Shown here piece after piece: positions 1 to 64,000 of a DNA stretch of 64,000 nt. Source of the stretch: Halobacteriovorax marinus SJ (GTDB lineage Bacteria > Bdellovibrionota > Bacteriovoracia > Bacteriovoracales > Bacteriovoracaceae); contig NC_016620.1 in NCBI RefSeq assembly GCF_000210915.2, positions 496,001 to 560,000 on the forward strand, given 5' to 3'. A program made the position numbers and the translations under genes. Positions within the stretch are counted from its first letter, which is position 1, and each line of letters starts with the position of its first letter. A model generated the notes under the pieces. The model searched no databases and was not told where the DNA came from. It saw only the letters and a list, made by a program, of their open reading frames with translations.

Positions 1-958
1 CTTTTTCACTTTTTACATCATCCCAAGTTAAGACACCTGTGATGAGTAGAATGGCTAGTCCACCAAATGCAGTAGTTGTTGAAGCAATTCCTAAACTTCC
101 TCCAAAAATCCAAAAAACAATTAAAAAGAGAAAGACTGCTATCATTGTCCATTCAGATTTAGTCATAGGACCCATTTTTTGTAGGTTCTCTTTTGCGTGC
201 TCTTTTGCGTTTGGCGTCTCTGTAATTTCAGGTTTGAAGAATTTATAAATGACAAGTGGGATAATGATAAGTGAAATAATCCCTGGAACTAAAGCGGCCA
301 GTGCCCAGCTTCCCCATGTGATTTTTACTCCATGTTCTCCTGCAAATTGAGCAATGAGAGGGTTCGCTGCCATCGCTGTCATGAACATGGCCGAAGTAAT
401 CATATCCACTTGAAAACAACTGAAAGTCAGAAATTCACCCATCTTCTTTCTAGAGGGCTCATGCGGGTCTGAACCAAAGCTATGTGAGAGTGATTTCATG
501 ATTGGAAAAATGACTCCTCCAGCTCTCGCAGTATTAGAAGGAGTTACTGGTGCTAGAATTAAATCAGTAAGGGCTAATCCATAAGAGAGTCCAAGAGTTT
601 TCTTTCCAAGAAGGTAGATGAAGAAGTAAGCAATTCTTGTTCCAAGCCCCGTTTTAATAAAACCTCTCGCAATGAAGAATGCAATAACGATGAGCCAAAT
701 AGTACTATTTGAAAAACCTGTTAGAGCTTCTCCTTTAAGCTTCAATGTTCCGGTAAAGAGTGCAACTGCAAGCCCTGTCATACAAATAGAACCCATTGGA
801 AGTGCTTTTAAGATAATTCCGATGATTGTTGAGAGGAAGATTGCAAAGAGATGCCAAGCTCTTGGTTCCAGGCCTTCGGGAGAAGGAATAAACCAAAGTA
901 CGAGACCAATCACTAGAGTTATCGCCAGCTTAGGTAGGCTAACTTCTGAATTTTTCAT
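1..958 (-). CDS. DASS-family anion:Na+ symporter, 3' end outside window
   Basis: Hydrophobic protein of at least 319 residues; the C-terminus lies beyond base 1. It starts at ATG 958-956 with AAGGA just upstream and begins MKNSEVSLPK. Several membrane helices alternate with short loops. The segment PVTPSNTARAGG is the conserved motif of the divalent anion/sodium symporter family (2-oxoglutarate/malate translocators, CitT-like). Such proteins import C4-C6 di- or tricarboxylates across the inner membrane with sodium. The exact substrate cannot be read from sequence. It is divergent from the phospholipid operon that starts near 1148. Forward-strand ORFs inside this region are shadows. Confidence 0.85.
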   Translation of the reverse strand, partial: MKNSEVSLPKLAITLVIGLVLWFIPSPEGLEPRAWHLFAIFLSTIIGIILKALPMGSICMTGLAVALFTGTLKLKGEALTGFSNSTIWLIVIAFFIARGFIKTGLGTRIAYFFIYLLGKKTLGLSYGLALTDLILAPVTPSNTARAGGVIFPIMKSLSHSFGSDPHEPSRKKMGEFLTFSCFQVDMITSAMFMTAMAANPLIAQFAGEHGVKITWGSWALAALVPGIISLIIIPLVIYKFFKPEITETPNAKEHAKENLQKMGPMTKSEWTMIAVFLFLIVFWIFGGSLGIASTTTAFGGLAILLITGVLTWDDVKSEK

Positions 959-1147
959 AGGTATCCTTATTTTTGAGTAAATAATTTCTATGTTTTATTC
1001 TAACTGGAAATATAAGGATTTCAATACGATTGTTAACTAAATTGTATAGAGATTGATCAATTCTTGTAATGTTTTCAGCTACTCCCATTTTTACTGATTG
1101 AAATCTTAAAGTCGCTATAATTAAAAAAAATTTACATGGGATATTTA

Positions 1148-1792
1148 ATGGATAGAAGACCTCTAAAGGTTCGAGGCGCGACTTGGGCAAAAAAATTAGC
1201 CAAAATGTTATCAGACTTGGGATTAACTCCTAACGCTATTTCAATTTTAAGCGTGGTCTTTGCTTTCTTAGTCTTATTCTCTGCTAAAGAAGCTCATGCA
1301 AATAAGCTCTTTCTCATTTTAAGTGCGGCCCTAATCCAGTTGAGATTAATTTGTAATCTACTTGATGGAATGGTTGCTGTTGAACATGGCAAGTCGAAGC
1401 CCAATGGCGAATTATTTAATGATGTACCAGATCGATTTGCTGATGCTTTCATTATACTTGGAGCAAGTTTCTATGTTCAAAAAGATCTTTTTTTTCTCAC
1501 TGCAACTAATGTCGCTTGGATTGCCACATGCTTGGCCATAACTACTGCTTATATTCGTGTACTAGGAAAATCATTGGGGACTAGTTCGTACTTCATTGGG
1601 CCGATGGCCAAACAACATAGAATGTTTCTAATAACTGTGGCATTAATTTTAGAGTACTTTCTTTACGGTACGGCCTATGCTCAAAAAGTAATTTACTTCA
1701 CTTTAGTTCTTATTGCATTTGGAAGTCTCATAACGATCTTTAGAAGATTAATTATCATTTCAAATGATTTAAATAAAGGTGAGTTGAGATGA
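1148..1792 (+). CDS. CDP-alcohol phosphatidyltransferase (YnbA-like)
   Basis: An integral membrane enzyme expected to join a CDP-activated lipid to an alcohol. The family signature is readable around residues 73-95 as DGMVAVEHG, then G, then NDVPDR. Its spacing matches the canonical DGxxAR-x8-Gx3Dx3D motif, but Arg is Val and the third Asp position is Asn with Asp next to it. I recall the same variation in E. coli YnbA-type proteins. ATG 1148 (MDRRPL) is preferred; an in-frame ATG at 1136 would add four residues. The end overlaps the next gene (ATGA), a CDP-diglyceride synthase, so the two steps probably work together as in ynbAB. The alcohol acceptor is unknown. Confidence 0.8.
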   Translation: MDRRPLKVRGATWAKKLAKMLSDLGLTPNAISILSVVFAFLVLFSAKEAHANKLFLILSAALIQLRLICNLLDGMVAVEHGKSKPNGELFNDVPDRFADAFIILGASFYVQKDLFFLTATNVAWIATCLAITTAYIRVLGKSLGTSSYFIGPMAKQHRMFLITVALILEYFLYGTAYAQKVIYFTLVLIAFGSLITIFRRLIIISNDLNKGELR

Positions 1793-2748
1793 TAGATAGT
1801 ATTTGCGAAATTACTGGTTTCACTCCGCTCTTTACAGAAGTTCTACTTGGAATCTATGGTCTTTTGGTTTTCTTTACTCTTTTATTTATTCCTTGGAATA
1901 AGGTTAAGCCATCCAAGGGAATGCATGAGATTGTTTTGAGAGTTTACTCTTGGTGGGCCATTTTAGTTTTGGCCACAGTGATGTTCTTGCTTCCAACCTC
2001 TATTGCACTTGTGGGAATTTCTTTGCTGACATTTATTTCATTGAGAGAGTTCTTAACAAAATTATCGGTAACAAAGCACTTTAGAAGTACTCTCTTTTAT
2101 ATTTACTTAGCAATTCCTATTCAGTTCTACATTGCCAAGAACGGAACTACATATAGCTTTAACTCATTTCTCCCTGTCTATATGTTCTTTTTAATACCGA
2201 TAAGAAATATTCTCCATGGGGAGTATGAGAAGTACTTAGAATTCAATGGAAAGGTCTTTTGGTCGGTAATGCTTATTGTATATGGGTTTTCAAATATTAC
2301 ATTCTTAAGACATCAGGGAAATATTGAGACATATGGTGGTGAACAAGACTTACTGATTATTCTCATTGTATTTCTAACTCAAATAAATGATGTTCTCCAA
2401 TTTCTTTGGGGAAAAACTATTGGTAAACATAAGCTAAGTCCAACAATTAGTCCTAATAAAACAATCGAGGGATTTGTTGGAGGAGCACTAACTTTGAGTT
2501 TATTAACATTTAGTCTCTCTAGTTATTTACCTTTTGATCATGCTGGTGAAGCTGCGCTATTTGGTTTTTTACTTAGTGTCTTTGGGCTATTTGGTGATTT
2601 AAATATGTCTGCAGTTAAGAGAGATCTTGGTGTGAAAGATATGGATGATCTAATCCCAGGGCATGGAGGAATTTTAGATAGACTTGATTCTCTATCGTTT
2701 ACTTTGCCTTTCACTGTTCATTACTTACTTTTAAGAGGATATTTATAA
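1789..2748 (+). CDS. Phosphatidate cytidylyltransferase (CdsA/YnbB-like)
   Basis: Makes CDP-diacylglycerol from phosphatidate and CTP in the inner membrane. About eight hydrophobic segments lead to the C-terminal family signature SAVKRDLGVKDMDDLIPGHG followed by GILDRLD near residues 277-305. That is the classic CTP-transferase pattern, with the KR, KD, HGG and DR..D residues all present. Length (319 aa) is normal. It overlaps the upstream CDP-alcohol transferase by four bases and shares one base of stop/start with the acyltransferase downstream. This implies a translationally coupled phospholipid module. It may be a second, dedicated cdsA rather than the housekeeping copy, which is usually next to uppS/dxr. 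Confidence 0.88.
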   Translation: MIDSICEITGFTPLFTEVLLGIYGLLVFFTLLFIPWNKVKPSKGMHEIVLRVYSWWAILVLATVMFLLPTSIALVGISLLTFISLREFLTKLSVTKHFRSTLFYIYLAIPIQFYIAKNGTTYSFNSFLPVYMFFLIPIRNILHGEYEKYLEFNGKVFWSVMLIVYGFSNITFLRHQGNIETYGGEQDLLIILIVFLTQINDVLQFLWGKTIGKHKLSPTISPNKTIEGFVGGALTLSLLTFSLSSYLPFDHAGEAALFGFLLSVFGLFGDLNMSAVKRDLGVKDMDDLIPGHGGILDRLDSLSFTLPFTVHYLLLRGYL

Positions 2749-3374
2749 TGGAAAACTTAGCATTTATTATTCGAGTACTACTCTTTAAGGGAATACTAGG
2801 ACCTTTTGTGAAGATTGTTTTAGGTGTTAAATTTCGTTACGATGAAAGACCTTGCTTTGACCAGCCAAAGATTATCGTCGCTAACCACAATAGTCATGTA
2901 GATGCCATTGCAATACTTTGTAGTCTTTCTATTAAAGACTTGAAGAGGGTGCACCCTGTTGTAGCGAGAGATTATTTCTATAGAAATTCATTTACCAAGT
3001 TATTTGCCAAGCTTTGTTTGAACTCTGTGTCTGTTTCAAGAAGTCGACAATTTGAGAATCCTTTAAAGCAATGTGAAAGTCTCCTAGAATCTGGTCATTC
3101 TCTAATTATTTTCCCAGAGGGGACAAGGGGCAATGCAAATGAAATGAAAGATTTTAAACAAGGCGTTTCTATTCTTTTGAAGAAATTTCCAAATGTTGAA
3201 TTTGTTCCTGCATTCTGTGAAGGATTTGGTGAGATTCTACCTAAGGGTCAGTGGCTAGTCTTGCCATCTAATTCATTTCTAAAGATAGGTAAAAGTAAGA
3301 AGGTTGACCGTAGCCGTGAAGTTTCAGACATTACAAACTATATTAGAAAGTCTATTTTAGAATTAAGGTATTAG
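2748..3374 (+). CDS. Lysophospholipid acyltransferase (PlsC family)
   Basis: A 208-residue acyltransferase of the PlsC/LPLAT superfamily. Motif I, NHNSHVDA, sits near residue 47 and gives the catalytic HxxxxD pair. The later FPEGTRG (around residue 124) is the glycerol-phosphate binding motif. A hydrophobic N-terminus probably anchors it to the inner membrane. Its start ATG overlaps the stop of the cytidylyltransferase (TAATG). Known family members acylate 1-acyl-glycerol-3-phosphate to phosphatidate, the substrate of the preceding gene. The operon could therefore run acyltransferase, CDP-DAG synthase, head-group transferase. The acyl acceptor here is inferred. Confidence 0.85.
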   Translation: MENLAFIIRVLLFKGILGPFVKIVLGVKFRYDERPCFDQPKIIVANHNSHVDAIAILCSLSIKDLKRVHPVVARDYFYRNSFTKLFAKLCLNSVSVSRSRQFENPLKQCESLLESGHSLIIFPEGTRGNANEMKDFKQGVSILLKKFPNVEFVPAFCEGFGEILPKGQWLVLPSNSFLKIGKSKKVDRSREVSDITNYIRKSILELRY

Positions 3375-3382
3375 GTAGAAAG

Positions 3383-3742
3383 ATGAAAGATCAAGCTGTA
3401 CCAGCACTTCTTTACCTCATTGCTGCATTCGTTGGAGCAATTGGACAATATGCTTATAAAGTAGGAGGAAATAAAATTGGAGAGGTTCCAATTTATATGA
3501 ATCTTCCTCTTATAAGTGGGATTGTTCTCTTTTGTCTCGTAATGGTTCTATTCGTTATCTCATTTAAAATGGGAGGTCGATTAAGTGTTGTCTATCCAAT
3601 TTATGCGACGACTTTTATTTGGGGGACGCTACTAGGTGTCGTTCTAGATAAAGAAAGTGTTTCACCATCACAATTAGCATGTATTGCTCTTGTTGTTCTA
3701 GGTTCTGCCGGAGTCGCTTATTTTGCACCTTCTGGTAATTAA
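3383..3742 (+). CDS. Small four-helix EamA/SMR-type membrane protein
   Basis: 119 residues with four predicted membrane helices. It contains GQYAYKVGG in helix 1 and VVYPIYATTFIWGTLLG in the third, typical of small multidrug resistance/EamA half-size transporters. Proteins of this size work as dimers; the ArnE/ArnF lipid-linked sugar flippase pair is a similar case. RBS-like AGAAAG precedes the ATG. It ends the phospholipid operon, eight bases after the acyltransferase stop. A role moving a lipid or polar head group is possible but is only inferred from position. It converges tail to tail with an epimerase gene. Confidence 0.7.
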   Translation: MKDQAVPALLYLIAAFVGAIGQYAYKVGGNKIGEVPIYMNLPLISGIVLFCLVMVLFVISFKMGGRLSVVYPIYATTFIWGTLLGVVLDKESVSPSQLACIALVVLGSAGVAYFAPSGN

Positions 3743-3746
3743 TATT

Positions 3747-4706
3747 CTAGAGTTTTAATTTTAAAAGCTCTAGAGCTTCTTTAGTAGAGAATCTTAAAAA
3801 TTCTCCTTTAAGGTGTTTCTTCAGTTCTGAGTTATCAATGACACAGCTGAATTTAATATACTCAATTAAGTAGTCGGGAAAGTTCCATATTTTCTTCACT
3901 GCTAGAGTCATTGGAGTGAGTGTAATTAAAGGAACTTTTAAACTCGGTAGGCCTATGAGCTCTTTTGCCTTTCTAAGGCTTACGACTTCATCAGGAGCAA
4001 CGTTATATATACCAGTAGGGATCTCATTGAGAGATCTCGCAAGTATATTTGCCATATCAAATTCATGAATAAATTGAAACATTGGATTGAAGTCAATTCC
4101 AAGAGGTGCGTACTTTGTTGTCAAATATTGGCTCATGGAGTTTCGAATCTGTGGGCCAATAATACTACAAGGCCTAAGAACGACTGTTTCAATTCGATGT
4201 TGATTCTTCCACATCCAATTTGTGGCCAATTGGTCCATCTCTGTAACATCTCTAAGTTCAGGATGTTTGATACTTGCCTTAAGAGGTGAGTCTTCACTAA
4301 TGAAAGTTGGATTATCAGAAAGAGCTCCGTATACGTGATATGTGCTTAAGATAATCATCTTCTTTACATCAAACTTTAGGGCCAGCTCTAAAATTCTATT
4401 TGTTCCCATTATATTTAGGTCAAGTCTCTGGGCAAGGTTAGACTTATTTGAGTAGGCGTGACTCATTCTGGCAAGGTGATAGACAGCATGGAATTCATTA
4501 TCTCTAAAAAGCTTCTCAAAATTTCCACGAGTATATCTAATTTTTAAAAATTGAACATTATCTCGTTTAAACTCTTCCACTTGCTCTCTAGAGTCCACTC
4601 CAATAATTTCATCTTCAGGGTTGGCCTTAGAGAGTATGCTTGTGAGAATTCTTGCTAACCCACCTGCTGCACCTATGATTAATATCTTTCTAGATTTACT
4701 TAACAT
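3747..4706 (-). CDS. NAD-dependent epimerase/dehydratase (extended SDR)
   Basis: 319 residues. The N-terminus IIGAAGGLARIL is a Gly-rich Rossmann nucleotide loop. LSTYHVYGA near residue 121 is the region that normally carries the catalytic Ser/Tyr. VVLRPCSIIGP is the familiar substrate-side motif. The family modifies nucleotide sugars or related substrates with NAD(P). A clean YxxxK is not obvious, since the Tyr in YHVYG is followed by ALSD, so the chemistry is uncertain. The start overlaps the end of the upstream acyltransferase by 11 bases, so the two are co-transcribed. The pairing with acyltransferases suggests lipid or envelope modification. Confidence 0.75.
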   Translation of the reverse strand: MLSKSRKILIIGAAGGLARILTSILSKANPEDEIIGVDSREQVEEFKRDNVQFLKIRYTRGNFEKLFRDNEFHAVYHLARMSHAYSNKSNLAQRLDLNIMGTNRILELALKFDVKKMIILSTYHVYGALSDNPTFISEDSPLKASIKHPELRDVTEMDQLATNWMWKNQHRIETVVLRPCSIIGPQIRNSMSQYLTTKYAPLGIDFNPMFQFIHEFDMANILARSLNEIPTGIYNVAPDEVVSLRKAKELIGLPSLKVPLITLTPMTLAVKKIWNFPDYLIEYIKFSCVIDNSELKKHLKGEFLRFSTKEALELLKLKL

Positions 4707-5544
4707 TGGCCCAAAACTTCCTTCTCTTTTTCAAGCCATCATTTGTCATTTGTTGAATGAGGCTCTCAATTTCAAAAATATGCTGGTCTATTTCTTTATC
4801 AGTGGAGTCCGCATTTAAATGTGCTGGCGGCATATAGGGTTTTCCAATATAGATATCAATAGGCGATGGTAGTGGAATATAGTTCGCACTTAATGGTAGT
4901 GCAGGTAGACCAAGCTTCTTGGCTACTGTCTTGGCCTGGTAAACAAATGGAAAGATTTCCTCTGCTCCAACAACAGCGATTGGAAGAATGGGAACTCCTG
5001 AACTGAGAGCAATTCTAAAGAATCCTCTAGTGAAGTTTTGAACTTTGTAAAAATCTTTTGTGCTTTTAGATATTCCTTTTACACCCTCTGGAAAAACGAG
5101 AACAGATTGATTTCTCTCTAGTAATTTTTCACAGTTTTGACGATCGCCAAGAACCGCACCACCCTGTGCGGCCCAGGTTCCGACAAAGGGAAGTCCTGTA
5201 AAGAATCTCTCGACCATCGCTCTCAAAATTCTAGGGGGATCAATTTCCATAGCAAATGCTGTTGAAATGAGCATTCCATCAATTGCAATTTGACCTGTAT
5301 GGTTTGAGGTAATCATATAAGGTCTATCATCTACGTTTTCTTTTCCAAAAACTCTCACTTTGAAATAGTTCTTATAGATTGGCCAGACATACTCGATACT
5401 TGATTTGGCCTTATGCAGATCGAGTCCCCAAGGGTCTTCACTTTCACCATAGAGAGAGTACAGTTTTGAAAATACCTGATCAAAACTCTTCTTGTCTTGT
5501 GCACTGGCCTTCAAATTTATGGTTTCTAAAAAGTCTTTAATCAT
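4696..5544 (-). CDS. PlsC-family acyltransferase
   Basis: 282-residue acyltransferase with TSNHTGQIAID near residue 80 (His and Asp of the HxxxxD catalytic motif) and FPEGVKG near residue 151. A conserved GLPFVGTWAAQGGAV block lies between them. The soluble N-terminal segment of about 60 residues is longer than in minimal PlsC. It is the first gene of a two-gene unit with the epimerase and converges on the phospholipid operon that carries another acyltransferase. It could acylate a lipid, polyol or hemolysin-like carrier; the acceptor cannot be told from sequence. Confidence 0.8.
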   Translation of the reverse strand: MIKDFLETINLKASAQDKKSFDQVFSKLYSLYGESEDPWGLDLHKAKSSIEYVWPIYKNYFKVRVFGKENVDDRPYMITSNHTGQIAIDGMLISTAFAMEIDPPRILRAMVERFFTGLPFVGTWAAQGGAVLGDRQNCEKLLERNQSVLVFPEGVKGISKSTKDFYKVQNFTRGFFRIALSSGVPILPIAVVGAEEIFPFVYQAKTVAKKLGLPALPLSANYIPLPSPIDIYIGKPYMPPAHLNADSTDKEIDQHIFEIESLIQQMTNDGLKKRRKFWANVK

Positions 5545-5689
5545 AGTTCTTTAATTGTAGTGGGTTAGGACAGATTTGGGGAGGGGACAGTCTTTACCTC
5601 ACTTGGAGGTTTGATCTACCTTTTCAAGAAATTTTAAGATGGTATAATTGTTTCTAGAATTTTAATGGGACTATTTTTTGGAGGAATTT

Positions 5690-5983
5690 ATGCAGAAACA
5701 GCCCCAGTGGAAAGACCGCTTCAATGAAATTGTGCAAGTTTGCCAAGAAGAAATAAAGAGAACAACTGAGATAGGTAAGAAGATGTTATCTGCCTCTAAG
5801 ACAAATACTATGCTTCATGAATCTTATGAAGAGCTTGGTGCTCTTACGTTTAAGGCCCTTGAGGATGGAACTCTGGAGTTTGACGATCCAAGAGTTAAAG
5901 AGTTGGTTAATACTATTAGGTCTTGTGAATTTGATCTAGAAAAAATTGAAAGCGACGTTAACGATATTAAGAAGAATAGTTAA
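5690..5983 (+). CDS. Small soluble helical protein, unknown function
   Basis: 97 residues starting at ATG 5690, which has an excellent GGAGGAA at 5680-5686. An in-frame TTG at 5678 lies inside that site and is unlikely to be used. The protein is charged and mostly helical, with Glu/Lys heptad-like stretches, two cysteines (VCQEE, SCEFD) and no signal peptide or membrane segment. The stop overlaps the convergent small membrane gene by four bases. No family was recognised. Confidence 0.65.
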   Translation: MQKQPQWKDRFNEIVQVCQEEIKRTTEIGKKMLSASKTNTMLHESYEELGALTFKALEDGTLEFDDPRVKELVNTIRSCEFDLEKIESDVNDIKKNS

Positions 5984-6210
5984 AAGATAATTATACTATT
6001 AAAATACCTGAGAATACATGTAAGTACCCCTAGTCCAATACTTGCCAGCAGTAAAAGTACTGCAAATAGAAAGCGAATAGGGGGATTACCATAGTTGAAT
6101 GAAAACCTTCCAAGAAATTGTGGTCTCGCATAGAAAACTAGAGCAATATTTAAAATTGCAATATAGTAAATGAATAAATAAATAAAAGTATTTATTAAAC
6201 TAGAACCCAT
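5980..6210 (-). CDS. Small two-helix membrane protein coupled to engB
   Basis: 76 residues if translation starts at ATG 6210-6208, whose A is the last base of the engB stop codon (TAATG). That arrangement indicates translational coupling. The protein is mostly two hydrophobic helices (FIYLFIYYIAILNIALVFYA and FLFAVLLLLASIGLGVLTCI) separated by a basic loop. The longer open frame upstream runs inside engB and is ignored. Function unknown. It overlaps the convergent gene by four bases. Confidence 0.6.
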   Translation of the reverse strand: MGSSLINTFIYLFIYYIAILNIALVFYARPQFLGRFSFNYGNPPIRFLFAVLLLLASIGLGVLTCILRYFNSIIIF

Positions 6211-6884
6211 TACATTGATTCTAATAGTTCTCTCTGTCTTAATAAATAGGAGATAATTGCTTCTTCTACTTGAGCAATACCGTCTTTTTTCTCTGCAGAT
6301 GTGAAGTAGATTTGTCTGACCCACTTAAATTCTTTAGAGAGTACCGGCTTAAGCTTGTTAAGTGCTGCTCTTTCCTTTTGCTTCTTTAATTTATCAATCT
6401 TATTAAATAGAAGAAAAGTTTCAAAATTAAAGCCTTTTAAGAATTGATGAAATTCTTGGTCTGACTTTTGGTTTGGGTGACGAGCGTCTTGAATATTTAC
6501 CATCAAAGTATGGAGAGAAATATTTTGGAAAAAAGTTGTCATTAGAATTTCCCAGTTTTTAGACATCTCTTTGGATACTTCAGCATGTCCGTATCCAGGA
6601 AGGTCATAGAAGTAAAATTCAGGAAGGTCCTCAACAATCTTTCCATCATTCTTTAACTTGAAAGAAAAGATATTGATCTCTCTAGTTCTTCCTGGAGTCT
6701 TAGAGACTTTTGCTATTTTATTGCCGAATAGAGTATTGATAGTGCTGGATTTTCCAACATTTGATCTACCCACAAAGCTTAGACCGATGGCACTTGGGTT
6801 ATCCTTTAGCCATTGCTCGAGTTGTTCAGGATTACTCATTCCATATCTAAAAGTAGAAGTTTCTCTCGCAATTTCAAAAGCCAT
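6210..6884 (-). CDS. engB: Ribosome biogenesis GTP-binding protein EngB (YsxC/YihA)
   Basis: A 224-residue essential GTPase that assists assembly of the large ribosomal subunit in the cytoplasm. All G motifs are visible: GRSNVGKSS (P-loop, near residue 41), TPGRTREIN (switch I threonine), DLPGYG (G3, near residue 94) and NKID (G4). TSAEK follows as the G5-like motif. The spacing is right for EngB, and the PGRTR...DLPGYG combination is diagnostic. Length is normal. The stop codon overlaps the start of a small membrane gene. Confidence 0.95.
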   Translation of the reverse strand: MAFEIARETSTFRYGMSNPEQLEQWLKDNPSAIGLSFVGRSNVGKSSTINTLFGNKIAKVSKTPGRTREINIFSFKLKNDGKIVEDLPEFYFYDLPGYGHAEVSKEMSKNWEILMTTFFQNISLHTLMVNIQDARHPNQKSDQEFHQFLKGFNFETFLLFNKIDKLKKQKERAALNKLKPVLSKEFKWVRQIYFTSAEKKDGIAQVEEAIISYLLRQRELLESM

Positions 6885-7023
6885 ATATATTTACCTCAGT
6901 ATAGTTCATAAATTGAACCGTCTTTAATTCTAATTAATTGAAATGACTATATATAGTATGGCACAAATTATGAAAATGTCTTTGATGAAAAAAATTCTTT
7001 AATTCTATCAAAAAGGAGTTCAT

Positions 7024-8265
7024 ATGAAGGCAATTGGTCAGGATTTACAAGATGCAGTTAAGTATTATTCAAAATTTACCCTAACTCCACTATATGGACA
7101 GGATAAAGAGATTAAGTTGAACCGAACCCATTATCTAATAAAGGGAACGTCTCATGATAGTTTTGAGCAGGATAATTACACATTATTCTTACCTGCTTTT
7201 AATAGTGAGGAGGTTGAGCTCTCTCTCAATTGGAAAAAATTTGGGTCTGGTCACTTCTTCTTTCTAGAGAGTTTGAATGAGATTCCATTCAGACACAATG
7301 GAAGCTTAGTTTTAAGTTCAATCATCTCTAGAGGAGATCAATTGGATATTGGGCATAATAGACTTCGATTTGATACTTCAACAACCTTGCAGGAAGATGA
7401 GTTTGATCTAGACGAAAGAATTGTAGATTCAAATTTAAATATTCTTATTGAGGGGGAAACAGGTACAGGTAAGTCTTATCTTGCAAGGGAAGTTCATAAG
7501 CGAAGCAGAAGAGTCGGCCCATTCGTTCATCTAAATCTTGCCTCCTTTTCACCTAGTTTAGTTGAGTCTGAAATTTTTGGTCACATTAAAGGAGCCTTCA
7601 CAGGTGCAATCTCAAATAAGGTTGGAGCTCTTAAAGAAGCTAACTTTGGAACTTTATTCTTGGATGAGATTGATTCTTTACCCTTAGAGCTACAAACAAA
7701 ATTATTACTCTTTCTAGACTCGAAAACTTTTAGGGCGGTCGGATCAAATAAGGAAGAATCGGTGGATGTACGAATTATATTTGCTTCTGGGAGAAATTTA
7801 ATGAGCTTAGTAGAAGAGGGTACATTTAGAAAGGATATGTACTTTAGGATTTCAAGTGGATCATTTAAAAGGCTTGCTCCATTAAGAGAGGATCGCAGAA
7901 AGCTTGCGACATTGATTAATGAATTTGAAATTAAGCAAGATTGTATTCTAACTAGAAGGCTTAGAGAGTTTTATTTGAAAGTTGACTGGCCTGGAAATAT
8001 TCGTCAGTTAATGGGACATTTAAATAAGAAGGCTGTTCTTAGTAATGGGCGAAAAGTAGATTATGATTTTTTAGATGATGAATTAATGTTTTTACCTGCG
8101 GAGCTAAAGAGTGATTTATCTGAAAATACGATTACCTATAGAGAGTTAAAACTAAAGTACTTCAACACTGTTCTAGCGCGAGTAAATGGTGATTATAGAA
8201 GTGCTGCAAAGAAGCTGGATGTCTCAATTAATACAGTGAAAAATGTTCTTTCGAAAGCGTCCTAA
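7024..8265 (+). CDS. Sigma-54-dependent activator with FHA-like N-terminal domain
   Basis: 413 residues. Residues 1-118 form a beta-rich head ending in GDQLDIGHNRLRF, which looks like a divergent FHA domain. From about residue 130 comes an AAA+ module with Walker A GETGTGKS (144-151), the sigma-54 contact loop GAFTGA (190-195), Walker B LFLDEID and an arginine-finger region RKDMYFRIS. A Fis-type helix-turn-helix closes the protein (RSAAKKLDVSINTVKNVL). Such proteins open promoters held by RNA polymerase with sigma-54; an FHA head would sense a phosphothreonine partner. ATG 7024 follows AAAGGAG at 7013-7018. The usual receiver domain is absent. Confidence 0.88.
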   Translation: MKAIGQDLQDAVKYYSKFTLTPLYGQDKEIKLNRTHYLIKGTSHDSFEQDNYTLFLPAFNSEEVELSLNWKKFGSGHFFFLESLNEIPFRHNGSLVLSSIISRGDQLDIGHNRLRFDTSTTLQEDEFDLDERIVDSNLNILIEGETGTGKSYLAREVHKRSRRVGPFVHLNLASFSPSLVESEIFGHIKGAFTGAISNKVGALKEANFGTLFLDEIDSLPLELQTKLLLFLDSKTFRAVGSNKEESVDVRIIFASGRNLMSLVEEGTFRKDMYFRISSGSFKRLAPLREDRRKLATLINEFEIKQDCILTRRLREFYLKVDWPGNIRQLMGHLNKKAVLSNGRKVDYDFLDDELMFLPAELKSDLSENTITYRELKLKYFNTVLARVNGDYRSAAKKLDVSINTVKNVLSKAS

Positions 8266-8266
8266 A

Positions 8267-9145
8267 CTAGCCAGCTAGAATAGAGTTGATATGAACTTCC
8301 TTAATCTCACCTTTGATATTGAGATCTTTGATAAGTAAGTTCAGCTCTGATTTGATCTTTTCTTTTATTATCATTTTACCTTCGGTCTCTAGTGGAAACT
8401 CAGGAATTAGAGGCTGAATTGTTGTATTCAATCTATCTTTAATGAGATGACGATTATTAGAGAAATAACTCTTAATGTATTTATTTGAACTAATAAATGT
8501 TAAATCGATACTTAAAGTTTTTAAGTTCGTATCAGTTCCAATATAGACTGGCATAATTACGTGGTTAATGCTGAATCTCTTTTCGTCTAATTTGTAATAG
8601 CCCTTTCTTTTACTAACTGCTGTAGCGTTTTCTACTTGAGAAGCAGGCTCTCTCGCTCCGGCACTTGCTTTGTCAGATATCTTCTGGCTTTGAGTGTAAA
8701 TCGTTATTGATGAAAGAGTTACAGCTGTTAGTGCAAAGGTTGAACCCAAGATAAATTTAGGGCTAAGATTTAATAACCACGATTTAACTTTGATGATTAC
8801 TGGAGAAAAAATAAGGAGAGCACCAAGGAAGAGCTTCTTGTAATCTAATCTCTTGTAGTCGACTTCTTTTGCCTTAACAATAACTTCAATACTTTTACTT
8901 TGAATTTGATTTGCTGTTTTAAGAGTTTTATCTTTCGCATTTAGCGCAGAACTAAGTGCTTTCGTTCCTTGCTGATTTAATGCTTGCTTGGCCTTATTTT
9001 TAGTCTCTTCATATTTAAGACCACCATCGTTAATAGACTTCTTTATTTTACTAGGAGTGAGTTTAGATATGAGTCTGCCAAAAGCAGCCATGATCTGCTC
9101 AATTAGTGAATTTAAAAATGCTTCAATTTTTATCCAAAATTTCAA
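8267..9145 (-). CDS. FliL-like membrane protein with extended helical N-terminus
   Basis: 292 residues beginning with TTG (9145-9143), six bases after a strong GGAGG. The N-terminal 90 residues are Lys/Ala-rich helix. Two hydrophobic segments follow around residues 105-125 and 130-150. The C-terminal 100 residues (VIMPVYIGTDTNLKTLSIDL, then a region resembling iRd..n and LK.ELN..L) resemble the FliL domain, which is related to stomatin/SPFH folds. FliL sits at the flagellar stator. This copy is not in a flagellar operon and is far larger than FliL, so it could be a stator accessory or a different envelope protein. It converges with the sigma-54 activator gene. Confidence 0.5.
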   Translation of the reverse strand: MKFWIKIEAFLNSLIEQIMAAFGRLISKLTPSKIKKSINDGGLKYEETKNKAKQALNQQGTKALSSALNAKDKTLKTANQIQSKSIEVIVKAKEVDYKRLDYKKLFLGALLIFSPVIIKVKSWLLNLSPKFILGSTFALTAVTLSSITIYTQSQKISDKASAGAREPASQVENATAVSKRKGYYKLDEKRFSINHVIMPVYIGTDTNLKTLSIDLTFISSNKYIKSYFSNNRHLIKDRLNTTIQPLIPEFPLETEGKMIIKEKIKSELNLLIKDLNIKGEIKEVHINSILAG

Positions 9146-9353
9146 AGAAGCCTCCTGTTAATCTTATCGGTCAGGAATTCATAAGTTTTAGTCTTAAAGT
9201 TCGCATCTTTAACGGAGTAAAAAGGTCGGACTAGAAAGAACTTCCCATCAAAAAGAAATACTGCCCAAAGACTTATTCATTTGCTGATTGAAGTCGATGA
9301 GTCTTTTGCGTGTCTCAAACATGCATGAACATTAATCATTTTGGAATTGTAAT

Positions 9354-10007
9354 ATGAAAACGTTTGGATCAATTTTTAAATTAATCATACTTCTAAACTT
9401 CACCAGCTGTGCAGGTCTTCTGGCCAATCGAACTTATATAGACGAAATGGACAGGGAGTCAGACTCTTTTTGGGTAGCGGGGGAAGACTTTAGGCTAACC
9501 GCTGGAGATAGTGGTAGGGCCCATCGAAGCGAGAGAGAGATTTTAGAAAGAACTCCTGTGGACGGCTTAACTAAAGAAGAAATCCAAGAGAAGTCATTCC
9601 TAAGAAAGGAAATTACCCGAAAAGTTAACGCCCTCTCTGACGAAGACTACACACAATATGCAGGAGTGAGGGACTCACTAACTAGCGATTCTGAAAAAGT
9701 TTATTACTTAAATCTCCCAAGGCATGAGAGAGATGAATATATTCGCACAAAATTCTTTAGTGCCTATCAAGAAAATAGCCGATCACCTGCTAGTCAGAAC
9801 TTTGGTTATATGCGATCTAGCGTAACGACAAAGGTTGATATTGGAATGAGAAAGTCCGATATCAAGAGAATCTGGGGAAGACCTATGCAGGTTGATGTAG
9901 CCGGAGACCCTCGTTATGAAAATGAGCGATGGTCTTTCTATGACGGCAGTAAATTGCGTCAAATCTACTTCGAAAACGGTGTCGTAAGTGGTTGGATTCT
10001 CGAATAA
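9354..10007 (+). CDS. Lipoprotein with BamE/SmpA-like C-terminal domain
   Basis: 217 residues. The signal peptide ends in a lipobox (LNFTSC-AG, Cys 19), so the mature protein is lipidated. The middle is charged. The last 55 residues read GMRKSDIKRIWGRPMQVDVA, then an aromatic WSFYDG and IYFENGVVSGWIL. This is the pattern of SmpA/OmlA (BamE)-like repeats: G-M-x-k-xx-v-xxx-G-x-P, then w-x-Y, then f-x-n-G-x-v-xx-W. BamE belongs to the outer-membrane beta-barrel assembly machine, but this protein is about twice its length, so an independent role is likely. A good terminator follows at 10050-10073. Confidence 0.65.
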   Translation: MKTFGSIFKLIILLNFTSCAGLLANRTYIDEMDRESDSFWVAGEDFRLTAGDSGRAHRSEREILERTPVDGLTKEEIQEKSFLRKEITRKVNALSDEDYTQYAGVRDSLTSDSEKVYYLNLPRHERDEYIRTKFFSAYQENSRSPASQNFGYMRSSVTTKVDIGMRKSDIKRIWGRPMQVDVAGDPRYENERWSFYDGSKLRQIYFENGVVSGWILE

Positions 10008-10049
10008 GAAATGACTTAAATTCACTATGCGCGACGCGTATTAAATTAA

Positions 10050-10073
10050 AGAGGCCCAAGGTCTCTTTTTTTT
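10050..10073 (+). terminator. Rho-independent terminator after BamE-like gene
   Basis: A seven-pair stem (AGAGGCC with GGTCTCT, one G-U) around a three-base loop CAA is followed by eight T residues. It separates the lipoprotein gene from accA. Confidence 0.85.
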
Positions 10074-10182
10074 GCTCTAAACTTTCCAAATGCCACCAAT
10101 TTTCCTAAGATTGGGAACCAATTTTAATCGTTAAATACCCATGAATACGTAAGATATTCGCAAAAAAGTGGTGAGGTAAAGT

Positions 10183-11163
10183 ATGAGTGATTTACTCAAT
10201 AATTACACATTAGAATTCGAGAAGCCTGTAAGAGATCTTGAAAATCAAATTAAAGAGCTTCAAGAGGCATCCCTTAGACCTGAAATTGATATCAGCAAAG
10301 AGATAAAGGCCCTTCAAAAAAAAGTAAGTACACTAATTAAAGATATATACGCAAACCTAAGTCCATGGGAGAGAGTTCAACTTTCTAGACATCCGAATCG
10401 TCCTCATACAATTGATTATATCAATGAGATGGTAGAAGACTTTAAGGAAGTTTGTGGCGATAGACACTTTGCCAATGATCCTGCCATTATTACTGGTTTT
10501 GGAAAAATTGATGGTAAGAAAGTTGCTATTGTTGGGATTGAAAAGGGAAGAAAAACTAAAGAGAAAGTTCACCATAATTTTGGAATGCCAAGACCAGAAG
10601 GTTATAGAAAGGCATTAAGAGTTATGCAAACGGCTGGTAGATTTGGAATTCCTATTGTTACTTTTGTGGATACTCCGGGAGCATACCCAGGTATTGGTGC
10701 AGAGGAACGTGGACAAGCATGTGCTATTGCAGAAAACCTTGCAGAGATGTTCGATATTAAGGCACCTATTATCTCAGTTGTTATTGGAGAAGGTGGTTCT
10801 GGTGGTGCACTTGGAATCGCGATTGCGGATAGAGTAATGATGATGGAATACTCTATTTATTCAGTTATCTCTCCAGAGTCTTGCGCTTCAATTCTTTGGG
10901 CCGACCCAAAGAAGGCAGAAGATGCGGCTAACTCTCTTCAATTAGTACCTTCAAAAGCACTAGAGCTAAAAGTTGTAGACTCTGTGATTGAAGAACCAAT
11001 TGGTGGAGCACATAAGGATAAGAGTGCAGCTTTTGAAGTTGTTAAGAAGGCCATCTCAAAAGAACTTAAGGCCCTATCTAAAATGAGCATGGATAAAGTT
11101 CTTGAGCAAAGGTTTGAGAAGTTTAGAGAAATGGGTAATCAAACGATTACTACAATTCAATAG
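10183..11163 (+). CDS. accA: Acetyl-CoA carboxylase carboxyltransferase, alpha subunit
   Basis: 326 residues, standard length. It transfers the carboxyl group from biotin carrier to acetyl-CoA to give malonyl-CoA, the first step of fatty acid synthesis, in an alpha2beta2 complex with AccD. Visible hallmarks are the helical N-terminus, LSRHPNRPHTIDYI, DTPGAYPGIGAEERGQ, the oxyanion-hole Gly stretch GEGGSGGALGI, and SVISPESCASILW. The start has GTGAGG upstream. It leads a core run with yicC, gmk and rel; the gap to yicC is only nine bases. accD is not in this window. Confidence 0.97.
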   Translation: MSDLLNNYTLEFEKPVRDLENQIKELQEASLRPEIDISKEIKALQKKVSTLIKDIYANLSPWERVQLSRHPNRPHTIDYINEMVEDFKEVCGDRHFANDPAIITGFGKIDGKKVAIVGIEKGRKTKEKVHHNFGMPRPEGYRKALRVMQTAGRFGIPIVTFVDTPGAYPGIGAEERGQACAIAENLAEMFDIKAPIISVVIGEGGSGGALGIAIADRVMMMEYSIYSVISPESCASILWADPKKAEDAANSLQLVPSKALELKVVDSVIEEPIGGAHKDKSAAFEVVKKAISKELKALSKMSMDKVLEQRFEKFREMGNQTITTIQ

Positions 11164-11172
11164 GGAGTCTTT

Positions 11173-12045
11173 GTGGCCATACAGTCGATGACAGGATTTG
11201 GAAAAGGTGAAGCCAGTGGAAGTGACTGGGTTATTACTGCTGAAATTAAGAGTGTTAATCACCGCTTTAAAGATTTGCGCTTTAAAATGTCATCGCTCTT
11301 TGCGCCTATTGAATTAGATTTAAAAAACTCCCTTGCTAAAGTTTTTAAGCGTGGAAGTTTCGATATTTACGTTAATTATAAAAAAGCCGAGGGAAAAACT
11401 AAATTCGACGATATTGATGAAGTTAAGGTCGCTGAATTCCTCGATAAAATCTCCACTATTACAAAGTCAAAAGGTCTTGATCTCGCGATATCTCCAAGTG
11501 AGTTCTTAAGACAAGATTTCTATAAAGACCTTGATGACTCCAGTGAAGAGAGCTTTAAGCTGGCCAAGGAAGCGTTTGAATTGGCCCTTAAATCCCTAGA
11601 GCAGTCTCGTCTCAGTGAAGGGGAGAAGATGCATGCAGTGATTGAGCAACATGCAAAACAATTTAGAGAGCATTTCAGAGTGATCTGCGGTCTAGTAGAT
11701 TCATTCCAAGCAAATGTTGAAGAAAAGTTAAGAAAGAGATTTCAAGACTATTCAGATGAAATCTCAATCGATGAGCCAAGATTCTTACAAGAGGTTGTTT
11801 ACTACCTCGAGAAGATGGATGTTCATGAGGAAATCAATAGAATTAAAGCTCATTTAGAAAAGCTTGACGCTATCTTGAACGATGGGGGAGAGATTGGAAG
11901 ACAGTTAGATTTTCTTATTCAAGAGCTGAATAGGGAAACAAATACCATAGGGTCTAAATCTTCTCTAAAGGAAATCTCCGATAATGTCGTTCAGATGAAA
12001 GTACAATTAGAAAAAATTAGAGAACAAAGCTTAAATTTAGAGTAA
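11173..12045 (+). CDS. YicC/YloC family endoribonuclease
   Basis: 290 residues starting from GTG 11173, nine bases after accA. The N-terminus MAIQSMTGFGKGEA is the family signature. The C-terminus contains EINRIKAHLEKLDAIL and GRQLDFLIQELNREtNTIGSKS, the conserved YicC_N/DUF1732 pair. E. coli YicC is linked to RNA decay, and family members act as endoribonucleases. The gene next to gmk is the usual order in many bacteria. It shares only three intergenic bases with gmk. Confidence 0.92.
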   Translation: MAIQSMTGFGKGEASGSDWVITAEIKSVNHRFKDLRFKMSSLFAPIELDLKNSLAKVFKRGSFDIYVNYKKAEGKTKFDDIDEVKVAEFLDKISTITKSKGLDLAISPSEFLRQDFYKDLDDSSEESFKLAKEAFELALKSLEQSRLSEGEKMHAVIEQHAKQFREHFRVICGLVDSFQANVEEKLRKRFQDYSDEISIDEPRFLQEVVYYLEKMDVHEEINRIKAHLEKLDAILNDGGEIGRQLDFLIQELNRETNTIGSKSSLKEISDNVVQMKVQLEKIREQSLNLE

Positions 12046-12047
12046 GT

Positions 12048-12614
12048 ATGAGTATTGGTAAAATAATTGTTATTTGCGCACCCTCTGGGACTGGAAAATC
12101 AACTTTAATAAAGAAGGTTAAGGCTGAGTTTACAGAGTTGATTGAGTCTGTCTCTTATACAACGAGGCCTATCAGAGAAGGTGAGCAAAACGGTGTTGCC
12201 TATAACTTTATTGATGAAAAGACTTTTCTTGAGATGAAGGATGACAACGAGTTCCTTGAGTGGGCGAAGGTTCACTCTAACTATTATGGAACTTCTAAAT
12301 CATTTGTTGAGTCTGAGCTCGAGAAAGGTAAGAATCTGCTATTTGATTTAGATGTACAGGGCGCAGATTCATTTAAAGCCTACTTTGGAGATAAAGCACA
12401 AATTATCTTCATTGCTCCGCCTTCTATTGTTGAACTCGAGAAGAGACTTAGAGGGAGAGGTACTGATAGCACTGGTGTTATTCAAATTAGGCTTGAGAAT
12501 GCAAAAAGAGAAGTTTTACGTAAAGATGACTACGACTTTTGTGTAAAGAATGAAGAGTTGGAAGTCGCTTTCAATGATCTTAAAGATGTAATTACAAAAA
12601 TTTTAAATTCATAA
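12048..12614 (+). CDS. gmk: Guanylate kinase
   Basis: 188 residues. It phosphorylates GMP to GDP with ATP. The P-loop is APSGTGKST near residue 10. SYTTRPIREGEQNGVAYNFI (residues 36-55) supplies the GMP-binding Ser, Arg and Tyr. GTSKSFVESEL and DVQGADSFK match the family. Length is slightly shorter than E. coli Gmk (207), which is common. It lies between yicC and the rel/spoT gene, so GTP/GDP supply and ppGpp metabolism are co-transcribed. rpoZ, often found here, is missing. Confidence 0.96.
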   Translation: MSIGKIIVICAPSGTGKSTLIKKVKAEFTELIESVSYTTRPIREGEQNGVAYNFIDEKTFLEMKDDNEFLEWAKVHSNYYGTSKSFVESELEKGKNLLFDLDVQGADSFKAYFGDKAQIIFIAPPSIVELEKRLRGRGTDSTGVIQIRLENAKREVLRKDDYDFCVKNEELEVAFNDLKDVITKILNS

Positions 12615-12627
12615 GGTAAAGAATTAA

Positions 12628-14817
12628 ATGTTTCACCGATTAGACTTCTCACACGAGCGCGATTTAAATATTGATGAACTAGTTAAGAGAATGGAAGCTT
12701 ACTATCCAGATGCAGACTTTGCACTTCTTAGAAAGGCCTATCTCTTTGCAGAAAAATCGCATAAAGGACAAATGAGAAGTTCGGGGGAAGAATATATCAT
12801 TCACCCTCTCAACGTTGCAGGAACACTCGTAAAGTTAAGAATGGATATGGACAGTGTTATTGCTGGACTACTCCATGATGTTGTCGAGGATTGTGATGTA
12901 ACACCTGAAGAAATTGAAAAGGAGTTTTCTCCTGAGATTGCTCAGATTGTTGTTGGGCTAACTAAAATTTCGAAAATTAAATTTAAAACGAAAGAAGAAT
13001 CTCAAGCAGAAAACTTCAGAAAGATGGTTGTGGCCATGGCCAAAGACCTACGTGTTATTATCGTAAAGCTTTCTGATCGAATGCATAATATGAGAACTCT
13101 TCAATACGTCTCTGATGAGAAGCAAAAGAAGATAGCGACAGAGACGTTAGAGATCTATGTTCCTCTTGCGAGTAGACTCGGTATTAACTCGGTAAAAGGA
13201 GAGTTAGAGGATCTTTGTCTAAGGTTTATGAAGCCTGAAATTTACTATCGCTTGGCTGAAAAAGTTGCGATGAAGAAATCTGAGCGTGATGTTTACATTA
13301 GAGAAACAATTGATGTTATCAAAGAAAAGCTCCTTGAGTACTCTGTAAAGAGTGATGTTAAAGGAAGATCTAAACACTTCTATTCAATTTATAAGAAAAT
13401 GAATGCAAGAGGAGTTGACTTCGAGCAGATCCAAGATGTTTTAGCATTTAGACTGATCGTAAGTAATATTACTGAGTGTTATAAGGCCCTTGGTATTATT
13501 CACTCTTCTTTTACGCCAATTCCAGGAAGATTTAAGGACTATATTGCGATTCCTAAGGTGAATAACTACCAATCACTTCACACGACAGTTATTGGTCCAA
13601 AGGCCGAGAGAATTGAAATTCAGATTCGTACTCAGGAAATGGATGAGATTGCTGAAAGAGGGATCGCTGCACACTGGAAGTATAAAGAAGGCAAGAATGG
13701 TTTCGCCAAGAAACTTGATTGGGTCCAAGAGCTTCTTGAGTTCAATAAGAGTGTCGATAATAATGACGACTTCATGGATGTGGTAAAGAACGATCTCGAT
13801 GTTGGTGGAGTATTCGTATTTACGCCAGATGGAGATGTGAGAGAGCTGCGCTATGGTGCGACTCCATTAGACTTTGCCTACGCTGTTCATACAGAGATTG
13901 GACATAAATGCGTTGGTGCAAAAGTAAATAGTAGAATGGTTCCTCTTCGCTATACTCTTAAGTCAGGTGATACTGTTGAAATTCTAACAAGTAAGTCTCA
14001 GACTCCAAATAAAGACTGGATAAATATCGTAAAGTCATCAAAGGCCAAGCAAAAAATTAAGCAATGGCTTTTAAAAGTTGAGAGAGAAAAGAATAAAGAA
14101 GTTGGTAGAGAAATTTTAGAAAAAGCATTTAGAGTTGTTGGTACTTCAATGAAAAATGCTTTTAAACTAAATGAACTACCTAAGGTTTTAAAATCTCTTA
14201 GTGTTTCTAATGAGGATGACCTTCTTATAAATGTTGGTTCTGGAAAATTCACTGCAAAGCAAGTTGTTGAAGAATTTCCATCACTAAAACAAAATGAAGA
14301 TGAAAATGCAATTAACGAACTTAATGAAATAGATAGCTTCTCTAAGAAACTATCTAAATCAGCACGTCGAAAATCTAATAAAGATAATGCCGTAATCGTT
14401 GATGGAATGAATGACGTTATGGTGAGAATGGCACGTTGTTGTAACCCAATTCCAGGTGATCCTATTACAGGCTACATTACTCGTGGACGTGGAATCACTG
14501 TACACACTACGAGGTGTAATCGAGTGGACTCTGCTGAGGTTGGTAGAGGAGTAAGTGTAGAGTGGAACTCTGACTTCTCATTTAAGCACCCTGTGAATAT
14601 TAGAGTTATAACTCACGATAAGCCAGGTATTCTCTCGCAGATATCTAAGAATATTAACAATTTAGGAGTTAATATTAGATCTGCTTTGGCAAAGTCCCTT
14701 CCGGATAGAAAGGGGAGCTTTATCTTTGAGATCGAGGTAAATGACTTTTCAGAACTCTTAAAGACTATTAGCTCAGTTGAGGCCATTGAAGAAGTTATCT
14801 CAGTAAATAGAGTGTAA
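12628..14817 (+). CDS. Bifunctional (p)ppGpp synthetase/hydrolase Rel/SpoT
   Basis: 729 residues, full-length long RSH enzyme controlling the stringent response. The hydrolase HD domain has HPLNVAGTL and LLHDVVEDCD (around residues 61-93). The synthetase domain has GRSKHFYSIYKK and PGRFKDYIAIPK. The RFKD (RxKD) motif marks bifunctional Rel/SpoT rather than E. coli RelA (ExDD). Next come a TGS domain (VFVFTPDGDVREL), a conserved-Cys segment MARCCNPIPGDP, and a C-terminal ACT domain (VITHDKPGILSQISK). It makes ppGpp under starvation and degrades it otherwise. It follows gmk by 13 bases. As the only RSH here it is best called rel or spoT. Confidence 0.95.
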   Translation: MFHRLDFSHERDLNIDELVKRMEAYYPDADFALLRKAYLFAEKSHKGQMRSSGEEYIIHPLNVAGTLVKLRMDMDSVIAGLLHDVVEDCDVTPEEIEKEFSPEIAQIVVGLTKISKIKFKTKEESQAENFRKMVVAMAKDLRVIIVKLSDRMHNMRTLQYVSDEKQKKIATETLEIYVPLASRLGINSVKGELEDLCLRFMKPEIYYRLAEKVAMKKSERDVYIRETIDVIKEKLLEYSVKSDVKGRSKHFYSIYKKMNARGVDFEQIQDVLAFRLIVSNITECYKALGIIHSSFTPIPGRFKDYIAIPKVNNYQSLHTTVIGPKAERIEIQIRTQEMDEIAERGIAAHWKYKEGKNGFAKKLDWVQELLEFNKSVDNNDDFMDVVKNDLDVGGVFVFTPDGDVRELRYGATPLDFAYAVHTEIGHKCVGAKVNSRMVPLRYTLKSGDTVEILTSKSQTPNKDWINIVKSSKAKQKIKQWLLKVEREKNKEVGREILEKAFRVVGTSMKNAFKLNELPKVLKSLSVSNEDDLLINVGSGKFTAKQVVEEFPSLKQNEDENAINELNEIDSFSKKLSKSARRKSNKDNAVIVDGMNDVMVRMARCCNPIPGDPITGYITRGRGITVHTTRCNRVDSAEVGRGVSVEWNSDFSFKHPVNIRVITHDKPGILSQISKNINNLGVNIRSALAKSLPDRKGSFIFEIEVNDFSELLKTISSVEAIEEVISVNRV

Positions 14818-14872
14818 GCGTCGAAGATATTGCCCTATTCTTAGTGGTCCTACGGTTTGGTAATATTTTTCT

Positions 14873-15127
14873 ATGAAAAGTGATGAAGAGAAGTCTCTAC
14901 TTACATTGTCTAAAAATAAGCTCCCTAGAAAATTTGAAGTCCTACAGGCCGAAATTCTTCTTTTTAAATCCAAAGAGGAACTTGTGAGTGAATCCGCTCC
15001 ATTTGATCGACTCTCATTTGAAAATGATAAGATAGTTCGCAATTCTCCAAAACTTAAGAAAAGATCTCATTTGCGTTTAGTTGTACATGAGGAAAACTTG
15101 CCTGATAACGTTTTAAAGTTTCAGTAA
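14873..15127 (+). CDS. Small charged protein, unknown function
   Basis: 84 residues, Lys/Glu/Ser-rich, with no signal peptide or hydrophobic segment. It lies 55 bases after rel and has no strong ribosome binding site, which lowers confidence. An opposite-strand ORF overlaps it but looks less protein-like. It does not resemble the RNA polymerase omega subunit that often lies near this gene cluster. The call rests mainly on the open frame and plausible composition. Confidence 0.45.
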   Translation: MKSDEEKSLLTLSKNKLPRKFEVLQAEILLFKSKEELVSESAPFDRLSFENDKIVRNSPKLKKRSHLRLVVHEENLPDNVLKFQ

Positions 15128-15261
15128 TTGATCTCAATCGTCGGTCAAAGCATCTTCTTTTAATAACTTACCATTTTGTTTAGTAAAATCTTCCCTCTAA
15201 TAATAGAGCCCAGTTCAAGTCATAATATTAAATGAATATTCTATAGTTCAAAGTAGGTTAT

Positions 15262-17883
15262 ATGGGTAATTTTAAGGATAAATTAATCCAGAAAGGTTTT
15301 GAGTTAGTAAGAAGGGATCTCGAGAAAAGACGAGAGCGTGCAACTCAAAATATTCATGAGAAATATTTAAATAAGAGTGAGTTAAATGACACTTTAGATA
15401 GCTTAATTTCAGATATTGATGCTGGTATATCAAAGAGGGATAAGCTCACTTTTCAAATCAAAGAGTTATCAAATAATTTATTAGCTAAGGAAAGAAGAGT
15501 TGAAGCTTCTTTTGACGAATATATTGTTTTAAATAAGGAATTAGAAGACCAAAGAGTTCAAAGAAATAGCCTTGAATTTAAAATTAAAAAATTAAGCGAA
15601 AAAGAATTAAGCTTAAATAATGAAGCAAGAGAATATAAAGAAAATATTGAAAATCTTAACTCTGAAGTTATCGAATATTCGAAAAGAGTAGAAGAGCTAG
15701 AGAGTGAAATTAAAAATATTAGTAATGACCTTACTCTTAAAGAGGGGAGTTTCGAAAAGTTAAGTAATGAAGCTCAACAATTAAGTGAAGAGTACGCAAC
15801 AAAGACAGAACTCTTAGACTCAAAGAGAGGACTTTTAAATGAAGTTCTACAAAAAATAGAATTATCTAATACTAGGAAAGAAGATCTCTCTCTTAAAATA
15901 TCTAATATAAATAATGAGATTTCGGCTCTTAGAAAAGATCTTGATTTAAATCAAGATGAGCTAAGCCGAACATTAGAGGAGATAAGTCACTATCAAGCAA
16001 CCTTTAGTAACTGTGAGCTAGACCTATCAAAATTAGAAGTTGAAAAGAGCAAGTTATTATCAAAAATATCTGATCTTAAGCAATCTCAGGTTAGAATCGA
16101 TGCTCTTGTAAATGAGTCATTAAATAAGAAGCGAGATGTTGAGAAGGAAGTTCTCATTCTAGATTCAAAAAAGAATGACTTAGATGAAAAGTTACTTAGG
16201 TCAAAGAAGCAATACGATAAGTTAAAAGTTAAAGAAGGGCTTGAGGAAGAGCTTCTATCTGAGAAGGCCCACGGAGTTGAGGAGCTAGAGAGAGAGTTGA
16301 AAAATTCTCAGAGCTCTGTAAATGCTCTCGAAAAGCGAATAGAGTCCTTAAGTAGAGATATTAATGAATCCAAGAAAAGTAAGAGAGCTCTAAAAGAAGA
16401 TATCTCTTATATGGAAAGAAATTTAATAAATTTGAAAAAGGAAATAGAGGTTTTAGAGATTGAGACTTCTAGTGAAAACAAAGGCCTTAAGAGAGCAGAA
16501 GATGAGAAGTTCTATTATCTCGAAAAGTTAGAGAAAGAAACCCTATATAAAGAATGCTTAGATGAGCAGGTTACTAATGTACGCAGAAAAATTGATCAAG
16601 CTAAGGAAGAAATTCTAGAGTTAAGGGATGATCTTAAATCTCAAGAAGAGATTCTAAATAATAAAAAAATAGAGAGAAAGAACTTACTAAATGAACTAGA
16701 AGAGCAACTACAGATCAGTTGTGGTCTTAAGAATGTTATCTCAGCTCTTGATTCTAGAATTGAGCAAAAAGAAGTCGTACTAAAAAGAAGCTTGAAAGAG
16801 TTAAATGAAGTAAAGACCTCTGTTGAAGAATTGCATAGAGAGGTTGATGCTAGGGAAGACTCCATATTAGAACTAGACGTTAAAATTAATAAGAATAAAA
16901 ATATTAGATTAAACTTCCAAGAGAATATTGATGATCTTTACTTCCAAGTTGAAGGAAAAGAGTTAGAGATACGTGAAAGAAAGGTACAGCTTTCACATGA
17001 GGAAGCGAAAACTTCAGAGGTTGAAAGTAAGAGAGATCAAGCTAGAGATCTATTGGCAAGAAGAAGAGATTCTCATGAAAGAGTCTCAAAGAATTTATCT
17101 TTAACAAGAGAAGAGAATCAAAGGCTGGCTAAAGAAGTTAGAGAACTTGATCTTGAAACATATTCACTCTATGAAAAGTTAAAGAGTGAAAGGCTCTATT
17201 TACGTTCTTTAAAAGAAAGAGAAAGTGTTGAGATGATGAAAGTTGAAAAGCTCAGTATTAGAAAAAGAGCAGTCATGAAAAAGGTCGCTCAAACTTCTAA
17301 AGAGATTAATGAGACTCATGAAGAATTAGATAAGTATAAAGCGAATTACTCTCATGAGGATAATTTACTAGAGGAATTGGAAGAGAAGTACGCCAATCTT
17401 CAAATGAGCCTAGTTCACTTAAGAAAGAATAGAGAAGATATAGAAAAAGAAATCGCAAGCTGTAAGCTTAAGAAAAACGATATGCTCTCAAAGATAGAAG
17501 AATTAGAGAAGCGATCTGATAGTCGCAGTAGTGATCAAACCCGAGAGGGGGAAGAAGAACTTCTCAGCTTAAGACAAGAGGTTGCAAGCCTTTCTGAGAG
17601 CTATGCGACGAAGAGAATTATCTTTAATGAAGAAGTCTCTAAGAGAAACTCTCTTGATAATCAGCTTAAAATGTTACGTGCGAAGAGGGATAAGTTAAGC
17701 TTAGATATGATTGAGATAGATAATAAACTAGATCAAAAAACAAGTGAGAATGAGAGCAAACGAGAAGAACTCTTAAATCTCTCTGAAGAAATTTATCAAG
17801 TTAAAGAAAATATTCAATTTAAAAATGAATCTACCAAAAAAGGTAAGAGATTAGTTATTAAGAGACCGACTCGCGAGGTTTAA
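15262..17883 (+). CDS. Very long coiled-coil protein
   Basis: 873 residues made almost wholly of Glu/Lys/Leu/Ser/Asn heptad repeats from about residue 40 to 860. It has no signal peptide, membrane helix or ATPase head. The first 40 residues (basic, FELVRRDLEKRRERAT) and the last 12 (KGKRLVIKRPTREV) are basic. Predicted shape is a rod of parallel coiled coil over 100 nm long if fully extended. It resembles SMC-like or scaffold coiled coils only in composition. A cytoskeletal or scaffold role is possible, for example in cell shape. The start ATG 15262 follows AGTAGG. No partner gene is evident; the neighbour downstream is convergent. Confidence 0.8.
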   Translation: MGNFKDKLIQKGFELVRRDLEKRRERATQNIHEKYLNKSELNDTLDSLISDIDAGISKRDKLTFQIKELSNNLLAKERRVEASFDEYIVLNKELEDQRVQRNSLEFKIKKLSEKELSLNNEAREYKENIENLNSEVIEYSKRVEELESEIKNISNDLTLKEGSFEKLSNEAQQLSEEYATKTELLDSKRGLLNEVLQKIELSNTRKEDLSLKISNINNEISALRKDLDLNQDELSRTLEEISHYQATFSNCELDLSKLEVEKSKLLSKISDLKQSQVRIDALVNESLNKKRDVEKEVLILDSKKNDLDEKLLRSKKQYDKLKVKEGLEEELLSEKAHGVEELERELKNSQSSVNALEKRIESLSRDINESKKSKRALKEDISYMERNLINLKKEIEVLEIETSSENKGLKRAEDEKFYYLEKLEKETLYKECLDEQVTNVRRKIDQAKEEILELRDDLKSQEEILNNKKIERKNLLNELEEQLQISCGLKNVISALDSRIEQKEVVLKRSLKELNEVKTSVEELHREVDAREDSILELDVKINKNKNIRLNFQENIDDLYFQVEGKELEIRERKVQLSHEEAKTSEVESKRDQARDLLARRRDSHERVSKNLSLTREENQRLAKEVRELDLETYSLYEKLKSERLYLRSLKERESVEMMKVEKLSIRKRAVMKKVAQTSKEINETHEELDKYKANYSHEDNLLEELEEKYANLQMSLVHLRKNREDIEKEIASCKLKKNDMLSKIEELEKRSDSRSSDQTREGEEELLSLRQEVASLSESYATKRIIFNEEVSKRNSLDNQLKMLRAKRDKLSLDMIEIDNKLDQKTSENESKREELLNLSEEIYQVKENIQFKNESTKKGKRLVIKRPTREV

Positions 17884-17890
17884 ATTATGG

Positions 17891-18529
17891 CTATTCTGGT
17901 GACCACAGCATCAGAAAGCCATAAGTTCTAATCCACTTATAAACTTCCTTTGCTACGATTTTAATATTTCTCATATTATCAAAATCTGACTCTACACTAT
18001 AAAAGTAGAGTTGGTAGTCATCATCGGCTTCCATTAATTTATTGAAGATAAGCTTTATTCTCATGACGTGATAGTCATGGGAAATAACAATAATCTTCTT
18101 ATTTCCCTTTCTCTCTCTTAAGTGTCTAAGCGTAGAGATGACATTCTCAACTGTATTTCTTGCCAAGTAATCAATAGTGAGAAGGTTTGTATCTATTTCC
18201 TCATCAATTTTGAGGGGCCTTAGAAGACTGTCCACAGAGTTCTTGGAATAAACACCTGTAATAAAGATATTAGATTGTTTGTATTTCTTTGCTAGTTGAA
18301 CAGCTAGAGGGATTCTTCCCGAGTCACCTGTAAAGACGACAATTAGGTCGGGAGATCTATTGTAAAAAGTTTTCTCTGTTTCTTGATTATAGTTTCTCGC
18401 GATGAGAACAAAGATAAGAGACATGATGGCGTAGAGAATAATTGAAACGAGAGAGATAAAGACGATATTCTGTAAATATCTTAAAATCTTAGTTCTCTGC
18501 GTTTCAAAAATATATCTCTTTTTAAACAT
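17891..18529 (-). CDS. YdcF/DUF218-family membrane-anchored protein
   Basis: 212 residues. One N-terminal membrane helix (residues 22-50) precedes a soluble domain containing DLIVVFTGDSGRIPLAVQLA and NTVENVISTLRHLRER, then VISHDYHVMRIKLIF. These are the conserved blocks of the YdcF/ElyC/SanA (DUF218) family, where the Gly-Asp and His residues form the site. ElyC and SanA affect cell-envelope integrity and the cell wall lipid carrier. It is last in a three-gene unit after maeB and ridA, starting one base after the ridA stop. Confidence 0.78.
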   Translation of the reverse strand: MFKKRYIFETQRTKILRYLQNIVFISLVSIILYAIMSLIFVLIARNYNQETEKTFYNRSPDLIVVFTGDSGRIPLAVQLAKKYKQSNIFITGVYSKNSVDSLLRPLKIDEEIDTNLLTIDYLARNTVENVISTLRHLRERKGNKKIIVISHDYHVMRIKLIFNKLMEADDDYQLYFYSVESDFDNMRNIKIVAKEVYKWIRTYGFLMLWSPE

Positions 18530-18530
18530 C

Positions 18531-18914
18531 TTATCTCGCTGCTATAACTTCAATCTCAACAAGTGCACCTTTAGGAAGATTTGGAACTTCAACACAGCTT
18601 CTTGCTGGATATGGCTCTTGAAAGTATTTAATATAAGCTTCGTTCACGAGATTGAACTTTCCTAAATCAGTAACAAAGATACTCGTTTTGATAATGTGAG
18701 TTCTATCAATACCTTGAGACTCTAAAAGCCCATCGATATTTTTCATAATCTGATTTAGTTGTGCTTCAAAACCTTCCAGTAATACAGAAGTCTTTGGGTC
18801 AATACCAATTTGTCCTGAGAAGTAGAAAACACCATTGTGCTCTACTCCTTGAGAATATGTTCCTACTGCCGCTGGGGCAAGGTCTGTATTAACGATTTTC
18901 TTAGTGAAGGCCAT
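18531..18914 (-). CDS. RidA family enamine/imine deaminase
   Basis: 127 residues, standard for the RidA/YjgF/UK114 family. It ends with ARSCVEVPNLPKGALVEIEV, where the conserved Arg binds the carboxylate of the substrate. Other conserved blocks are GTYSQGVEHNGVFYFSGQIG near the N-terminus and NEAYIKYF. RidA hydrolyses reactive 2-aminoacrylate and related imines produced by PLP enzymes. It is sandwiched between malic enzyme and the YdcF-like gene with two-base gaps, so it is co-transcribed with them. Confidence 0.93.
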   Translation of the reverse strand: MAFTKKIVNTDLAPAAVGTYSQGVEHNGVFYFSGQIGIDPKTSVLLEGFEAQLNQIMKNIDGLLESQGIDRTHIIKTSIFVTDLGKFNLVNEAYIKYFQEPYPARSCVEVPNLPKGALVEIEVIAAR

Positions 18915-18916
18915 TA

Positions 18917-21217
18917 CTACTCCTCTTTCTCTTCTTCTGCTAGTAGTGCAGTGATATTAGACATATTTACAATTTCAGAAATTGTAGCCGTTCTTTGAAT
19001 AATATTAACTGTATCATTCATACTTACTAGAATTGGTCCAATTGCATCAGCATCACTTAATTGCTGTAAGAGTTTGTAACTAATATTTGCAGAGTTTAGA
19101 TCTGGGAATATTAGAATGTCCGCAGGTCCTTTCATATCGGCAAAGCTAAAGAGCTTTTCTCTGATATAAGCATTAACTGCAACATCTGCTTGCATCTCAC
19201 CTTCAACGTTTAGTGATGGGTAGCGCTCATGACATAGCTTTACAGCTTGTTTCATCTTCTTGGCACCTGGATGATTATTTGAACCAAAGTTAGAGTAACT
19301 TACAAATGCAATATTTGGATCTCTGTTGATAAGTTGCTTAAATAGTTTTGAAGTAGACTTTGCAATATCACATAGATCTTCTGGTGAAGGATCAACTTGA
19401 GCAGTAGTATCAGCTAAGAAGAGAATTCTATTCTTAAAAATAAGGATATAGACACCAGCGGCCTTCATTGATTCTTGTGTACCAACAACGTTGATGATTG
19501 GCTTAAAACACTCAGGGTAACTTAGAGTTGGACCTGAGAGCATTGTATCGGCCATTCCTTTTCTAACCATCATGGCGCCGAAGTAATTCTCTTGTGCCAT
19601 CTTATCTTCTGCATGGTAGATACTTACGCCGTTTCTCTGTTTCATTGAGCAATATTCTCTGTAGAACTCTTTGAATCTTTCATGCTTTGTAGGTTCGATA
19701 ATTTCCAATTCTTTAAGTCCAGATAGACCAAGTTTATCCATTCTCTTTAAGATAATTTCTTTATTACCTAGGAGAATTGGTTCGATTCTTCCTTCCTCTT
19801 GTAGCAATTTAACTGCTTCAAGAATTCTCGTATTCGCACCTTCAGCAAAAACAACTCTTGTTTTCTTCTTATTCTTTTCTACTCTAGAGCTCAATCTGTC
19901 TCTTAGAGACTTAAGGAATCTTGCCGAGCTTCCAAGTCTTTCTTCTAGTTGCTTAGCATATTCGTTAAGGTCTTTAATTTGATGTTTTGCTACACCTGAG
20001 TCCATTGCAGCTTTAGCAACTGCAGGTGAGACTCTTGTGAGAACTCTTGTATCGAATGGCTTAGGGATTAAGTACTCTCTACCAAACTTAAAGTTCTGTC
20101 CGGCATAGGCCATTTTTACTTCTTCAGGAACTTCTTCTTTTGCAAGACTAGCAAGCGCTCTAACTGCAGCAAGTTTCATCTCGTCATTAATCTTAGTTGC
20201 TCTAACGTCTAGAGCTCCTCTGAAGATAAATGGGAATCCAAGAACATTATTAACTTGGTTAGGGAAGTCAGATCTTCCTGTGGCCATAATAACGTCAGTT
20301 CTTACTTCGTGAGCTTCATGAGGATAAATCTCTGGTTCTGGGTTTGCCATTGCAAAGATAATTGGATCTTTTGCCATAGTCTTTACCATGTCAGCATTGA
20401 GAACACCTCTCGCTGAACAACCGATAAATGCATCTGCACCATCAAGTGCGTCTGCAAGAGTTCTGCAATTAGTTTCAACTGCGAATTCTTCCTTATAAAT
20501 ATTCATTCCGTTTTCACGACCTTTATAGATAACTCCTTTAGAGTCACACATTAAAAGGTTTTCATTTTTTACACCTAAATTAAAGAATAGTTTTGCACAT
20601 GCCATTGCAGCAGCTCCGGCTCCACTGAAAACTACTTTAACTTGATCCATTTTCTTTTCAGCAATTTCAATCGCGTTGATAAAACCTGCTGAAGCAATGA
20701 TAGCCGTTCCATGTTGATCATCGTGGAAAACAGGAATATTCATTTTTTCAATTAATTGCTTTTCAATTTCAAAACACTCAGGAGCTTTAATATCTTCTAA
20801 GTTAATACCACCAAAAGTAGGTTCAAGAGATTTAACAACGTTTACCATCCCTTCTACTGTAGGCTCATTAACTTCAATATCGAAAACATCAACGTCTGCG
20901 AAGCGCTTAAAGAGTACTCCCTTTCCTTCCATTACTGGCTTACTTGCGAGGGCCCCGATATCACCAAGTCCAAGAACAGCTGTTCCATTGGAAATAACTC
21001 CAACAAGGTTTCCTTTACTTGTGTACTTGAAGGCATCTTCTGGGTTCTTTGCAATTTCTAGGCAAGGAACTGCAACACCTGGTGTGTAGGCTAGAGAAAG
21101 GTCTTCCGCTGTTAGGCAGGCCTTAGTTGGGACAACTTCAATTTTTCCCGGTCTTTCCCCATTATGGTAGTTAAGTGCTTGTTTATTTTTTTCTTCATTA
21201 GTAGGATTCGTGCTCAT
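18917..21217 (-). CDS. maeB: NADP-dependent malic enzyme with phosphotransacetylase-like C-terminus
   Basis: 766 residues, the size of MaeB-type malic enzymes. The first 430 residues are the malic domain ([43 protein letters not shown] nucleotide loop). The last 330 are a phosphotransacetylase-like domain ([24 protein letters not shown]-like sections). It converts malate to pyruvate with CO2 and NADPH; the extra domain is regulatory and binds acetyl-CoA. It is the first gene of the maeB-ridA-ydcF-like operon. AAGGATAATTCG precedes the ATG. Confidence 0.93.
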
Positions 21218-21300
21218 CGAATTATCCTTTTTTTACTTGATTTTAAAGTCTACAAGAATAATTCAAAGATAATAAAATGGCACGAAATCAGAGCTTTTTT

Positions 21301-22746
21301 CTAACCTTTGCGCGCTGAGGCAAGTTGTTTAAATTGTGGATAAAAATAGAAAATTACAAGGGTGCTTCCCGTTGTTAAAACTCCGATATAGAGCTCGTCA
21401 ACATTTTGCCAGAATCCTTGATGAGTTGCGTTGCGCCAATAGGAAGTTGTAATAACGCCGAGTAGGCAAGTTGTTACAAATTGCTTATCGCTAATTCTTC
21501 CAGGGAAAATATATCCAAAGAGAACTGGAAAGAGTAGACAAGCCGCCGATAGGCTTCCAAGAGTTTTCCAAACCGTTTTAATATCACCATTGAAAACTTG
21601 TGCCATTATAATTGCCAAAACTCCTACAAGTAGAACCCCTAAGTGATGCATCATCGGTTTAGACCTAAGCCTCTTAGGTGCTAAGTCGTAGGCCAATGTT
21701 GTCCCGGCTAGAAAGAGGTATGAATCTATTGTGGAGAGAATTGTCGCCAATATACCAGCGAGCATAAATCCTCTTAGTCCATCTGGCAGAATCTGTGCCG
21801 CATATAAAAGGTAAGCGTGGGCGGAATTGGCTTCGGGCATAGTGGCCTTAGCGTACATAGCTCCAAAAGTTGTACAAATATCGAAGCAAAACCAGATACA
21901 AGTTGAGATTAGGATACCCTTCTTGGCCGTTTTAGGAGAGTTTGCAGCAAAACACCTTTGATAGAAGTTTGGATCGACCAAGGTAGAGAGAGCAATAAAT
22001 CCCCAAACTAATGTTGTCCCAATTCCAACACTACCGGTGAGGGAAAAATAACTTGAAGGTAAGCTCTCTTTTAAGAACCCAAGTCCACCAAAGTTCGCAA
22101 CACTCATAGCGAGAACTAAGAATACGCCTAAGCACATGACAAAGAATTGAACGAGGTCAGAGAAAACAACCGCCCTAAATCCTCCCCACATCGAGTAGAG
22201 AAGTACAAAGAAAACACCAATTGTTGTATTTAGCCAAAGCTCACCACCAAAGATCATTTGAGAGAAAATACCAAGGCTAATTGCATAGGCAATAGGCAGG
22301 ACGTTGAAGAAGTTGAATACCGCACTTAATTTAGCAGATTTTGGACCAAACATCTTTCCAATAAGATCAGGTAGTGTCACAGCTTGCATATGGGATATTT
22401 TATTAATGATAAAGAAAGCAAAAATAATATAGGCCACGTACCAGAATGCCCCTTGAGTGACGAAGTTAAATATCCCTTGGTTAAAAGCTATCTCAGTTAC
22501 TCCAAAAATTCCTCCATACCAAGTCGCTACGAGTGTCGCGATAAAGAGTGGAAGTGTGAGCTGCCTTCCCATTAGTAGAAGGTCTAGATAAGTCGAACTC
22601 TCATCTTGGGTTTGAGAGATTTTCTCTCTTTTTGACATTCCCCAGATGACACTTGCGCCAGTGAGAATGAGTACTGTGCAAAATACAATCCAGTCGAGAG
22701 TAGAAATAGTATCAATTAGATTAATAGAAGGATTTAATTCTTTCAT
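21301..22746 (-). CDS. Sodium:solute symporter under TPP riboswitch (ThiV-like)
   Basis: 481-residue SSS-family transporter with about 13 membrane segments. The helices around VWGFIALSTLVDPNFYQRCF and ILATILSTIDSYLFLAGTT fit the family (PutP/PanF-type, with the Ser-Thr sodium site near LSTIDSYL). What fixes its role is the leader at about 22750-22823, a TPP riboswitch reading into this ATG. Published comparative work describes an SSS transporter, ThiV, in thiamine regulons; this is probably the same or a parallel case. It would import a thiamine precursor such as HMP or the thiazole moiety, or thiamine itself, with sodium. No thiamine biosynthesis gene lies in the window. Confidence 0.85.
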   Translation of the reverse strand: MKELNPSINLIDTISTLDWIVFCTVLILTGASVIWGMSKREKISQTQDESSTYLDLLLMGRQLTLPLFIATLVATWYGGIFGVTEIAFNQGIFNFVTQGAFWYVAYIIFAFFIINKISHMQAVTLPDLIGKMFGPKSAKLSAVFNFFNVLPIAYAISLGIFSQMIFGGELWLNTTIGVFFVLLYSMWGGFRAVVFSDLVQFFVMCLGVFLVLAMSVANFGGLGFLKESLPSSYFSLTGSVGIGTTLVWGFIALSTLVDPNFYQRCFAANSPKTAKKGILISTCIWFCFDICTTFGAMYAKATMPEANSAHAYLLYAAQILPDGLRGFMLAGILATILSTIDSYLFLAGTTLAYDLAPKRLRSKPMMHHLGVLLVGVLAIIMAQVFNGDIKTVWKTLGSLSAACLLFPVLFGYIFPGRISDKQFVTTCLLGVITTSYWRNATHQGFWQNVDELYIGVLTTGSTLVIFYFYPQFKQLASARKG

Positions 22747-22749
22747 TGG

Positions 22750-22823
22750 TCTCCTTACGGCAGCATTACCTGCATCAAGTAAAGGGTCGAGTTAATACTC
22801 CTCTCAGCCGAAGCTCCCCTGAT
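22750..22823 (-). promoter_or_regulatory. TPP (THI-box) riboswitch
   Basis: Read on the minus strand, the leader contains AGGGGAGC, then GGCTGAGAGGA, then CTTGATGCAGGTAATGC and TGCCGTAAGGAGA. These are the conserved blocks of the thiamine pyrophosphate riboswitch in the right order and spacing. The AAGGAG at the 3' end of the aptamer (22751-22756) is the ribosome binding site of the symporter, about four bases from its ATG. TPP binding should therefore hide the site and shut off translation. This is seen directly in sequence; the mechanism is by analogy with known translational TPP switches. Confidence 0.93.
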
Positions 22824-22895
22824 TTTTAAAAGCATTATTGTAGAGTGATATTATCTTTATTATACTTATTAAGGCAATTAATAGGAGAAAAAATT

Positions 22896-23840
22896 ATGAC
22901 TTTAACACAACTAGAGTATGTCGTTGCAGTAAATAAGCATCGTCACTTTAAAAAGGCAGCAGCAGAGTGCAATGTGACTCAGCCAACTCTAAGTATGCAG
23001 TTGCAAAAGTTAGAAGACGAGTTAGGGATCATTATTTTTGATCGCTCGAAATCTCCTATTCTTCCGACAATTGAAGGTGAGAAGGTTATTAAGCAAGCTC
23101 AGGTTGTGATCAAGGAGTATAATAGAATTTTTCACATACTCGAAAACTCACAAGGAGAAGTTTCTGGAAAGTTTAGACTTGCAGTTATTCCAACTCTCGC
23201 TCCCTATATCATTCCTCTCTTCGCTAAGAAGTTTGCCGACAACTATCCACGAGTAGAGTTAGTGATTGAAGAGTTTAAGACAGATGAAATTATTGAACTC
23301 TTAGATAAAGAAGAGATTGATGCTGCAATTTTAGTGACTCCGCTACAAGAGCCTTCATTAATTGAAAGGGTTCTCTTCTTTGAGCCTTTCTATTTATTTA
23401 CATCTCCTGATCAAGATTTATATAAGAAGAAGAAAGTAAGAGAGTCAGATCTTTCTAAGAATAGTCTCTGGTTATTAAACGAAGGACATTGTCTTAGAAC
23501 TCAAGTCTTGAAGGTTTGTACTATGAATCTTGAAATGAGTAGTTATAAGAATTTAAGATTTGAATCTGGAAACTTAGAAACATTGAAGAACTTAGTCGTT
23601 CAAAGTTCTGGCTATACTCTTCTTCCATATCTCGCAACTTTAGACTTGAGTACTCAGAGAAAGAAAATGATTAGAGAGTTTCACAAGCCAGCACCAACGA
23701 GAGAAGTTTCTATCGTATACGGAAGAACTTTTCTAAAAGAGAAGATAATTGATGCTCTTGAAGAGACAATCGTCTCTGTTCTCCCAAAGGAAATACGCTC
23801 TTTAAAAGATGGAGACCTCTCAATCGTCGATCTATATTGA
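22896..23840 (+). CDS. oxyR: Hydrogen-peroxide sensor, LysR-type regulator OxyR
   Basis: 314 residues from ATG 22896 (MTLTQLEYVV), with TAGGAGAA in front. An upstream in-frame ATG at 22845 would add 17 odd residues and is rejected. The LysR helix-turn-helix is at residues 18-45. GHCLRTQVLKVC places cysteines at positions 199 and 208, the same numbering as the redox pair of E. coli OxyR; they form a disulfide when oxidised by peroxide. It activates peroxide-defence genes such as catalases and peroxiredoxins, none of which are adjacent. It is divergent from the riboswitch-controlled symporter. Confidence 0.93.
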   Translation: MTLTQLEYVVAVNKHRHFKKAAAECNVTQPTLSMQLQKLEDELGIIIFDRSKSPILPTIEGEKVIKQAQVVIKEYNRIFHILENSQGEVSGKFRLAVIPTLAPYIIPLFAKKFADNYPRVELVIEEFKTDEIIELLDKEEIDAAILVTPLQEPSLIERVLFFEPFYLFTSPDQDLYKKKKVRESDLSKNSLWLLNEGHCLRTQVLKVCTMNLEMSSYKNLRFESGNLETLKNLVVQSSGYTLLPYLATLDLSTQRKKMIREFHKPAPTREVSIVYGRTFLKEKIIDALEETIVSVLPKEIRSLKDGDLSIVDLY

Positions 23841-23885
23841 TAAAATCAAGTGTCAAAGTGACCATCCCTTAAAACAAAGAAGTAT

Positions 23886-23921
23886 AAACTCTTAAAAATT
23901 GGAAAAAATTTTTAAGAGTTT
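23886..23921 (+). terminator. Long perfect hairpin after oxyR
   Basis: Two perfectly complementary 15-base arms (AAACTCTTAAAAATT and its complement) flank a six-base loop. The U run after it is short. It is directly followed by the 12-base palindrome TTCTTGCAAGAA at 23920-23931. It probably terminates oxyR, or marks the start region of the protease transcript. Confidence 0.6.
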
Positions 23922-23988
23922 CTTGCAAGAAGTTGTTAGTAAAAAACATGAGTCATTACTCATCCCTCTAGGTATATTCTTTTTCAAC

Positions 23989-24013
23989 TTTTCCAGATGT
24001 TCTTTCTGGAAAA
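23989..24013 (+). promoter_or_regulatory. Leader hairpin in front of secreted protease
   Basis: TTTTCCAGA and TCTGGAAAA form a nine-pair stem with a seven-base loop, 29 bases before the protease start. GGAAAGGGAG, the ribosome binding site, follows at 24023-24034. It may stabilise the mRNA or control translation; no known class was recognised. Confidence 0.45.
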
Positions 24014-24042
24014 TTCATACTTAGGAAAGGGAGTCCTTAATT

Positions 24043-25527
24043 ATGATGATCACCTCATTAAAATGCCTACCAAAGAACCTTTTACTTCTAACATTCACTT
24101 TCGCCCTTGTTATTTCATGTGGAAAAAACGATGAGACAAGCTCAAGTGACCCGGCCCTTTTTGATTCTCAAATCATTATTGGATCTGTTGATTGGAAAGA
24201 AATTTCCGATCTATCAACGACAAATTCTATTAGAAAAGCATCTTCTCCTGTAGCAGATGTAACTTTACCAGTGATGGGCTCAAGATGTACGGGCTTTTTA
24301 ATTTCAGAAGATGTTCTTATGACTAATGAGCATTGTATTCCTTCGGCTGCCTATGCTGAAGGTGTGACGGCAAGCTTTAGACACCTCAAAGGGGTTTCAG
24401 AATCTAATTGGGAAGAGTATGACTGTAGTACCTTTCTAATGAATAATGCTGAGTTTGATTTCGCACTTTTAAAGTGTTCGGGAAGTCCGGGAAGAAAGTT
24501 TGGGTTTGTTGAGATCGATTCTTCTCATAAAAGCACAGGGACTTCAGTTTATATTGTTCAACAAAATTGTGATTACTACTCTAGTCGAAACTGTGATTGG
24601 ACTAAGAAATATTCCAAGGGAAGTATTACTGAAGTAGCAGATGAGTATACACATAATGCTGATACTTTAGGGGGATCATCAGGATCACCAATGTTTGATG
24701 CCAGTTCTCATAAAGTCGTTGGTCTCCATCACGCAGGCCTTGGAAATAATGGAATGGGGAGAGGTTACGAGAATTATGCCGTAAAGATGAGTGAAATTGT
24801 ACCAGTGATAAATGCGAGATTTCCAAGTTTACTTGGTGGTGGAACACCAAGCTCTGGAGATCAAACAGAGGATAATAATACTCTTTCAAAAGCATTTTCA
24901 CTAAAGGGATCTAGCGAAACCCTAAGTGGACTTAGCGTTGAGAGCTCTGATGACCTAGATTATTACTCATTAAAAGCTGCACGTGGAGCACAAGTCTCTG
25001 TCTCTGTTAAATTCTCTCACTCAAAGGGAGACCTAGATGTTTACTTAGTAAATAGCTCAGGTGGAGTTGTAAAGAAAGTTGAATCATCAAGTGATAATGA
25101 AGAATTCTCATATGTATCAACAGGGGAGAAAGTATACTTTGTAGTCTTTGGATATAAAGGTGCTGTAAACACTTATAAAATGCATGTAACTGTCTCTTCG
25201 CAGAATGTAGAGAACGACTCATTTGAAACAGCTAAGGCCTTAGATACAAATCACTCTGAAGATTATAGCTTATCAAAGAATGAGAACGACTTCTTTTCTT
25301 TTGAGGTCTCTAGAACAAGTAGTGTTTCTGTAAAAATTGAGTTCACTCATAGTAGAGGCGATCTTGATATGAAAATCTTTGATAAGAATAAGAAAGTAGT
25401 AGCGAGCTCTCTTAGTACTAAAAACGTTGAAGAGGTAACTAAGTCTCTAGCGAAAGGTAAGTATTATGTTCAAGTTTACGGATATAAAGGCGCAGCGAAT
25501 GACTATAGTTTAACAATTAGAGATTAA
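24043..25527 (+). CDS. Secreted lipoprotein serine protease (V8/trypsin-like) with two PPC domains
   Basis: 494 residues. The lipobox ALVISC (Cys 26) makes it a lipoprotein. The protease domain has the triad His 97 (TNEHC), Asp 139 (FDFALLK) and Ser 213 in GGSSGSP, typical of S1B/V8-like peptidases. From about residue 270 there are two copies of the bacterial pre-peptidase C-terminal beta domain. Each has a GDLD-(V/M) core (residues 326-330 and 444-448) and ends in FGYKGA or YGYKGA. PPC domains help secreted peptidases bind or mature. It is a candidate extracytoplasmic protease that could act on prey or the envelope. The leader carries several hairpins. Confidence 0.87.
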   Translation: MMITSLKCLPKNLLLLTFTFALVISCGKNDETSSSDPALFDSQIIIGSVDWKEISDLSTTNSIRKASSPVADVTLPVMGSRCTGFLISEDVLMTNEHCIPSAAYAEGVTASFRHLKGVSESNWEEYDCSTFLMNNAEFDFALLKCSGSPGRKFGFVEIDSSHKSTGTSVYIVQQNCDYYSSRNCDWTKKYSKGSITEVADEYTHNADTLGGSSGSPMFDASSHKVVGLHHAGLGNNGMGRGYENYAVKMSEIVPVINARFPSLLGGGTPSSGDQTEDNNTLSKAFSLKGSSETLSGLSVESSDDLDYYSLKAARGAQVSVSVKFSHSKGDLDVYLVNSSGGVVKKVESSSDNEEFSYVSTGEKVYFVVFGYKGAVNTYKMHVTVSSQNVENDSFETAKALDTNHSEDYSLSKNENDFFSFEVSRTSSVSVKIEFTHSRGDLDMKIFDKNKKVVASSLSTKNVEEVTKSLAKGKYYVQVYGYKGAANDYSLTIRD

Positions 25528-25532
25528 AACTT

Positions 25533-25553
25533 AGGGCCGAATTATTCGGCCCT
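25533..25553. terminator. Shared terminator between convergent protease and hydrolase genes
   Basis: AGGGCCGAA and TTCGGCCCT pair over nine bases with a three-base loop, followed by TCTTATTT on the forward strand and TAAGTTTT on the reverse. The hairpin includes the stop region of the hydrolase gene. Confidence 0.8.
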
Positions 25554-26528
25554 TCTTATTTCATCATCAAATATAAAGGCCTGAGCTCTCAACTCTGACC
25601 AGAGTACATCTTTTCTCAAGCTTTCTAAGAAACCAACATGACCACCGGACTGAGGCATCTCTAAGAAGAAGTTCTTATTTTCTTTTGCTTCATGAACAGG
25701 ATAGCAGTCATCTCCAAGAAAGGGATCATTCTTGGCATTAACCATTAGTGTTGGAATTGCAATATTTTTGATCTTATCCTTGCAGCTACCTTTTTCATAA
25801 TAATCATTGGCATCAATGAACCCGTGTAGTGGAGCTGTGAACCTGTTATCGAAATCTTGAAATGTCTTTATTTTACTAAGGTCTTTAATATCGACTTTGC
25901 TTAGGCCAATAGTGCGATGCTTTTCAAGGATCTTATTTCTCATAGTACTTAGAAAGTTCTCTAAGTACATTTTATTAATTGGCCTTGAAAGCTCTTTGAT
26001 AGATGACTTTAAGTCACAAGGAGCAGAGAAAACAACAGCCTTCTTGATTTTTGAATTAACTGATTTAGCCTTAAGACCTAAGTAGTTTGTCGTCAGAGCA
26101 GCGCCAAGGCTAAAGCCAAGAAGGTATACTTCTTCATATTCTTTTTGTGCAAGAGCAAAGTCGATGACCATTTCAAGGTCTGAAATAGTTGCTGCGTGAT
26201 AAAACTTCTCTGTCCAATTCAACTCACCTGAACAACTTCTCATATTCCAAGAAACAACATCGATACCAACATTATTAAAATGCCTAGTCATTCCTCGAAT
26301 ATATTGAGTATCTGATGAACCCTCCAGCCCGTGAGAGAGTATTAGTAGTTTCTTTGAATTCACATCACTAATATCAATATCTAAAAAGTCATTATCACTA
26401 GTAAATAATCTCTTTCTTGAGTAAGAAACATCTTTTACCTTTCTAAAGAAGTACGGATAAAGAGTTTGAATATGTCCATTTTTTAGAAGCTTTGATGGTT
26501 TTAGTGTTGATGATGAAATTATAGGCAT
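25542..26528 (-). CDS. Alpha/beta hydrolase of the YheT family
   Basis: 328 residues. SHGLEGSSDTQYIRGM (around residue 66) is the oxyanion-loop motif and NMRSCSGE follows, both typical of YheT/ABHD1-3. The nucleophile elbow is GFSLGA, the acid is in MVNAKNDPFLG, and the His is in SGGHVGFLE, so the triad is complete. Human ABHD3 and relatives are phospholipases; the bacterial substrate is unknown. It stands alone and converges with the protease. The annotated start at 26528 begins MPIISSSTLKPSKLLKNGHI, a normal family N-terminus. Confidence 0.87.
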   Translation of the reverse strand: MPIISSSTLKPSKLLKNGHIQTLYPYFFRKVKDVSYSRKRLFTSDNDFLDIDISDVNSKKLLILSHGLEGSSDTQYIRGMTRHFNNVGIDVVSWNMRSCSGELNWTEKFYHAATISDLEMVIDFALAQKEYEEVYLLGFSLGAALTTNYLGLKAKSVNSKIKKAVVFSAPCDLKSSIKELSRPINKMYLENFLSTMRNKILEKHRTIGLSKVDIKDLSKIKTFQDFDNRFTAPLHGFIDANDYYEKGSCKDKIKNIAIPTLMVNAKNDPFLGDDCYPVHEAKENKNFFLEMPQSGGHVGFLESLRKDVLWSELRAQAFIFDDEIRRAE

Positions 26529-26607
26529 TGTCTAATATCTCCCTAACAAATACCTAATAATTATACATTAATTCATAAGTTTTGAATGATAATAAGTATG
26601 TTTTTGC

Positions 26608-27780
26608 CTATTCGTTTTCTGAGTCTACATCGAAGGTTTCGACTAAATCTTTTTTAATGAGACCGTTGTCGTGAGAGAAATTATTAATATTTCCAAAATC
26701 CCTTTTTTCTTTCGAAAGCACAGAGCATTTCTTGGCCTGAAGAAAGTAAGAGGCCATTAATAGAAGAGTTGTCGTGAAAAAGGCCAAGATATATTTAGCC
26801 GTTCCACCATAGTAGGCAATAATGAAGAATGAAGTCATCATAATCAGGGTGTACATACTTACAATCTTTGTAATTTGGTGAGAAACAAACCTTTCATTCT
26901 CATTAGAAAGTACATGGAGAAAGAGATTGCTTCTCTTAGTATCTTTATAACTTCGTTGAAAAAGTCTCTTCGTCAAATTAAAGAAAACTTCACCCATAGG
27001 AATGGAAAGTGGAATGAGTACGATAAGTAACGAACTCGTTTGTGACATTATACCTGTAAGTCTCAAATAGACTTGAGTTGCTATAAAAATATAACTTAAT
27101 GCCAGAACATTAGGGCCAATTTCACCTAGGCGTATATTTTTCTTAAATAGTTTAAAGATCCAAAAACATGCAATCGGCACCCAGACAAGTGCGATAATAT
27201 AACTTAGGTGTAAGAAATTAAAATAGTAAGCGACAGCAAAGAAGTAGAAGAGTATCAAAGTCGATACTTTTATACTCATAGTTTGAGCTGTTTCAATTAT
27301 ATGTGAGCCATTCAATATTCCGAAGCCCCAGATCACTATTAGCAGAATAAATGCCAGAGAGCTCTGAATAGGGAAAATAAAGTGTAAAAAGACAGAATAG
27401 GTTAGGAGCGTAAAACCTTGAGCTATAAGTCTGGCCTTAATAGAAAGTTCAAATTTATCGTCTAGGTATCCTTGAATAGTTAAAATAAAAACGCCGAGAA
27501 TATATCCTAGGGCCGAAAATTTATCGCTAGTACCCACCACATCACTAGAGTAGATATTGTGCATAACTATTATATTGGAAAAGGCCATGGCCAGCCCTCC
27601 TAGGAGGAGGACATTTTCTTTTCTATTTCTAGCTGGAATATAGATAAGGTCTTTTAGTATTGACGCCTTAATAGACGAAGAAGCGTTAATGAGAAAGAGA
27701 ATCCCAAAGTTAAGTGCAAGCACTAGTAGTACAAAGCCAGAATTGTCTAAAATGTATTTTCCTAGTTCTGTAGTAGTCAT
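26608..27780 (-). CDS. Degenerate MraY/WecA-family membrane protein
   Basis: 390 residues with about 10-11 membrane helices. The overall layout follows the polyprenyl-phosphate hexose-1-P transferases: GGLAMAFSN near residue 61 (family GG(L/I)) and the DD pair in GYLDDKFELS (D107, D108). The two next catalytic motifs are altered. The NxxNxxDGxDGL segment reads GILNGSHIIETAQTMS (around 155-169), and the later GDxGS segment reads GEIGPN. Family members transfer a sugar phosphate to undecaprenyl phosphate. With these residues lost, the protein may be inactive, regulatory, or have another activity. CGGAG precedes the ATG, and a large inverted repeat lies further upstream. Confidence 0.6.
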   Translation of the reverse strand: MTTTELGKYILDNSGFVLLVLALNFGILFLINASSSIKASILKDLIYIPARNRKENVLLLGGLAMAFSNIIVMHNIYSSDVVGTSDKFSALGYILGVFILTIQGYLDDKFELSIKARLIAQGFTLLTYSVFLHFIFPIQSSLAFILLIVIWGFGILNGSHIIETAQTMSIKVSTLILFYFFAVAYYFNFLHLSYIIALVWVPIACFWIFKLFKKNIRLGEIGPNVLALSYIFIATQVYLRLTGIMSQTSSLLIVLIPLSIPMGEVFFNLTKRLFQRSYKDTKRSNLFLHVLSNENERFVSHQITKIVSMYTLIMMTSFFIIAYYGGTAKYILAFFTTTLLLMASYFLQAKKCSVLSKEKRDFGNINNFSHDNGLIKKDLVETFDVDSENE

Positions 27781-27797
27781 TTTGTATAACTCCGCAG

Positions 27798-27835
27798 GTT
27801 AATAAAGTTAATCTAAATAAATTAACTTTATTAAC
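27798..27835. promoter_or_regulatory. Perfect 14-bp inverted repeat upstream of 27780 gene
   Basis: GTTAATAAAGTTAA (27798-27811) and TTAACTTTATTAAC (27822-27835) are exact complements separated by ten bases. They lie 18 bases before the start of the MraY/WecA-like gene. AACTTAT and ATAAGTT (about 27834-27858) give a second, smaller inverted repeat. Symmetry and position fit a repressor operator or a leader hairpin. No matching regulator is adjacent. Confidence 0.6.
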
Positions 27836-27943
27836 TTATCTTATATATCAATAAGTTATAACATGGAAATGTGAATGAAACTATAATATATCTATCTGGT
27901 TAGAATTTCCCAAAGGTAAGTTTGCAATGTGTTGAAATTAGGC

Positions 27944-27970
27944 AAAAAAAAACCCTCACTAAGTGAGGGT
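27944..27970 (-). terminator. Terminator of the peptide ABC ATPase gene
   Basis: Read on the minus strand, an eight-pair stem ACCCTCAC/GTGAGGGT with a three-base loop is followed by nine T residues. It lies ten bases beyond the ABC gene stop. Confidence 0.92.
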
Positions 27971-27979
27971 CTATGTTTT

Positions 27980-29710
27980 TTATTGTTGATCTTGAAGAAG
28001 CTCTTTTGGAATCCCTTTCGGAATAGCGCCAAGTAATTTTTGCGTATAAGGATCTTTTGGATTCTTATAGATTTCGTCAGACGTTGCATACTCTACAATC
28101 TTACCTTTATTCATAACGCAAATCTCATCAGAGATATACTTAACAACTGACAAGTCGTGAGAAATGAAGATGTAAGTAAGGTCAAATTCATCTTGAAGAT
28201 CTTGTAGTAGGTTTAGAACTTGGGCCTGTACTGAAACGTCTAGGGCCGAAACAGACTCATCACAAATGATGAACTCAGGCTTAAGTCCAAGTGCTCTGGC
28301 GATACAAATTCTTTGTCTCTGTCCACCTGAGAATTCGTGTGGATATCTATTTAGGTGATCACCTTTAAGGCCAACTTTTTCAAGTAGGTCAGCGGCAACT
28401 TGATACCTTTCTTTCTTAGAGTTTCCAATATTATGGATAACCATTGGCTCAGTAATAATATCTCCAATAGTCATTCTTGGATTTAGTGATGAGTACGGAT
28501 CTTGAAAGATAATCTGCATCTTTCTTCTAAGTATTCTCATCTCTTCTGGAGTGATCTTTGTAATATCTTGTCCATGGTAGAAAACTTCACCTTCAGTTGG
28601 CTCAATCAATCTAAGGATACTTCTACCTAAAGTCGTCTTCCCACATCCTGACTCACCAACAAGCCCTAAAGTTCTACCTTTTCTAACTTTAATATTAACA
28701 TCATCTACCGCTTTGAAGTGATCGACTGTTCTTCCAAATAGCCCACCCTTAATTGGGAAGTATTTTTTGAATCCTTTGATTTCTAGAATGACAGGATTCT
28801 CGTTTTCATCAATTTCTCTAGCAACCTTGATTTCTTTCTTTAAAGGCTCAAGGTTCTTCTCATCAGCAGCAACTCCACCTACGAAGTCTTCAACAGTAAG
28901 AAGTCTCTTTGTATTTTCTACCAGTGACGGTCTACAAGCTAAAAGACCTTTAGTATAAGGATGCTCTGGGTTTTCAAATAATTTCTTTGTTGTATTTTTC
29001 TCAACTAGGTCACCACGGAACATAACGGCAACTTCATCAGCGATATCAGCAATAACTGCTAAGTCGTGAGTAATGAAGAGCATCGACATTCCATGTTTTC
29101 TTTGAAGGTCAAACATAAGCTCAAGAACTTGCTTCTGAATTGTAACGTCAAGTGCAGTTGTCGGCTCGTCACAAATTAAGAGCTCTGGCTCACAGGCCAT
29201 GGCCATGGCAATCATAACTCTTTGTTTTTGACCACCAGACATTTGGTGAGGGTACTTATTAACTGACTCAGATGGAGAAGGAATACCAACTTCATCTAAT
29301 AGTTCAATCGTTCTCTTTCTCGCTTCTTTTGCGGATTTATCTTGGTGAAGCATAAGAACTTCATCAATTTGATTACCAACTGTATAAACTGGATTTAGAG
29401 AAGTCATCGGCTCTTGGAAAATCATTGCGATTTTATTACCTCTGATTTTTCTCATTTGATCTTGGCTCATCTTAGTTAAGTCTTCACCATGAAAGAGAAT
29501 TTGTCCTTCTGATATTTTCCCTGGAGGGTTAGGAATAAGTCCCATGATCGCAAGAGATGTAACAGACTTTCCTGAACCAGATTCACCAACGAGTCCAACA
29601 GTTTTACCTTTAGGGATATCGAGGTTTAGACTTTTTACTGCGCGAACAGTTTCGTCTTCTGATTTAAATTCAATTGTTAGGTTTTTAATACTTAAAATGT
29701 TTTCAGACAT
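27980..29710 (-). CDS. Fused double ATPase of a peptide/nickel-type ABC transporter
   Basis: 576 residues with two ABC ATPase domains of the Opp/Dpp type. Domain 1 has Walker A GESGSGKS (near residue 41), LSGGQ-type MSGGQKQRVMIAM, and DEPTTALD. Domain 2 (from about residue 310) has GESGCGKT, FSGGQRQRICIARAL and DESVSALD. Each ends with the oligopeptide C-terminal extension (NPEHPYTKGLLACRP, NPKDPYTQKLLGAIP). The layout equals YejF/GsiA-like fusions that power import of peptides. Permeases and binding protein are not adjacent, so the complex is encoded elsewhere or this ATPase is shared. Confidence 0.9.
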   Translation of the reverse strand: MSENILSIKNLTIEFKSEDETVRAVKSLNLDIPKGKTVGLVGESGSGKSVTSLAIMGLIPNPPGKISEGQILFHGEDLTKMSQDQMRKIRGNKIAMIFQEPMTSLNPVYTVGNQIDEVLMLHQDKSAKEARKRTIELLDEVGIPSPSESVNKYPHQMSGGQKQRVMIAMAMACEPELLICDEPTTALDVTIQKQVLELMFDLQRKHGMSMLFITHDLAVIADIADEVAVMFRGDLVEKNTTKKLFENPEHPYTKGLLACRPSLVENTKRLLTVEDFVGGVAADEKNLEPLKKEIKVAREIDENENPVILEIKGFKKYFPIKGGLFGRTVDHFKAVDDVNIKVRKGRTLGLVGESGCGKTTLGRSILRLIEPTEGEVFYHGQDITKITPEEMRILRRKMQIIFQDPYSSLNPRMTIGDIITEPMVIHNIGNSKKERYQVAADLLEKVGLKGDHLNRYPHEFSGGQRQRICIARALGLKPEFIICDESVSALDVSVQAQVLNLLQDLQDEFDLTYIFISHDLSVVKYISDEICVMNKGKIVEYATSDEIYKNPKDPYTQKLLGAIPKGIPKELLQDQQ

Positions 29711-29928
29711 AGATCTACCGGTTTTGTTAATATAATCAGTAAATTAAGTATTTATATGAAAGATGCTCAATAGACAACCGTTCTTCTTTTTGCTTCGTGT
29801 CTTTTAATGTTCTATCTAGTTGAAATAAGGCACCATTGTAAAAGCTACAGAAAAAGAATTGAGAGAAAAGCGCTTTTTGTGCGCCTTGTAGGCCTAGAGT
29901 GATGATACAATTTTTCTTGAGGTATGCT

Positions 29929-30282
29929 ATGAGTAAAATTTTAATCGTCGATGACGAAATTCAAATCTGTGAAATGATGGCCGATTTATTTGAGTCCCGT
30001 GGACATGATATCACTGTTGCGCACAGTGGTAATAAAGGTGCAGAAGTCTTCTCGAGTGGAGAGTTCGATCTGGTGATAAGTGATGTTAAAATGCCCGACG
30101 GTGATGGTTTTGAATTGGCCAGGCTAATAGGTGAGTCAGCTCCAAGCTTTAATAAAATAATTTTTGTGACTGGATATTTAGATGTCGAGTCCGCCAAGCT
30201 TCCAGAAAATGTTAAAAGAGTATTTAAGAAGCCAGTGCGTTTTAAAGAATTATTGGCGTGTGTGGAAGAGATTTTATCTTAA
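29929..30282 (+). CDS. Stand-alone response regulator receiver (CheY-like)
   Basis: 117 residues, only a receiver domain. ATG 29929 (MSKILIVDDE) is chosen; an upstream in-frame start at 29899 is less likely because TTGAGG lies just before 29929. The phosphoacceptor is Asp 52 in ISDVKMPDGDG. The acidic pair (DDE 8-10), the Thr in IIFVTGY and the Lys in FKKPV are all present, so it should be phosphorylated. No output domain and no adjacent kinase. It could act as a diguanylate, motility or chemotaxis switch partner. Family is certain, pathway unknown. Confidence 0.88.
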   Translation: MSKILIVDDEIQICEMMADLFESRGHDITVAHSGNKGAEVFSSGEFDLVISDVKMPDGDGFELARLIGESAPSFNKIIFVTGYLDVESAKLPENVKRVFKKPVRFKELLACVEEILS

Positions 30283-30320
30283 AGGCCCCAAGAGCAGATG
30301 CCCTTGGAGCTATTCTTTAA

Positions 30321-30578
30321 TTAAATATCTGAGTCAGAGTCTGCAGAGTTGAATGATGAAGTATCGTCATCAAGCGTTGTTGTAGTTGTCGTCGTTTCCT
30401 CTTCTTCGTCATCACTTACATAAGTTGAAGATGAAGAGCTTGAAGTCGAATCATCTGTAGATTCGAATTGCGCGCTTGAAGTATCGGCTTCGTTTGCTAC
30501 TGCAGATGTACTATTGAAAATAGATACAAAAGCGATAAGTAATAGGGCAATGATTGAATTTCTTTTTAGGTTTTTCAT
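30321..30578 (-). CDS. Small secreted acidic Ser/Thr-rich protein
   Basis: 85 residues. A signal peptide (MKNLKRN, hydrophobic IIALLLIAFVSIF, cleavage near AVANEA) precedes a mature chain that is almost entirely Ser, Thr, Asp and Glu, including runs of six Ser and seven Thr. It is strongly negative and surely disordered. AAGGAG lies before ATG 30578. It lacks cysteine, so it is not disulfide-stabilised. Function unknown; possible envelope polyelectrolyte, matrix or calcium-binding peptide. The next gene upstream on the same strand encodes a strongly basic secreted protein. Confidence 0.65.
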   Translation of the reverse strand: MKNLKRNSIIALLLIAFVSIFNSTSAVANEADTSSAQFESTDDSTSSSSSSTYVSDDEEEETTTTTTTLDDDTSSFNSADSDSDI

Positions 30579-30591
30579 GTTAACTCCTTAA

Positions 30592-30816
30592 TTATTTCCT
30601 TCTCATTTTTCTTGGTAATGATTGGCAAATTCTTACTTTCTTTGATTCTGTTAATTTATCTTTCTTTGCTATCTTTAAGCAGAAGCCTTCTCTCTTGTGA
30701 TCTTTGATGTCAGAGCAAGAGATCTCTAGAGACTTTTGAGGATTACACTTAAGTTTTGCGTGAGATTCAGACGTCAGTGTCGAGAATAAAATGACTGTGG
30801 CTAAAATGATCTTCAT
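30592..30816 (-). CDS. Small secreted basic four-cysteine protein
   Basis: 74 residues from ATG 30816 (MKIILATVIL), chosen because GGAGACGC lies directly upstream; a further ATG at 30828 overlaps that site. The signal peptide ends near SHA-K. The mature part has four cysteines (KCNPQ, SCSD, FCLK, ICQS), consistent with two disulfides. It has many Lys/Arg residues and ends PRKMRRK. No family was recognised. It lies 13 bases upstream of the acidic secreted protein, so the two are likely co-transcribed. Confidence 0.68.
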   Translation of the reverse strand: MKIILATVILFSTLTSESHAKLKCNPQKSLEISCSDIKDHKREGFCLKIAKKDKLTESKKVRICQSLPRKMRRK

Positions 30817-30922
30817 AAGCGTCTCCATTGACTAAGATTGTCTAATTATCAGGTAGTTCAAAAAATAATAAAAATCGTTTTAATTGCGATAATAATTAGT
30901 TTAAAGTTAATTGAGGTTTACT

Positions 30923-31789
30923 ATGGAAAGACTTAATTTTAACCACTTATACTACTTTTACATTGTTGCAAAAGAGGGCTCAATTAAAGCGGCATCGGAG
31001 AAGCTCTTCGTGTCTCAGCCGACAATTAGTGATCAAATTAAATTGCTGGAAGAGTACTTTGATTGCAGTCTCTTTGAGAGAAGAAATCGAAGCTTATTTC
31101 TTACAACGGAGGGAGAGTTCGCCCTCAACTATGCCGAGGGTATTTTTACTCAAGGAAGGGAGTTGACGAGAAGGCTTCGTAATCAGATTCAATTGCCAAA
31201 GAAGTCGATTGATATTGGTGTCACTCATTTTATGTCCCATCATTTTCTCTATGAGACAATCTTACCGCTTTTTAATCAAGACGAGATTGTAGTTAATGTT
31301 AAAGAGGGGCAAAAGCATTTGCTGCTTGCAGATCTAGAGGAAGAAAATTTAGATATCGTTTTTACAGATGGACAAGATCTCACGTCAGGCTCAATGAGTT
31401 CCTACCGAGTGGGGGCGAATAAGACTTACGTTGTCGCCCACAAGAAATACCAAAAGTATCGAAGAGGTTTTCCCGAATCTTTGGGGAAGATTCCCTTTTT
31501 TAATTACACAAAAAATTCTTACTTAAAATATGAAATAGAGTTATTCTTTTCCAAAAATTCAATCACACCAAAAATAATAGGTGAAGGTGATGAGAGAGAT
31601 CTTCTTGAAATGGTAACCGCACAAGGATTGGCCTTTACGATAGTTCCTGAGGCGGCCAAGAAGAAGTTCTGTGCCAATAAGAATATTATTGTGCTTGGTG
31701 AGGTTGAAGAGCTTCAAACATCTGTTTGGGGAATTATAAAGAAGAATTACAATGGCTATGGTTATCAGTTATTGAAGAATAAATTATAG
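30923..31789 (+). CDS. LysR-type regulator, NhaR-like
   Basis: 288 residues from ATG 30923 (MERLNFNHLYYFY) with TTGAGG upstream; the TTG at 30911 is not needed. The DNA-binding helix-turn-helix reads EGSIKAASEKLFVSQPTISD (residues 17-36). The LNFNHLYYFY start and SIKAASEKL style are closest to NhaR within the LysR family. The C-terminal ligand domain is present. It precedes the ATP-grasp/aspartoacylase/modABC run by 14 bases on the same strand, so it may belong to that operon. Its inducer is unknown. Confidence 0.85.
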   Translation: MERLNFNHLYYFYIVAKEGSIKAASEKLFVSQPTISDQIKLLEEYFDCSLFERRNRSLFLTTEGEFALNYAEGIFTQGRELTRRLRNQIQLPKKSIDIGVTHFMSHHFLYETILPLFNQDEIVVNVKEGQKHLLLADLEEENLDIVFTDGQDLTSGSMSSYRVGANKTYVVAHKKYQKYRRGFPESLGKIPFFNYTKNSYLKYEIELFFSKNSITPKIIGEGDERDLLEMVTAQGLAFTIVPEAAKKKFCANKNIIVLGEVEELQTSVWGIIKKNYNGYGYQLLKNKL

Positions 31790-31803
31790 TTTTGGAGAAT
31801 AAA

Positions 31804-33228
31804 ATGCAGAATGAAATTGAAGTTTTTAAGCCCGACGGATTTGAGGTTGAAAAACATTTTTACCCAAAGTCTTTAAACTCTCATCTCCATTCGATGGTTG
31901 GACATTTCTTTACATTAAATCACGATAGAATTGTTAATCGCTATGTTCATCTCAATCCTCAAGTTTGCCCAAAGGCCTTAAGTGAAATTTTAAAATATCA
32001 ATCTTCCAATTTTCACTGGGGGGGAGCAGACCTTTTCTACGTTGCAACTGAAATGGGAAATAGAAAAATGGTTGTCCTTGAGACAAACTCTTGTCCTTCG
32101 GGGCAAAAATCTATGCCCGCTGCCTCGGAGTCAGATGAGTATAGAGGTTATAAAGGGTTGATTGAAAATTCCTTTATTCCTCTTTTAAAAAAGAAGAGAC
32201 TTCCTAGCGGAAAGCTTGCCGTAATTTATGATAAGAATTATATGGAGACTTCTGGCTATGCTGCAACGATTGCAGATATTACGGGAGAGGAAGTGTTACT
32301 TGTATCTCACTATCATGGAAGTGACTCACTGATTAGCTTCATTGATGGTGTTATGCATGTAGAAAAAGATGGTGAGAAGATACCTATTCGTGCAGCTTTT
32401 AGATATGTAACTCAAAAGCCTTGGAATAGAATTCCAATTGAAACTAAGACGCTAATCTATAATCCAACTCTCGTCTGTCTCTCTGGCGGGCGAAATAAAT
32501 TGTTGGCAAATAAGGCCTATGAGCTTTTCAACTCTGAGATTGCAGAATCTGGGTTAGAGATTCTTATGCCAGAGACGATTAAGGATGTTTCTAAGTTAGA
32601 AATTCCTCTGTGGGTTAAGAAGTTTGGAGGAAAGGCCGTCGTTAAGAACCCTTACTCAAATGCTGGACAGGGTGTTTACACAATAACTTCTGAGTCTGAA
32701 CTGGATGACTTTATGAAGTTAGAACATGACTACGATCAATTTATTGTTCAAAGTTTGATTGGTCATTATGACTGGAGTTCGACAACGTCGGCAGGAAAGT
32801 ATTTTCATATTGGGACAATACCTAATAAGAAGGGGAAGACGTTTATTGCCGATTTAAGAGTTCTCGTCTACTCAACTCCTAAAGGGTTCTTTCCTTGTGC
32901 CATTTATGCAAGGAGGGCGAAGTCTGCTCTTGAGCCTACAATAGAAGGGAATAGCTGGGAAGTTCTGGGAACGAATCTTTCTGAAAAGCTTGGTGATAAT
33001 AAGTGGTCTTCAGATACTTCAAGACTTCTATTAATGGATAGAAAAGATTTTAACACGTTAGGGATTGGGACGGATGATTTAATTGAAGCCTATATTCAAA
33101 CAGTTCTTACAATTGTGGCCATTGATAAGATGTCATTAAATTTAATTAATAAAAAAGGTAATTTCAGAAAGAAATTATTTAAATCGCTGGATAATGATAA
33201 GTCTCTCATTAATGAGATTATGATTTAG
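31804..33228 (+). CDS. ATP-grasp-like ligase
   Basis: 474 residues from ATG 31804 (MQNEIEVFKP) with GGAG at 31794-31797; the TTG at 31792 is inside the binding site. The C-terminal half looks like an ATP-grasp domain: KAVVKNPYSNAGQGVYTI is the phosphate-binding loop, followed by FIVQSLIGHYDW and the Mg/ATP-contact segment FIADLRVLVY with AIYARRAKSA. ATP-grasp enzymes join a carboxylate to an amine or thiol with ATP. The N-terminal half has no recognised family, with conserved-looking ETNSCPSGQKSMPAA. It sits between a LysR gene and an aspartoacylase-like gene, so the pair may make and trim an amide bond. Confidence 0.7.
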   Translation: MQNEIEVFKPDGFEVEKHFYPKSLNSHLHSMVGHFFTLNHDRIVNRYVHLNPQVCPKALSEILKYQSSNFHWGGADLFYVATEMGNRKMVVLETNSCPSGQKSMPAASESDEYRGYKGLIENSFIPLLKKKRLPSGKLAVIYDKNYMETSGYAATIADITGEEVLLVSHYHGSDSLISFIDGVMHVEKDGEKIPIRAAFRYVTQKPWNRIPIETKTLIYNPTLVCLSGGRNKLLANKAYELFNSEIAESGLEILMPETIKDVSKLEIPLWVKKFGGKAVVKNPYSNAGQGVYTITSESELDDFMKLEHDYDQFIVQSLIGHYDWSSTTSAGKYFHIGTIPNKKGKTFIADLRVLVYSTPKGFFPCAIYARRAKSALEPTIEGNSWEVLGTNLSEKLGDNKWSSDTSRLLLMDRKDFNTLGIGTDDLIEAYIQTVLTIVAIDKMSLNLINKKGNFRKKLFKSLDNDKSLINEIMI

Positions 33229-33236
33229 AGGAAGGT

Positions 33237-34259
33237 ATGGAAAAGATATTAACAGTAAAAACAAAAGATGATTTGAAAATCTCCTCACTTAAAAGAGGTG
33301 AAATTCACAGATTGCAAATTCATGTAGCAGATAATTCTCTAGGCGTTCCTTGGAAAGTTCCTGTTGTCATAATTAGGGGAATGGAAAAAGGAAAGACTCT
33401 AGGGGTGACAGCAGCTTTACATGGGGATGAGTTAAATGGAATTTCTACAATTTTTAAATTGATAGAAAGTGTTGATCCAAAGAAACTTAAAGGAACTCTT
33501 GTTCTAGTACCTATTTCAAATACACCTGGTTACTTACTTAACCAAAGGCAATTCTCAGACAATGTTGACCTCAATAGAATCATGCCAGGGCAGCCTGCCG
33601 GAAGTCCTAGTAAGATCTATGCTCATCATTTTATAAATAAAATTGTTTCTAAGTTTAATTATCTCCTAGACCTTCACACTGCAAGTCACGGAAGAGTGAA
33701 CAGTCTTTATATTAGAGCAGATATTGAAGATGAAGAATGTCAAAGGCTTGCATATCTTCAGAATCCTCAAATCATTGTTAAGAAATACGATGAGGAAGGA
33801 ACTTTAAGGTCCTGGGCCAATAAAAATGGAATACCTGCAATCACTATTGAGATTGGAAATCCAAATGCCTTTCAGCACTCATTAATTGATGAAACTCTTG
33901 AAGGTATTTTAAATACAATGAAATTTCTAAAGATGATTGATGGTGAAGTTCAAGATCTAGTAACTAATGCCGCTATTTGTGACGAGTCTTATTGGATTAA
34001 TTCAACTAAAGGTGGAGTGGTCGATGTTCTCCCTGGATTAACTGACACAGTTAAGAAAGGACAGCTGATTGCCATAGTCTACGATGTGTTTGGACAAGTT
34101 AAAGAAGAGATATTTGCAGATCGATCAGGAATTGTCATTGGTAAGAATACAAGACCAAATTGTGATGCTGGAACGAGACTTGTTCACCTCGGAATTAGCT
34201 TTATTGATCCTCTTCCTGAAGAGATCCCCGGTCACGATGAGTATGACGAGAATGCGTAG
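33237..34259 (+). CDS. Succinylglutamate desuccinylase/aspartoacylase-family metalloenzyme
   Basis: 340 residues of the AstE/AspA branch of M14-like zinc enzymes. Zinc ligands are visible in AALHGDELNGI (His and Glu, near residue 60) and LDLHTASHG (His, near 142). The catalytic Glu is in ITIEIGNPNAF. An Asn/Arg segment DLNRIMPGQP matches the family. Such enzymes hydrolyse N-acyl amino acids. The last 60 residues form a beta domain (VKKGQLIAIVYDVFGQ). The stop codon shares a base with the modA start (TAG/GTG). The ATP-grasp gene ends eight bases upstream. The substrate is unknown. Confidence 0.85.
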   Translation: MEKILTVKTKDDLKISSLKRGEIHRLQIHVADNSLGVPWKVPVVIIRGMEKGKTLGVTAALHGDELNGISTIFKLIESVDPKKLKGTLVLVPISNTPGYLLNQRQFSDNVDLNRIMPGQPAGSPSKIYAHHFINKIVSKFNYLLDLHTASHGRVNSLYIRADIEDEECQRLAYLQNPQIIVKKYDEEGTLRSWANKNGIPAITIEIGNPNAFQHSLIDETLEGILNTMKFLKMIDGEVQDLVTNAAICDESYWINSTKGGVVDVLPGLTDTVKKGQLIAIVYDVFGQVKEEIFADRSGIVIGKNTRPNCDAGTRLVHLGISFIDPLPEEIPGHDEYDENA

Positions 34260-35005
34260 TGAAATTTTTCACTGCGTGTCTTTTTATATTTATTTCAAAT
34301 CTTAGTATAGAGGCTTCTCCGCTAATTGCGGTGGCCTCTAACTTTAGTCACACTATGAAAGAAATCGTAAAACTCTACGAGAGAGAGCATGGTGTTCAAT
34401 TACAGATTAGTCTTGGTTCAACTGGAAGCTTATATTCTCAAATAAGAAATGGTGCTCCTTTCGATGCTTTCTTTTCGGCCGATACGTCAACTGTAGAGAA
34501 GTTAAGTGCTGATAAGTTAACGATTGATAGTAGTCGCTTTACCTATGCCAGTGGAAAGATTGCATTCATTTGCCCTAGTTGTAAAAGAGTTGAAAACTGG
34601 AAAGATGTAGCTACATCTCTCAAAGGGAAGGTTGCCATTGCCAATCCAAAGCTGGCTCCCTATGGTAGAGCTGCTAAGCAAGCACTAGTTAAGAATGATC
34701 TTTTTAATGATGTCACATCAAAGCTTGTCTATGGAAATAATATTGGTTCAACTTATCAATATATTCGAACAGGAAATAGCTCTTCTGGTTTTGTTGCCAA
34801 ATCCCTTCTCATCGCAGATAAAGTAGATACAAATACATATCAAGAAATTAGTGAAGGTGATTACGATCCAATAGAGCAGGAATGTATTATTTTAAAGCGA
34901 AGTAAATTTAAAAATGAAATGAAGCACTTCTTTATTTTTTTAAAATCAAAGAAAGTAAAAGATATGATTAAGACATTTGGATACAAAGTTTCGGAGAATG
35001 TATGA
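34259..35005 (+). CDS. modA: Molybdate ABC transporter substrate-binding protein
   Basis: 248 residues, GTG start overlapping the upstream stop. The signal peptide ends near IEA-SP. The mature protein matches ModA: AVASNFSHTMKEI, SLGSTGSLYSQIRNGAPFDA and FFSADTSTVEKL at the front, and PKLAPYGRAAKQAL in the middle. The Ser residues in SNF and STGS contact molybdate/tungstate in known structures. It captures the anion in the periplasm and hands it to ModB. It is the first of modABC, with stop/start overlaps throughout. The substrate could be tungstate. Confidence 0.9.
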   Translation: MKFFTACLFIFISNLSIEASPLIAVASNFSHTMKEIVKLYEREHGVQLQISLGSTGSLYSQIRNGAPFDAFFSADTSTVEKLSADKLTIDSSRFTYASGKIAFICPSCKRVENWKDVATSLKGKVAIANPKLAPYGRAAKQALVKNDLFNDVTSKLVYGNNIGSTYQYIRTGNSSSGFVAKSLLIADKVDTNTYQEISEGDYDPIEQECIILKRSKFKNEMKHFFIFLKSKKVKDMIKTFGYKVSENV

Positions 35006-35670
35006 ACTCAATTCTTCTAACTTTAAAAGTTGCATTTGTTACAACGATCTTTCTCGTTCTTATCTCAATGCCTCTTGCCTACCTTGTTGTAAGGGTGAAG
35101 AAGAGGTATCGGATCTTTATAGAGGCCATACTCTCTCTTCCTTTAGTTCTACCTCCGACGGTATTAGGCTTTTATCTACTAATCATTTTAAACCCTAACG
35201 GATGGCTTTCAACTAGCTTGAGAACTCTTGGCTTCTCTGGAAATTTAACATTTAATTTCACTGGGCTTGTTATTGGTTCTGTCATTTACTCTCTTCCATT
35301 TTGTGTACAACCTCTCATTAATTCCTTTGATAGCGTTCCTAAAATTTATTTGGAATCAGCAAGGCTTATGGGAGCAAAGAGGTGGGATCGCTTCATTAAT
35401 ATAATTCTTCCCTTGAGTAAGAAGGGGCTATTGCTAGGAAGTATTCTAAGTTTCGCTCACACCATTGGAGAGTTCGGTGTTGTGATGATGATAGGAGGAA
35501 ATATTCCGGGAGTAACGAGAGTAGTCTCAATAGATATTTTTAATCATGTAGAAGCGCTTGAGTTTTCAAAGGCCCATCAACTTTCTTTAGTCATGTTACT
35601 CTTTTCATTTTTTACTCTTATCGTTATTTACTTTTTGAATACATTATCAGAGAGAGACTTAAATGATTGA
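35002..35670 (+). CDS. modB: Molybdate ABC transporter permease
   Basis: 222 residues with about five to six helices. The EAA-like cytoplasmic loop LESARLMGAKRWDRFINIIL (residues 114-133) is the ATPase contact of binding-protein-dependent permeases. PLVLPPTVLGFYLL is the ModB signature in the second helix. It overlaps modA by four bases and modC by eight. It forms a dimer in the inner membrane. Confidence 0.93.
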   Translation: MNSILLTLKVAFVTTIFLVLISMPLAYLVVRVKKRYRIFIEAILSLPLVLPPTVLGFYLLIILNPNGWLSTSLRTLGFSGNLTFNFTGLVIGSVIYSLPFCVQPLINSFDSVPKIYLESARLMGAKRWDRFINIILPLSKKGLLLGSILSFAHTIGEFGVVMMIGGNIPGVTRVVSIDIFNHVEALEFSKAHQLSLVMLLFSFFTLIVIYFLNTLSERDLND

Positions 35671-36610
35671 GGGAAATATAAGAAAGATATATTCAGGATT
35701 TGAGTTTTGTTCTGGTGATTTTAAGATCTCCAAAGAATCTATTACTATTGTCTATGGAGATTCTGGTAGTGGAAAGACAACTTTCTTAAATTGTATTGCT
35801 GGGGTAGAAAAAGACTTTGAAGGAGAAATTCATTTTGAAGGTGATTACTCTATTGGTTATGTCTTTCAGAAAAATTCACTCTTTCCGCATTTAAATGTTT
35901 TAAAGAACCTTGAGTTTGCAGTTAAGAGATGTCAAAAAATAAAGTACTCTCTTGATGAAATAGTTAAGGCCCTAGAGATTGAGAGCCTACTTCATAAAAG
36001 AATACACAAGCTCTCTGGTGGTGAAGTTCAGAGAGTCTCTATTGCAAGATCAATTCTCTCAGCGGCCGATATCCTTCTCATGGACGAGCCTCTTAGTGCA
36101 CTTCACACTAAAGCGAAGAAAGAAATTCTCGATTTAATTTTAAAGATTAATACAGAATTTAAGATACCAATTCTTATGGTGACTCACTCTATGGAGGAGC
36201 TAAGCGCGCTTTGTGATGAAGTTATATATATGCAACGTGGAGAACCTCTCCAGGTTATGAATAGAGAAGAGGCCTTGAGAAATTTAGACCCTCGAGGACC
36301 AATTAATATTCTAAGAAAGGAAGATGTACATTCTTTAAAATTAAATTTTATAGATAAATCTACAAGTGATTATCTTATTCACTCCAATCATATTATTTTA
36401 GCCCCAGACCCAACATTAAAGAGTAACTTCGCTCACTATATAAATTGTAAAATTGTAGAAATAATTGAAAGTGATGAGAATGTTTACCTTATAAAATTAG
36501 AGTACCTAAAAAGTAGACCCCTTTATGCCAAGGTGCTTAAGAGTAATTTTGATTTCTCAATAGGCCAAGATGTTGTGGCGCTTTTTGGCCCTGAATCTCT
36601 TATGGATTAA
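35663..36610 (+). CDS. modC: Molybdate ABC transporter ATP-binding protein
   Basis: 315 residues. ABC domain with Walker A GDSGSGKTT (near residue 33), the signature LSGGEVQRVSIARS, Walker B LLMDEPLSAL and switch His in MVTHS. The C-terminal 80 residues form a TOBE/Mop-like beta module (HIILAPDP, CKIVEII, IGQDVVALF) that binds molybdate in other ModC proteins. It ends the operon. Molybdenum cofactor genes are not in the window. Confidence 0.92.
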   Translation: MIEGNIRKIYSGFEFCSGDFKISKESITIVYGDSGSGKTTFLNCIAGVEKDFEGEIHFEGDYSIGYVFQKNSLFPHLNVLKNLEFAVKRCQKIKYSLDEIVKALEIESLLHKRIHKLSGGEVQRVSIARSILSAADILLMDEPLSALHTKAKKEILDLILKINTEFKIPILMVTHSMEELSALCDEVIYMQRGEPLQVMNREEALRNLDPRGPINILRKEDVHSLKLNFIDKSTSDYLIHSNHIILAPDPTLKSNFAHYINCKIVEIIESDENVYLIKLEYLKSRPLYAKVLKSNFDFSIGQDVVALFGPESLMD

Positions 36611-36878
36611 GTCGGCCTTTGCGCGGTGCTCGCGGCTGTCTTGACAAAAACTTGATCATTTTTGACACCAATTTTCCATGGCGACTCCAGTTTATCTTAC
36701 ATTGTCGAACAGGGCCGAATCCCTTTGTTAGTCTTATGTAAGAGACTTTCTTACTCCAGTTATCATATGCTTTATTTGAGGATAAGCAGGAAGCTTAAAC
36801 TCTTACACACACAACTCAACTAACAGGATGTTTCTTGAGTAAAAGACCATTAGGGTCACTACCTTTAAGGAGGGAGAT
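36611..36878. other. 268-base intergenic region, no gene seen
   Basis: No credible coding frame on either strand. It is richer in GC at its left edge than the surrounding DNA. Two TTGACA boxes are visible (near 36642 and 36662), but neither has a clear -10 box at 16-18 bases. GTAAGAGACTTTCTTAC (around 36735-36755) can form a small hairpin. It is probably the long leader and promoter region of the 115-residue gene that follows. Confidence 0.4.
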
Positions 36879-37226
36879 ATGTACATGGCAATCGCTGTAG
36901 AAAATTCACACCATCCTGCTAACCAGTCCAACTATCGCGTTTGGCACTTGGAACTCGACAGCAACGGAAGTGTTGTCTCAATTGGCGCTATGACGCGAGA
37001 AGAGCTTGTGAAGGATCTATTCCAGAATTACAGGAGTAAAGGAGAATCCAATTGGAGGGCGTTCTTAAAAGATCGCGAGGATTCCACCGTAATCGAGTTG
37101 TATGATTTTATTTCAAAGAATCCGAATGAGAATACTCATTTTGGAAACTTACCAACACTTTCAGAGTTCCAGAAGACTCTTGAGCAGCTGCAATTAAGAA
37201 TGGATCTTCAACCCATAGCAGCTTAA
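36879..37226 (+). CDS. Small soluble protein, unknown function
   Basis: 115 residues. A near-perfect ribosome site AAGGAGGG (36867-36874) precedes ATG 36879. The protein is hydrophilic, has no signal peptide or helix pair, and starts MYMAIAVENSHHPANQSNYR. Its base composition is more GC-rich than its neighbours. The long leader, strong binding site and strong terminator suggest high expression. No family was recognised. Confidence 0.72.
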   Translation: MYMAIAVENSHHPANQSNYRVWHLELDSNGSVVSIGAMTREELVKDLFQNYRSKGESNWRAFLKDREDSTVIELYDFISKNPNENTHFGNLPTLSEFQKTLEQLQLRMDLQPIAA

Positions 37227-37270
37227 ATAAAAATTCTGGTTTTTACACTTATTCGCCCGCCCAGGCAAAA

Positions 37271-37294
37271 AAAGGGTCCTTCGGGGCCCTTTTT
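37271..37294 (+). terminator. Strong UUCG-tetraloop terminator
   Basis: A seven-pair stem (AGGGTCC with GGGCCCT, one U-G) closes on the stable tetraloop TTCG with a C-G closing pair, then five T residues and another C/T run. It terminates the 36879 gene. Confidence 0.92.
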
Positions 37295-37369
37295 CCCTTT
37301 TAGGTCCCTAGAAAAATTCCTATAATTCTCATGTCGTAAAATTTCTAACTCAGACCCTTGGGAGGGCTC

Positions 37370-38317
37370 ATGAAACCTTTTATTGTAGTAGCTGATGGCT
37401 TTGATAAAAATCTATTTGAAGACCTAAAGAATACAAACGAATTTGACGTACATCCTTCTTCTAAAATTACTCAAGAAGAATTGAAGGAATTACTTCCAAA
37501 AATAAATGGTCTTGTTATCAGATCTGCAACGACAATAACAAAAGAGTACTTAGACCTTGCTCCAAATTTAAAGTATGTGATTCGTGCTGGAGCTGGAACA
37601 GATAATATTGATAAAGCTTCTTGCCAGGAAGTTGGAGTTAGAGTTTCAAACACTCCAGGTGCCAATAATAACTCTGCTGCTGAACATGCAGTAGCACTTA
37701 TGATGACTGTACTAAGAAAGACAGCGTGGGCCCACTCTACAATGAAGAGCGGAGGATGGGACAAGTCTAAATTTACTGGAAATGAACTTGCTAATAAGAA
37801 AGTAGGTATCCTAGGGTTTGGTCAAATTGGTCAGATCGTAGCAAAGAGAATTGGTGGATTTGATCCTGAAGTTCAATTCTTTGATCCTTTCCAAGAGGGA
37901 AGTGATCTCTCTTATGTTAGTAAGTGCGATGACTTAAAAAAACTTTTTAGTGAGAGTGATATTATAACAATTCACACTCCTCTAATGGATGCTACAAGAG
38001 GACTTGTTAATAAAGAACTTCTTTCTTTAATGAAACCAAATGCAATACTTATTAATGCTGCTAGAGGTGGAATCGTAAACGAAGATGATCTCTATGAAGT
38101 TTTAAATGCTGGAAAAATTAGAGGGGCTGGATTTGATGTTTATGCGACAGAGCCTTTAGAGGAAGATTCTAAGTTAAGATCTTTGGACAACCTTGTTATG
38201 ACACCACACCTTGGAGCTTCAACAGAGGAAGCTCAATTTAGAGTAGGAGAGATGGCGGTTCATCAGTTAAAGGAATTCTTTATCAATGAAAACCTCTTAA
38301 ATGAAGTGAGAGTATAA
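37370..38317 (+). CDS. serA: D-3-phosphoglycerate dehydrogenase-like 2-hydroxyacid dehydrogenase
   Basis: 315 residues from ATG 37370 with GGGAGGG directly upstream; TTG 37358 is in that site and is rejected. The nucleotide fold is GILGFGQIGQIVAKRI. RAGAGTDNID and NTPGANNNSAAEHA mark the substrate side. The catalytic set is Arg in NAARGGIV, Glu in YATEPLEE, and His in TPHLGAST. This is the short SerA form without an ACT domain. It oxidises 3-phosphoglycerate in the first step of serine synthesis. It overlaps purA by one base (TAATG). Confidence 0.88.
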   Translation: MKPFIVVADGFDKNLFEDLKNTNEFDVHPSSKITQEELKELLPKINGLVIRSATTITKEYLDLAPNLKYVIRAGAGTDNIDKASCQEVGVRVSNTPGANNNSAAEHAVALMMTVLRKTAWAHSTMKSGGWDKSKFTGNELANKKVGILGFGQIGQIVAKRIGGFDPEVQFFDPFQEGSDLSYVSKCDDLKKLFSESDIITIHTPLMDATRGLVNKELLSLMKPNAILINAARGGIVNEDDLYEVLNAGKIRGAGFDVYATEPLEEDSKLRSLDNLVMTPHLGASTEEAQFRVGEMAVHQLKEFFINENLLNEVRV

Positions 38318-39585
38318 TGAAATCCTTAGCAATCATTGGCTCTCAGTGGGGAGATGAAGGTAAAGGAAAGATCACTGATTTATTGAGTCAGAAGTGTGAT
38401 GTTGTTGTTCGCTATCAAGGGGGAAACAACGCCGGACATACTATTATTGTAGGAGAGAAGAAAATTGTTCTTCATCTCATACCATCTGGAATTCTACATG
38501 ATCACTGCGTATCAGTTGTAGGTCACGGTGTAGTCTTTGACCCTGAAGCTTTTAAGGTAGAGCTAGAAAACGTTATTCAAAACGGAATTGAAGTAAATAG
38601 TAAGAAGTTAAAAATCTCGGGAAATGCATCAGTCATTACAATGTATAATAAAATCATTGATGCTCAGAGAGAGTCTAAAGGTCCAGTGAAGATTGGAACT
38701 ACTGGTAAGGGGATTGGACCAGCTTATGAAGACAAAATTTCTAGAAAAGGGATTAAGTTAAAAGATCTTTTGGATAAAGATGTTTTAGTTCAAAAGTTAA
38801 AGGCTAATTTAACTGAAAAAGAATTCCTTCTAAAAAACCTTTATCAAGTAGAGTATCCAAGTGTTGAGGAAGAAGCCGCGAGGTTATTTGAATTAGGGCA
38901 ATTAATTTCCCCATATATTTGCGATACGTTTAGTTTCTTAGATAAGTCTGTCAAAGAGAATAAGAATATTCTCTTTGAAGGTGCCCAAGGAATACTTCTA
39001 GATATTGATTATGGTTCTTATCCATTTGTAACTTCTTCTAGCACGAGCTATGGAGGAATCTTTACAGGTGCTGGGATGCCTTCAGGAAAGGTTGATGAAG
39101 TTCTAGGAATTACTAAGGCCTATACTACAAGAGTAGGAGAGGGACCTTTTCCAACAGAGCTATTTAGTGAAGTTGGGGAATTTATCCAACAAAAAGGTGG
39201 CGAATTTGGCGCAACAACTGGTCGTAAGCGTAGATGTGGTTGGCTAGATCTTCCTTTACTAAAGTATGCCGTAAAGTGCTCGAGTTTAACTAGTATTGCT
39301 CTTACTAAGGTAGATGTACTTAGTGGAATGGATGAGCTTAAAGTTTGTAAGTCTTATAAATATAATGGGGAAGAAATAGACTGTGCTTACCCTGGAATTG
39401 ATCTCTCTAAGGTTGAACCAGTTCTGACAGACCTGCCTCCATTTGAAGACGATTTTAAAGGTGAGCTATCAGATAACTTGAACTCTTATATTGAGTTAAT
39501 TGAAAAAGAGCTGGGAATTCCAGTTTCTATTCTTGCTTATGGACCTGAGAGAAGCGAGATAAAGTTTAGAAAAGATTTCTTTTAA
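38317..39585 (+). CDS. purA: Adenylosuccinate synthetase
   Basis: 422 residues, standard length. It joins aspartate to IMP with GTP on the AMP branch of purine synthesis. Features seen are GSQWGDEGKGKITD (P-loop and catalytic Asp), RYQGGNNAGHTI (catalytic His), GTTGKGIGPAYEDK, FEGAQGILLDIDYGSYPFVT and TGRKRRCGWLD (IMP-binding arginine). TKVDVLSG is the guanine-recognition motif. It is translationally coupled to serA. Confidence 0.97.
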   Translation: MKSLAIIGSQWGDEGKGKITDLLSQKCDVVVRYQGGNNAGHTIIVGEKKIVLHLIPSGILHDHCVSVVGHGVVFDPEAFKVELENVIQNGIEVNSKKLKISGNASVITMYNKIIDAQRESKGPVKIGTTGKGIGPAYEDKISRKGIKLKDLLDKDVLVQKLKANLTEKEFLLKNLYQVEYPSVEEEAARLFELGQLISPYICDTFSFLDKSVKENKNILFEGAQGILLDIDYGSYPFVTSSSTSYGGIFTGAGMPSGKVDEVLGITKAYTTRVGEGPFPTELFSEVGEFIQQKGGEFGATTGRKRRCGWLDLPLLKYAVKCSSLTSIALTKVDVLSGMDELKVCKSYKYNGEEIDCAYPGIDLSKVEPVLTDLPPFEDDFKGELSDNLNSYIELIEKELGIPVSILAYGPERSEIKFRKDFF

Positions 39586-39597
39586 GCTAAAATGACA

Positions 39598-39625
39598 AGA
39601 GGGAGTAGCGCTAACTACTCCCTCT
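39598..39625. terminator. Strong hairpin after purA
   Basis: An 11-pair stem (AGAGGGAGTAG and its complement) surrounds a six-base loop CGCTAA. No U run follows on the forward strand, though TCATTTTAGC lies beyond it on the reverse side. Probably a shared stop for purA and the convergent small gene. Confidence 0.75.
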
Positions 39626-39672
39626 ATATACAAGGAAGAAAGGAAGAAAAAGGTTAGACCTTTTACAACTTT

Positions 39673-39870
39673 TTAGAATTTGTCTTTATTCATCTCAATC
39701 TGTTTCTCTAATAAAATCTTCTCAAGACGATTATTTAATTCTTCATTAACAATCATTTTTGATTCCAAAACGTCTTTGTCATCTAGACTTGAGTTCTCGG
39801 CAGATGAAGAAAAACTTAGTGTACTAAGAAATAAGAAAAATAAAATAATGAGATGACGTTTGTAAGGCAT
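39673..39870 (-). CDS. Small secreted Glu/Lys-rich protein
   Basis: 65 residues from ATG 39870 (MPYKRHLIIL) with AGGAG upstream. The signal peptide (hydrophobic LIILFFLFLSTLSF, cleavage near SSA-E) is clear. The mature part is a short charged helix ending EKQIEMNKDKF. It lies between mtaB and purA. No family was recognised. It may be a periplasmic or envelope peptide. Confidence 0.6.
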   Translation of the reverse strand: MPYKRHLIILFFLFLSTLSFSSSAENSSLDDKDVLESKMIVNEELNNRLEKILLEKQIEMNKDKF

Positions 39871-39953
39871 AATCAATCTCCTGTTACTCTTACAAGATTA
39901 ATAATGCCTTACTATGATTTTCTTTGTGTCAGTTGAATGTAAAGTAATGGTGA

Positions 39954-41255
39954 TTATTGGATTAACTCAGCAAATACTTTACCGTCTTTGTATTCTTTTA
40001 AATAGACGCTTCTGATCTGGTTTTTTAGTTCAAGCTCAGTTTCGACGTAAACTTTAACATAGTTAGTAGTGTAACCTGTATAGAGTCCGTCTTTAGTTCT
40101 TCTTTCAAAAAGTACTTCACTCTGTGAACCAACTTGATCTTCAGAGAAGAGTGCTAGCTTCGCTTCTCCTAAGTGAAGAAGAGACTTAACTCTTTCCTTC
40201 TTAGTCGCGCTATGAATATGGTTATCCATTCTACCGGCTGTCGTTCCCTTTCTTTTAGAGTATGGGAAGACGTGGAAGTGTGTAATAGGAAGCTCTTTAA
40301 CGAGATTATAAGTATTCTCAAATTGCTCTTTTGTCTCACCAGGAAAACCACAAATAATATCTGCACCAATTCCTGCATTAGGGAAGGCCGTAATGATCTT
40401 ATTTATTACTTTCTTGTAGTCTGCAACAGTGTACTTACGTCTCATATTTTTTAAGATCTCATCATCTCCCGACTGTAGAGGAATATGAAAGTGATCTTTG
40501 AATTTTGGAGAGCTTTTAAATACTTCTAGTAACTCATCTGTAATTGTATTGGGTTCAACACTAGATAGGCGTAGTCTCTCTAGTCCTTCAAGGTCTAGTA
40601 GAGCTTTAACCATGTCTGTGAGCTTTTCACCTGATGATGTTTCATACTCACCGATATTAACACCAGTGAGAACAATTTCTTTAAAGCCATCTTCTATAAG
40701 TTTCTTCGCGTTTTCTAGAGCGCCATTTATACTAATGGCCTTAGACCTTCCACGAGCAAATGGAATAATACAAAATGAGCAAACATAGTTACAGCCATCT
40801 TGAATTTTTAAGAAAGCTCTCGTATGTGAATCAGCCGTTGTCGTTGCGGCTCCATAAAAGTCAGTTGTTTTGTCTACGTGAATTGCGGTTGTGTCTTCTT
40901 CATTTAAATATTCAAAGACTTTATATTTTTCAGATGTACCAAGAACGAGATCTACTCCTTGCATATTAGCAATTGTCTCTGGCTCCATTTGTGCGTAACA
41001 ACCGGCCACAACAATTTTTCCCTCTGGAGAAGATTTGTGGGCCTTTCTAATTAGGTTTCTACAAGTTGAGTCTGCTGCATCTGTAACTGTACATGTATTG
41101 ACGAAGATAACATCGGCCTTCTCTCCAAACTCTACAATTTCATAACCTCTGTCTGTAAAACCTTTGGCCACAGATCCAGTTTCTGAAAAATTGAGGCGAC
41201 AACCTAGAGTGTGTAGGGCAACTTTTTTTGTTGGATTTTCTTTAGTATTTTCCAC
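39954..41255 (-). CDS. mtaB: tRNA t6A37 methylthiotransferase MtaB
   Basis: 433 residues of the methylthiotransferase family. The N-terminal domain starts HTLGCRLNFSETG, the LGCRxNxxE form that separates MtaB from MiaB. The radical SAM cluster is CNYVCSFC (CxxxCxxC, near residue 153). The second cluster cysteines are in NTCTVTDAA and VAGCYAQM. A C-terminal TRAM-like segment follows. It adds the 2-methylthio group to t6A at position 37 of tRNA-Lys and others. A tRNA-Lys gene lies next door; this is only suggestive. It is divergent from the tRNA cassette. Confidence 0.9.
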   Translation of the reverse strand: MENTKENPTKKVALHTLGCRLNFSETGSVAKGFTDRGYEIVEFGEKADVIFVNTCTVTDAADSTCRNLIRKAHKSSPEGKIVVAGCYAQMEPETIANMQGVDLVLGTSEKYKVFEYLNEEDTTAIHVDKTTDFYGAATTTADSHTRAFLKIQDGCNYVCSFCIIPFARGRSKAISINGALENAKKLIEDGFKEIVLTGVNIGEYETSSGEKLTDMVKALLDLEGLERLRLSSVEPNTITDELLEVFKSSPKFKDHFHIPLQSGDDEILKNMRRKYTVADYKKVINKIITAFPNAGIGADIICGFPGETKEQFENTYNLVKELPITHFHVFPYSKRKGTTAGRMDNHIHSATKKERVKSLLHLGEAKLALFSEDQVGSQSEVLFERRTKDGLYTGYTTNYVKVYVETELELKNQIRSVYLKEYKDGKVFAELIQ

Positions 41256-41366
41256 TTCTTAAACCTATTTTACGTATTTCATGCACAACATAATTAATGA
41301 CGCGCTTTCAGACAAGTGGCAAAGTATATTTTTTATATAAATTACTCAATTTATCTAACTTTTTAT

Positions 41367-41395
41367 TTGACAGAAAAGCCGTAAATCTTTATTCT
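41367..41395 (+). promoter_or_regulatory. Sigma-70 promoter of tRNA cassette 1
   Basis: TTGACA (41367-41372), a 17-base spacer, then TATTCT (41390-41395). The predicted start is about 20 bases before tRNA-Lys 1. Good agreement with the housekeeping consensus. Confidence 0.75.
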
Positions 41396-41422
41396 CATTT
41401 TCACGTTCAAAGATGAATTTAT

Positions 41423-41499
41423 GGTCTCTTAGCTCAGTTGGTTAGAGCATCTCCCTTTTAAGGAGAGGGTCCTGCGTTCGAGTCGCAGAGAGATCACCA
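41423..41499 (+). tRNA. tRNA-Lys(UUU), copy 1
   Basis: 77 bases including encoded CCA. Acceptor stem GGTCTCT/AGAGATC, D arm GCTC...GAGC, anticodon stem TCTCC/GGAGA with loop CTTTTAA (anticodon TTT), and T arm CTGCG TTCGAGT CGCAG are all present. It is 16 bases upstream of tRNA-Glu 1. Confidence 0.97.
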
Positions 41500-41515
41500 T
41501 TTTTATTTTTAATGT

Positions 41516-41593
41516 GCTCCCATCGTCTAGCCTGGTCTAGGACACCGCCTTTTCACGGCGGTAACAGGGGTTCGAATCCCCTTGGGAGTACCA
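41516..41593 (+). tRNA. tRNA-Glu(UUC), copy 1
   Basis: 78 bases including CCA. Acceptor GCTCCCA/TGGGAGT (one G-U), anticodon stem CCGCC/GGCGG with loop TTTTCAC (anticodon TTC), and T loop TTCGAAT. The long D arm is typical for tRNA-Glu. Confidence 0.96.
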
Positions 41594-41603
41594 TTAAAAA
41601 GCT

Positions 41604-41635
41604 AAAAAAGCCCAGACTGCGATCTGGGCTTTTTT
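41604..41635 (+). terminator. Terminator of tRNA cassette 1
   Basis: AGCCCAGA/TCTGGGCT stem, loop CTGCGA, then six T residues. Flanked by an A run, so it may act in both directions. Confidence 0.92.
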
Positions 41636-41683
41636 GTGTCTTCTTTTTCTGCTACAACTAATTTTTACTTTTTAGGAGTTCAC

Positions 41684-42325
41684 ATGGCCAAGAGTTGCTG
41701 CGAAAGCAAGAGTACAGAATTAGATCAACTGCGTGAGAAGCAGAGAAATGTTCTCGTCATTGTTTTAATTATCAATTTTGTGATGTTCTTGATTGAATTT
41801 AGTTATGGAATTCTTTCAAAGTCTACAGCGCTTTTATCAGACTCTCTAGATATGCTCGGAGACGCTACTGTTTATGCATTTAGTTTATATGTTATTAATA
41901 AGGGCCTTAGATGGAAGGCCAAGGCCGCTCTGTTAAAAGGTCTGATCATTACTCTCTTTGGTCTTTATGTACTCGGAGAGGCCACGTACAAGGCCTTAAA
42001 TGACGTTTTACCAGCGGCACAGACTATGGGGGTTGTTGGTGTATTGGCGTTGATTGCAAATAGCGCATGCCTTGCTCTTTTATTAAAGCATAGAGAAGAT
42101 GACATTAATATGAAGTCCACTTGGATTTGTTCGCGCAATGATATCGTTGCAAACACTGGAGTACTTATTGCTGCGGCCCTCGTGTATTACTTTCAGAGTA
42201 AGTGGCCCGATATAATTGTGGGATTAATCATTGCTCTAGTATTTTTAAAGTCAGCATTTTCCATTCTTTCAGAATCAATATCTGTGTACAGAGATAGTAA
42301 TAATGATAGGGAAGAAAATAGATAG
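41684..42325 (+). CDS. Cation transporter of the CDF type
   Basis: 213 residues from ATG 41684 (MAKSCCESKS) with AGGAG at 41673-41677. An upstream frame from 41636 overlaps the tRNA repeat and is rejected. Five to six helices. Helix 2 has LLSDSLDMLGDATVY and helix 5 has SRNDIVANTG, corresponding to the HxxxD/DxxxD metal sites of cation diffusion facilitators. The C-terminal cytoplasmic domain is missing or very short. The N-terminus carries CC. It probably exports a divalent metal. It lies between two tRNA cassettes with no clear promoter of its own, so it may depend on read-through of the first terminator. Confidence 0.8.
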   Translation: MAKSCCESKSTELDQLREKQRNVLVIVLIINFVMFLIEFSYGILSKSTALLSDSLDMLGDATVYAFSLYVINKGLRWKAKAALLKGLIITLFGLYVLGEATYKALNDVLPAAQTMGVVGVLALIANSACLALLLKHREDDINMKSTWICSRNDIVANTGVLIAAALVYYFQSKWPDIIVGLIIALVFLKSAFSILSESISVYRDSNNDREENR

Positions 42326-42357
42326 TATTTAAAAAGTAAATGTTGCAAAATATACAA

Positions 42358-42386
42358 TTGACTTTTTCGTGCTAAAAAAATATAAA
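42358..42386 (+). promoter_or_regulatory. Sigma-70 promoter of tRNA cassette 2
   Basis: TTGACT (42358-42363), a 17-base spacer, then TATAAA (42381-42386). It differs in sequence from the promoter of cassette 1, since the repeat begins downstream of it. Confidence 0.75.
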
Positions 42387-42406
42387 TGCCTTTCAAAAAT
42401 AACTAT

Positions 42407-42483
42407 GGTCTCTTAGCTCAGTTGGTTAGAGCATCTCCCTTTTAAGGAGAGGGTCCTGCGTTCGAGTCGCAGAGAGATCACCA
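42407..42483 (+). tRNA. tRNA-Lys(UUU), copy 2
   Basis: Same 77-base sequence as copy 1, with CCA. It is preceded by its own promoter. Confidence 0.97.
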
Positions 42484-42500
42484 TTTTTATTTTTTAATGT

Positions 42501-42578
42501 GCTCCCATCGTCTAGCCTGGTCTAGGACACCGCCTTTTCACGGCGGTAACAGGGGTTCGAATCCCCTTGGGAGTACCA
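42501..42578 (+). tRNA. tRNA-Glu(UUC), copy 2
   Basis: Same 78-base sequence as copy 1, with CCA. The spacer from tRNA-Lys is 17 bases, one longer than in copy 1. Confidence 0.96.
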
Positions 42579-42588
42579 TTAAAAAGCT

Positions 42589-42620
42589 AAAAAAGCCCAG
42601 ACTGAGATCTGGGCTTTTTT
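42589..42620 (+). terminator. Terminator of tRNA cassette 2
   Basis: AGCCCAGA/TCTGGGCT stem with loop CTGAGA and a T run. One loop base differs from cassette 1. Confidence 0.92.
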
Positions 42621-42728
42621 GTGTCTAAATTTTTCGCTTTCTAAGCCTCTGCTTATATAATTATAAAGCAATATTTATATATTTTTTATTGATTTGCTTT
42701 GTTGCAAGTTAACTTCTAGGTGATCAAT

Positions 42729-42800
42729 TATCCATAAAAATATCCATAAATATCCCAAAGAGATTGGTTATTTGGATATTTATGGATATAATTGTGGATA
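42729..42800. promoter_or_regulatory. Symmetric operator candidate for the Fic gene
   Basis: TATCCATAAATATCC (42741-42755) and its exact complement GGATATTTATGGATA (42774-42788) form 15-base inverted arms with an 18-base gap. Further half sites, TATCCATAAA at 42729 and TGTGGATAAG near 42794, lie outside. The block ends about ten bases before the fic ATG, so a bound protein would block transcription or translation start. The Fic protein has a C-terminal helix-turn-helix and is the natural candidate binder. Confidence 0.65.
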
Positions 42801-42810
42801 AGAGGTAAAA

Positions 42811-43857
42811 ATGGAAATATGGCAAAAAAGTGTTCAAATAACACCTAAAATTCTCAAACTTATAGCTGAGATTGATGAATTTAAAGGCTCGTGGTCTGCG
42901 CTTGGCCAGCTAGCTCCGGACAAACTTATGAGCCTAAAAAAAGTGGCCACTATTGAGTCTGTCGCTTCATCTACTAGAATCGAAGGCGTTAAATTAAGTG
43001 ACTCAGAAGTAAGGGCCCTCCTATCTGGTCTTGATGTGAATTCATTTAAAAGTCGTGATGAAGAGGAGGTAGGAGGCTATGCAGAAGTAATGAATCTTAT
43101 CTTTGAAAGCAGTTCAGAACTTATCCCAAATGAAAATATCATTAAACAACTTCATCAAGAGTTACTTAAATTTAGCTCAAAAGACATTCGTCACAGAGGC
43201 GAATATAAAAAACTTAATAACCATGTTGAGGCTTTTGCTCCAGACGGAAAAAGTCTCGGAATTATTTTTCAAACTTCACCTCCGCTTGAAACTCCTTACA
43301 AGATGGAATCTCTATCTGACTGGCTTTCTAACTCAACGAGTGAACCTGAAATACATATCTTAATTACCATCGCAATTTTTACAGTAAGTTTTTTGGCAAT
43401 TCATCCTTTTCAAGATGGTAATGGAAGATTGTCGCGAGCACTTACAAGTCTCCTTCTCTTAAGGGCGGGTTATGACTACACTCCTTACTCTTCTTTGGAG
43501 AGAGTTATAGAAGAGAACAAAGATTTATATTATTTGAAACTTAGAGAAGCGCAAACAGAAAATGGAGATAGTGCTAACGGCCTTATTAGTTGGATTACTT
43601 TCTTTCTTGAATGTCTTGTCAAGCAGAAGGACTCTCTTAAAAGAAAAGTTGAAAAAGAAAATATTTTAAAATCACTACCAAAACTTTCTGAACAAATACT
43701 TATTCATCTTAAAGAACATGAAAAACTATCTATTAGCGATATTGTTAAACTTACTGGAGCTAATAGAAACACGGTTAAATCACACGTTTTTAGCCTTGTG
43801 GAAGACAATGAAATTCAAAAAGGTGGGCAAGGTAAAGGAACATATTATTACAAATAA
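42811..43857 (+). CDS. Fic-domain protein with N-terminal inhibitory helix and HTH
   Basis: 348 residues. The active-site motif HPFQDGNGRLSR (His 198) is complete, so it should transfer AMP or another nucleotide moiety to a protein hydroxyl. The class II inhibitory motif STRIEG (Ser 54 to Gly 59) is present at the N-terminus; its Glu normally blocks ATP binding. The C-terminal 60 residues form a winged helix (KLSISDIVKLTGANRNTVKS, then GGQGKGTYYY). AGAGGTAAAA precedes the ATG. Such proteins often regulate their own gene. The target is unknown, and no antitoxin gene is adjacent. Confidence 0.92.
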   Translation: MEIWQKSVQITPKILKLIAEIDEFKGSWSALGQLAPDKLMSLKKVATIESVASSTRIEGVKLSDSEVRALLSGLDVNSFKSRDEEEVGGYAEVMNLIFESSSELIPNENIIKQLHQELLKFSSKDIRHRGEYKKLNNHVEAFAPDGKSLGIIFQTSPPLETPYKMESLSDWLSNSTSEPEIHILITIAIFTVSFLAIHPFQDGNGRLSRALTSLLLLRAGYDYTPYSSLERVIEENKDLYYLKLREAQTENGDSANGLISWITFFLECLVKQKDSLKRKVEKENILKSLPKLSEQILIHLKEHEKLSISDIVKLTGANRNTVKSHVFSLVEDNEIQKGGQGKGTYYYK

Positions 43858-43910
43858 ATTACCGATCTTTGATTTGATAACAGGTCAATTTAAAATTCTT
43901 TATTTGAGCA

Positions 43911-45182
43911 TTAAGATCTTAAGCAATAAAATTTTTCAGTAGTAAGAATGAGCATCAGGCTAATGGCCAGAAGAGGTAGAAAGTAGCAAAGAATTGCTAT
44001 GGTACTAGCTATGAGAAGCTTATTTGCCATAGGCTGGCGTTTGAATATCTCGATTAAGCTATTATTGGGAGCAAATAATTTCTTCGCCTTCAGTCTTCTA
44101 AAGTAGATTTTATAGCCAGAGATAATCAGATAGATGATAGCGCAACCAAAAAGCGTAAGAAGAATTTGATTGAAGACACCAAATAGATTGCCCATGTGAA
44201 AGTCTATTCCATAGCGTGTGAGTTTTGCCATGAGATTAAAGTCTTTGAAGTAGGCGCTATCTAATACTTCAAAACTTTGCGGATGAATGGTTATACTATC
44301 AACCTTGGGTGGAAACTTCCTTTCGATCTCTCTTATAAACCAAGCGCTCGTATTATTCTTTGGAGGAACAATTTCAATAAAGGCAGAGTCTATCCCGTTT
44401 CTCTTTGAGATTTCGAAAACTTTATCGAGACTATGAGCTATATTTAAATCTTGTGTTGGAGAGATGAGTCTCTTGGGCGAGGGCGTGTGCCAGCTAAGAC
44501 TTTTTCTAATCGTTGAGATTGTTGAGCCTGCCCACTTGGACCAAGTGAGTCCAGTTATTGAGAGAAAAATGAGTGCAAATAGTGAGAAAAGCCCAATGAA
44601 GACATGGCGTCTTAATAGTTTTCCTGCCATCGATTTCTTATATTTTATGAGAAAGAGAAAGAAGCCACTAAGACCACTAATCCACATCCAGCTGGCAGCT
44701 AATTCACTATACCAGCGTCCCCAATCACCAAGCATTAGATCTCTGTGGAAATAATCTATTTTCATTCTAAGTGGTAAGACTCCACTGGTTCCATAAGTGC
44801 CAAGTTCCCCTAGAATAGTAAGTTCATAGGGATTGATGAAAAGAGTATGAAACTCACTAGAGCGAAGTTTATCGCTCTTAAAGAGGACCCTTGTGCTAGT
44901 ACTTTCTCTTAGTGAAGGTCTTATACTATAGAGTTTTAAGCCTCTCCCTTTAGCCGAACTTAGTGCGATGGCCAATTGCTCATCAAGAGACTTTTTCACC
45001 TTAGAGTTTGAATCGACGATTAGAAGATCTCGATAGATATAGCTCTCGATTTGAGGTGTCAGAATGTAGAGCACACCTGTGAGAGTTGCCAACAAAATAA
45101 AGGGAGCTATAAAGATTCCAATATAGAGGTGAAGTTTTAAAATGAAAGGTGTTATACTTTTAAGAGATAAATGTTTTTTCAT
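43911..45182 (-). CDS. PepSY-associated membrane protein
   Basis: 423 residues. Four long hydrophobic segments and a conserved N-terminal helix LHLYIGIFIAPFILLATLTG match the PepSY_TM (PiuB/FecR-neighbour) family. A periplasmic part with PepSY-like beta segments follows; the His in RHVFIGLFSLFALIFLSITG is a typical haem or metal-reductase-like helix. In other bacteria such proteins sit beside siderophore receptors and are thought to reduce ferric-siderophore. It lies near the siderophore operon, separated by two genes. The role in iron release is inferred. Confidence 0.75.
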   Translation of the reverse strand: MKKHLSLKSITPFILKLHLYIGIFIAPFILLATLTGVLYILTPQIESYIYRDLLIVDSNSKVKKSLDEQLAIALSSAKGRGLKLYSIRPSLRESTSTRVLFKSDKLRSSEFHTLFINPYELTILGELGTYGTSGVLPLRMKIDYFHRDLMLGDWGRWYSELAASWMWISGLSGFFLFLIKYKKSMAGKLLRRHVFIGLFSLFALIFLSITGLTWSKWAGSTISTIRKSLSWHTPSPKRLISPTQDLNIAHSLDKVFEISKRNGIDSAFIEIVPPKNNTSAWFIREIERKFPPKVDSITIHPQSFEVLDSAYFKDFNLMAKLTRYGIDFHMGNLFGVFNQILLTLFGCAIIYLIISGYKIYFRRLKAKKLFAPNNSLIEIFKRQPMANKLLIASTIAILCYFLPLLAISLMLILTTEKFYCLRS

Positions 45183-45242
45183 TGAATGAAATTATACGAA
45201 GAGAATTCGTGAGTAAACGCAGTAAATTGTTGCAGGTGAGAG

Positions 45243-45860
45243 ATGAGAGTATTGATTATATTGATGATTTTATTTAGTTCTTCTAACTTATTGGCCTTTG
45301 AGGATAAGAGCTTTAGAGTTAGTGAAGAGATTTTTAATAATTCTCACTTAGAGTTTACTGCTCACACTAATGATGGTCCTTTTGGAAGTTATCTATCAAT
45401 GGATATTCAATATGCTCCTGTTAAGAAGCTATGGAAAGAGTTAGAGGATCGCTCAGGCTTAAAGCTCAAAAATAGAGGAGAGGCCCATATCACTATTGTG
45501 ACACCTGTAGAGTATTATAGAGTATTGAAAGAAAAGATTGATATTAGGGAGATTAATGAAATTGCCAAGAAAGCGAAAATGCAAAGTATGGATTTTCAAA
45601 TAGAGTGTCTTGGGAAGTTTGAAAAAGTCCTTGATAAGAAAAATGAAGGAACTTACTTCATAGTAATAAACTCTAAAGAGATCCTATCACTTAGAAAGAA
45701 TATAGAGAAAATTTATCTAAGTAGGGGAGGTGACCCTAAGAAGTTCCAGGCCTCCAACTTCTATGGACATATTACAGTAGGTTTTACAAAAAGAGACTTA
45801 CATGAAAGTGATGGCGCTTTCAAAGATAAACGCAGCTGTTTTGCATCAATAACTCACTAG
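45243..45860 (+). CDS. Secreted 2H-phosphoesterase-like protein
   Basis: 205 residues. The signal peptide (MRVLIILMILFSSSNLLA) is cleaved near residue 18. Two HxT motifs lie 94 residues apart: AHITIVTP (His 82) and GHITVGFTKRD (His 176). These paired HxT/S motifs define the 2H phosphoesterase superfamily (cyclic phosphodiesterases, ligT, Swiss-army-knife RNA repair domain). Enzymes of the class open 2',3'-cyclic nucleotides or RNA ends. A secreted copy is unusual and could act on nucleic acid released outside the cytoplasm. It starts 61 bases from the divergent PepSY gene. Confidence 0.7.
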   Translation: MRVLIILMILFSSSNLLAFEDKSFRVSEEIFNNSHLEFTAHTNDGPFGSYLSMDIQYAPVKKLWKELEDRSGLKLKNRGEAHITIVTPVEYYRVLKEKIDIREINEIAKKAKMQSMDFQIECLGKFEKVLDKKNEGTYFIVINSKEILSLRKNIEKIYLSRGGDPKKFQASNFYGHITVGFTKRDLHESDGAFKDKRSCFASITH

Positions 45861-45862
45861 AG

Positions 45863-46465
45863 TTATTTTACCTCTTCATATTCTTTGATTATTTTAGAAT
45901 CTAGCTCTAAGAAGTCAGTATAAGCAGTTTGATCTTTTTCACAAAAGAGTACTCTATACTTCTCTGAGGCAAGTTGGTGCGTGATTGATCTGCACACTTT
46001 TCCTTTAAATTCTATTTTTCTAACTGATTGGATCTCAGAGTGTTTCGAGCAACCACTTATTTCGTGGGGAATAACTTTGTCTGAGAAGGAATTAACTTTG
46101 ATCATTGTTCTATTAGATAACCCTCTTCGTAAATTTTTTGCAAAGAAGCCATCACCTTTAAAATTCTGAGTGTAGCTTCCTTCAAGTGAGCTCGCATAGG
46201 CCTTAGATGTAAGGCTCGCGGCACTTATGACTCCAAGAGAGTTTGGTGAATCTTTTTGTTGTTGTATGGCCTCGTGGATGGCGGCAATACATTGGCCTTT
46301 TGTGTTTTCCTTTACAATTCCAACTGTATTATCACTTCCAAATTGAATATTGGAGGCGTTGTTAATAAGTCGGTTTGCTCCAGGGTGAGACTTTAGAAAA
46401 TCAAAGAAAGACGCCTGAGTGGAAAGAGTAGATAGGGCGGCAGTTAAGATAATAAGTCTCTTCAT
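45863..46465 (-). CDS. Secreted protein of unknown function
   Basis: 200 residues from ATG 46465 (MKRLIILTAALSTLS), with AGGAG upstream; an earlier in-frame start is poor. The signal peptide ends near STQA-SF. Mature protein has several cysteines (GQCIAAIHE, SGCSKHSE, KVCRSIT, VLFCEKD) that could form two disulfides. No family was recognised. It lies downstream of the TonB receptor on the same strand but behind a hairpin. Confidence 0.7.
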   Translation of the reverse strand: MKRLIILTAALSTLSTQASFFDFLKSHPGANRLINNASNIQFGSDNTVGIVKENTKGQCIAAIHEAIQQQKDSPNSLGVISAASLTSKAYASSLEGSYTQNFKGDGFFAKNLRRGLSNRTMIKVNSFSDKVIPHEISGCSKHSEIQSVRKIEFKGKVCRSITHQLASEKYRVLFCEKDQTAYTDFLELDSKIIKEYEEVK

Positions 46466-46542
46466 ATAGTGTTCTCCTTTTAAGAATGGAGACATTCTAT
46501 ATGAAATCGGTGCAAAGAGGGGGAGGAAGTAATTTTTTACAA

Positions 46543-46569
46543 GAGGGTGTCATAGATTTTGACACCCTT
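46543..46569 (-). terminator. Hairpin after the siderophore operon
   Basis: AGGGTGTCA/TGACACCCT over nine pairs with a seven-base loop, 23 bases beyond the receptor stop. The U run on the minus strand is weak (CTTGTAAAA). Confidence 0.6.
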
Positions 46570-46591
46570 TAAGTTGTTGTAATTATTATTT

Positions 46592-48733
46592 TTAGAACCT
46601 GTATGTGGCCTTCACCCCATATGTTCTTGGCTGACCAGGAGAAGAGACTTCTTTATCGAAAGCGGAGTAGTAATAGGCCTGACTTTCGTAGAGCTTATCA
46701 AAGAGATTATTAACGTAAGTAGTAATCGTATAAGACTCTTTCTCAAATGAGACTCTCGCGCCAACAAGTCCGTAGCTACCCATTCTTGTGTGATTGATAT
46801 TATCTCCAAAGCGATGCCCTACATACTTGTAACTTGTTCTGAAGTTTAAGAATCCATTTACGCTATTTAAGAAATAAGAATATTGAGCAAATGTACTTCC
46901 TGTCCAGTATGGAATATTCGCCAGACGAGCACCTTTCTTGTTGAGAACTGTATTACTCGTTCCAGAGACAGTCTCCTCTTTGAATTTAGAGTTTGTATAT
47001 CCAAGAGTTGAACCAAAAGTTAAATCAGTAGTTGCCTTAAGTTTTGCTTCAAGTTCTGCTCCGTAGACATCTGTATCGATATTTGCGTAAAAACTTTGAT
47101 TTGTTGAAGTGTCCTTCACTCTTACTTGCTTATCTTTAATATCATTGAAAAAGATTGCTGAATTTAGAGTTAGCTTTCTATTGAAGAAGCTCATCTTAGA
47201 ACCTATTTCATAAGAGAGTGAAGTTGAGTCTTCATAAGCAGGTTGGTCCTTAGAAATGCCGTTGTAGTTATTGAAGTGATAAGAAGGATAACCTCCTGAT
47301 TGGTAACCTCTTGCTACACTGGCGTAGAGGTTCTTTGTCTCACTTAGTTTCGCCGCTAGAGTTAGCTTAGAAGTAAAGTTTGTAAAGTCTTCTTCACTAT
47401 TTTGTCTGTAGTCAGCAATTGCTGTTGAGTTGTGAATTGATTTGAATTCCTTTATATCATGATTTACTCTCGTTCCAAATGTAAGAGAGTAGGTCTCTGT
47501 TAGCTTCTTAGTCGCTTCACCAAATACAGAAAAAGAATCAGTAATTAAGTTGATATTTTGCTTCTTAAATACAAATCCTCCACTAAAAGTACGAATATGA
47601 CTTAGAAGTCTGTAGTGATTTCTAGAGATATTTAAACCAGTCGTCCAAGAGATATCTGAACTATCTTTATTGGAGATTCTAAACTCTGTGTAATACTGTC
47701 TTTGATACTCTTGAATTGATCTGAAGAGTTCATTGGAGTCATTGATATATTGATCTGCTAGAGCTTGACCAACTTGGCTTCTTAAATAGTCATAAGTGAT
47801 ATAGTAATCAGCTTCATCATATTTAATATTGAAGTCGTAATAATTAAAAGCACCAATGATTGTTAATAGAACATCATCAAAATCTTTTTCTAATTTTAGT
47901 GACGTCGTGATGAGGTTTGACTTGTAGATCGGATCAATATTTTGATGAGATTTTGGATAGCCTGGCTCATTTCTTGAAATAATAAGAGCGTCACTTCCTT
48001 CTTTATTTTGAGCACCAATTTTAAATGTTGATTTAAAAGTATTTGTTGGACGATAAACGAGAGTATTGTTGAAAGAATATGTCTCACTATCACCAAGGTC
48101 TTTATTAAGGTATGTATCCTTTATAAAACCACCTTGCTCTTTCAATTTTACAGATAATCTATTTTGAAGCTTTTCTGAACCAAGGCGAAAGTTTGTTGTA
48201 CCAACAAAGGCCTTAGTATCTAAATTTCCGGCTTCCAATGTGATTTTACTTCCATCTTTGTAGTTAGGCTCTTTTGTGTAGATATTAATAGCACCGGCCT
48301 GAGTATTCTTTCCAAAGAGTGTCCCTTGCGGTCCTCTTAGTACTTCAACACTTTGAATGTCGACAAGATCATTATCCATTGCATATCTTGGAAGAGGAAC
48401 CTCATCTAAGTTAAATCCTACTGAAATTTCCTCTGGTAAGTTTAAGTCTTGGTTTCCTTGACCTCTAATATAAGGAGTTGAATATCTTCCCGAAGTTGAA
48501 CCAATGAGGCTCACATTAGGAGTCGTATCTGTTAGATCTCTAACAGTATTTATTCCTGCTTCTTCTAATTGATATTCGTTAAATGTGGTAATACTAATAG
48601 GAACCTCTTGAAGGTTCTCTTTTCTCTTTCTGGCGATAATGTAAATAGCTTCATTCTCTTTAGCTTCTTCACTTTCGTTAGCATAAGAAAGATCGCCTAG
48701 TAACATAGCTGAGATGAGGATAAGTAACTTCAT
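46592..48733 (-). CDS. TonB-dependent siderophore receptor
   Basis: About 713 residues from ATG 48733 (MKLLILISAM) with AAAAGG upstream; an in-frame ATG at 48757 overlaps the preceding stop and would add eight residues. The signal peptide ends near SYANES. A TonB box-like EAIYIIARK precedes the plug (VPISITTF, GPQGTLFGKNTQAGAINI). The barrel repeats end with an aromatic C-terminus KATYRF, the outer-membrane insertion signal. It probably imports the ferric form of the siderophore made by the operon. It is the last gene of that operon. Confidence 0.93.
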   Translation of the reverse strand: MKLLILISAMLLGDLSYANESEEAKENEAIYIIARKRKENLQEVPISITTFNEYQLEEAGINTVRDLTDTTPNVSLIGSTSGRYSTPYIRGQGNQDLNLPEEISVGFNLDEVPLPRYAMDNDLVDIQSVEVLRGPQGTLFGKNTQAGAINIYTKEPNYKDGSKITLEAGNLDTKAFVGTTNFRLGSEKLQNRLSVKLKEQGGFIKDTYLNKDLGDSETYSFNNTLVYRPTNTFKSTFKIGAQNKEGSDALIISRNEPGYPKSHQNIDPIYKSNLITTSLKLEKDFDDVLLTIIGAFNYYDFNIKYDEADYYITYDYLRSQVGQALADQYINDSNELFRSIQEYQRQYYTEFRISNKDSSDISWTTGLNISRNHYRLLSHIRTFSGGFVFKKQNINLITDSFSVFGEATKKLTETYSLTFGTRVNHDIKEFKSIHNSTAIADYRQNSEEDFTNFTSKLTLAAKLSETKNLYASVARGYQSGGYPSYHFNNYNGISKDQPAYEDSTSLSYEIGSKMSFFNRKLTLNSAIFFNDIKDKQVRVKDTSTNQSFYANIDTDVYGAELEAKLKATTDLTFGSTLGYTNSKFKEETVSGTSNTVLNKKGARLANIPYWTGSTFAQYSYFLNSVNGFLNFRTSYKYVGHRFGDNINHTRMGSYGLVGARVSFEKESYTITTYVNNLFDKLYESQAYYYSAFDKEVSSPGQPRTYGVKATYRF

Positions 48734-48746
48734 ATATAAAAACCTT

Positions 48747-49130
48747 TTATTTTTCATAAGTGCTAAGAAGGTTTAACAACCACTCTCTAGCATCTTCATT
48801 ATTAGTAACAACGTGATAAGGACATGGCATAGCGAGTTTCATGGCCTTACTTGTAAAGCGAGCTGCTTTTGATTGTGAGGTATTGACTCTTGCAAACCCA
48901 ACACATCTATCTTTTAAGATTGGCTTATTCTTTTTAAACCAAGTAGACATTTCTTTTTTGGCTTCTGGTGAGAAACCGGCCTTTCCTTCAGTAGAGAAGA
49001 TAAGGCCAAAGTAATTACGGGCAATCAAATCATCAAGGAGATCTAAGAATGTCGTCTCATCATTAGTCTCTCTTGGTGAAGTGATTTCCACTTCAAAAAT
49101 ATTTGATTCAATTTCTTTTACGCTAATCAT
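48747..49130 (-). CDS. Small STAS/SpoIIAA-like protein in the siderophore operon
   Basis: 127 residues, soluble and without a signal peptide. It has beta/alpha alternation resembling SpoIIAA-like or STAS-type domains (IFEVEITSPRE, YFGLIFSTEGK, CVGFARVNTSQ). A clear STAS phospho-Ser motif is not obvious. It lies nine bases after the monooxygenase stop and overlaps the receptor leader. It may assist biosynthesis or regulation. The family assignment is a shape impression only. Confidence 0.55.
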   Translation of the reverse strand: MISVKEIESNIFEVEITSPRETNDETTFLDLLDDLIARNYFGLIFSTEGKAGFSPEAKKEMSTWFKKNKPILKDRCVGFARVNTSQSKAARFTSKAMKLAMPCPYHVVTNNEDAREWLLNLLSTYEK

Positions 49131-49139
49131 TCTTAATTC

Positions 49140-50423
49140 CTATTCCTCTCCATAGTCGATGAAGTTTGGTTTGAAGCTATTTGTTGGATAGACTTCTTCT
49201 TCACAAAGAGAATTGATCACGTTGGCGGATCTCCATGCCATTAAACTTAATTGTGGCTCTGAGATTCCATGACCATAACGACTAAAGTTGAAGGCGAAAA
49301 TTTTATTGGTCTCTTCACCATCCCACTTAAGAGAGTAGTCCTTATTAAAGATAAAACGACCTTTCTCACACAGTGGAATATGTTCTTCTAATAAGTCGAG
49401 TATTGGCGGAGTTCTCTTTTGAAACCCTGTGGCCAATATAATCACATCTGCTTCATCGCTCTCAAGTCTATCTCTGAAGTCATTTCTATAAGTTAGTTGA
49501 TAAGAGTTTTCCCCTTTCTCAACTTTATCCAACCAGCGATATGGCAGGATTTCGATCTTTCTTTCGTCGCGGTGAATATTCTTAACTAGGTAGAGCTCGT
49601 TATATAACTCTTCTAGGTATTCAGGAGTATTTCCATCACTTGCCAGAAGTTGATAGTTCACAATGCTCTCTTTCTTATCATTTTTAAGTGAGAAGAATTG
49701 CTTAACGTACCCTGGAGTGAAGTATTCATCTGTAAAAGGAGATGCTTCAAGGGGTTCTAAATTTGCCCTTGTTGTAATGAGTTTGATTGAGTTTGGTCGT
49801 CCCCATTTCTCATTGAGAGCATTTCTAAAGACTTCAACACCTGTCTGGCCTCCGCCAACAACAACGAGATTCTTTCCTTCAAGATTTACAGTGGCGAGTT
49901 GTTTTGATTTAGCATGGAATACTTCATCACCGATAAAGTCTCTGGCACACTTTGGAACACTTGGTATTAAACCAGTACCAAGGCATATATTCTTAGCAGT
50001 GAAGACGGCCTTATTTGTTTCAATTACGAAGAGGTTATTCTTATGAGTAATATTATTCACTTTATTACCGAAGGCAATTTTGTCTCCAAGGGATTCGGCA
50101 ACCCAACGACAGTAGACTTCGAATTCCTTTCTCGTAATACTCTTTCTTCCTGTATTCATAAAGGAGTAGAAGAGACCATTCTTAACTAGGTAGTTTAAAA
50201 ATGTATATGGATTCGTAGGGTCGGAACCAGTTACGAGGTCTTTTAAAAATGATGTCTGCATATAAGAATCTTGAAAAATAAGTTCTCTATGCCACTCAAA
50301 TGATGGTTTCTGCTCAAGAAATAGACTATCGACTTTATCTACTTGAGAGGAGTGCGCTGCTAGACTTAAATTAAAAGGCCCCACTCCGATGCCAATTAAA
50401 TCGTAAATTTTCTCAGTACTCAT
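49140..50423 (-). CDS. Lysine/ornithine N-monooxygenase (IucD family)
   Basis: 427 residues. The FAD site is IGVGPFNLSLAA (residues 11-22), then the typical PSFEWHRELIFQDSYMQTSF. The NADPH loop is VVGGGQTGVEVF and the C-terminal VIILATGFQ. This is the flavin N-hydroxylase class that makes hydroxylysine or hydroxyornithine for hydroxamate siderophores. In this operon with IucA/B/C homologues the substrate is most likely lysine, giving aerobactin. The choice between lysine, ornithine or cadaverine cannot be settled by eye. It overlaps the second synthetase by four bases. Confidence 0.9.
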   Translation of the reverse strand: MSTEKIYDLIGIGVGPFNLSLAAHSSQVDKVDSLFLEQKPSFEWHRELIFQDSYMQTSFLKDLVTGSDPTNPYTFLNYLVKNGLFYSFMNTGRKSITRKEFEVYCRWVAESLGDKIAFGNKVNNITHKNNLFVIETNKAVFTAKNICLGTGLIPSVPKCARDFIGDEVFHAKSKQLATVNLEGKNLVVVGGGQTGVEVFRNALNEKWGRPNSIKLITTRANLEPLEASPFTDEYFTPGYVKQFFSLKNDKKESIVNYQLLASDGNTPEYLEELYNELYLVKNIHRDERKIEILPYRWLDKVEKGENSYQLTYRNDFRDRLESDEADVIILATGFQKRTPPILDLLEEHIPLCEKGRFIFNKDYSLKWDGEETNKIFAFNFSRYGHGISEPQLSLMAWRSANVINSLCEEEVYPTNSFKPNFIDYGEE

Positions 50424-52180
50424 TCGTTTTCCTTCTTCCTTGATTTATGCCCAAGGAAAATGGGATTCATCAGATCCGTCCCTAATTTTGGAAGCGGCCT
50501 TTGTGATGAGTCCCCATAACCAATTTGAAAGCGCACAGTATTTATAATTACTCGCTCAAATTTTTCTCTTAAAAGATTTATTTCTTTTGAAGGATGGTAT
50601 TCATTATTATATTTCTCTACTTCTCTACTTAAGAGCTCATAGAATTTAATTTCTGGAAAGTTTTCAGTATCTTCTAAAATAGCTGAAACAAATCTCATTA
50701 ATGTCACCATGTGACCTGTATAGAGATCGTGGATGAGGTGTGCAGCAGGTAGGTTTCCAATATTCTCTATACCTTCAACTGCTTTATACTTATCTTTGAA
50801 TTCATTGCTAATTCTAAGATCGCCACCGAAGTCTTTAATTGCAACTCCGTGAGGAGCGTGATTTTTAAGTTTAAGTACAATATTTTGTCCGTGAGATACA
50901 AGACTTATCCCGTAAGAACTCTGCAGGTGGTAGAGAGGTATGACAACTTTATTAAAATAGAGTGAAAGCCACGCTTCTTTATCTAGTCCCGATTTTTCAA
51001 TTAACTCTGCGACTAATGATTTATTATTATTATCCACAAAGAGCATTGTCCCAGTCATCAGAGTTTTCTCTTCTGGAGAGCTCTCAAGGGACTCCATGCT
51101 CTGGCGCCAAGTAATGCCAATATATTCGTGGTATCTATATGGAGCGTCTTTTATTTGAGCAAAGTAAGAGCTTACATAGCTAGCTCCAGCTCTCTCTTTG
51201 ATGATTGAGAAATTTGCATTTTCTAAGAGTGAATCTGAGCTTAGATACTCTTGTAAAAAGTCAGATATCGTTACACCAATTTGAATATACTTCTTTGGAA
51301 GTCCTCTTATTGCTGATGTATTAAGGATTGTTAGTGGAACTTTTATATCTAGTTGAGACTTTCTACTGATATTAGAAAGAGTTCTTAGAGAGACCTGTGG
51401 TCTATATAAGTCGCCTCGTGCACCTAAGTGAATTATCTCACTTTGCGCAATTTCTAAATTAAATTGAGTTTGAATAATATTGTCCCACTGCCAAGGGTGA
51501 GCTGGAATTATCATATATTCATCAAGTGAGATCTCTTTCTTCTTAAGCTCTTGAAGAAGTTTAGACTTCTCTTCAGAGTCAAAGGATTCATCAAGGAGTT
51601 CACTCTCTGAAATAGAATCTGAAAGTTTATATGTGAGATTCTCACGTCTAATGGCAAGCCAATGGAGCTTAAACCCTTGGGACTCCTCAGGTGAGTAGTG
51701 AGATGAATCACTTTGATTCCACCCAATACGGCCTTTATTAAGTAAAGCTTTTGGGTGTCCATTTAGGTAGGATTCACGCTCTATTTCAGTCATTCCAATT
51801 AAATCTTTAGCAAGAATATTCTTTCTCTTATTGAAGAGATGAATATCCCTAACGACTGTATTGTTTAGCTCTTCTAGAAAATTTGCTAGGACGATATCGC
51901 TCAGCTCAAGCTCTTCTTGGGCATCGATATAAAATTGAGCAGCGCTAGTAATTTGCTCTGAATTGCCTTCTTTAGTTCTAAGAAGAGAATTTGGATCTAC
52001 AATTAGTGAAGTCCAAATAGTCTCTCTGGCCTTAAAGGTATAGCTCGCTCCACTTGCAAGCTCTAATTTGTAGAGTTCATTATTTTGTGCCGCAGAAATA
52101 TTTTCTTCGTAGTAGAGCTCTCCGAGGGCCTTGGCCACGAGCTTTTGATTTACTAAAATCGTAATTTCTCTTAAGTCCAT
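50420..52180 (-). CDS. NIS siderophore synthetase (IucA/IucC family), second copy
   Basis: 586 residues. Family motifs are visible: NGHPKALLNKGRIGW, then PAHPWQWDNII (near residue 228), and VSHGQNIVLKLKN, with the Arg/His triad around HAPHGVAIKDFGGD in the metal/ATP site. A C-terminal FhuF-like segment follows. It condenses a hydroxamate amine with a citrate carboxyl using ATP. It overlaps the acetyltransferase by ten bases and the monooxygenase by four. It would catalyse one of the two condensations. Confidence 0.9.
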   Translation of the reverse strand: MDLREITILVNQKLVAKALGELYYEENISAAQNNELYKLELASGASYTFKARETIWTSLIVDPNSLLRTKEGNSEQITSAAQFYIDAQEELELSDIVLANFLEELNNTVVRDIHLFNKRKNILAKDLIGMTEIERESYLNGHPKALLNKGRIGWNQSDSSHYSPEESQGFKLHWLAIRRENLTYKLSDSISESELLDESFDSEEKSKLLQELKKKEISLDEYMIIPAHPWQWDNIIQTQFNLEIAQSEIIHLGARGDLYRPQVSLRTLSNISRKSQLDIKVPLTILNTSAIRGLPKKYIQIGVTISDFLQEYLSSDSLLENANFSIIKERAGASYVSSYFAQIKDAPYRYHEYIGITWRQSMESLESSPEEKTLMTGTMLFVDNNNKSLVAELIEKSGLDKEAWLSLYFNKVVIPLYHLQSSYGISLVSHGQNIVLKLKNHAPHGVAIKDFGGDLRISNEFKDKYKAVEGIENIGNLPAAHLIHDLYTGHMVTLMRFVSAILEDTENFPEIKFYELLSREVEKYNNEYHPSKEINLLREKFERVIINTVRFQIGYGDSSQRPLPKLGTDLMNPIFLGHKSRKKENE

Positions 52181-53169
52181 GGATAACCCTCTCTAAAATA
52201 AGTTTCTCTATCACAGAGAAGGAGGGCCGCTCTCTTATGTGGAAAGTCGAATTCTTTTTCGTTTCTCCAACAAGGAAAGTGATCAACATATCTGATGATT
52301 TTCTTGTTATCACTTCTAGGCTCACCTGCAAGAAGATCTGTTCTCTGGTCGTTTAAAAAAGCATAGTGAGAAGTTGCCTTTAAAATAGAGTCAACATTTC
52401 TCTGTCCAAGACACTCTAGCTCACCAATGAGAAAATGGAAGCCACGGTCATAGTCAGAGAAATCATAGAATGGGCCGAGCCTATCTTCTTTTGCCCAATA
52501 GAATTCAAAGTAGCCAACAGGCTTATTGTCGAATTCCATAATTGTAGGAATGCTATGAGGGTCTTTAAGTCCCGTTGCAAGATACTCTCTTAATTCTTCT
52601 TTTGATTTATTGAGTTCCCAAAATTTATAGATAAATTCTTTGTTATGCCATGAGTGAAAATTATCTAGGTCATTTTCAACATCAGCCACTCTATATGAAA
52701 TCGTTTTATCAATTACTGGGAAGTACTTCTTGTAAAGTAATTCTCCCGGAGAATATGCAGGTCTTCTTGGATGAGTGACTTCTCCAGTTTGTATACTTAC
52801 GGCCTCGTCTTTAGGGTTACTTTGCTTGGCCCAGATATTTCCTAATTCACTAAAGCTACTTCGATTAATAGAGAAGAGATTTCCTTTTAAAAATTGTTGA
52901 AAATCCTCTCTGTTTTTTACAGGAGATTGCTCTAGTAAGATTTCTTCAACAGACTCGAAAAAGAGACTGAAGATTGCTTCCAAGGTGTGGAGTGAAAATT
53001 CATCACTGATATAAGTGAAGTTTTCAACTTTTGCTGTTGTGTCTTTGAGAGTCACTGAAAGATCAACTGACTTAGAATCATTAGATATTGAAATCATATT
53101 ATTTTCATTTAATTTTACATCGTAAAATGTCCCTGAAAGAAATGATTGTAATCTAATTCTCTTAACCAC
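52171..53169 (-). CDS. N-hydroxylysine acetyltransferase-like (IucB/AlcB)
   Basis: 332 residues. The GNAT domain at the C-terminal two-thirds contains PVGYFEFYWAKEDRLGPFYD and YDRGFHFLIGE, which is the IucB/AlcB signature. An extra N-terminal domain of about 130 residues precedes it. The enzyme acetylates N6-hydroxylysine to the hydroxamate. It sits between two IucA/IucC homologues and overlaps the second, as expected for a dedicated pathway. The N-terminal domain is not recognised. Confidence 0.88.
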   Translation of the reverse strand: MVKRIRLQSFLSGTFYDVKLNENNMISISNDSKSVDLSVTLKDTTAKVENFTYISDEFSLHTLEAIFSLFFESVEEILLEQSPVKNREDFQQFLKGNLFSINRSSFSELGNIWAKQSNPKDEAVSIQTGEVTHPRRPAYSPGELLYKKYFPVIDKTISYRVADVENDLDNFHSWHNKEFIYKFWELNKSKEELREYLATGLKDPHSIPTIMEFDNKPVGYFEFYWAKEDRLGPFYDFSDYDRGFHFLIGELECLGQRNVDSILKATSHYAFLNDQRTDLLAGEPRSDNKKIIRYVDHFPCWRNEKEFDFPHKRAALLLCDRETYFREGYPWT

Positions 53170-54882
53170 TTAAATATTCTCCTGAATCCTATTTTTCATA
53201 GGGATATAAATATCCGTAGGACTCTTCATCGTGTTCTCGTTTATCTCTTTAAGACAGCACTTATAATTTCCCTTTACCCATAGGTATGGCCCATTTAGCA
53301 GATAGTCTATGCAGCTTGAATCTTTTACTCCCTTTTCTTTGAGAATTCGAAGAGATTTATTTAGTATTTGCAGGTACTTAGACTCGTCTAGGCCACTGAT
53401 AAGCGATAGGTGAGATATAGTGTCAAACGTAGTATTTATAATGAGATAGTAGCAGAAGATCTTTTGACCAAGCTCTTCAGTGAGGATATTCCCATTATCT
53501 AGTGCCATTTCATCGCAATATGGGCTGTAGGCCTTGAAGCCTTCTTCACTATATCCAGTACCTTGGCAGTCGCGAAAGTACATTTTTACAGGTAGGCCGG
53601 CGTCATCTAATTTTAAAATAATATTTTGTTGATGGGCCCCAAGGAAGATCCCAAAGTTTGCTTGCGCGTCTAGAAGGGGAGTGATGACTTTCTGAGTAAA
53701 TGCTTTAAACCAATTTAAGTAACCCTCTTCATCATCTCTTTCAATAAATTGGTCGAGGATAGAAGTCTTCGAAGGAGAGAGTTGATTTAGAGTAGCTAGA
53801 AGAATCGCTGAGTCTTGCTCTCCATTAATAAATGGATTGATTCGGCATGAAACGATTGAGTTAATTGCCACTTTTGAACTTTGATCTTTAAAAGCAGCAT
53901 ATGCAGGCTCTTCAATTATTTGAAAGTCTTTCCACTTCGCTTTGAGCTCTTTTCCTTCTTTAGTATTTAGGACTTTACTAACTTGGATGCCACGATCAAC
54001 TTCAACTTGTTGAAGATGTCTGATGGAATTAGTTAATCGTAAAGTAAGTGAGAACTTGAGCATATACTTACAAGTCGGTGAATAGATACTTCGAACAGAA
54101 GAAGTACTGTACCAAAGAGTTGTAGAGTCCTCTTGGATAAAGCTAATCTTTCCCTTTTCTTCGAGACTCTTTATATACTCTTCTTCTCTTATATACTTTA
54201 ATTGATAAGGGTGAATAGGAAGGAGAGATTTCCCTTCATCTAAGATATTATTCACTCTCTCTTCACCAAGGCAGCTTATTGCCACATGTTTAATCCAGTG
54301 TGAATCAAATCCTTGCATATGCTTTTCGAAAATTATTTCATCATCTGAAATTGCCCACGCAAGAGAGAAACCTCTTTGAAATTCTGGAGAGTACTTTTGG
54401 AAGTCCTCTTCGCTGAAACCATCTCTGGCCTTTGGATAAGGGTGGAATGAGTGTCCTAATATTAAAAGAGATTCTGTATCAATAAAATTCAAAGAAGACT
54501 GGTAGCGCTCTTCAATTCTCTCCCCTAGGTGAGTTGTAAATTTTTTGATATTTTCATTACTACTTGAGACTCTATCTTTAAAAGCAGTAATCTCTCTTTG
54601 ATTTGATTGATCTAGGAGCTGACAAGAGAAATCTATAATCCAGTCGAGGGCCTTTTCTAATGATATTTTATCTTCACCTAAAGAGCATTCTTCTTCGTTA
54701 TATTGATGTTTGCCAAGTACTGAGTGGAAATTTAGGCCAAGGTGAAGTTGATGATCTTTCTTGTCCGTAAAGATAATTTTCTTTTCTGTAGAAACGTACT
54801 TGATATGCTCAGAGTCTGGGAACTCTCTAAGTAAAGAGTTCACTAGGGCTTCGAATGTATAATTTAGTGAGCGCTTCTTCAA
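53170..54882 (-). CDS. NIS siderophore synthetase (IucA/IucC family), first copy
   Basis: 570 residues. It has GHSFHPYPKARDGFSEEDF (near residue 144), LLPIHPYQLKYI (near 223), the GAHQQNIILKLDDAG segment, and RDCQGTGYSE, all typical of the family. It has no close internal repeat with the second synthetase, so the two have diverged, as IucA and IucC have. It would join the first acyl-hydroxylysine to citrate. It follows the MFS gene by two bases and abuts the acetyltransferase without a gap. Confidence 0.9.
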   Translation of the reverse strand: MKKRSLNYTFEALVNSLLREFPDSEHIKYVSTEKKIIFTDKKDHQLHLGLNFHSVLGKHQYNEEECSLGEDKISLEKALDWIIDFSCQLLDQSNQREITAFKDRVSSSNENIKKFTTHLGERIEERYQSSLNFIDTESLLILGHSFHPYPKARDGFSEEDFQKYSPEFQRGFSLAWAISDDEIIFEKHMQGFDSHWIKHVAISCLGEERVNNILDEGKSLLPIHPYQLKYIREEEYIKSLEEKGKISFIQEDSTTLWYSTSSVRSIYSPTCKYMLKFSLTLRLTNSIRHLQQVEVDRGIQVSKVLNTKEGKELKAKWKDFQIIEEPAYAAFKDQSSKVAINSIVSCRINPFINGEQDSAILLATLNQLSPSKTSILDQFIERDDEEGYLNWFKAFTQKVITPLLDAQANFGIFLGAHQQNIILKLDDAGLPVKMYFRDCQGTGYSEEGFKAYSPYCDEMALDNGNILTEELGQKIFCYYLIINTTFDTISHLSLISGLDESKYLQILNKSLRILKEKGVKDSSCIDYLLNGPYLWVKGNYKCCLKEINENTMKSPTDIYIPMKNRIQENI

Positions 54883-54884
54883 AA

Positions 54885-56126
54885 TTAACTCTCTTTCACT
54901 TCTAGGGTTTTAGCTGGCGTACTCTCTTTTACAATGAGAATAAAAACAAGCGCCATAATAGTAAAGGATACAAAGAAGACGATGGCCTTCTCTGGCACTA
55001 GGTGAAGTTTCATAGATAGTGCAATTAATCCTGCTCCGACTGCGTACCCAAATGAATGGGCCACACTCGCTAGTCCAAGTTTCTTACCAAAGACTGTTTC
55101 TTTTGTTTTATCTTTCTTAGAGTTACTAATTAGTGAGAGATATACTGGCGGTATAAGTGCAGTTGCAAATGAAATAAAGAAAATAGAGATCCAAATTGAT
55201 TGCTCGCTCTTTGAATACATGAGAACGATTGAACCTGTAACCAGTGACGTTGCCCCAATGAGAACACGTGGAATCCACTTTGACTTTAGTAACCAAATAC
55301 TCAATTGTTGAACTAGGAGTGCGAGGACACTTAGAACAAGAATGATCTTAGCAAATAATATCGTCGCTTCCTTTCCATCAATATGAAGAACTTCTTTTAA
55401 GTGATGTCCAAGGAAAGTGTGGAGTATTCCAATAAAGCTTGTGAAAATCATGGCAAGTAAAATAGGGTATAGAGCTTCTTTAATACTTAATTTCCAATTT
55501 GCTAAAACTTCTTTAAGTTTAATTTCTGATTTACTTCCTTGCAGAGCTCCTTTTGAGTCCGAAGTTAGAAAGCAACTTGTAGCAAGTGTGAAAATCCATA
55601 CCGTTGCTGCGTAGATAATGAGTTCAAAGTTTACTTGTTTAAATAATATTAAGATCGGCCCTAAGATTCTACCGAGATTAAGGCACATTGAATTTCGAGT
55701 TAAAACTTTTATATGTTCCGTTTCTTTGATGAGGTCTAGTTGCCAGGCCTGAGAAACAGGAACGATGGCCGAGGCGAGAAGTCCGTAGATAATTCTGCTG
55801 GCAAAGACCATAGCGACTTTTACACTTAACGAGAGTGTGTCATTAAAAATAAAGAGTGATGCAAGTAAAATAAAAGAGAGTGACATACCAAGCATTCCAA
55901 AACTAAGAACGCGCTTTCTTCCTAGGCTATCACTTCTTGCTGCCCAAAATGGACCCATGAAAGAAAAGATAAGTGAACCAACACTAATGGCCCCAATGAT
56001 ATTGGCAGTAACGACACCTGTCTGTTCTGCAATATAGGGAATTGTAGTGTAGAGAATCATTTGCACACAACTAAATGTGAGAGTGTTGAGGTAGGCAATT
56101 GAGAGTTTTGTTCTATTCTTATTCAT
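54885..56126 (-). CDS. MFS transporter, probable siderophore exporter
   Basis: 413 residues from ATG 56126 (MNKNRTKLSI). A TTG at 56165 would begin inside a terminator hairpin and is rejected. Twelve helices. The loop 2-3 motif FWAARSDSLGRKRVLSFGM is the MFS signature, and the 'A' motif GRILGPI follows. It is the first gene of the siderophore operon. Other NIS clusters use MFS pumps to export the product, so an exporter is the best guess. Import of the ferric form is also possible. Confidence 0.82.
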   Translation of the reverse strand: MNKNRTKLSIAYLNTLTFSCVQMILYTTIPYIAEQTGVVTANIIGAISVGSLIFSFMGPFWAARSDSLGRKRVLSFGMLGMSLSFILLASLFIFNDTLSLSVKVAMVFASRIIYGLLASAIVPVSQAWQLDLIKETEHIKVLTRNSMCLNLGRILGPILILFKQVNFELIIYAATVWIFTLATSCFLTSDSKGALQGSKSEIKLKEVLANWKLSIKEALYPILLAMIFTSFIGILHTFLGHHLKEVLHIDGKEATILFAKIILVLSVLALLVQQLSIWLLKSKWIPRVLIGATSLVTGSIVLMYSKSEQSIWISIFFISFATALIPPVYLSLISNSKKDKTKETVFGKKLGLASVAHSFGYAVGAGLIALSMKLHLVPEKAIVFFVSFTIMALVFILIVKESTPAKTLEVKES

Positions 56127-56148
56127 TTCTTCGTACTTTCTTAAATGT

Positions 56149-56184
56149 AAAAAAGAGGCGTCCAAATAAATTTGTCGGCCTCTT
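56149..56184 (-). terminator. Terminator between secreted-protein gene and siderophore operon
   Basis: On the minus strand, AAGAGGC and GCCTCTT (56178-56184 and 56153-56159) pair over seven bases. An inner weak CAAAT/ATTTG pairing fills the loop, and six T residues follow. It stops the 56218-56739 gene just before the MFS start. Confidence 0.75.
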
Positions 56185-56217
56185 CAATTAGAATGATTTT
56201 AATTTCTAATTATGGAA

Positions 56218-56739
56218 TTATTGAACTCTTCCTGAAAGAACAAAGTTCACACCAATTGTTGACCCGTTATTTGGACAAATATTGTCAGCGTCAGCAAGTG
56301 GTACCATAATCGCTAGATTGTGTGGGTGACCGTAGTAAAGGTAATCGTTTGGTCCTCTAAATGCATTATCAAGAATTTCCTTTCCTTCTGTACAGTCAGT
56401 GTCACCGTTAACAGCATAAGCTTTAGAGTCTACTAAGCTAATTGAAGCAATTAGGTTATCGGCAAGAAGAAGTGCACTATATCTACAAACTTTTCCGTTC
56501 TCTTCAAAAGTTGCTTTGATAAGTCCGTTGTCTAGTGAGTAATCAGTAGTAGCAGTTTCAAACTTAACATTCATTTGTGCGAATTCAGTTGGAGCTGCAA
56601 CTTCACCGCTTCTGTTATTACAAACATAGTCTTTGAATGAAGTGATCCATCTTTCACCTGGAAGGTTAAGGTCTGCGTCTTGTGCAAAAGATAGTGATGA
56701 CATTGCTAAAAGCATTAGAGAGATGATTCCCTTTTTCAT
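56218..56739 (-). CDS. Secreted protein of unknown function
   Basis: 173 residues. The signal peptide MKKGIISLMLLAMSSLSFA is cleaved before QDA. The mature chain has six or so cysteines (VCNN, VCRY, DCTE, ICPN), so disulfides are likely, and ends with a beta-rich GVNFVLSGRVQ. No family was recognised. A good AAGGAG precedes the ATG. The terminator behind it suggests it is not part of the siderophore operon, though it sits at its head. Confidence 0.72.
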   Translation of the reverse strand: MKKGIISLMLLAMSSLSFAQDADLNLPGERWITSFKDYVCNNRSGEVAAPTEFAQMNVKFETATTDYSLDNGLIKATFEENGKVCRYSALLLADNLIASISLVDSKAYAVNGDTDCTEGKEILDNAFRGPNDYLYYGHPHNLAIMVPLADADNICPNNGSTIGVNFVLSGRVQ

Positions 56740-56882
56740 ATTCTACTCCTTGTGTAGTTACTTAAATTTATGAAAGAGTTTGTATCATCAAACTTTTGTT
56801 GGGGCAAGGTTCAATTGGGAATTTTTTTGATTGTTAAGCTAGGGAGGGCCTGTCTAATTTTACTAGAACTAAGCCCTTAAAA

Positions 56883-57839
56883 CTAGGAGTTTTTCTTGAG
56901 CTGTTTTGCCATCGCTTTCTGTCCATTTGGAGACTCTTCATGTTTGATGCGATGTCCATAGTTTTCCTTCAAATAGCTCTCAATCGAAATCCAGTGACCA
57001 TCATCTGTTTTAATTCTCTTTGTGTAAGAGCAGATCATTTGCAGTCCAGTATGAGTTCTTGAGAGAAAGTGAATAAGAACTAGAAATAATGAAATAAAGA
57101 AGAGCCCAATTATTGAAAAAGAAAAGAATATCTTTATATGATCCCCTGGTGTGATCACCACGTTCTTTAAAAGTAAAATAAAGAGAAGCGGTAAAGCGAG
57201 GTAGGAAAGTGCGTAGACAAGAATATACTTCTTAGTCCATTTTACAGTTTGAAAAAGGAGTTTTGTATAAGTGAGATGATCCTCTTTAATAAGTAGTGCC
57301 ATATAGAGGCAAAAAGCGAGAGCTGTAGGGAGACTAAGTCCAATGCCGCTCTTTTCGGTCATGCCAGTTAGAATAACTTCTCCAAAAATATGCCCGCATA
57401 TAGAGATATAAACCCAGAAGATAGAAATAAGTAAAATAGCATCTGCTACTAAAGTGTGTTCTTTGGATTCATTGCTTAGGATTTCAAAAACAATAATGAG
57501 AAAGAAAGTGAGAATAGTTGAGATTGAACTTATTGGGTAACCTAAGATCTCACTTCCCTTATTGGTGTACAAAGCTAATTGTAGGAAGAGGATTGATGTG
57601 AGTACTGCCAATAAAGTAACTTTTAATTGATTGCTAATAGTTTCGGAAATATTAGCGCCTTGAAGATTGAGCTTATAGAGAAAGAGTGTGATAAACCCAA
57701 TTGATGTATAGGGACTGAGTACAGGCGCACCAGGGATAGGACGGTATAGTAACTCCCAACCTTGGGTCCAACCAATAATTGAAGTTATGAAGAAACTAAT
57801 AATCACTAGGCCTGAAAGCGGCTTTAAATACTTTTCCAT
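56883..57839 (-). CDS. Multi-helix membrane protein with eroded zinc-ribbon-like tail
   Basis: 318 residues. The first 240 form about eight helices of the kind found as membrane sensors ahead of kinases. The last 50 residues read MICSYTKRIKTDDGHWISIE, then SYLKENYGHRIKH and SPNGQKAM. This follows the common signalling-protein tail CSxCKKIRxxxGxWxxxExYI...HGxCPxC. Here the second Cys is Thr and both late cysteines are gone, so zinc binding should be lost. There is no kinase or cyclase domain between. The protein could be a remnant or a new adaptor. Function unknown. Confidence 0.65.
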   Translation of the reverse strand: MEKYLKPLSGLVIISFFITSIIGWTQGWELLYRPIPGAPVLSPYTSIGFITLFLYKLNLQGANISETISNQLKVTLLAVLTSILFLQLALYTNKGSEILGYPISSISTILTFFLIIVFEILSNESKEHTLVADAILLISIFWVYISICGHIFGEVILTGMTEKSGIGLSLPTALAFCLYMALLIKEDHLTYTKLLFQTVKWTKKYILVYALSYLALPLLFILLLKNVVITPGDHIKIFFSFSIIGLFFISLFLVLIHFLSRTHTGLQMICSYTKRIKTDDGHWISIESYLKENYGHRIKHEESPNGQKAMAKQLKKNS

Positions 57840-57909
57840 GTCTGAACTATATCATGAATAAAATTTATTAAGAAATTCTATAAACTTAAGATTTCATGAT
57901 GATTATTTA

Positions 57910-58458
57910 TTAGAGAACTTGCTCTAGAAGTGTTTGAAAATGCTGATGCATTGAATTGACTATAGTGTCTTGGATTTCTAGTTGCCTATATTCTATGCCG
58001 GCCAATTCAAAGATTTTCTTGGAGATTCTATTGGACTCTGTTTCACAGTGCTTATCACTTAGGTATACAACTTCACATACCTTTGAGCTAGCGAGTAGCT
58101 TGGCACATTCGTGACATGGAAAGAGAGTTACATAGGCCCGTGTTCCTTCAAGGCTATCTTTGGCATGGAGGATAGCGTTGGCCTCAGCGTGTACGACGTA
58201 ACCATATTTTTGATATTCCAGTGGTGCTTTTGGATCTTTACCCCATGGAAGTTTTGTCTCATCGATACCGGCCACAAAGCCATTATATCCCATAGTGACT
58301 TGGTGGTTATTCTTGTCCACGAAAACGGCTCCAACTTTTGTCGAAGGATCTTTTGACTTGAAGCTCGCCATCATTGCTTGCAGCATAAAGTACTCGTCCC
58401 AATTGAGGGGAGACTTGGCGGGGATGAAGTTTATTTCGTGATTTTCGTGTTCTGACAT
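57910..58458 (-). CDS. dCMP deaminase family protein
   Basis: 182 residues. The zinc site is HAEANAIL (His and catalytic Glu, near residue 92) and FPCHECAKLL (two Cys, near 114). The N-terminal block SKDPSTKVGAVFVDKNN is typical of dCMP/ComEB-like deaminases. It converts dCMP to dUMP, feeding dTTP synthesis. Length agrees with the family. It stands alone, with a lipoprotein gene divergent from it. Confidence 0.9.
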   Translation of the reverse strand: MSEHENHEINFIPAKSPLNWDEYFMLQAMMASFKSKDPSTKVGAVFVDKNNHQVTMGYNGFVAGIDETKLPWGKDPKAPLEYQKYGYVVHAEANAILHAKDSLEGTRAYVTLFPCHECAKLLASSKVCEVVYLSDKHCETESNRISKKIFELAGIEYRQLEIQDTIVNSMHQHFQTLLEQVL

Positions 58459-58550
58459 ATTTAAAAAATATCTGAACTATTTTCATTTGCATAGACTTAA
58501 GGAGAACAAAGTCTTAATTTAATCTAGTTTTTATTTACACGTGGAGGCGT

Positions 58551-59078
58551 ATGAAATCATCAATCCTATTATCTTTCATTTCTATCTTTCTGGTTTCTTG
58601 TGCGGGTCTTGAATTGACTGCGCAGCAATGTCAAAGCTTGAATTGGGAGAGCAGGGGAATTCAAGATGGAGCCAAAGGAGAGTTTCGTTTCTCTCGCTAC
58701 AGAAATGCTTGCTCAGATAGTCAATTCAATGTGGATAGCGTTCATGAGGCAGGTTATCTGAAAGGTTTTCTCTCTCAATATTGTAAAGGGGAAGTGGCCT
58801 TTAGACTTGGTAAAGAGTTGGCCGAGTATGATATTTCAAGGTGTGATAACAAGAAGGAAGTTCTTAAGTATTTCACGGAAGGAAGAAAGCGTGGCGTTCT
58901 TAAGAAGCAAATTAAAGACTTGGATCAAAAGCGCAGGGAATTAGTGGCCGAGTTGATGCGTCCCGACCTGAGTGAGGAAGAAATCAATAGAGCAAACGAA
59001 CAAATCTTAAGATATGAAAAAGAAATTAGAGAGCTCGAGAGGGAGTTTTCGAAATTAACTGAGAACTATCTAGAATAA
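58551..59078 (+). CDS. Lipoprotein with DUF2799-like domain
   Basis: 175 residues. The lipobox FLVSCAG gives Cys 17. The mature part matches the DUF2799 style: CQSLNWESRGIQDGAKGE, then RYRNACSD, then GYLKGFLSQYCKGEVAFRLG, with paired cysteines. The last 60 residues form a charged coiled coil (KKQIKDLDQKRRELVAEL and an Arg/Glu repeat). GTGGAGGC precedes the ATG. The coiled tail may reach across the periplasm. Function unknown. Confidence 0.78.
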   Translation: MKSSILLSFISIFLVSCAGLELTAQQCQSLNWESRGIQDGAKGEFRFSRYRNACSDSQFNVDSVHEAGYLKGFLSQYCKGEVAFRLGKELAEYDISRCDNKKEVLKYFTEGRKRGVLKKQIKDLDQKRRELVAELMRPDLSEEEINRANEQILRYEKEIRELEREFSKLTENYLE

Positions 59079-59097
59079 AACTTGTTTCATATTTAGA

Positions 59098-59133
59098 ACA
59101 CTCCCCCTGAAAACAGTACCTTAGGTGGAGTGT
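59098..59133 (+). terminator. Hairpin between two lipoprotein genes
   Basis: ACACTCCCCCT and AGGTGGAGTGT form an 11-base stem with one mismatch and a 14-base loop. No T run follows, so it may be a partial terminator or mRNA stabiliser. Confidence 0.5.
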
Positions 59134-59183
59134 CATCTGGCCCACCCCTTGCATCTCTTCAATTTATTTATTGAGGAGGAATC

Positions 59184-62100
59184 ATGAACTATAGGCCCAT
59201 TATTTTAGTAACGCTTCTTTTAGCCTCGTGTGGAAAGAGCGATATTCCAACATCTTCGAGTGCCCTATTAGAAGAGGGACAAGAACAGGTGAGTGATGAG
59301 CTTCAAGATTCAAGTACTGCGCTTCTCTCTCCTAGGTTTTATAACTTACCAGTGACTAAATTCTTTTTTAAGAAAGAGGCTCTTCCAAGTCGCGATAAGA
59401 GATACGTTGAAATTCAATTCAAGTTAAGTGATCCAAAAATTCACAATAATCGTCATCATCCAAATGGATTAAAAGAGATACTCATAAAAGGAAAAGAAGT
59501 TATTCTCACACCAGGACATCAGCAGGGTCTTTTTGAACAACTTCACGAGATGTCTGATATTGAGAAAGTCATTATTGAAGCTGAGAGTATCGAATTGACT
59601 GAGAAGTTAAGTATTCCTGGTGCAAGTTTAGAATTAAGTGCACAGAGTTTAGATCTTTCAAAAGGTGGACAGATTGATATTACTCCAATGGATTTCAGTG
59701 CGAAGGCTAGTGGCAAGAATGCTGGTCTCAGTGGTCAAGATGCAGGGGTAATAAACCTTAATATTGATCATATAAATTTTAAAAGTGATCGCAAAGAGCC
59801 TCTCTTTATTCTCAATGGAGGGAGAGGGCAGGATGGATCTTTAGCCGAGAAGGGTGCCAATGGAAGTAAGTATAGAGATCTCGGTGGTGGAGTGGTCTAT
59901 AAAGAGATCATTACAGAAGAATGCGATATTCTTGATCCTATAAGAGATCGTTTTGATAAGAGGTTAATCTGTTCTGAGTATACTCGAAGAGAGGGAACTA
60001 ATGGATGGCCTTCAAATGGAGCAGCCGGAATTCCTGGGTCTAAACCAGGTGTTGGTGGAAAGGGCGGAGTGCTCTTAAAGAAGACATCAATTCCTGCTGA
60101 ACTCGTACTCATTAATGGTGGTGAGTCGGGAAAGAGTTCTGGTGTGGCCAAGGGAGGAGAAGCTGGAGTTCCTAAGACGGCTTATCATCAAGTTATATAT
60201 GTTGATAGGCATAGAAGAACTCATATTAGAAGTAATGTCTCTCGAACTTATCACAAGGGGCAGGATGTAGAGTCCCCTTCTGCTGAAAGTGCCTTTGGTG
60301 AGAAAGGGGCTCAAGTTATTCAAGAAGAAAAGTTAAGCTGGGTTCGTGAAGGTTACCTAGAGAAAGAGCTACTCTATGGCAATGACCTCTATATAAATAA
60401 TCATATTGAAGAGGCGAAGGAGTCCTTTAATAAAATAAGTAAAGGAATACTTAAACTTAAAAATACAGAGAGCGAGTCTTTAAAAATAAATTCAATAAAG
60501 GGAAAGCTTACGGAGTCCTTAGTAAAGATTAATTCTCAAAAGGATTACTTTGGCCATAGTGTAAACTGGGTTCCTAATTATTCACTCGAAGCTAATTACT
60601 CTAAGTTTAAGTCTGACCTCGACCACTCTTTTAGAGCGATATACTTATCTTATTGGATTAAGAATTCTCAAAAATCACTTGAGAGTAAAGTTGAGGCCAT
60701 AGGGCAACTTCAAGATAATTTGCTAGGAAGGATTGAGCAAAGTAAAGAAAACTATAATGGTCTCATATCTAAAATACCTATTCTAAAAGAGAAGATTGAC
60801 GAGTTTAGAGTAGAGCAAGATTTCTTTGCTAGAGAAGTTGCAAGAGTTGAGGCAGAGATAAATAGAATGGCAGCAAATAATGTCAACAGTCGCAATAAGA
60901 CTTCTTTTCTAAAGAAAGCTCTTCGAACTGTCTCAGCGATTTCTACTGTCATTCCAGCTGGGCAACCTGCATTGGGTCTGGTCGGATCAAGTCTTGGTAT
61001 TGTCGCTGCAAATATTGGAGAAGAAAGATCCTTAAGTGAGATTATTAAAGATTCAAAAAGTATTTATAATAATTTTAAAAAAATGGATATTGAAAACTCT
61101 AGTCATAATTGGAATGAAGCGTGGTCGAAAGTAAAACTAAGTCGTGTAAAAGAAATAGAGAATAAGGATGAACTAAAGCAGTATATCTCTGATGTAACAG
61201 ATTTCTCAGCTCCTATAGTTAAGGAAATTCAGGCCCAAGCTGAACTCTGGAAAAGTAGAGAGGTTCCAAAGTCTGAAGTTGATGCAGAAATAAGAAAAAT
61301 AAAGGCGTCACATACCCTCTTTAAAAGTTTAACTAAGAATTTAGAAAACTATATGGCCAAGAAGAAGGCTCTGGTTGAGGAAGTGAATATTGTTCAACAG
61401 GAGATTTCAAAAGCTCTTAGTGTTATTCAGGTCTCTTTTGATCAAATTTCAGAAGTGAGTTATCAGAAAAGTACTTTACTAGAAGGAAGTGATATTAATA
61501 TAACTCCTCTCTTAGATGAAATTGAAACGGAAGCCAAGAATAGATTACTTCGTTATCACTATGAAATGGCGAGAGCTTTTGAATATAGACTTCTTAGGCC
61601 ATACCCAAGAAATATTAATCTTGATTCAATTCTAGAAAAACTGAAAATGATTGTCTCAATTGATAAGCAAGCAGAGCTCTCTTCAATGGACTATGAATCA
61701 TTAAAAAGTCTATATACAAATGAGTTGTCCTGGATTGTTGATATGACTCTCTCCGAATTAAATAAAGAGGGCTTGCCGCTTCAAAGAGAGACTGTTCTTA
61801 GATTAAGCGATTCTGAAGTTGCGGCTCTTAATAATGGGGACCATATTTACTTAGACTTAAAATCTAAAGAGGTTTTTGCGTCTGATATGGAAGATATTCG
61901 AATCAATAATATTGTGATTGAAGATATGGATGTTCAAAGCTCTGGAAGAATAGGTCAAAGTGCTGAACTCTCTCTTGAGATTGCGTACTCGGGAGAAAGT
62001 TTTCTAAAGAAGGGCGGTCAGTATTATTTCTTTGAAAAGGATGTCGATGCTCAAAAGACTAGATGGGGAGCAACACTAGACTTAATTAGTGGGCAGAGTT

Positions 62101-62303
62101 CCGTTATTGAAAGTAGTCCTAGTGCAGAGTCTTTAATACGAACTCTCATTGGGGAAAACTCTGATGAGGAGTTAATGCTGCTTTCAAGGCCTGGGGGGCT
62201 AACGCAGTTAAAAGTAAAGGTGAGACAAAATTCTTTCCCAAAAGTTGATTTAAAGCTTGAAGGAGCCAGAATTAGAATAGTATATGATTATAATATATTT
62301 TAA
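59184..62303 (+). CDS. Large lipoprotein with Gly-rich and coiled-coil regions
   Basis: 1039 residues. The lipobox LLASCG puts Cys 16 at the membrane. Residues 60-190 are beta-like. A Gly-rich, collagen-like stretch (GGRGQDGS, GANGSKYRD, GAAGIPGSKPGVGGKGG, GGESGKSS, then GGEAGVPKT) covers about 215-330, and GEKGAQ lies near 373. From about 390 to 840 the chain is coiled coil, interrupted near 580 by a hydrophobic Gly/Ala patch (VIPAGQPALGLVGSSLGIVAAN). The C-terminal 180 residues are beta-rich. GAGGAGGAATC precedes the ATG. Probably a surface or envelope structural protein. No whole-length family was recognised. Confidence 0.8.
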   Translation: MNYRPIILVTLLLASCGKSDIPTSSSALLEEGQEQVSDELQDSSTALLSPRFYNLPVTKFFFKKEALPSRDKRYVEIQFKLSDPKIHNNRHHPNGLKEILIKGKEVILTPGHQQGLFEQLHEMSDIEKVIIEAESIELTEKLSIPGASLELSAQSLDLSKGGQIDITPMDFSAKASGKNAGLSGQDAGVINLNIDHINFKSDRKEPLFILNGGRGQDGSLAEKGANGSKYRDLGGGVVYKEIITEECDILDPIRDRFDKRLICSEYTRREGTNGWPSNGAAGIPGSKPGVGGKGGVLLKKTSIPAELVLINGGESGKSSGVAKGGEAGVPKTAYHQVIYVDRHRRTHIRSNVSRTYHKGQDVESPSAESAFGEKGAQVIQEEKLSWVREGYLEKELLYGNDLYINNHIEEAKESFNKISKGILKLKNTESESLKINSIKGKLTESLVKINSQKDYFGHSVNWVPNYSLEANYSKFKSDLDHSFRAIYLSYWIKNSQKSLESKVEAIGQLQDNLLGRIEQSKENYNGLISKIPILKEKIDEFRVEQDFFAREVARVEAEINRMAANNVNSRNKTSFLKKALRTVSAISTVIPAGQPALGLVGSSLGIVAANIGEERSLSEIIKDSKSIYNNFKKMDIENSSHNWNEAWSKVKLSRVKEIENKDELKQYISDVTDFSAPIVKEIQAQAELWKSREVPKSEVDAEIRKIKASHTLFKSLTKNLENYMAKKKALVEEVNIVQQEISKALSVIQVSFDQISEVSYQKSTLLEGSDINITPLLDEIETEAKNRLLRYHYEMARAFEYRLLRPYPRNINLDSILEKLKMIVSIDKQAELSSMDYESLKSLYTNELSWIVDMTLSELNKEGLPLQRETVLRLSDSEVAALNNGDHIYLDLKSKEVFASDMEDIRINNIVIEDMDVQSSGRIGQSAELSLEIAYSGESFLKKGGQYYFFEKDVDAQKTRWGATLDLISGQSSVIESSPSAESLIRTLIGENSDEELMLLSRPGGLTQLKVKVRQNSFPKVDLKLEGARIRIVYDYNIF

Positions 62304-62324
62304 TTTTAATATGCTGGGGCTAAT

Positions 62325-62885
62325 TTGAAGCGGCTTATCTTCTCATTTATTTTTATTTCGACTTTGGTATTGATATTTTTTATCTATCAAAGTGCCCAAA
62401 GAAATGAGATTGAAGCCAAGACGGCTACGGACTCTTTACTTGTAGAGGAGTCCTCTTCAAAAGACTTAGGGGAGAAAAATATTGATTTAATATCTCCCCC
62501 TCATACAGATGATGAGTGTGAGAAGTTCATTAAGACTCTCTCAACTTCTGAGTATGAAAATATCCAAAATAGACGTTGGTCAAATGTTCATATTAAATAT
62601 ATTGATGGTGAAACTTATAGAATTCGCTACTTCTATGATGATGGTCCAAATGGAGAGTATCAAAAGACTATCCTCTATAAAGAAGATGAGACAGAGTTTC
62701 CTCATATCGTTAAAGTCTTTAAGGGTTTTGAGCAAACTGAGTTAAAGGACTACTTCGATAGAGGAGACATTATTTGGCAAGAACAGGCCTATGAAACTTC
62801 TATTCGTGGTAAGTCTATTTACTGGCGAAAAATCAATGATGAATTTGTCGATTTAAATATTGATGAAGGGCTTAGTTGTCTTTAG
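62325..62885 (+). CDS. Membrane-anchored protein of unknown function
   Basis: 186 residues with a TTG start at 62325 (GGGGC upstream). An N-terminal membrane segment (LIFSFIFISTLVLIFFIYQS) has no obvious cleavage site. The periplasmic part is Glu/Asp/Tyr-rich with two cysteines (DDECEKF, GLSCL). It begins 21 bases after the large lipoprotein stop on the same strand, so the two are likely co-transcribed and may work together. No family was recognised. Confidence 0.65.
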   Translation: MKRLIFSFIFISTLVLIFFIYQSAQRNEIEAKTATDSLLVEESSSKDLGEKNIDLISPPHTDDECEKFIKTLSTSEYENIQNRRWSNVHIKYIDGETYRIRYFYDDGPNGEYQKTILYKEDETEFPHIVKVFKGFEQTELKDYFDRGDIIWQEQAYETSIRGKSIYWRKINDEFVDLNIDEGLSCL

Positions 62886-62921
62886 TATTAAAGTAGTATC
62901 TAATTCTTTCATCGGTGTCAT

Positions 62922-64000
62922 ATGGGACAATCAAATTCAACAAAGAGAGTACTCTTATCCTCTAGCAAAATGGCCGTTGCAACTTTCTCAAGTCGTATTC
63001 TTGGTTTAGTTAGAGAGCAGGCCATAGCGGCAGTCTTCGGCGCGTCAGGTGTGACAGATGCCTTCACCATTGCTTACCGCATTCCAAATATGCTTAGAGA
63101 CCTTTTCGCTGAAGGCGCTTTTTCATCTGCATTTGTTCCAACATTTACAGGTGTTCGATTAAAGAATGAGAAATTAGCAAAGGGCCTACTTTGGTCAATG
63201 GCGGCTTTATTGGCACTTATTACAGGTGTGATTTCGCTCCTACTAATCGTTTATGCAAAAGAAGTTGTGCTCTTATTTACAAATGAGGTGTTCAACTCTG
63301 ATCCAGAGAGGCTTGAGATAACAATCGGTCTTGTGAGAATAATGGCCCCTTTCCTTGTGCTCATATCACTGGCCGCACTTTTTATGGGGACGTTGAATAC
63401 GTTGAAAATTTTCTTCGTTCCTTCGTTTGCTCCCGCTCTTTTTAATATTGCCATGATCGGATGTATTTTCTTATTACCCGATAGATTGAAGTTTTGGGGT
63501 TATCACCCTGTCTACTCACTTGGAGTAGGTGTTATGTTGGGTGGTTTCATTCAAATGATTGTTCAGCTACCTCTCTTATTTAAAAAAGGTTACGGTCCTC
63601 AAGGTCCATTCAAGTTGATAAGTAAAGATTCAAAAGTTGTTCTAAAAAGAGTTGGAATTGGGACTATTGGTATTGCTGCTACTCAGATTAATGTCATCAT
63701 CACAACAATCTTAGCAACAAGTACTGTCGTTGGGGCTGTCTCGTGGCTAACTTTTGCATTTAGACTCTTTCAATTTCCTGTAGGGATTCTTAGTGTATCT
63801 ATTGCTGGCTCAAACCTTGTTCACTTTAGCGAGGCTTGGAAGAATTCTGAAAAAGAGAAGGCCATCAATTATCTATCGACTAGTTACTTTCTTTCTTTTT
63901 TGACAATTGTTCCGGCAATGGCGCTTCTCTTTGCACTGGCAAAGGAGAGTATTCACCTGGTTTTTGAAAGAGGAGCATTTGACGGACACGATACGGCCAT
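62922..64000 (+). CDS. murJ: Lipid II flippase MurJ, 3' end outside window
   Basis: At least 359 residues; the frame runs off the right edge. It starts ATG 62922 (MGQSNSTKRVLLSSSKMAVA). SRILGLVREQAIAAVFGASG with TDAFTIAYRIPNMLRDLF and FAEGAFSSAFVPTF are the MviN/MurJ signature at the N-terminus. Fourteen helices would be expected in the full protein. MurJ flips lipid-linked peptidoglycan precursor across the inner membrane. No strong ribosome site is seen, though GGTGT lies at the usual place. Confidence 0.95.
   Translation, partial: MGQSNSTKRVLLSSSKMAVATFSSRILGLVREQAIAAVFGASGVTDAFTIAYRIPNMLRDLFAEGAFSSAFVPTFTGVRLKNEKLAKGLLWSMAALLALITGVISLLLIVYAKEVVLLFTNEVFNSDPERLEITIGLVRIMAPFLVLISLAALFMGTLNTLKIFFVPSFAPALFNIAMIGCIFLLPDRLKFWGYHPVYSLGVGVMLGGFIQMIVQLPLLFKKGYGPQGPFKLISKDSKVVLKRVGIGTIGIAATQINVIITTILATSTVVGAVSWLTFAFRLFQFPVGILSVSIAGSNLVHFSEAWKNSEKEKAINYLSTSYFLSFLTIVPAMALLFALAKESIHLVFERGAFDGHDTA

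Follow-up and report, generated by a model that had tools for sequence, protein, structure and literature searches.

Which compound does a sodium:solute symporter (SSS) of the marine bacterial predator Halobacteriovorax marinus SJ bring into the cell, and how is its synthesis controlled? Sequence is a poor guide to what an SSS transporter carries. The locus lies in a 64,000-nt stretch of contig NC_016620.1 (hereafter the window), where an open reading frame on the minus strand (21301–22746) encodes a 481-aa symporter. An earlier note on this DNA had proposed that a TPP riboswitch precedes the gene and that the protein carries thiamine or one of its precursors. Here an RNA sensor, an enzyme inventory, the mutual exclusion of the symporter and YkoE among relatives, and pocket residues jointly point to thiamine. 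Our reading, to which we give a probability of about 0.78, is that the leader acts as a TPP OFF-switch on the translation of a Na+-coupled importer of intact thiamine, which would be the main vitamin B1 supply of the cell.

A TPP aptamer in the symporter leader

Running the Rfam TPP model RF00059 over the leader, as the earlier note had proposed, gave a full-model match at window positions 22830–22735 on the minus strand (model positions 1–105, 53.6 bits, E 1.2e-9 in a 701-base search). The whole-genome E-value for the same match is 1.4e-9. The aptamer lies on the minus strand between a divergent LysR/OxyR-like gene (plus strand, from 22893) and the symporter ATG at 22746. Its score narrowly misses the curated gathering score (54.3), by 0.7 bit, and a default Rfam scan at that cutoff was therefore silent here; the aptamer was recovered by a permissive scan and through its orthologues. 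Read to the letter, the refuting outcome named in the earlier note, the lack of an Rfam hit above threshold, did occur, by this small margin. The missing bits are largely those of P1, which in the RF00059 alignment has only two standard pairs plus mismatches. In other respects the element resembles the RF00059 (THI element) family, with a full aptamer that has the conserved blocks and precedes a B1-related gene; it departs from the consensus in this very short P1 and in P4, described below.

Orthologous symporter leaders score up to 72.7 bits against RF00059, and most exceed the gathering cutoff. When 31 symporter-linked orthologous leaders were aligned, 90.9% of the pairs in the aptamer helices were standard, and two-sided changes were found at 17 of 23 pairs. 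The covariation score was 0.417, compared with 0.153 for shuffled alignments and at most 0.132 for slid ones, and none of 500 shuffles reached the observed value. Despite the sub-gathering score, then, the orthologue scores and the covariation confirm the earlier observation, and by these two measures the minus-strand leader is a TPP riboswitch.

The narrow shortfall in score and the two-pair P1 could also mark a decayed relic, in which the response to TPP is gone and only the ribosome binding site has been kept. Orthologues elsewhere that are missing the switch would fit with such decay. We nevertheless regard it as very improbable: in the genus, each of the five genomes has retained a TPP site with E < 1e-8, and the P2–P5 helices are intact here and covary in the orthologues.

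One further TPP match in the genome (19.5 bits, E 0.34) was dismissed as being at chance level, and the aptamer at 22830–22735 is the only TPP site in the H. marinus SJ genome with a significant E-value. Just upstream of it on the minus strand lies a possible promoter, TTGCCT-16-GATAAT (22877–22850), which we list as a lead only; five such promoter-like sites were seen in the region against 4.4 expected by chance.

A Shine-Dalgarno sequence inside the aptamer

The earlier note held that the leader ends in the symporter's own ribosome binding site. This proved correct, and the site lies inside the aptamer. The Shine-Dalgarno sequence UAAGGAG (22757–22751, minus strand), 4 nt from the symporter ATG, is made up of the 3' strand of P4 (UAAG, 22757–22754), the GA of J2/4, and the first base of the P1 3' strand. 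A consensus Shine-Dalgarno sequence can sit there because of a compensatory change in P4, from CCUG/UAGG in the Rfam consensus to CUUG/UAAG, with the 5' strand CUUG at 22779–22776.

The same solution recurs among relatives. P4 reads CUUG/UAAG at 16 of the 32 symporter-linked sites and CUUG/AAAG at 10 of 32, compensating changes in which the C-G, U-A and U-A pairs are kept. The hexamer AAGGAG was found within the aptamer end at 26 of these 32 sites, and at most of them the start codon follows 7–9 bases past the end of P4. Where the aptamer precedes thiC or thiG, the first long open reading frame begins at least 66 bases away, and P4 stays CCUG.

This arrangement suggests, as its simplest reading, that the aptamer directly blocks the ribosome and needs no separate expression platform. 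At low cellular TPP, the short P1, P4 and J2/4 would breathe and leave UAAGGAG open; a ribosome settling there, 4 nt from the AUG, would make the symporter, and thiamine would be taken up. Imported thiamine would be converted to TPP by thiamine pyrophosphokinase. Bound TPP would then lock P1, P4 and J2/4, bury the Shine-Dalgarno sequence, and stop symporter synthesis. The translational control put forward earlier is thus supported as logic by a Shine-Dalgarno sequence within the aptamer and so near the start codon. If correct, this would be a compact switch, with sensor and ribosome binding site on the same bases.

Folding predictions bear on the two states of this switch. The duplex of the Shine-Dalgarno sequence with the anti-Shine-Dalgarno sequence is predicted at -9.0 kcal/mol. 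The free leader folded in isolation also pairs much of the Shine-Dalgarno sequence, with no clear exposure in the unliganded fold, so the proposed ON state is not obvious thermodynamically. A scan of the leader for terminators, a weak one, found none on the minus strand, which to that extent argues against a transcriptional mechanism. Direct overlap of aptamer and Shine-Dalgarno sequence has been proposed for some THI elements. Direct sensing through the Shine-Dalgarno sequence is also reported for a preQ1 switch (PMC10622847).

The symporter and its predicted pocket

The product of 21301–22746 matches the Pfam SSS family (PF00474, SSF) at 88.3 bits against a cutoff of 22.8 (E 6e-25); its match to TIGR00813 is below the cutoff of that model. 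An AlphaFold model (pLDDT 83.8) has a LeuT-type fold and compares with solved structures of CHT1, SMCT1, NIS, SGLT, SiaT and vSGLT at Z of about 30–33, which places the predicted fold nearest to choline, monocarboxylate, iodide and sugar symporters. Family match and predicted fold both agree with the sodium:solute symporter named in the earlier note. The adjacent residues S338-T339 are invariant in 28 homologues and align with the SS pair of vSGLT; we take them to be the Ser/Ser or Ser/Thr pair of the Na2 site. A scan of genome contigs for homologues found one close relative only, and a search of plasmids found only distant generic SSS proteins, at no more than about 31% identity among the matches listed.

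Choline symporters of the CHT/SLC5A7 type (sfCHT, CHT1) are among the best structural matches, with Z about 32, rmsd 3.5 Å and 16% identity over 460 aligned residues. We know of no link between these transporters and TPP. Three aromatic residues that are invariant in the 28 homologues, W76, Y103 and W393, align by sequence with W99, Y126 and W445 of the bacterial protein sfCHT (PDB 9rws). These three belong to an aromatic pocket in which a quaternary cation sits (PMC13220886, PMC11589582). The other pocket tryptophans of sfCHT, W176 and W298, have no counterpart in the symporter, both falling in alignment gaps, and for this reason the pocket argument is suggestive only. Thiamine is a thiazolium cation, and the precursor HMP is neutral; an aromatic pocket would therefore suit thiamine better than HMP, and to this extent the three residues point to cationic thiamine as the cargo.

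Thiamine enzymes and the likely cargo

The enzymes encoded in the genome narrow the choice further. Single-family HMM searches of the complete-looking H. marinus SJ genome, covering these four enzymes, gave no match for ThiC or ThiD and did not find ThiE or ThiL; the ThiM family was not found in a genus-level search. Weak ThiE-like matches in the genome were rejected as nitronate monooxygenases, and a ThiL-like match as PurM.

A 204-aa protein (C1:2079202–2079816) matches the Pfam family TPK_catalytic weakly, at 34.4 bits against a cutoff of 30.7, and scores 38.3 against TIGR01378, below that model's cutoff of 76.4. It contains GDGDS, EKDQSD and GQRKDH, which correspond to the GDxDS, KDxSD and GxRxDH motifs of thiamine pyrophosphokinases. 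On this weak match and these active-site motifs, a thiamine pyrophosphokinase is present in the predicted proteome. Six proteins with a Transket_pyr domain, of the TPP-dependent type, are also encoded, so the cell needs TPP.

With this kinase present and ThiE, ThiD and ThiL not found, only intact thiamine would be directly usable. HMP and thiazole would be dead ends, given that our searches identified no ThiC, ThiD, ThiE or ThiL in this genome and that the genus yielded no ThiM. The most likely cargo of the symporter is therefore, as far as gene content can tell, intact thiamine, and the ability to make vitamin B1 seems to have been lost in H. marinus SJ. The search for thi genes suggested in the earlier note thus divides its claim about cargo: the thiamine part is favoured by the kinase, and the part concerning HMP or thiazole is disfavoured. 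Its picture of a cell salvaging thiamine pieces, for which the salvage enzymes were not found, should give way to one of a cell importing intact thiamine.

A precursor cargo behind the same switch and symporter has a precedent in Pelagibacter ThiV. The ThiV protein of SAR11, an SSS symporter under a TPP switch, is likely an HMP importer, with signature residues Tyr78, Asp139 and Phe254 in SiaT numbering (PMC11452348). H. marinus shares with that system the transporter family, a TPP riboswitch directly upstream, a thiamine-auxotrophic host and a marine habitat. We still consider HMP or thiazole an unlikely cargo, because the enzyme set described above would yield no TPP from either. In addition, no conserved acid occurs in symporter residues 128–196, the segment that would hold cTMD3, where the SAR11 paper places Asp139, a comparison in which the sequences and the SiaT numbering are unaligned. 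The H. marinus symporter would thus differ from SAR11 ThiV in carrying thiamine rather than HMP.

The transporter might instead be broader, carrying several cations, or phosphorylated B1 (TMP, TPP) that prey release; thiamine would then be just one substrate among others. Prey lysates contain TPP, and the predicted fold, near to symporters of such varied substrates, is compatible with a wide range. This too seems improbable: a thiamine pyrophosphokinase without ThiL suits free thiamine, not TMP, and SSS proteins are not known to carry pyrophosphates.

Intact thiamine remains our preferred cargo, and prey are a plausible source of it, since the host is a predator. The prediction that follows is of an obligate bacterial predator dependent on outside vitamin B1, probably obtained from its prey. 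An incomplete thiamine pathway in Bdellovibrio has been noted in a Bdellovibrionota genome paper; thiamine and riboswitches were otherwise unmentioned in the Bdellovibrionota genome papers that we word-searched, including PMC5760749.

Within the genus, one genome (G043; L011, L085, L103) retains ThiC and ThiG together with a fused ThiD-ThiE, and in it thiC, thiG and the symporter each have a TPP switch of their own. ThiC and ThiE are missing from the remaining four.

TPP sites among relatives

We surveyed 129 genomes of the family and found 69 TPP sites. Behind them lie this symporter (32 sites), a YkoE-type ECF component (16), TonB-dependent receptors (13), thiC (5), thiG (1), and small proteins of no known function (2); this last group aside, the genes that share TPP control with the symporter are B1-related or encode transporters. 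Outside the family, in other families of the phylum, a TPP switch was found directly upstream of 7 of 14 orthologous symporters. For many symporter orthologues within the family, the leaders that were examined showed no TPP switch, even on a permissive rescan.

YkoE (PF09819) belongs to a protein family unrelated to the symporter and is not found in the genus of H. marinus SJ; it stands behind the same riboswitch in relatives that lack the symporter, and we read it as a functional stand-in. YkoE was found in 20 of the 129 genomes and the symporter in 89, and no genome has both. Counted by genus, YkoE occurs in 5 and the symporter in 36, with none shared (Fisher p 5e-4, with genera that are not fully independent). 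This distribution looks as if one B1 importer had taken the place of the other.

An SSS symporter under a TPP switch is already known in the PanF-like thiV (PMC2211319). What sets the present case apart within that known pairing is the inferred cargo and the notable placement of the Shine-Dalgarno sequence. A bolder proposal for this lineage would combine a platform-free TPP switch, in which the Shine-Dalgarno sequence derives from P4 and ribosome and TPP-bound fold compete for seven bases, with a thiamine-specific SSS importer that differs from the ThiV that imports HMP and that can be exchanged, across the family, for the YkoE-type ECF system. We hold this combination at even odds.

Two sets of sites in the survey depart from the common pattern. 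In genus g36 (L120, L121, L138–L141, L160–L162) the symporter is kept, with no TPP switch in the leaders checked, and most of the TPP sites found there adjoin genes for TonB-dependent receptors. At two loci, L088 (G068) and L102 (G093), a TPP aptamer with an embedded Shine-Dalgarno sequence directly precedes small secreted-looking proteins of 121 and 154 aa.

Neighbouring features of the window

The divergent regulator upstream of the switch (22893–23840, plus strand) is of the LysR type; its best NCBIfam match is OxyR, at 213.5 bits and below the cutoff of 329, and it shares a gap of 146 bases with the leader carrying the switch. Directly downstream of the symporter, also on the minus strand, is a gene (18917–21217) whose product joins a malic enzyme to a phosphotransacetylase domain. 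Farther along the window the same pair of tRNA genes occurs twice (41423–41590 and 42407–42575), about 1 kb apart and with identical scores, which suggests a recent tandem duplication.
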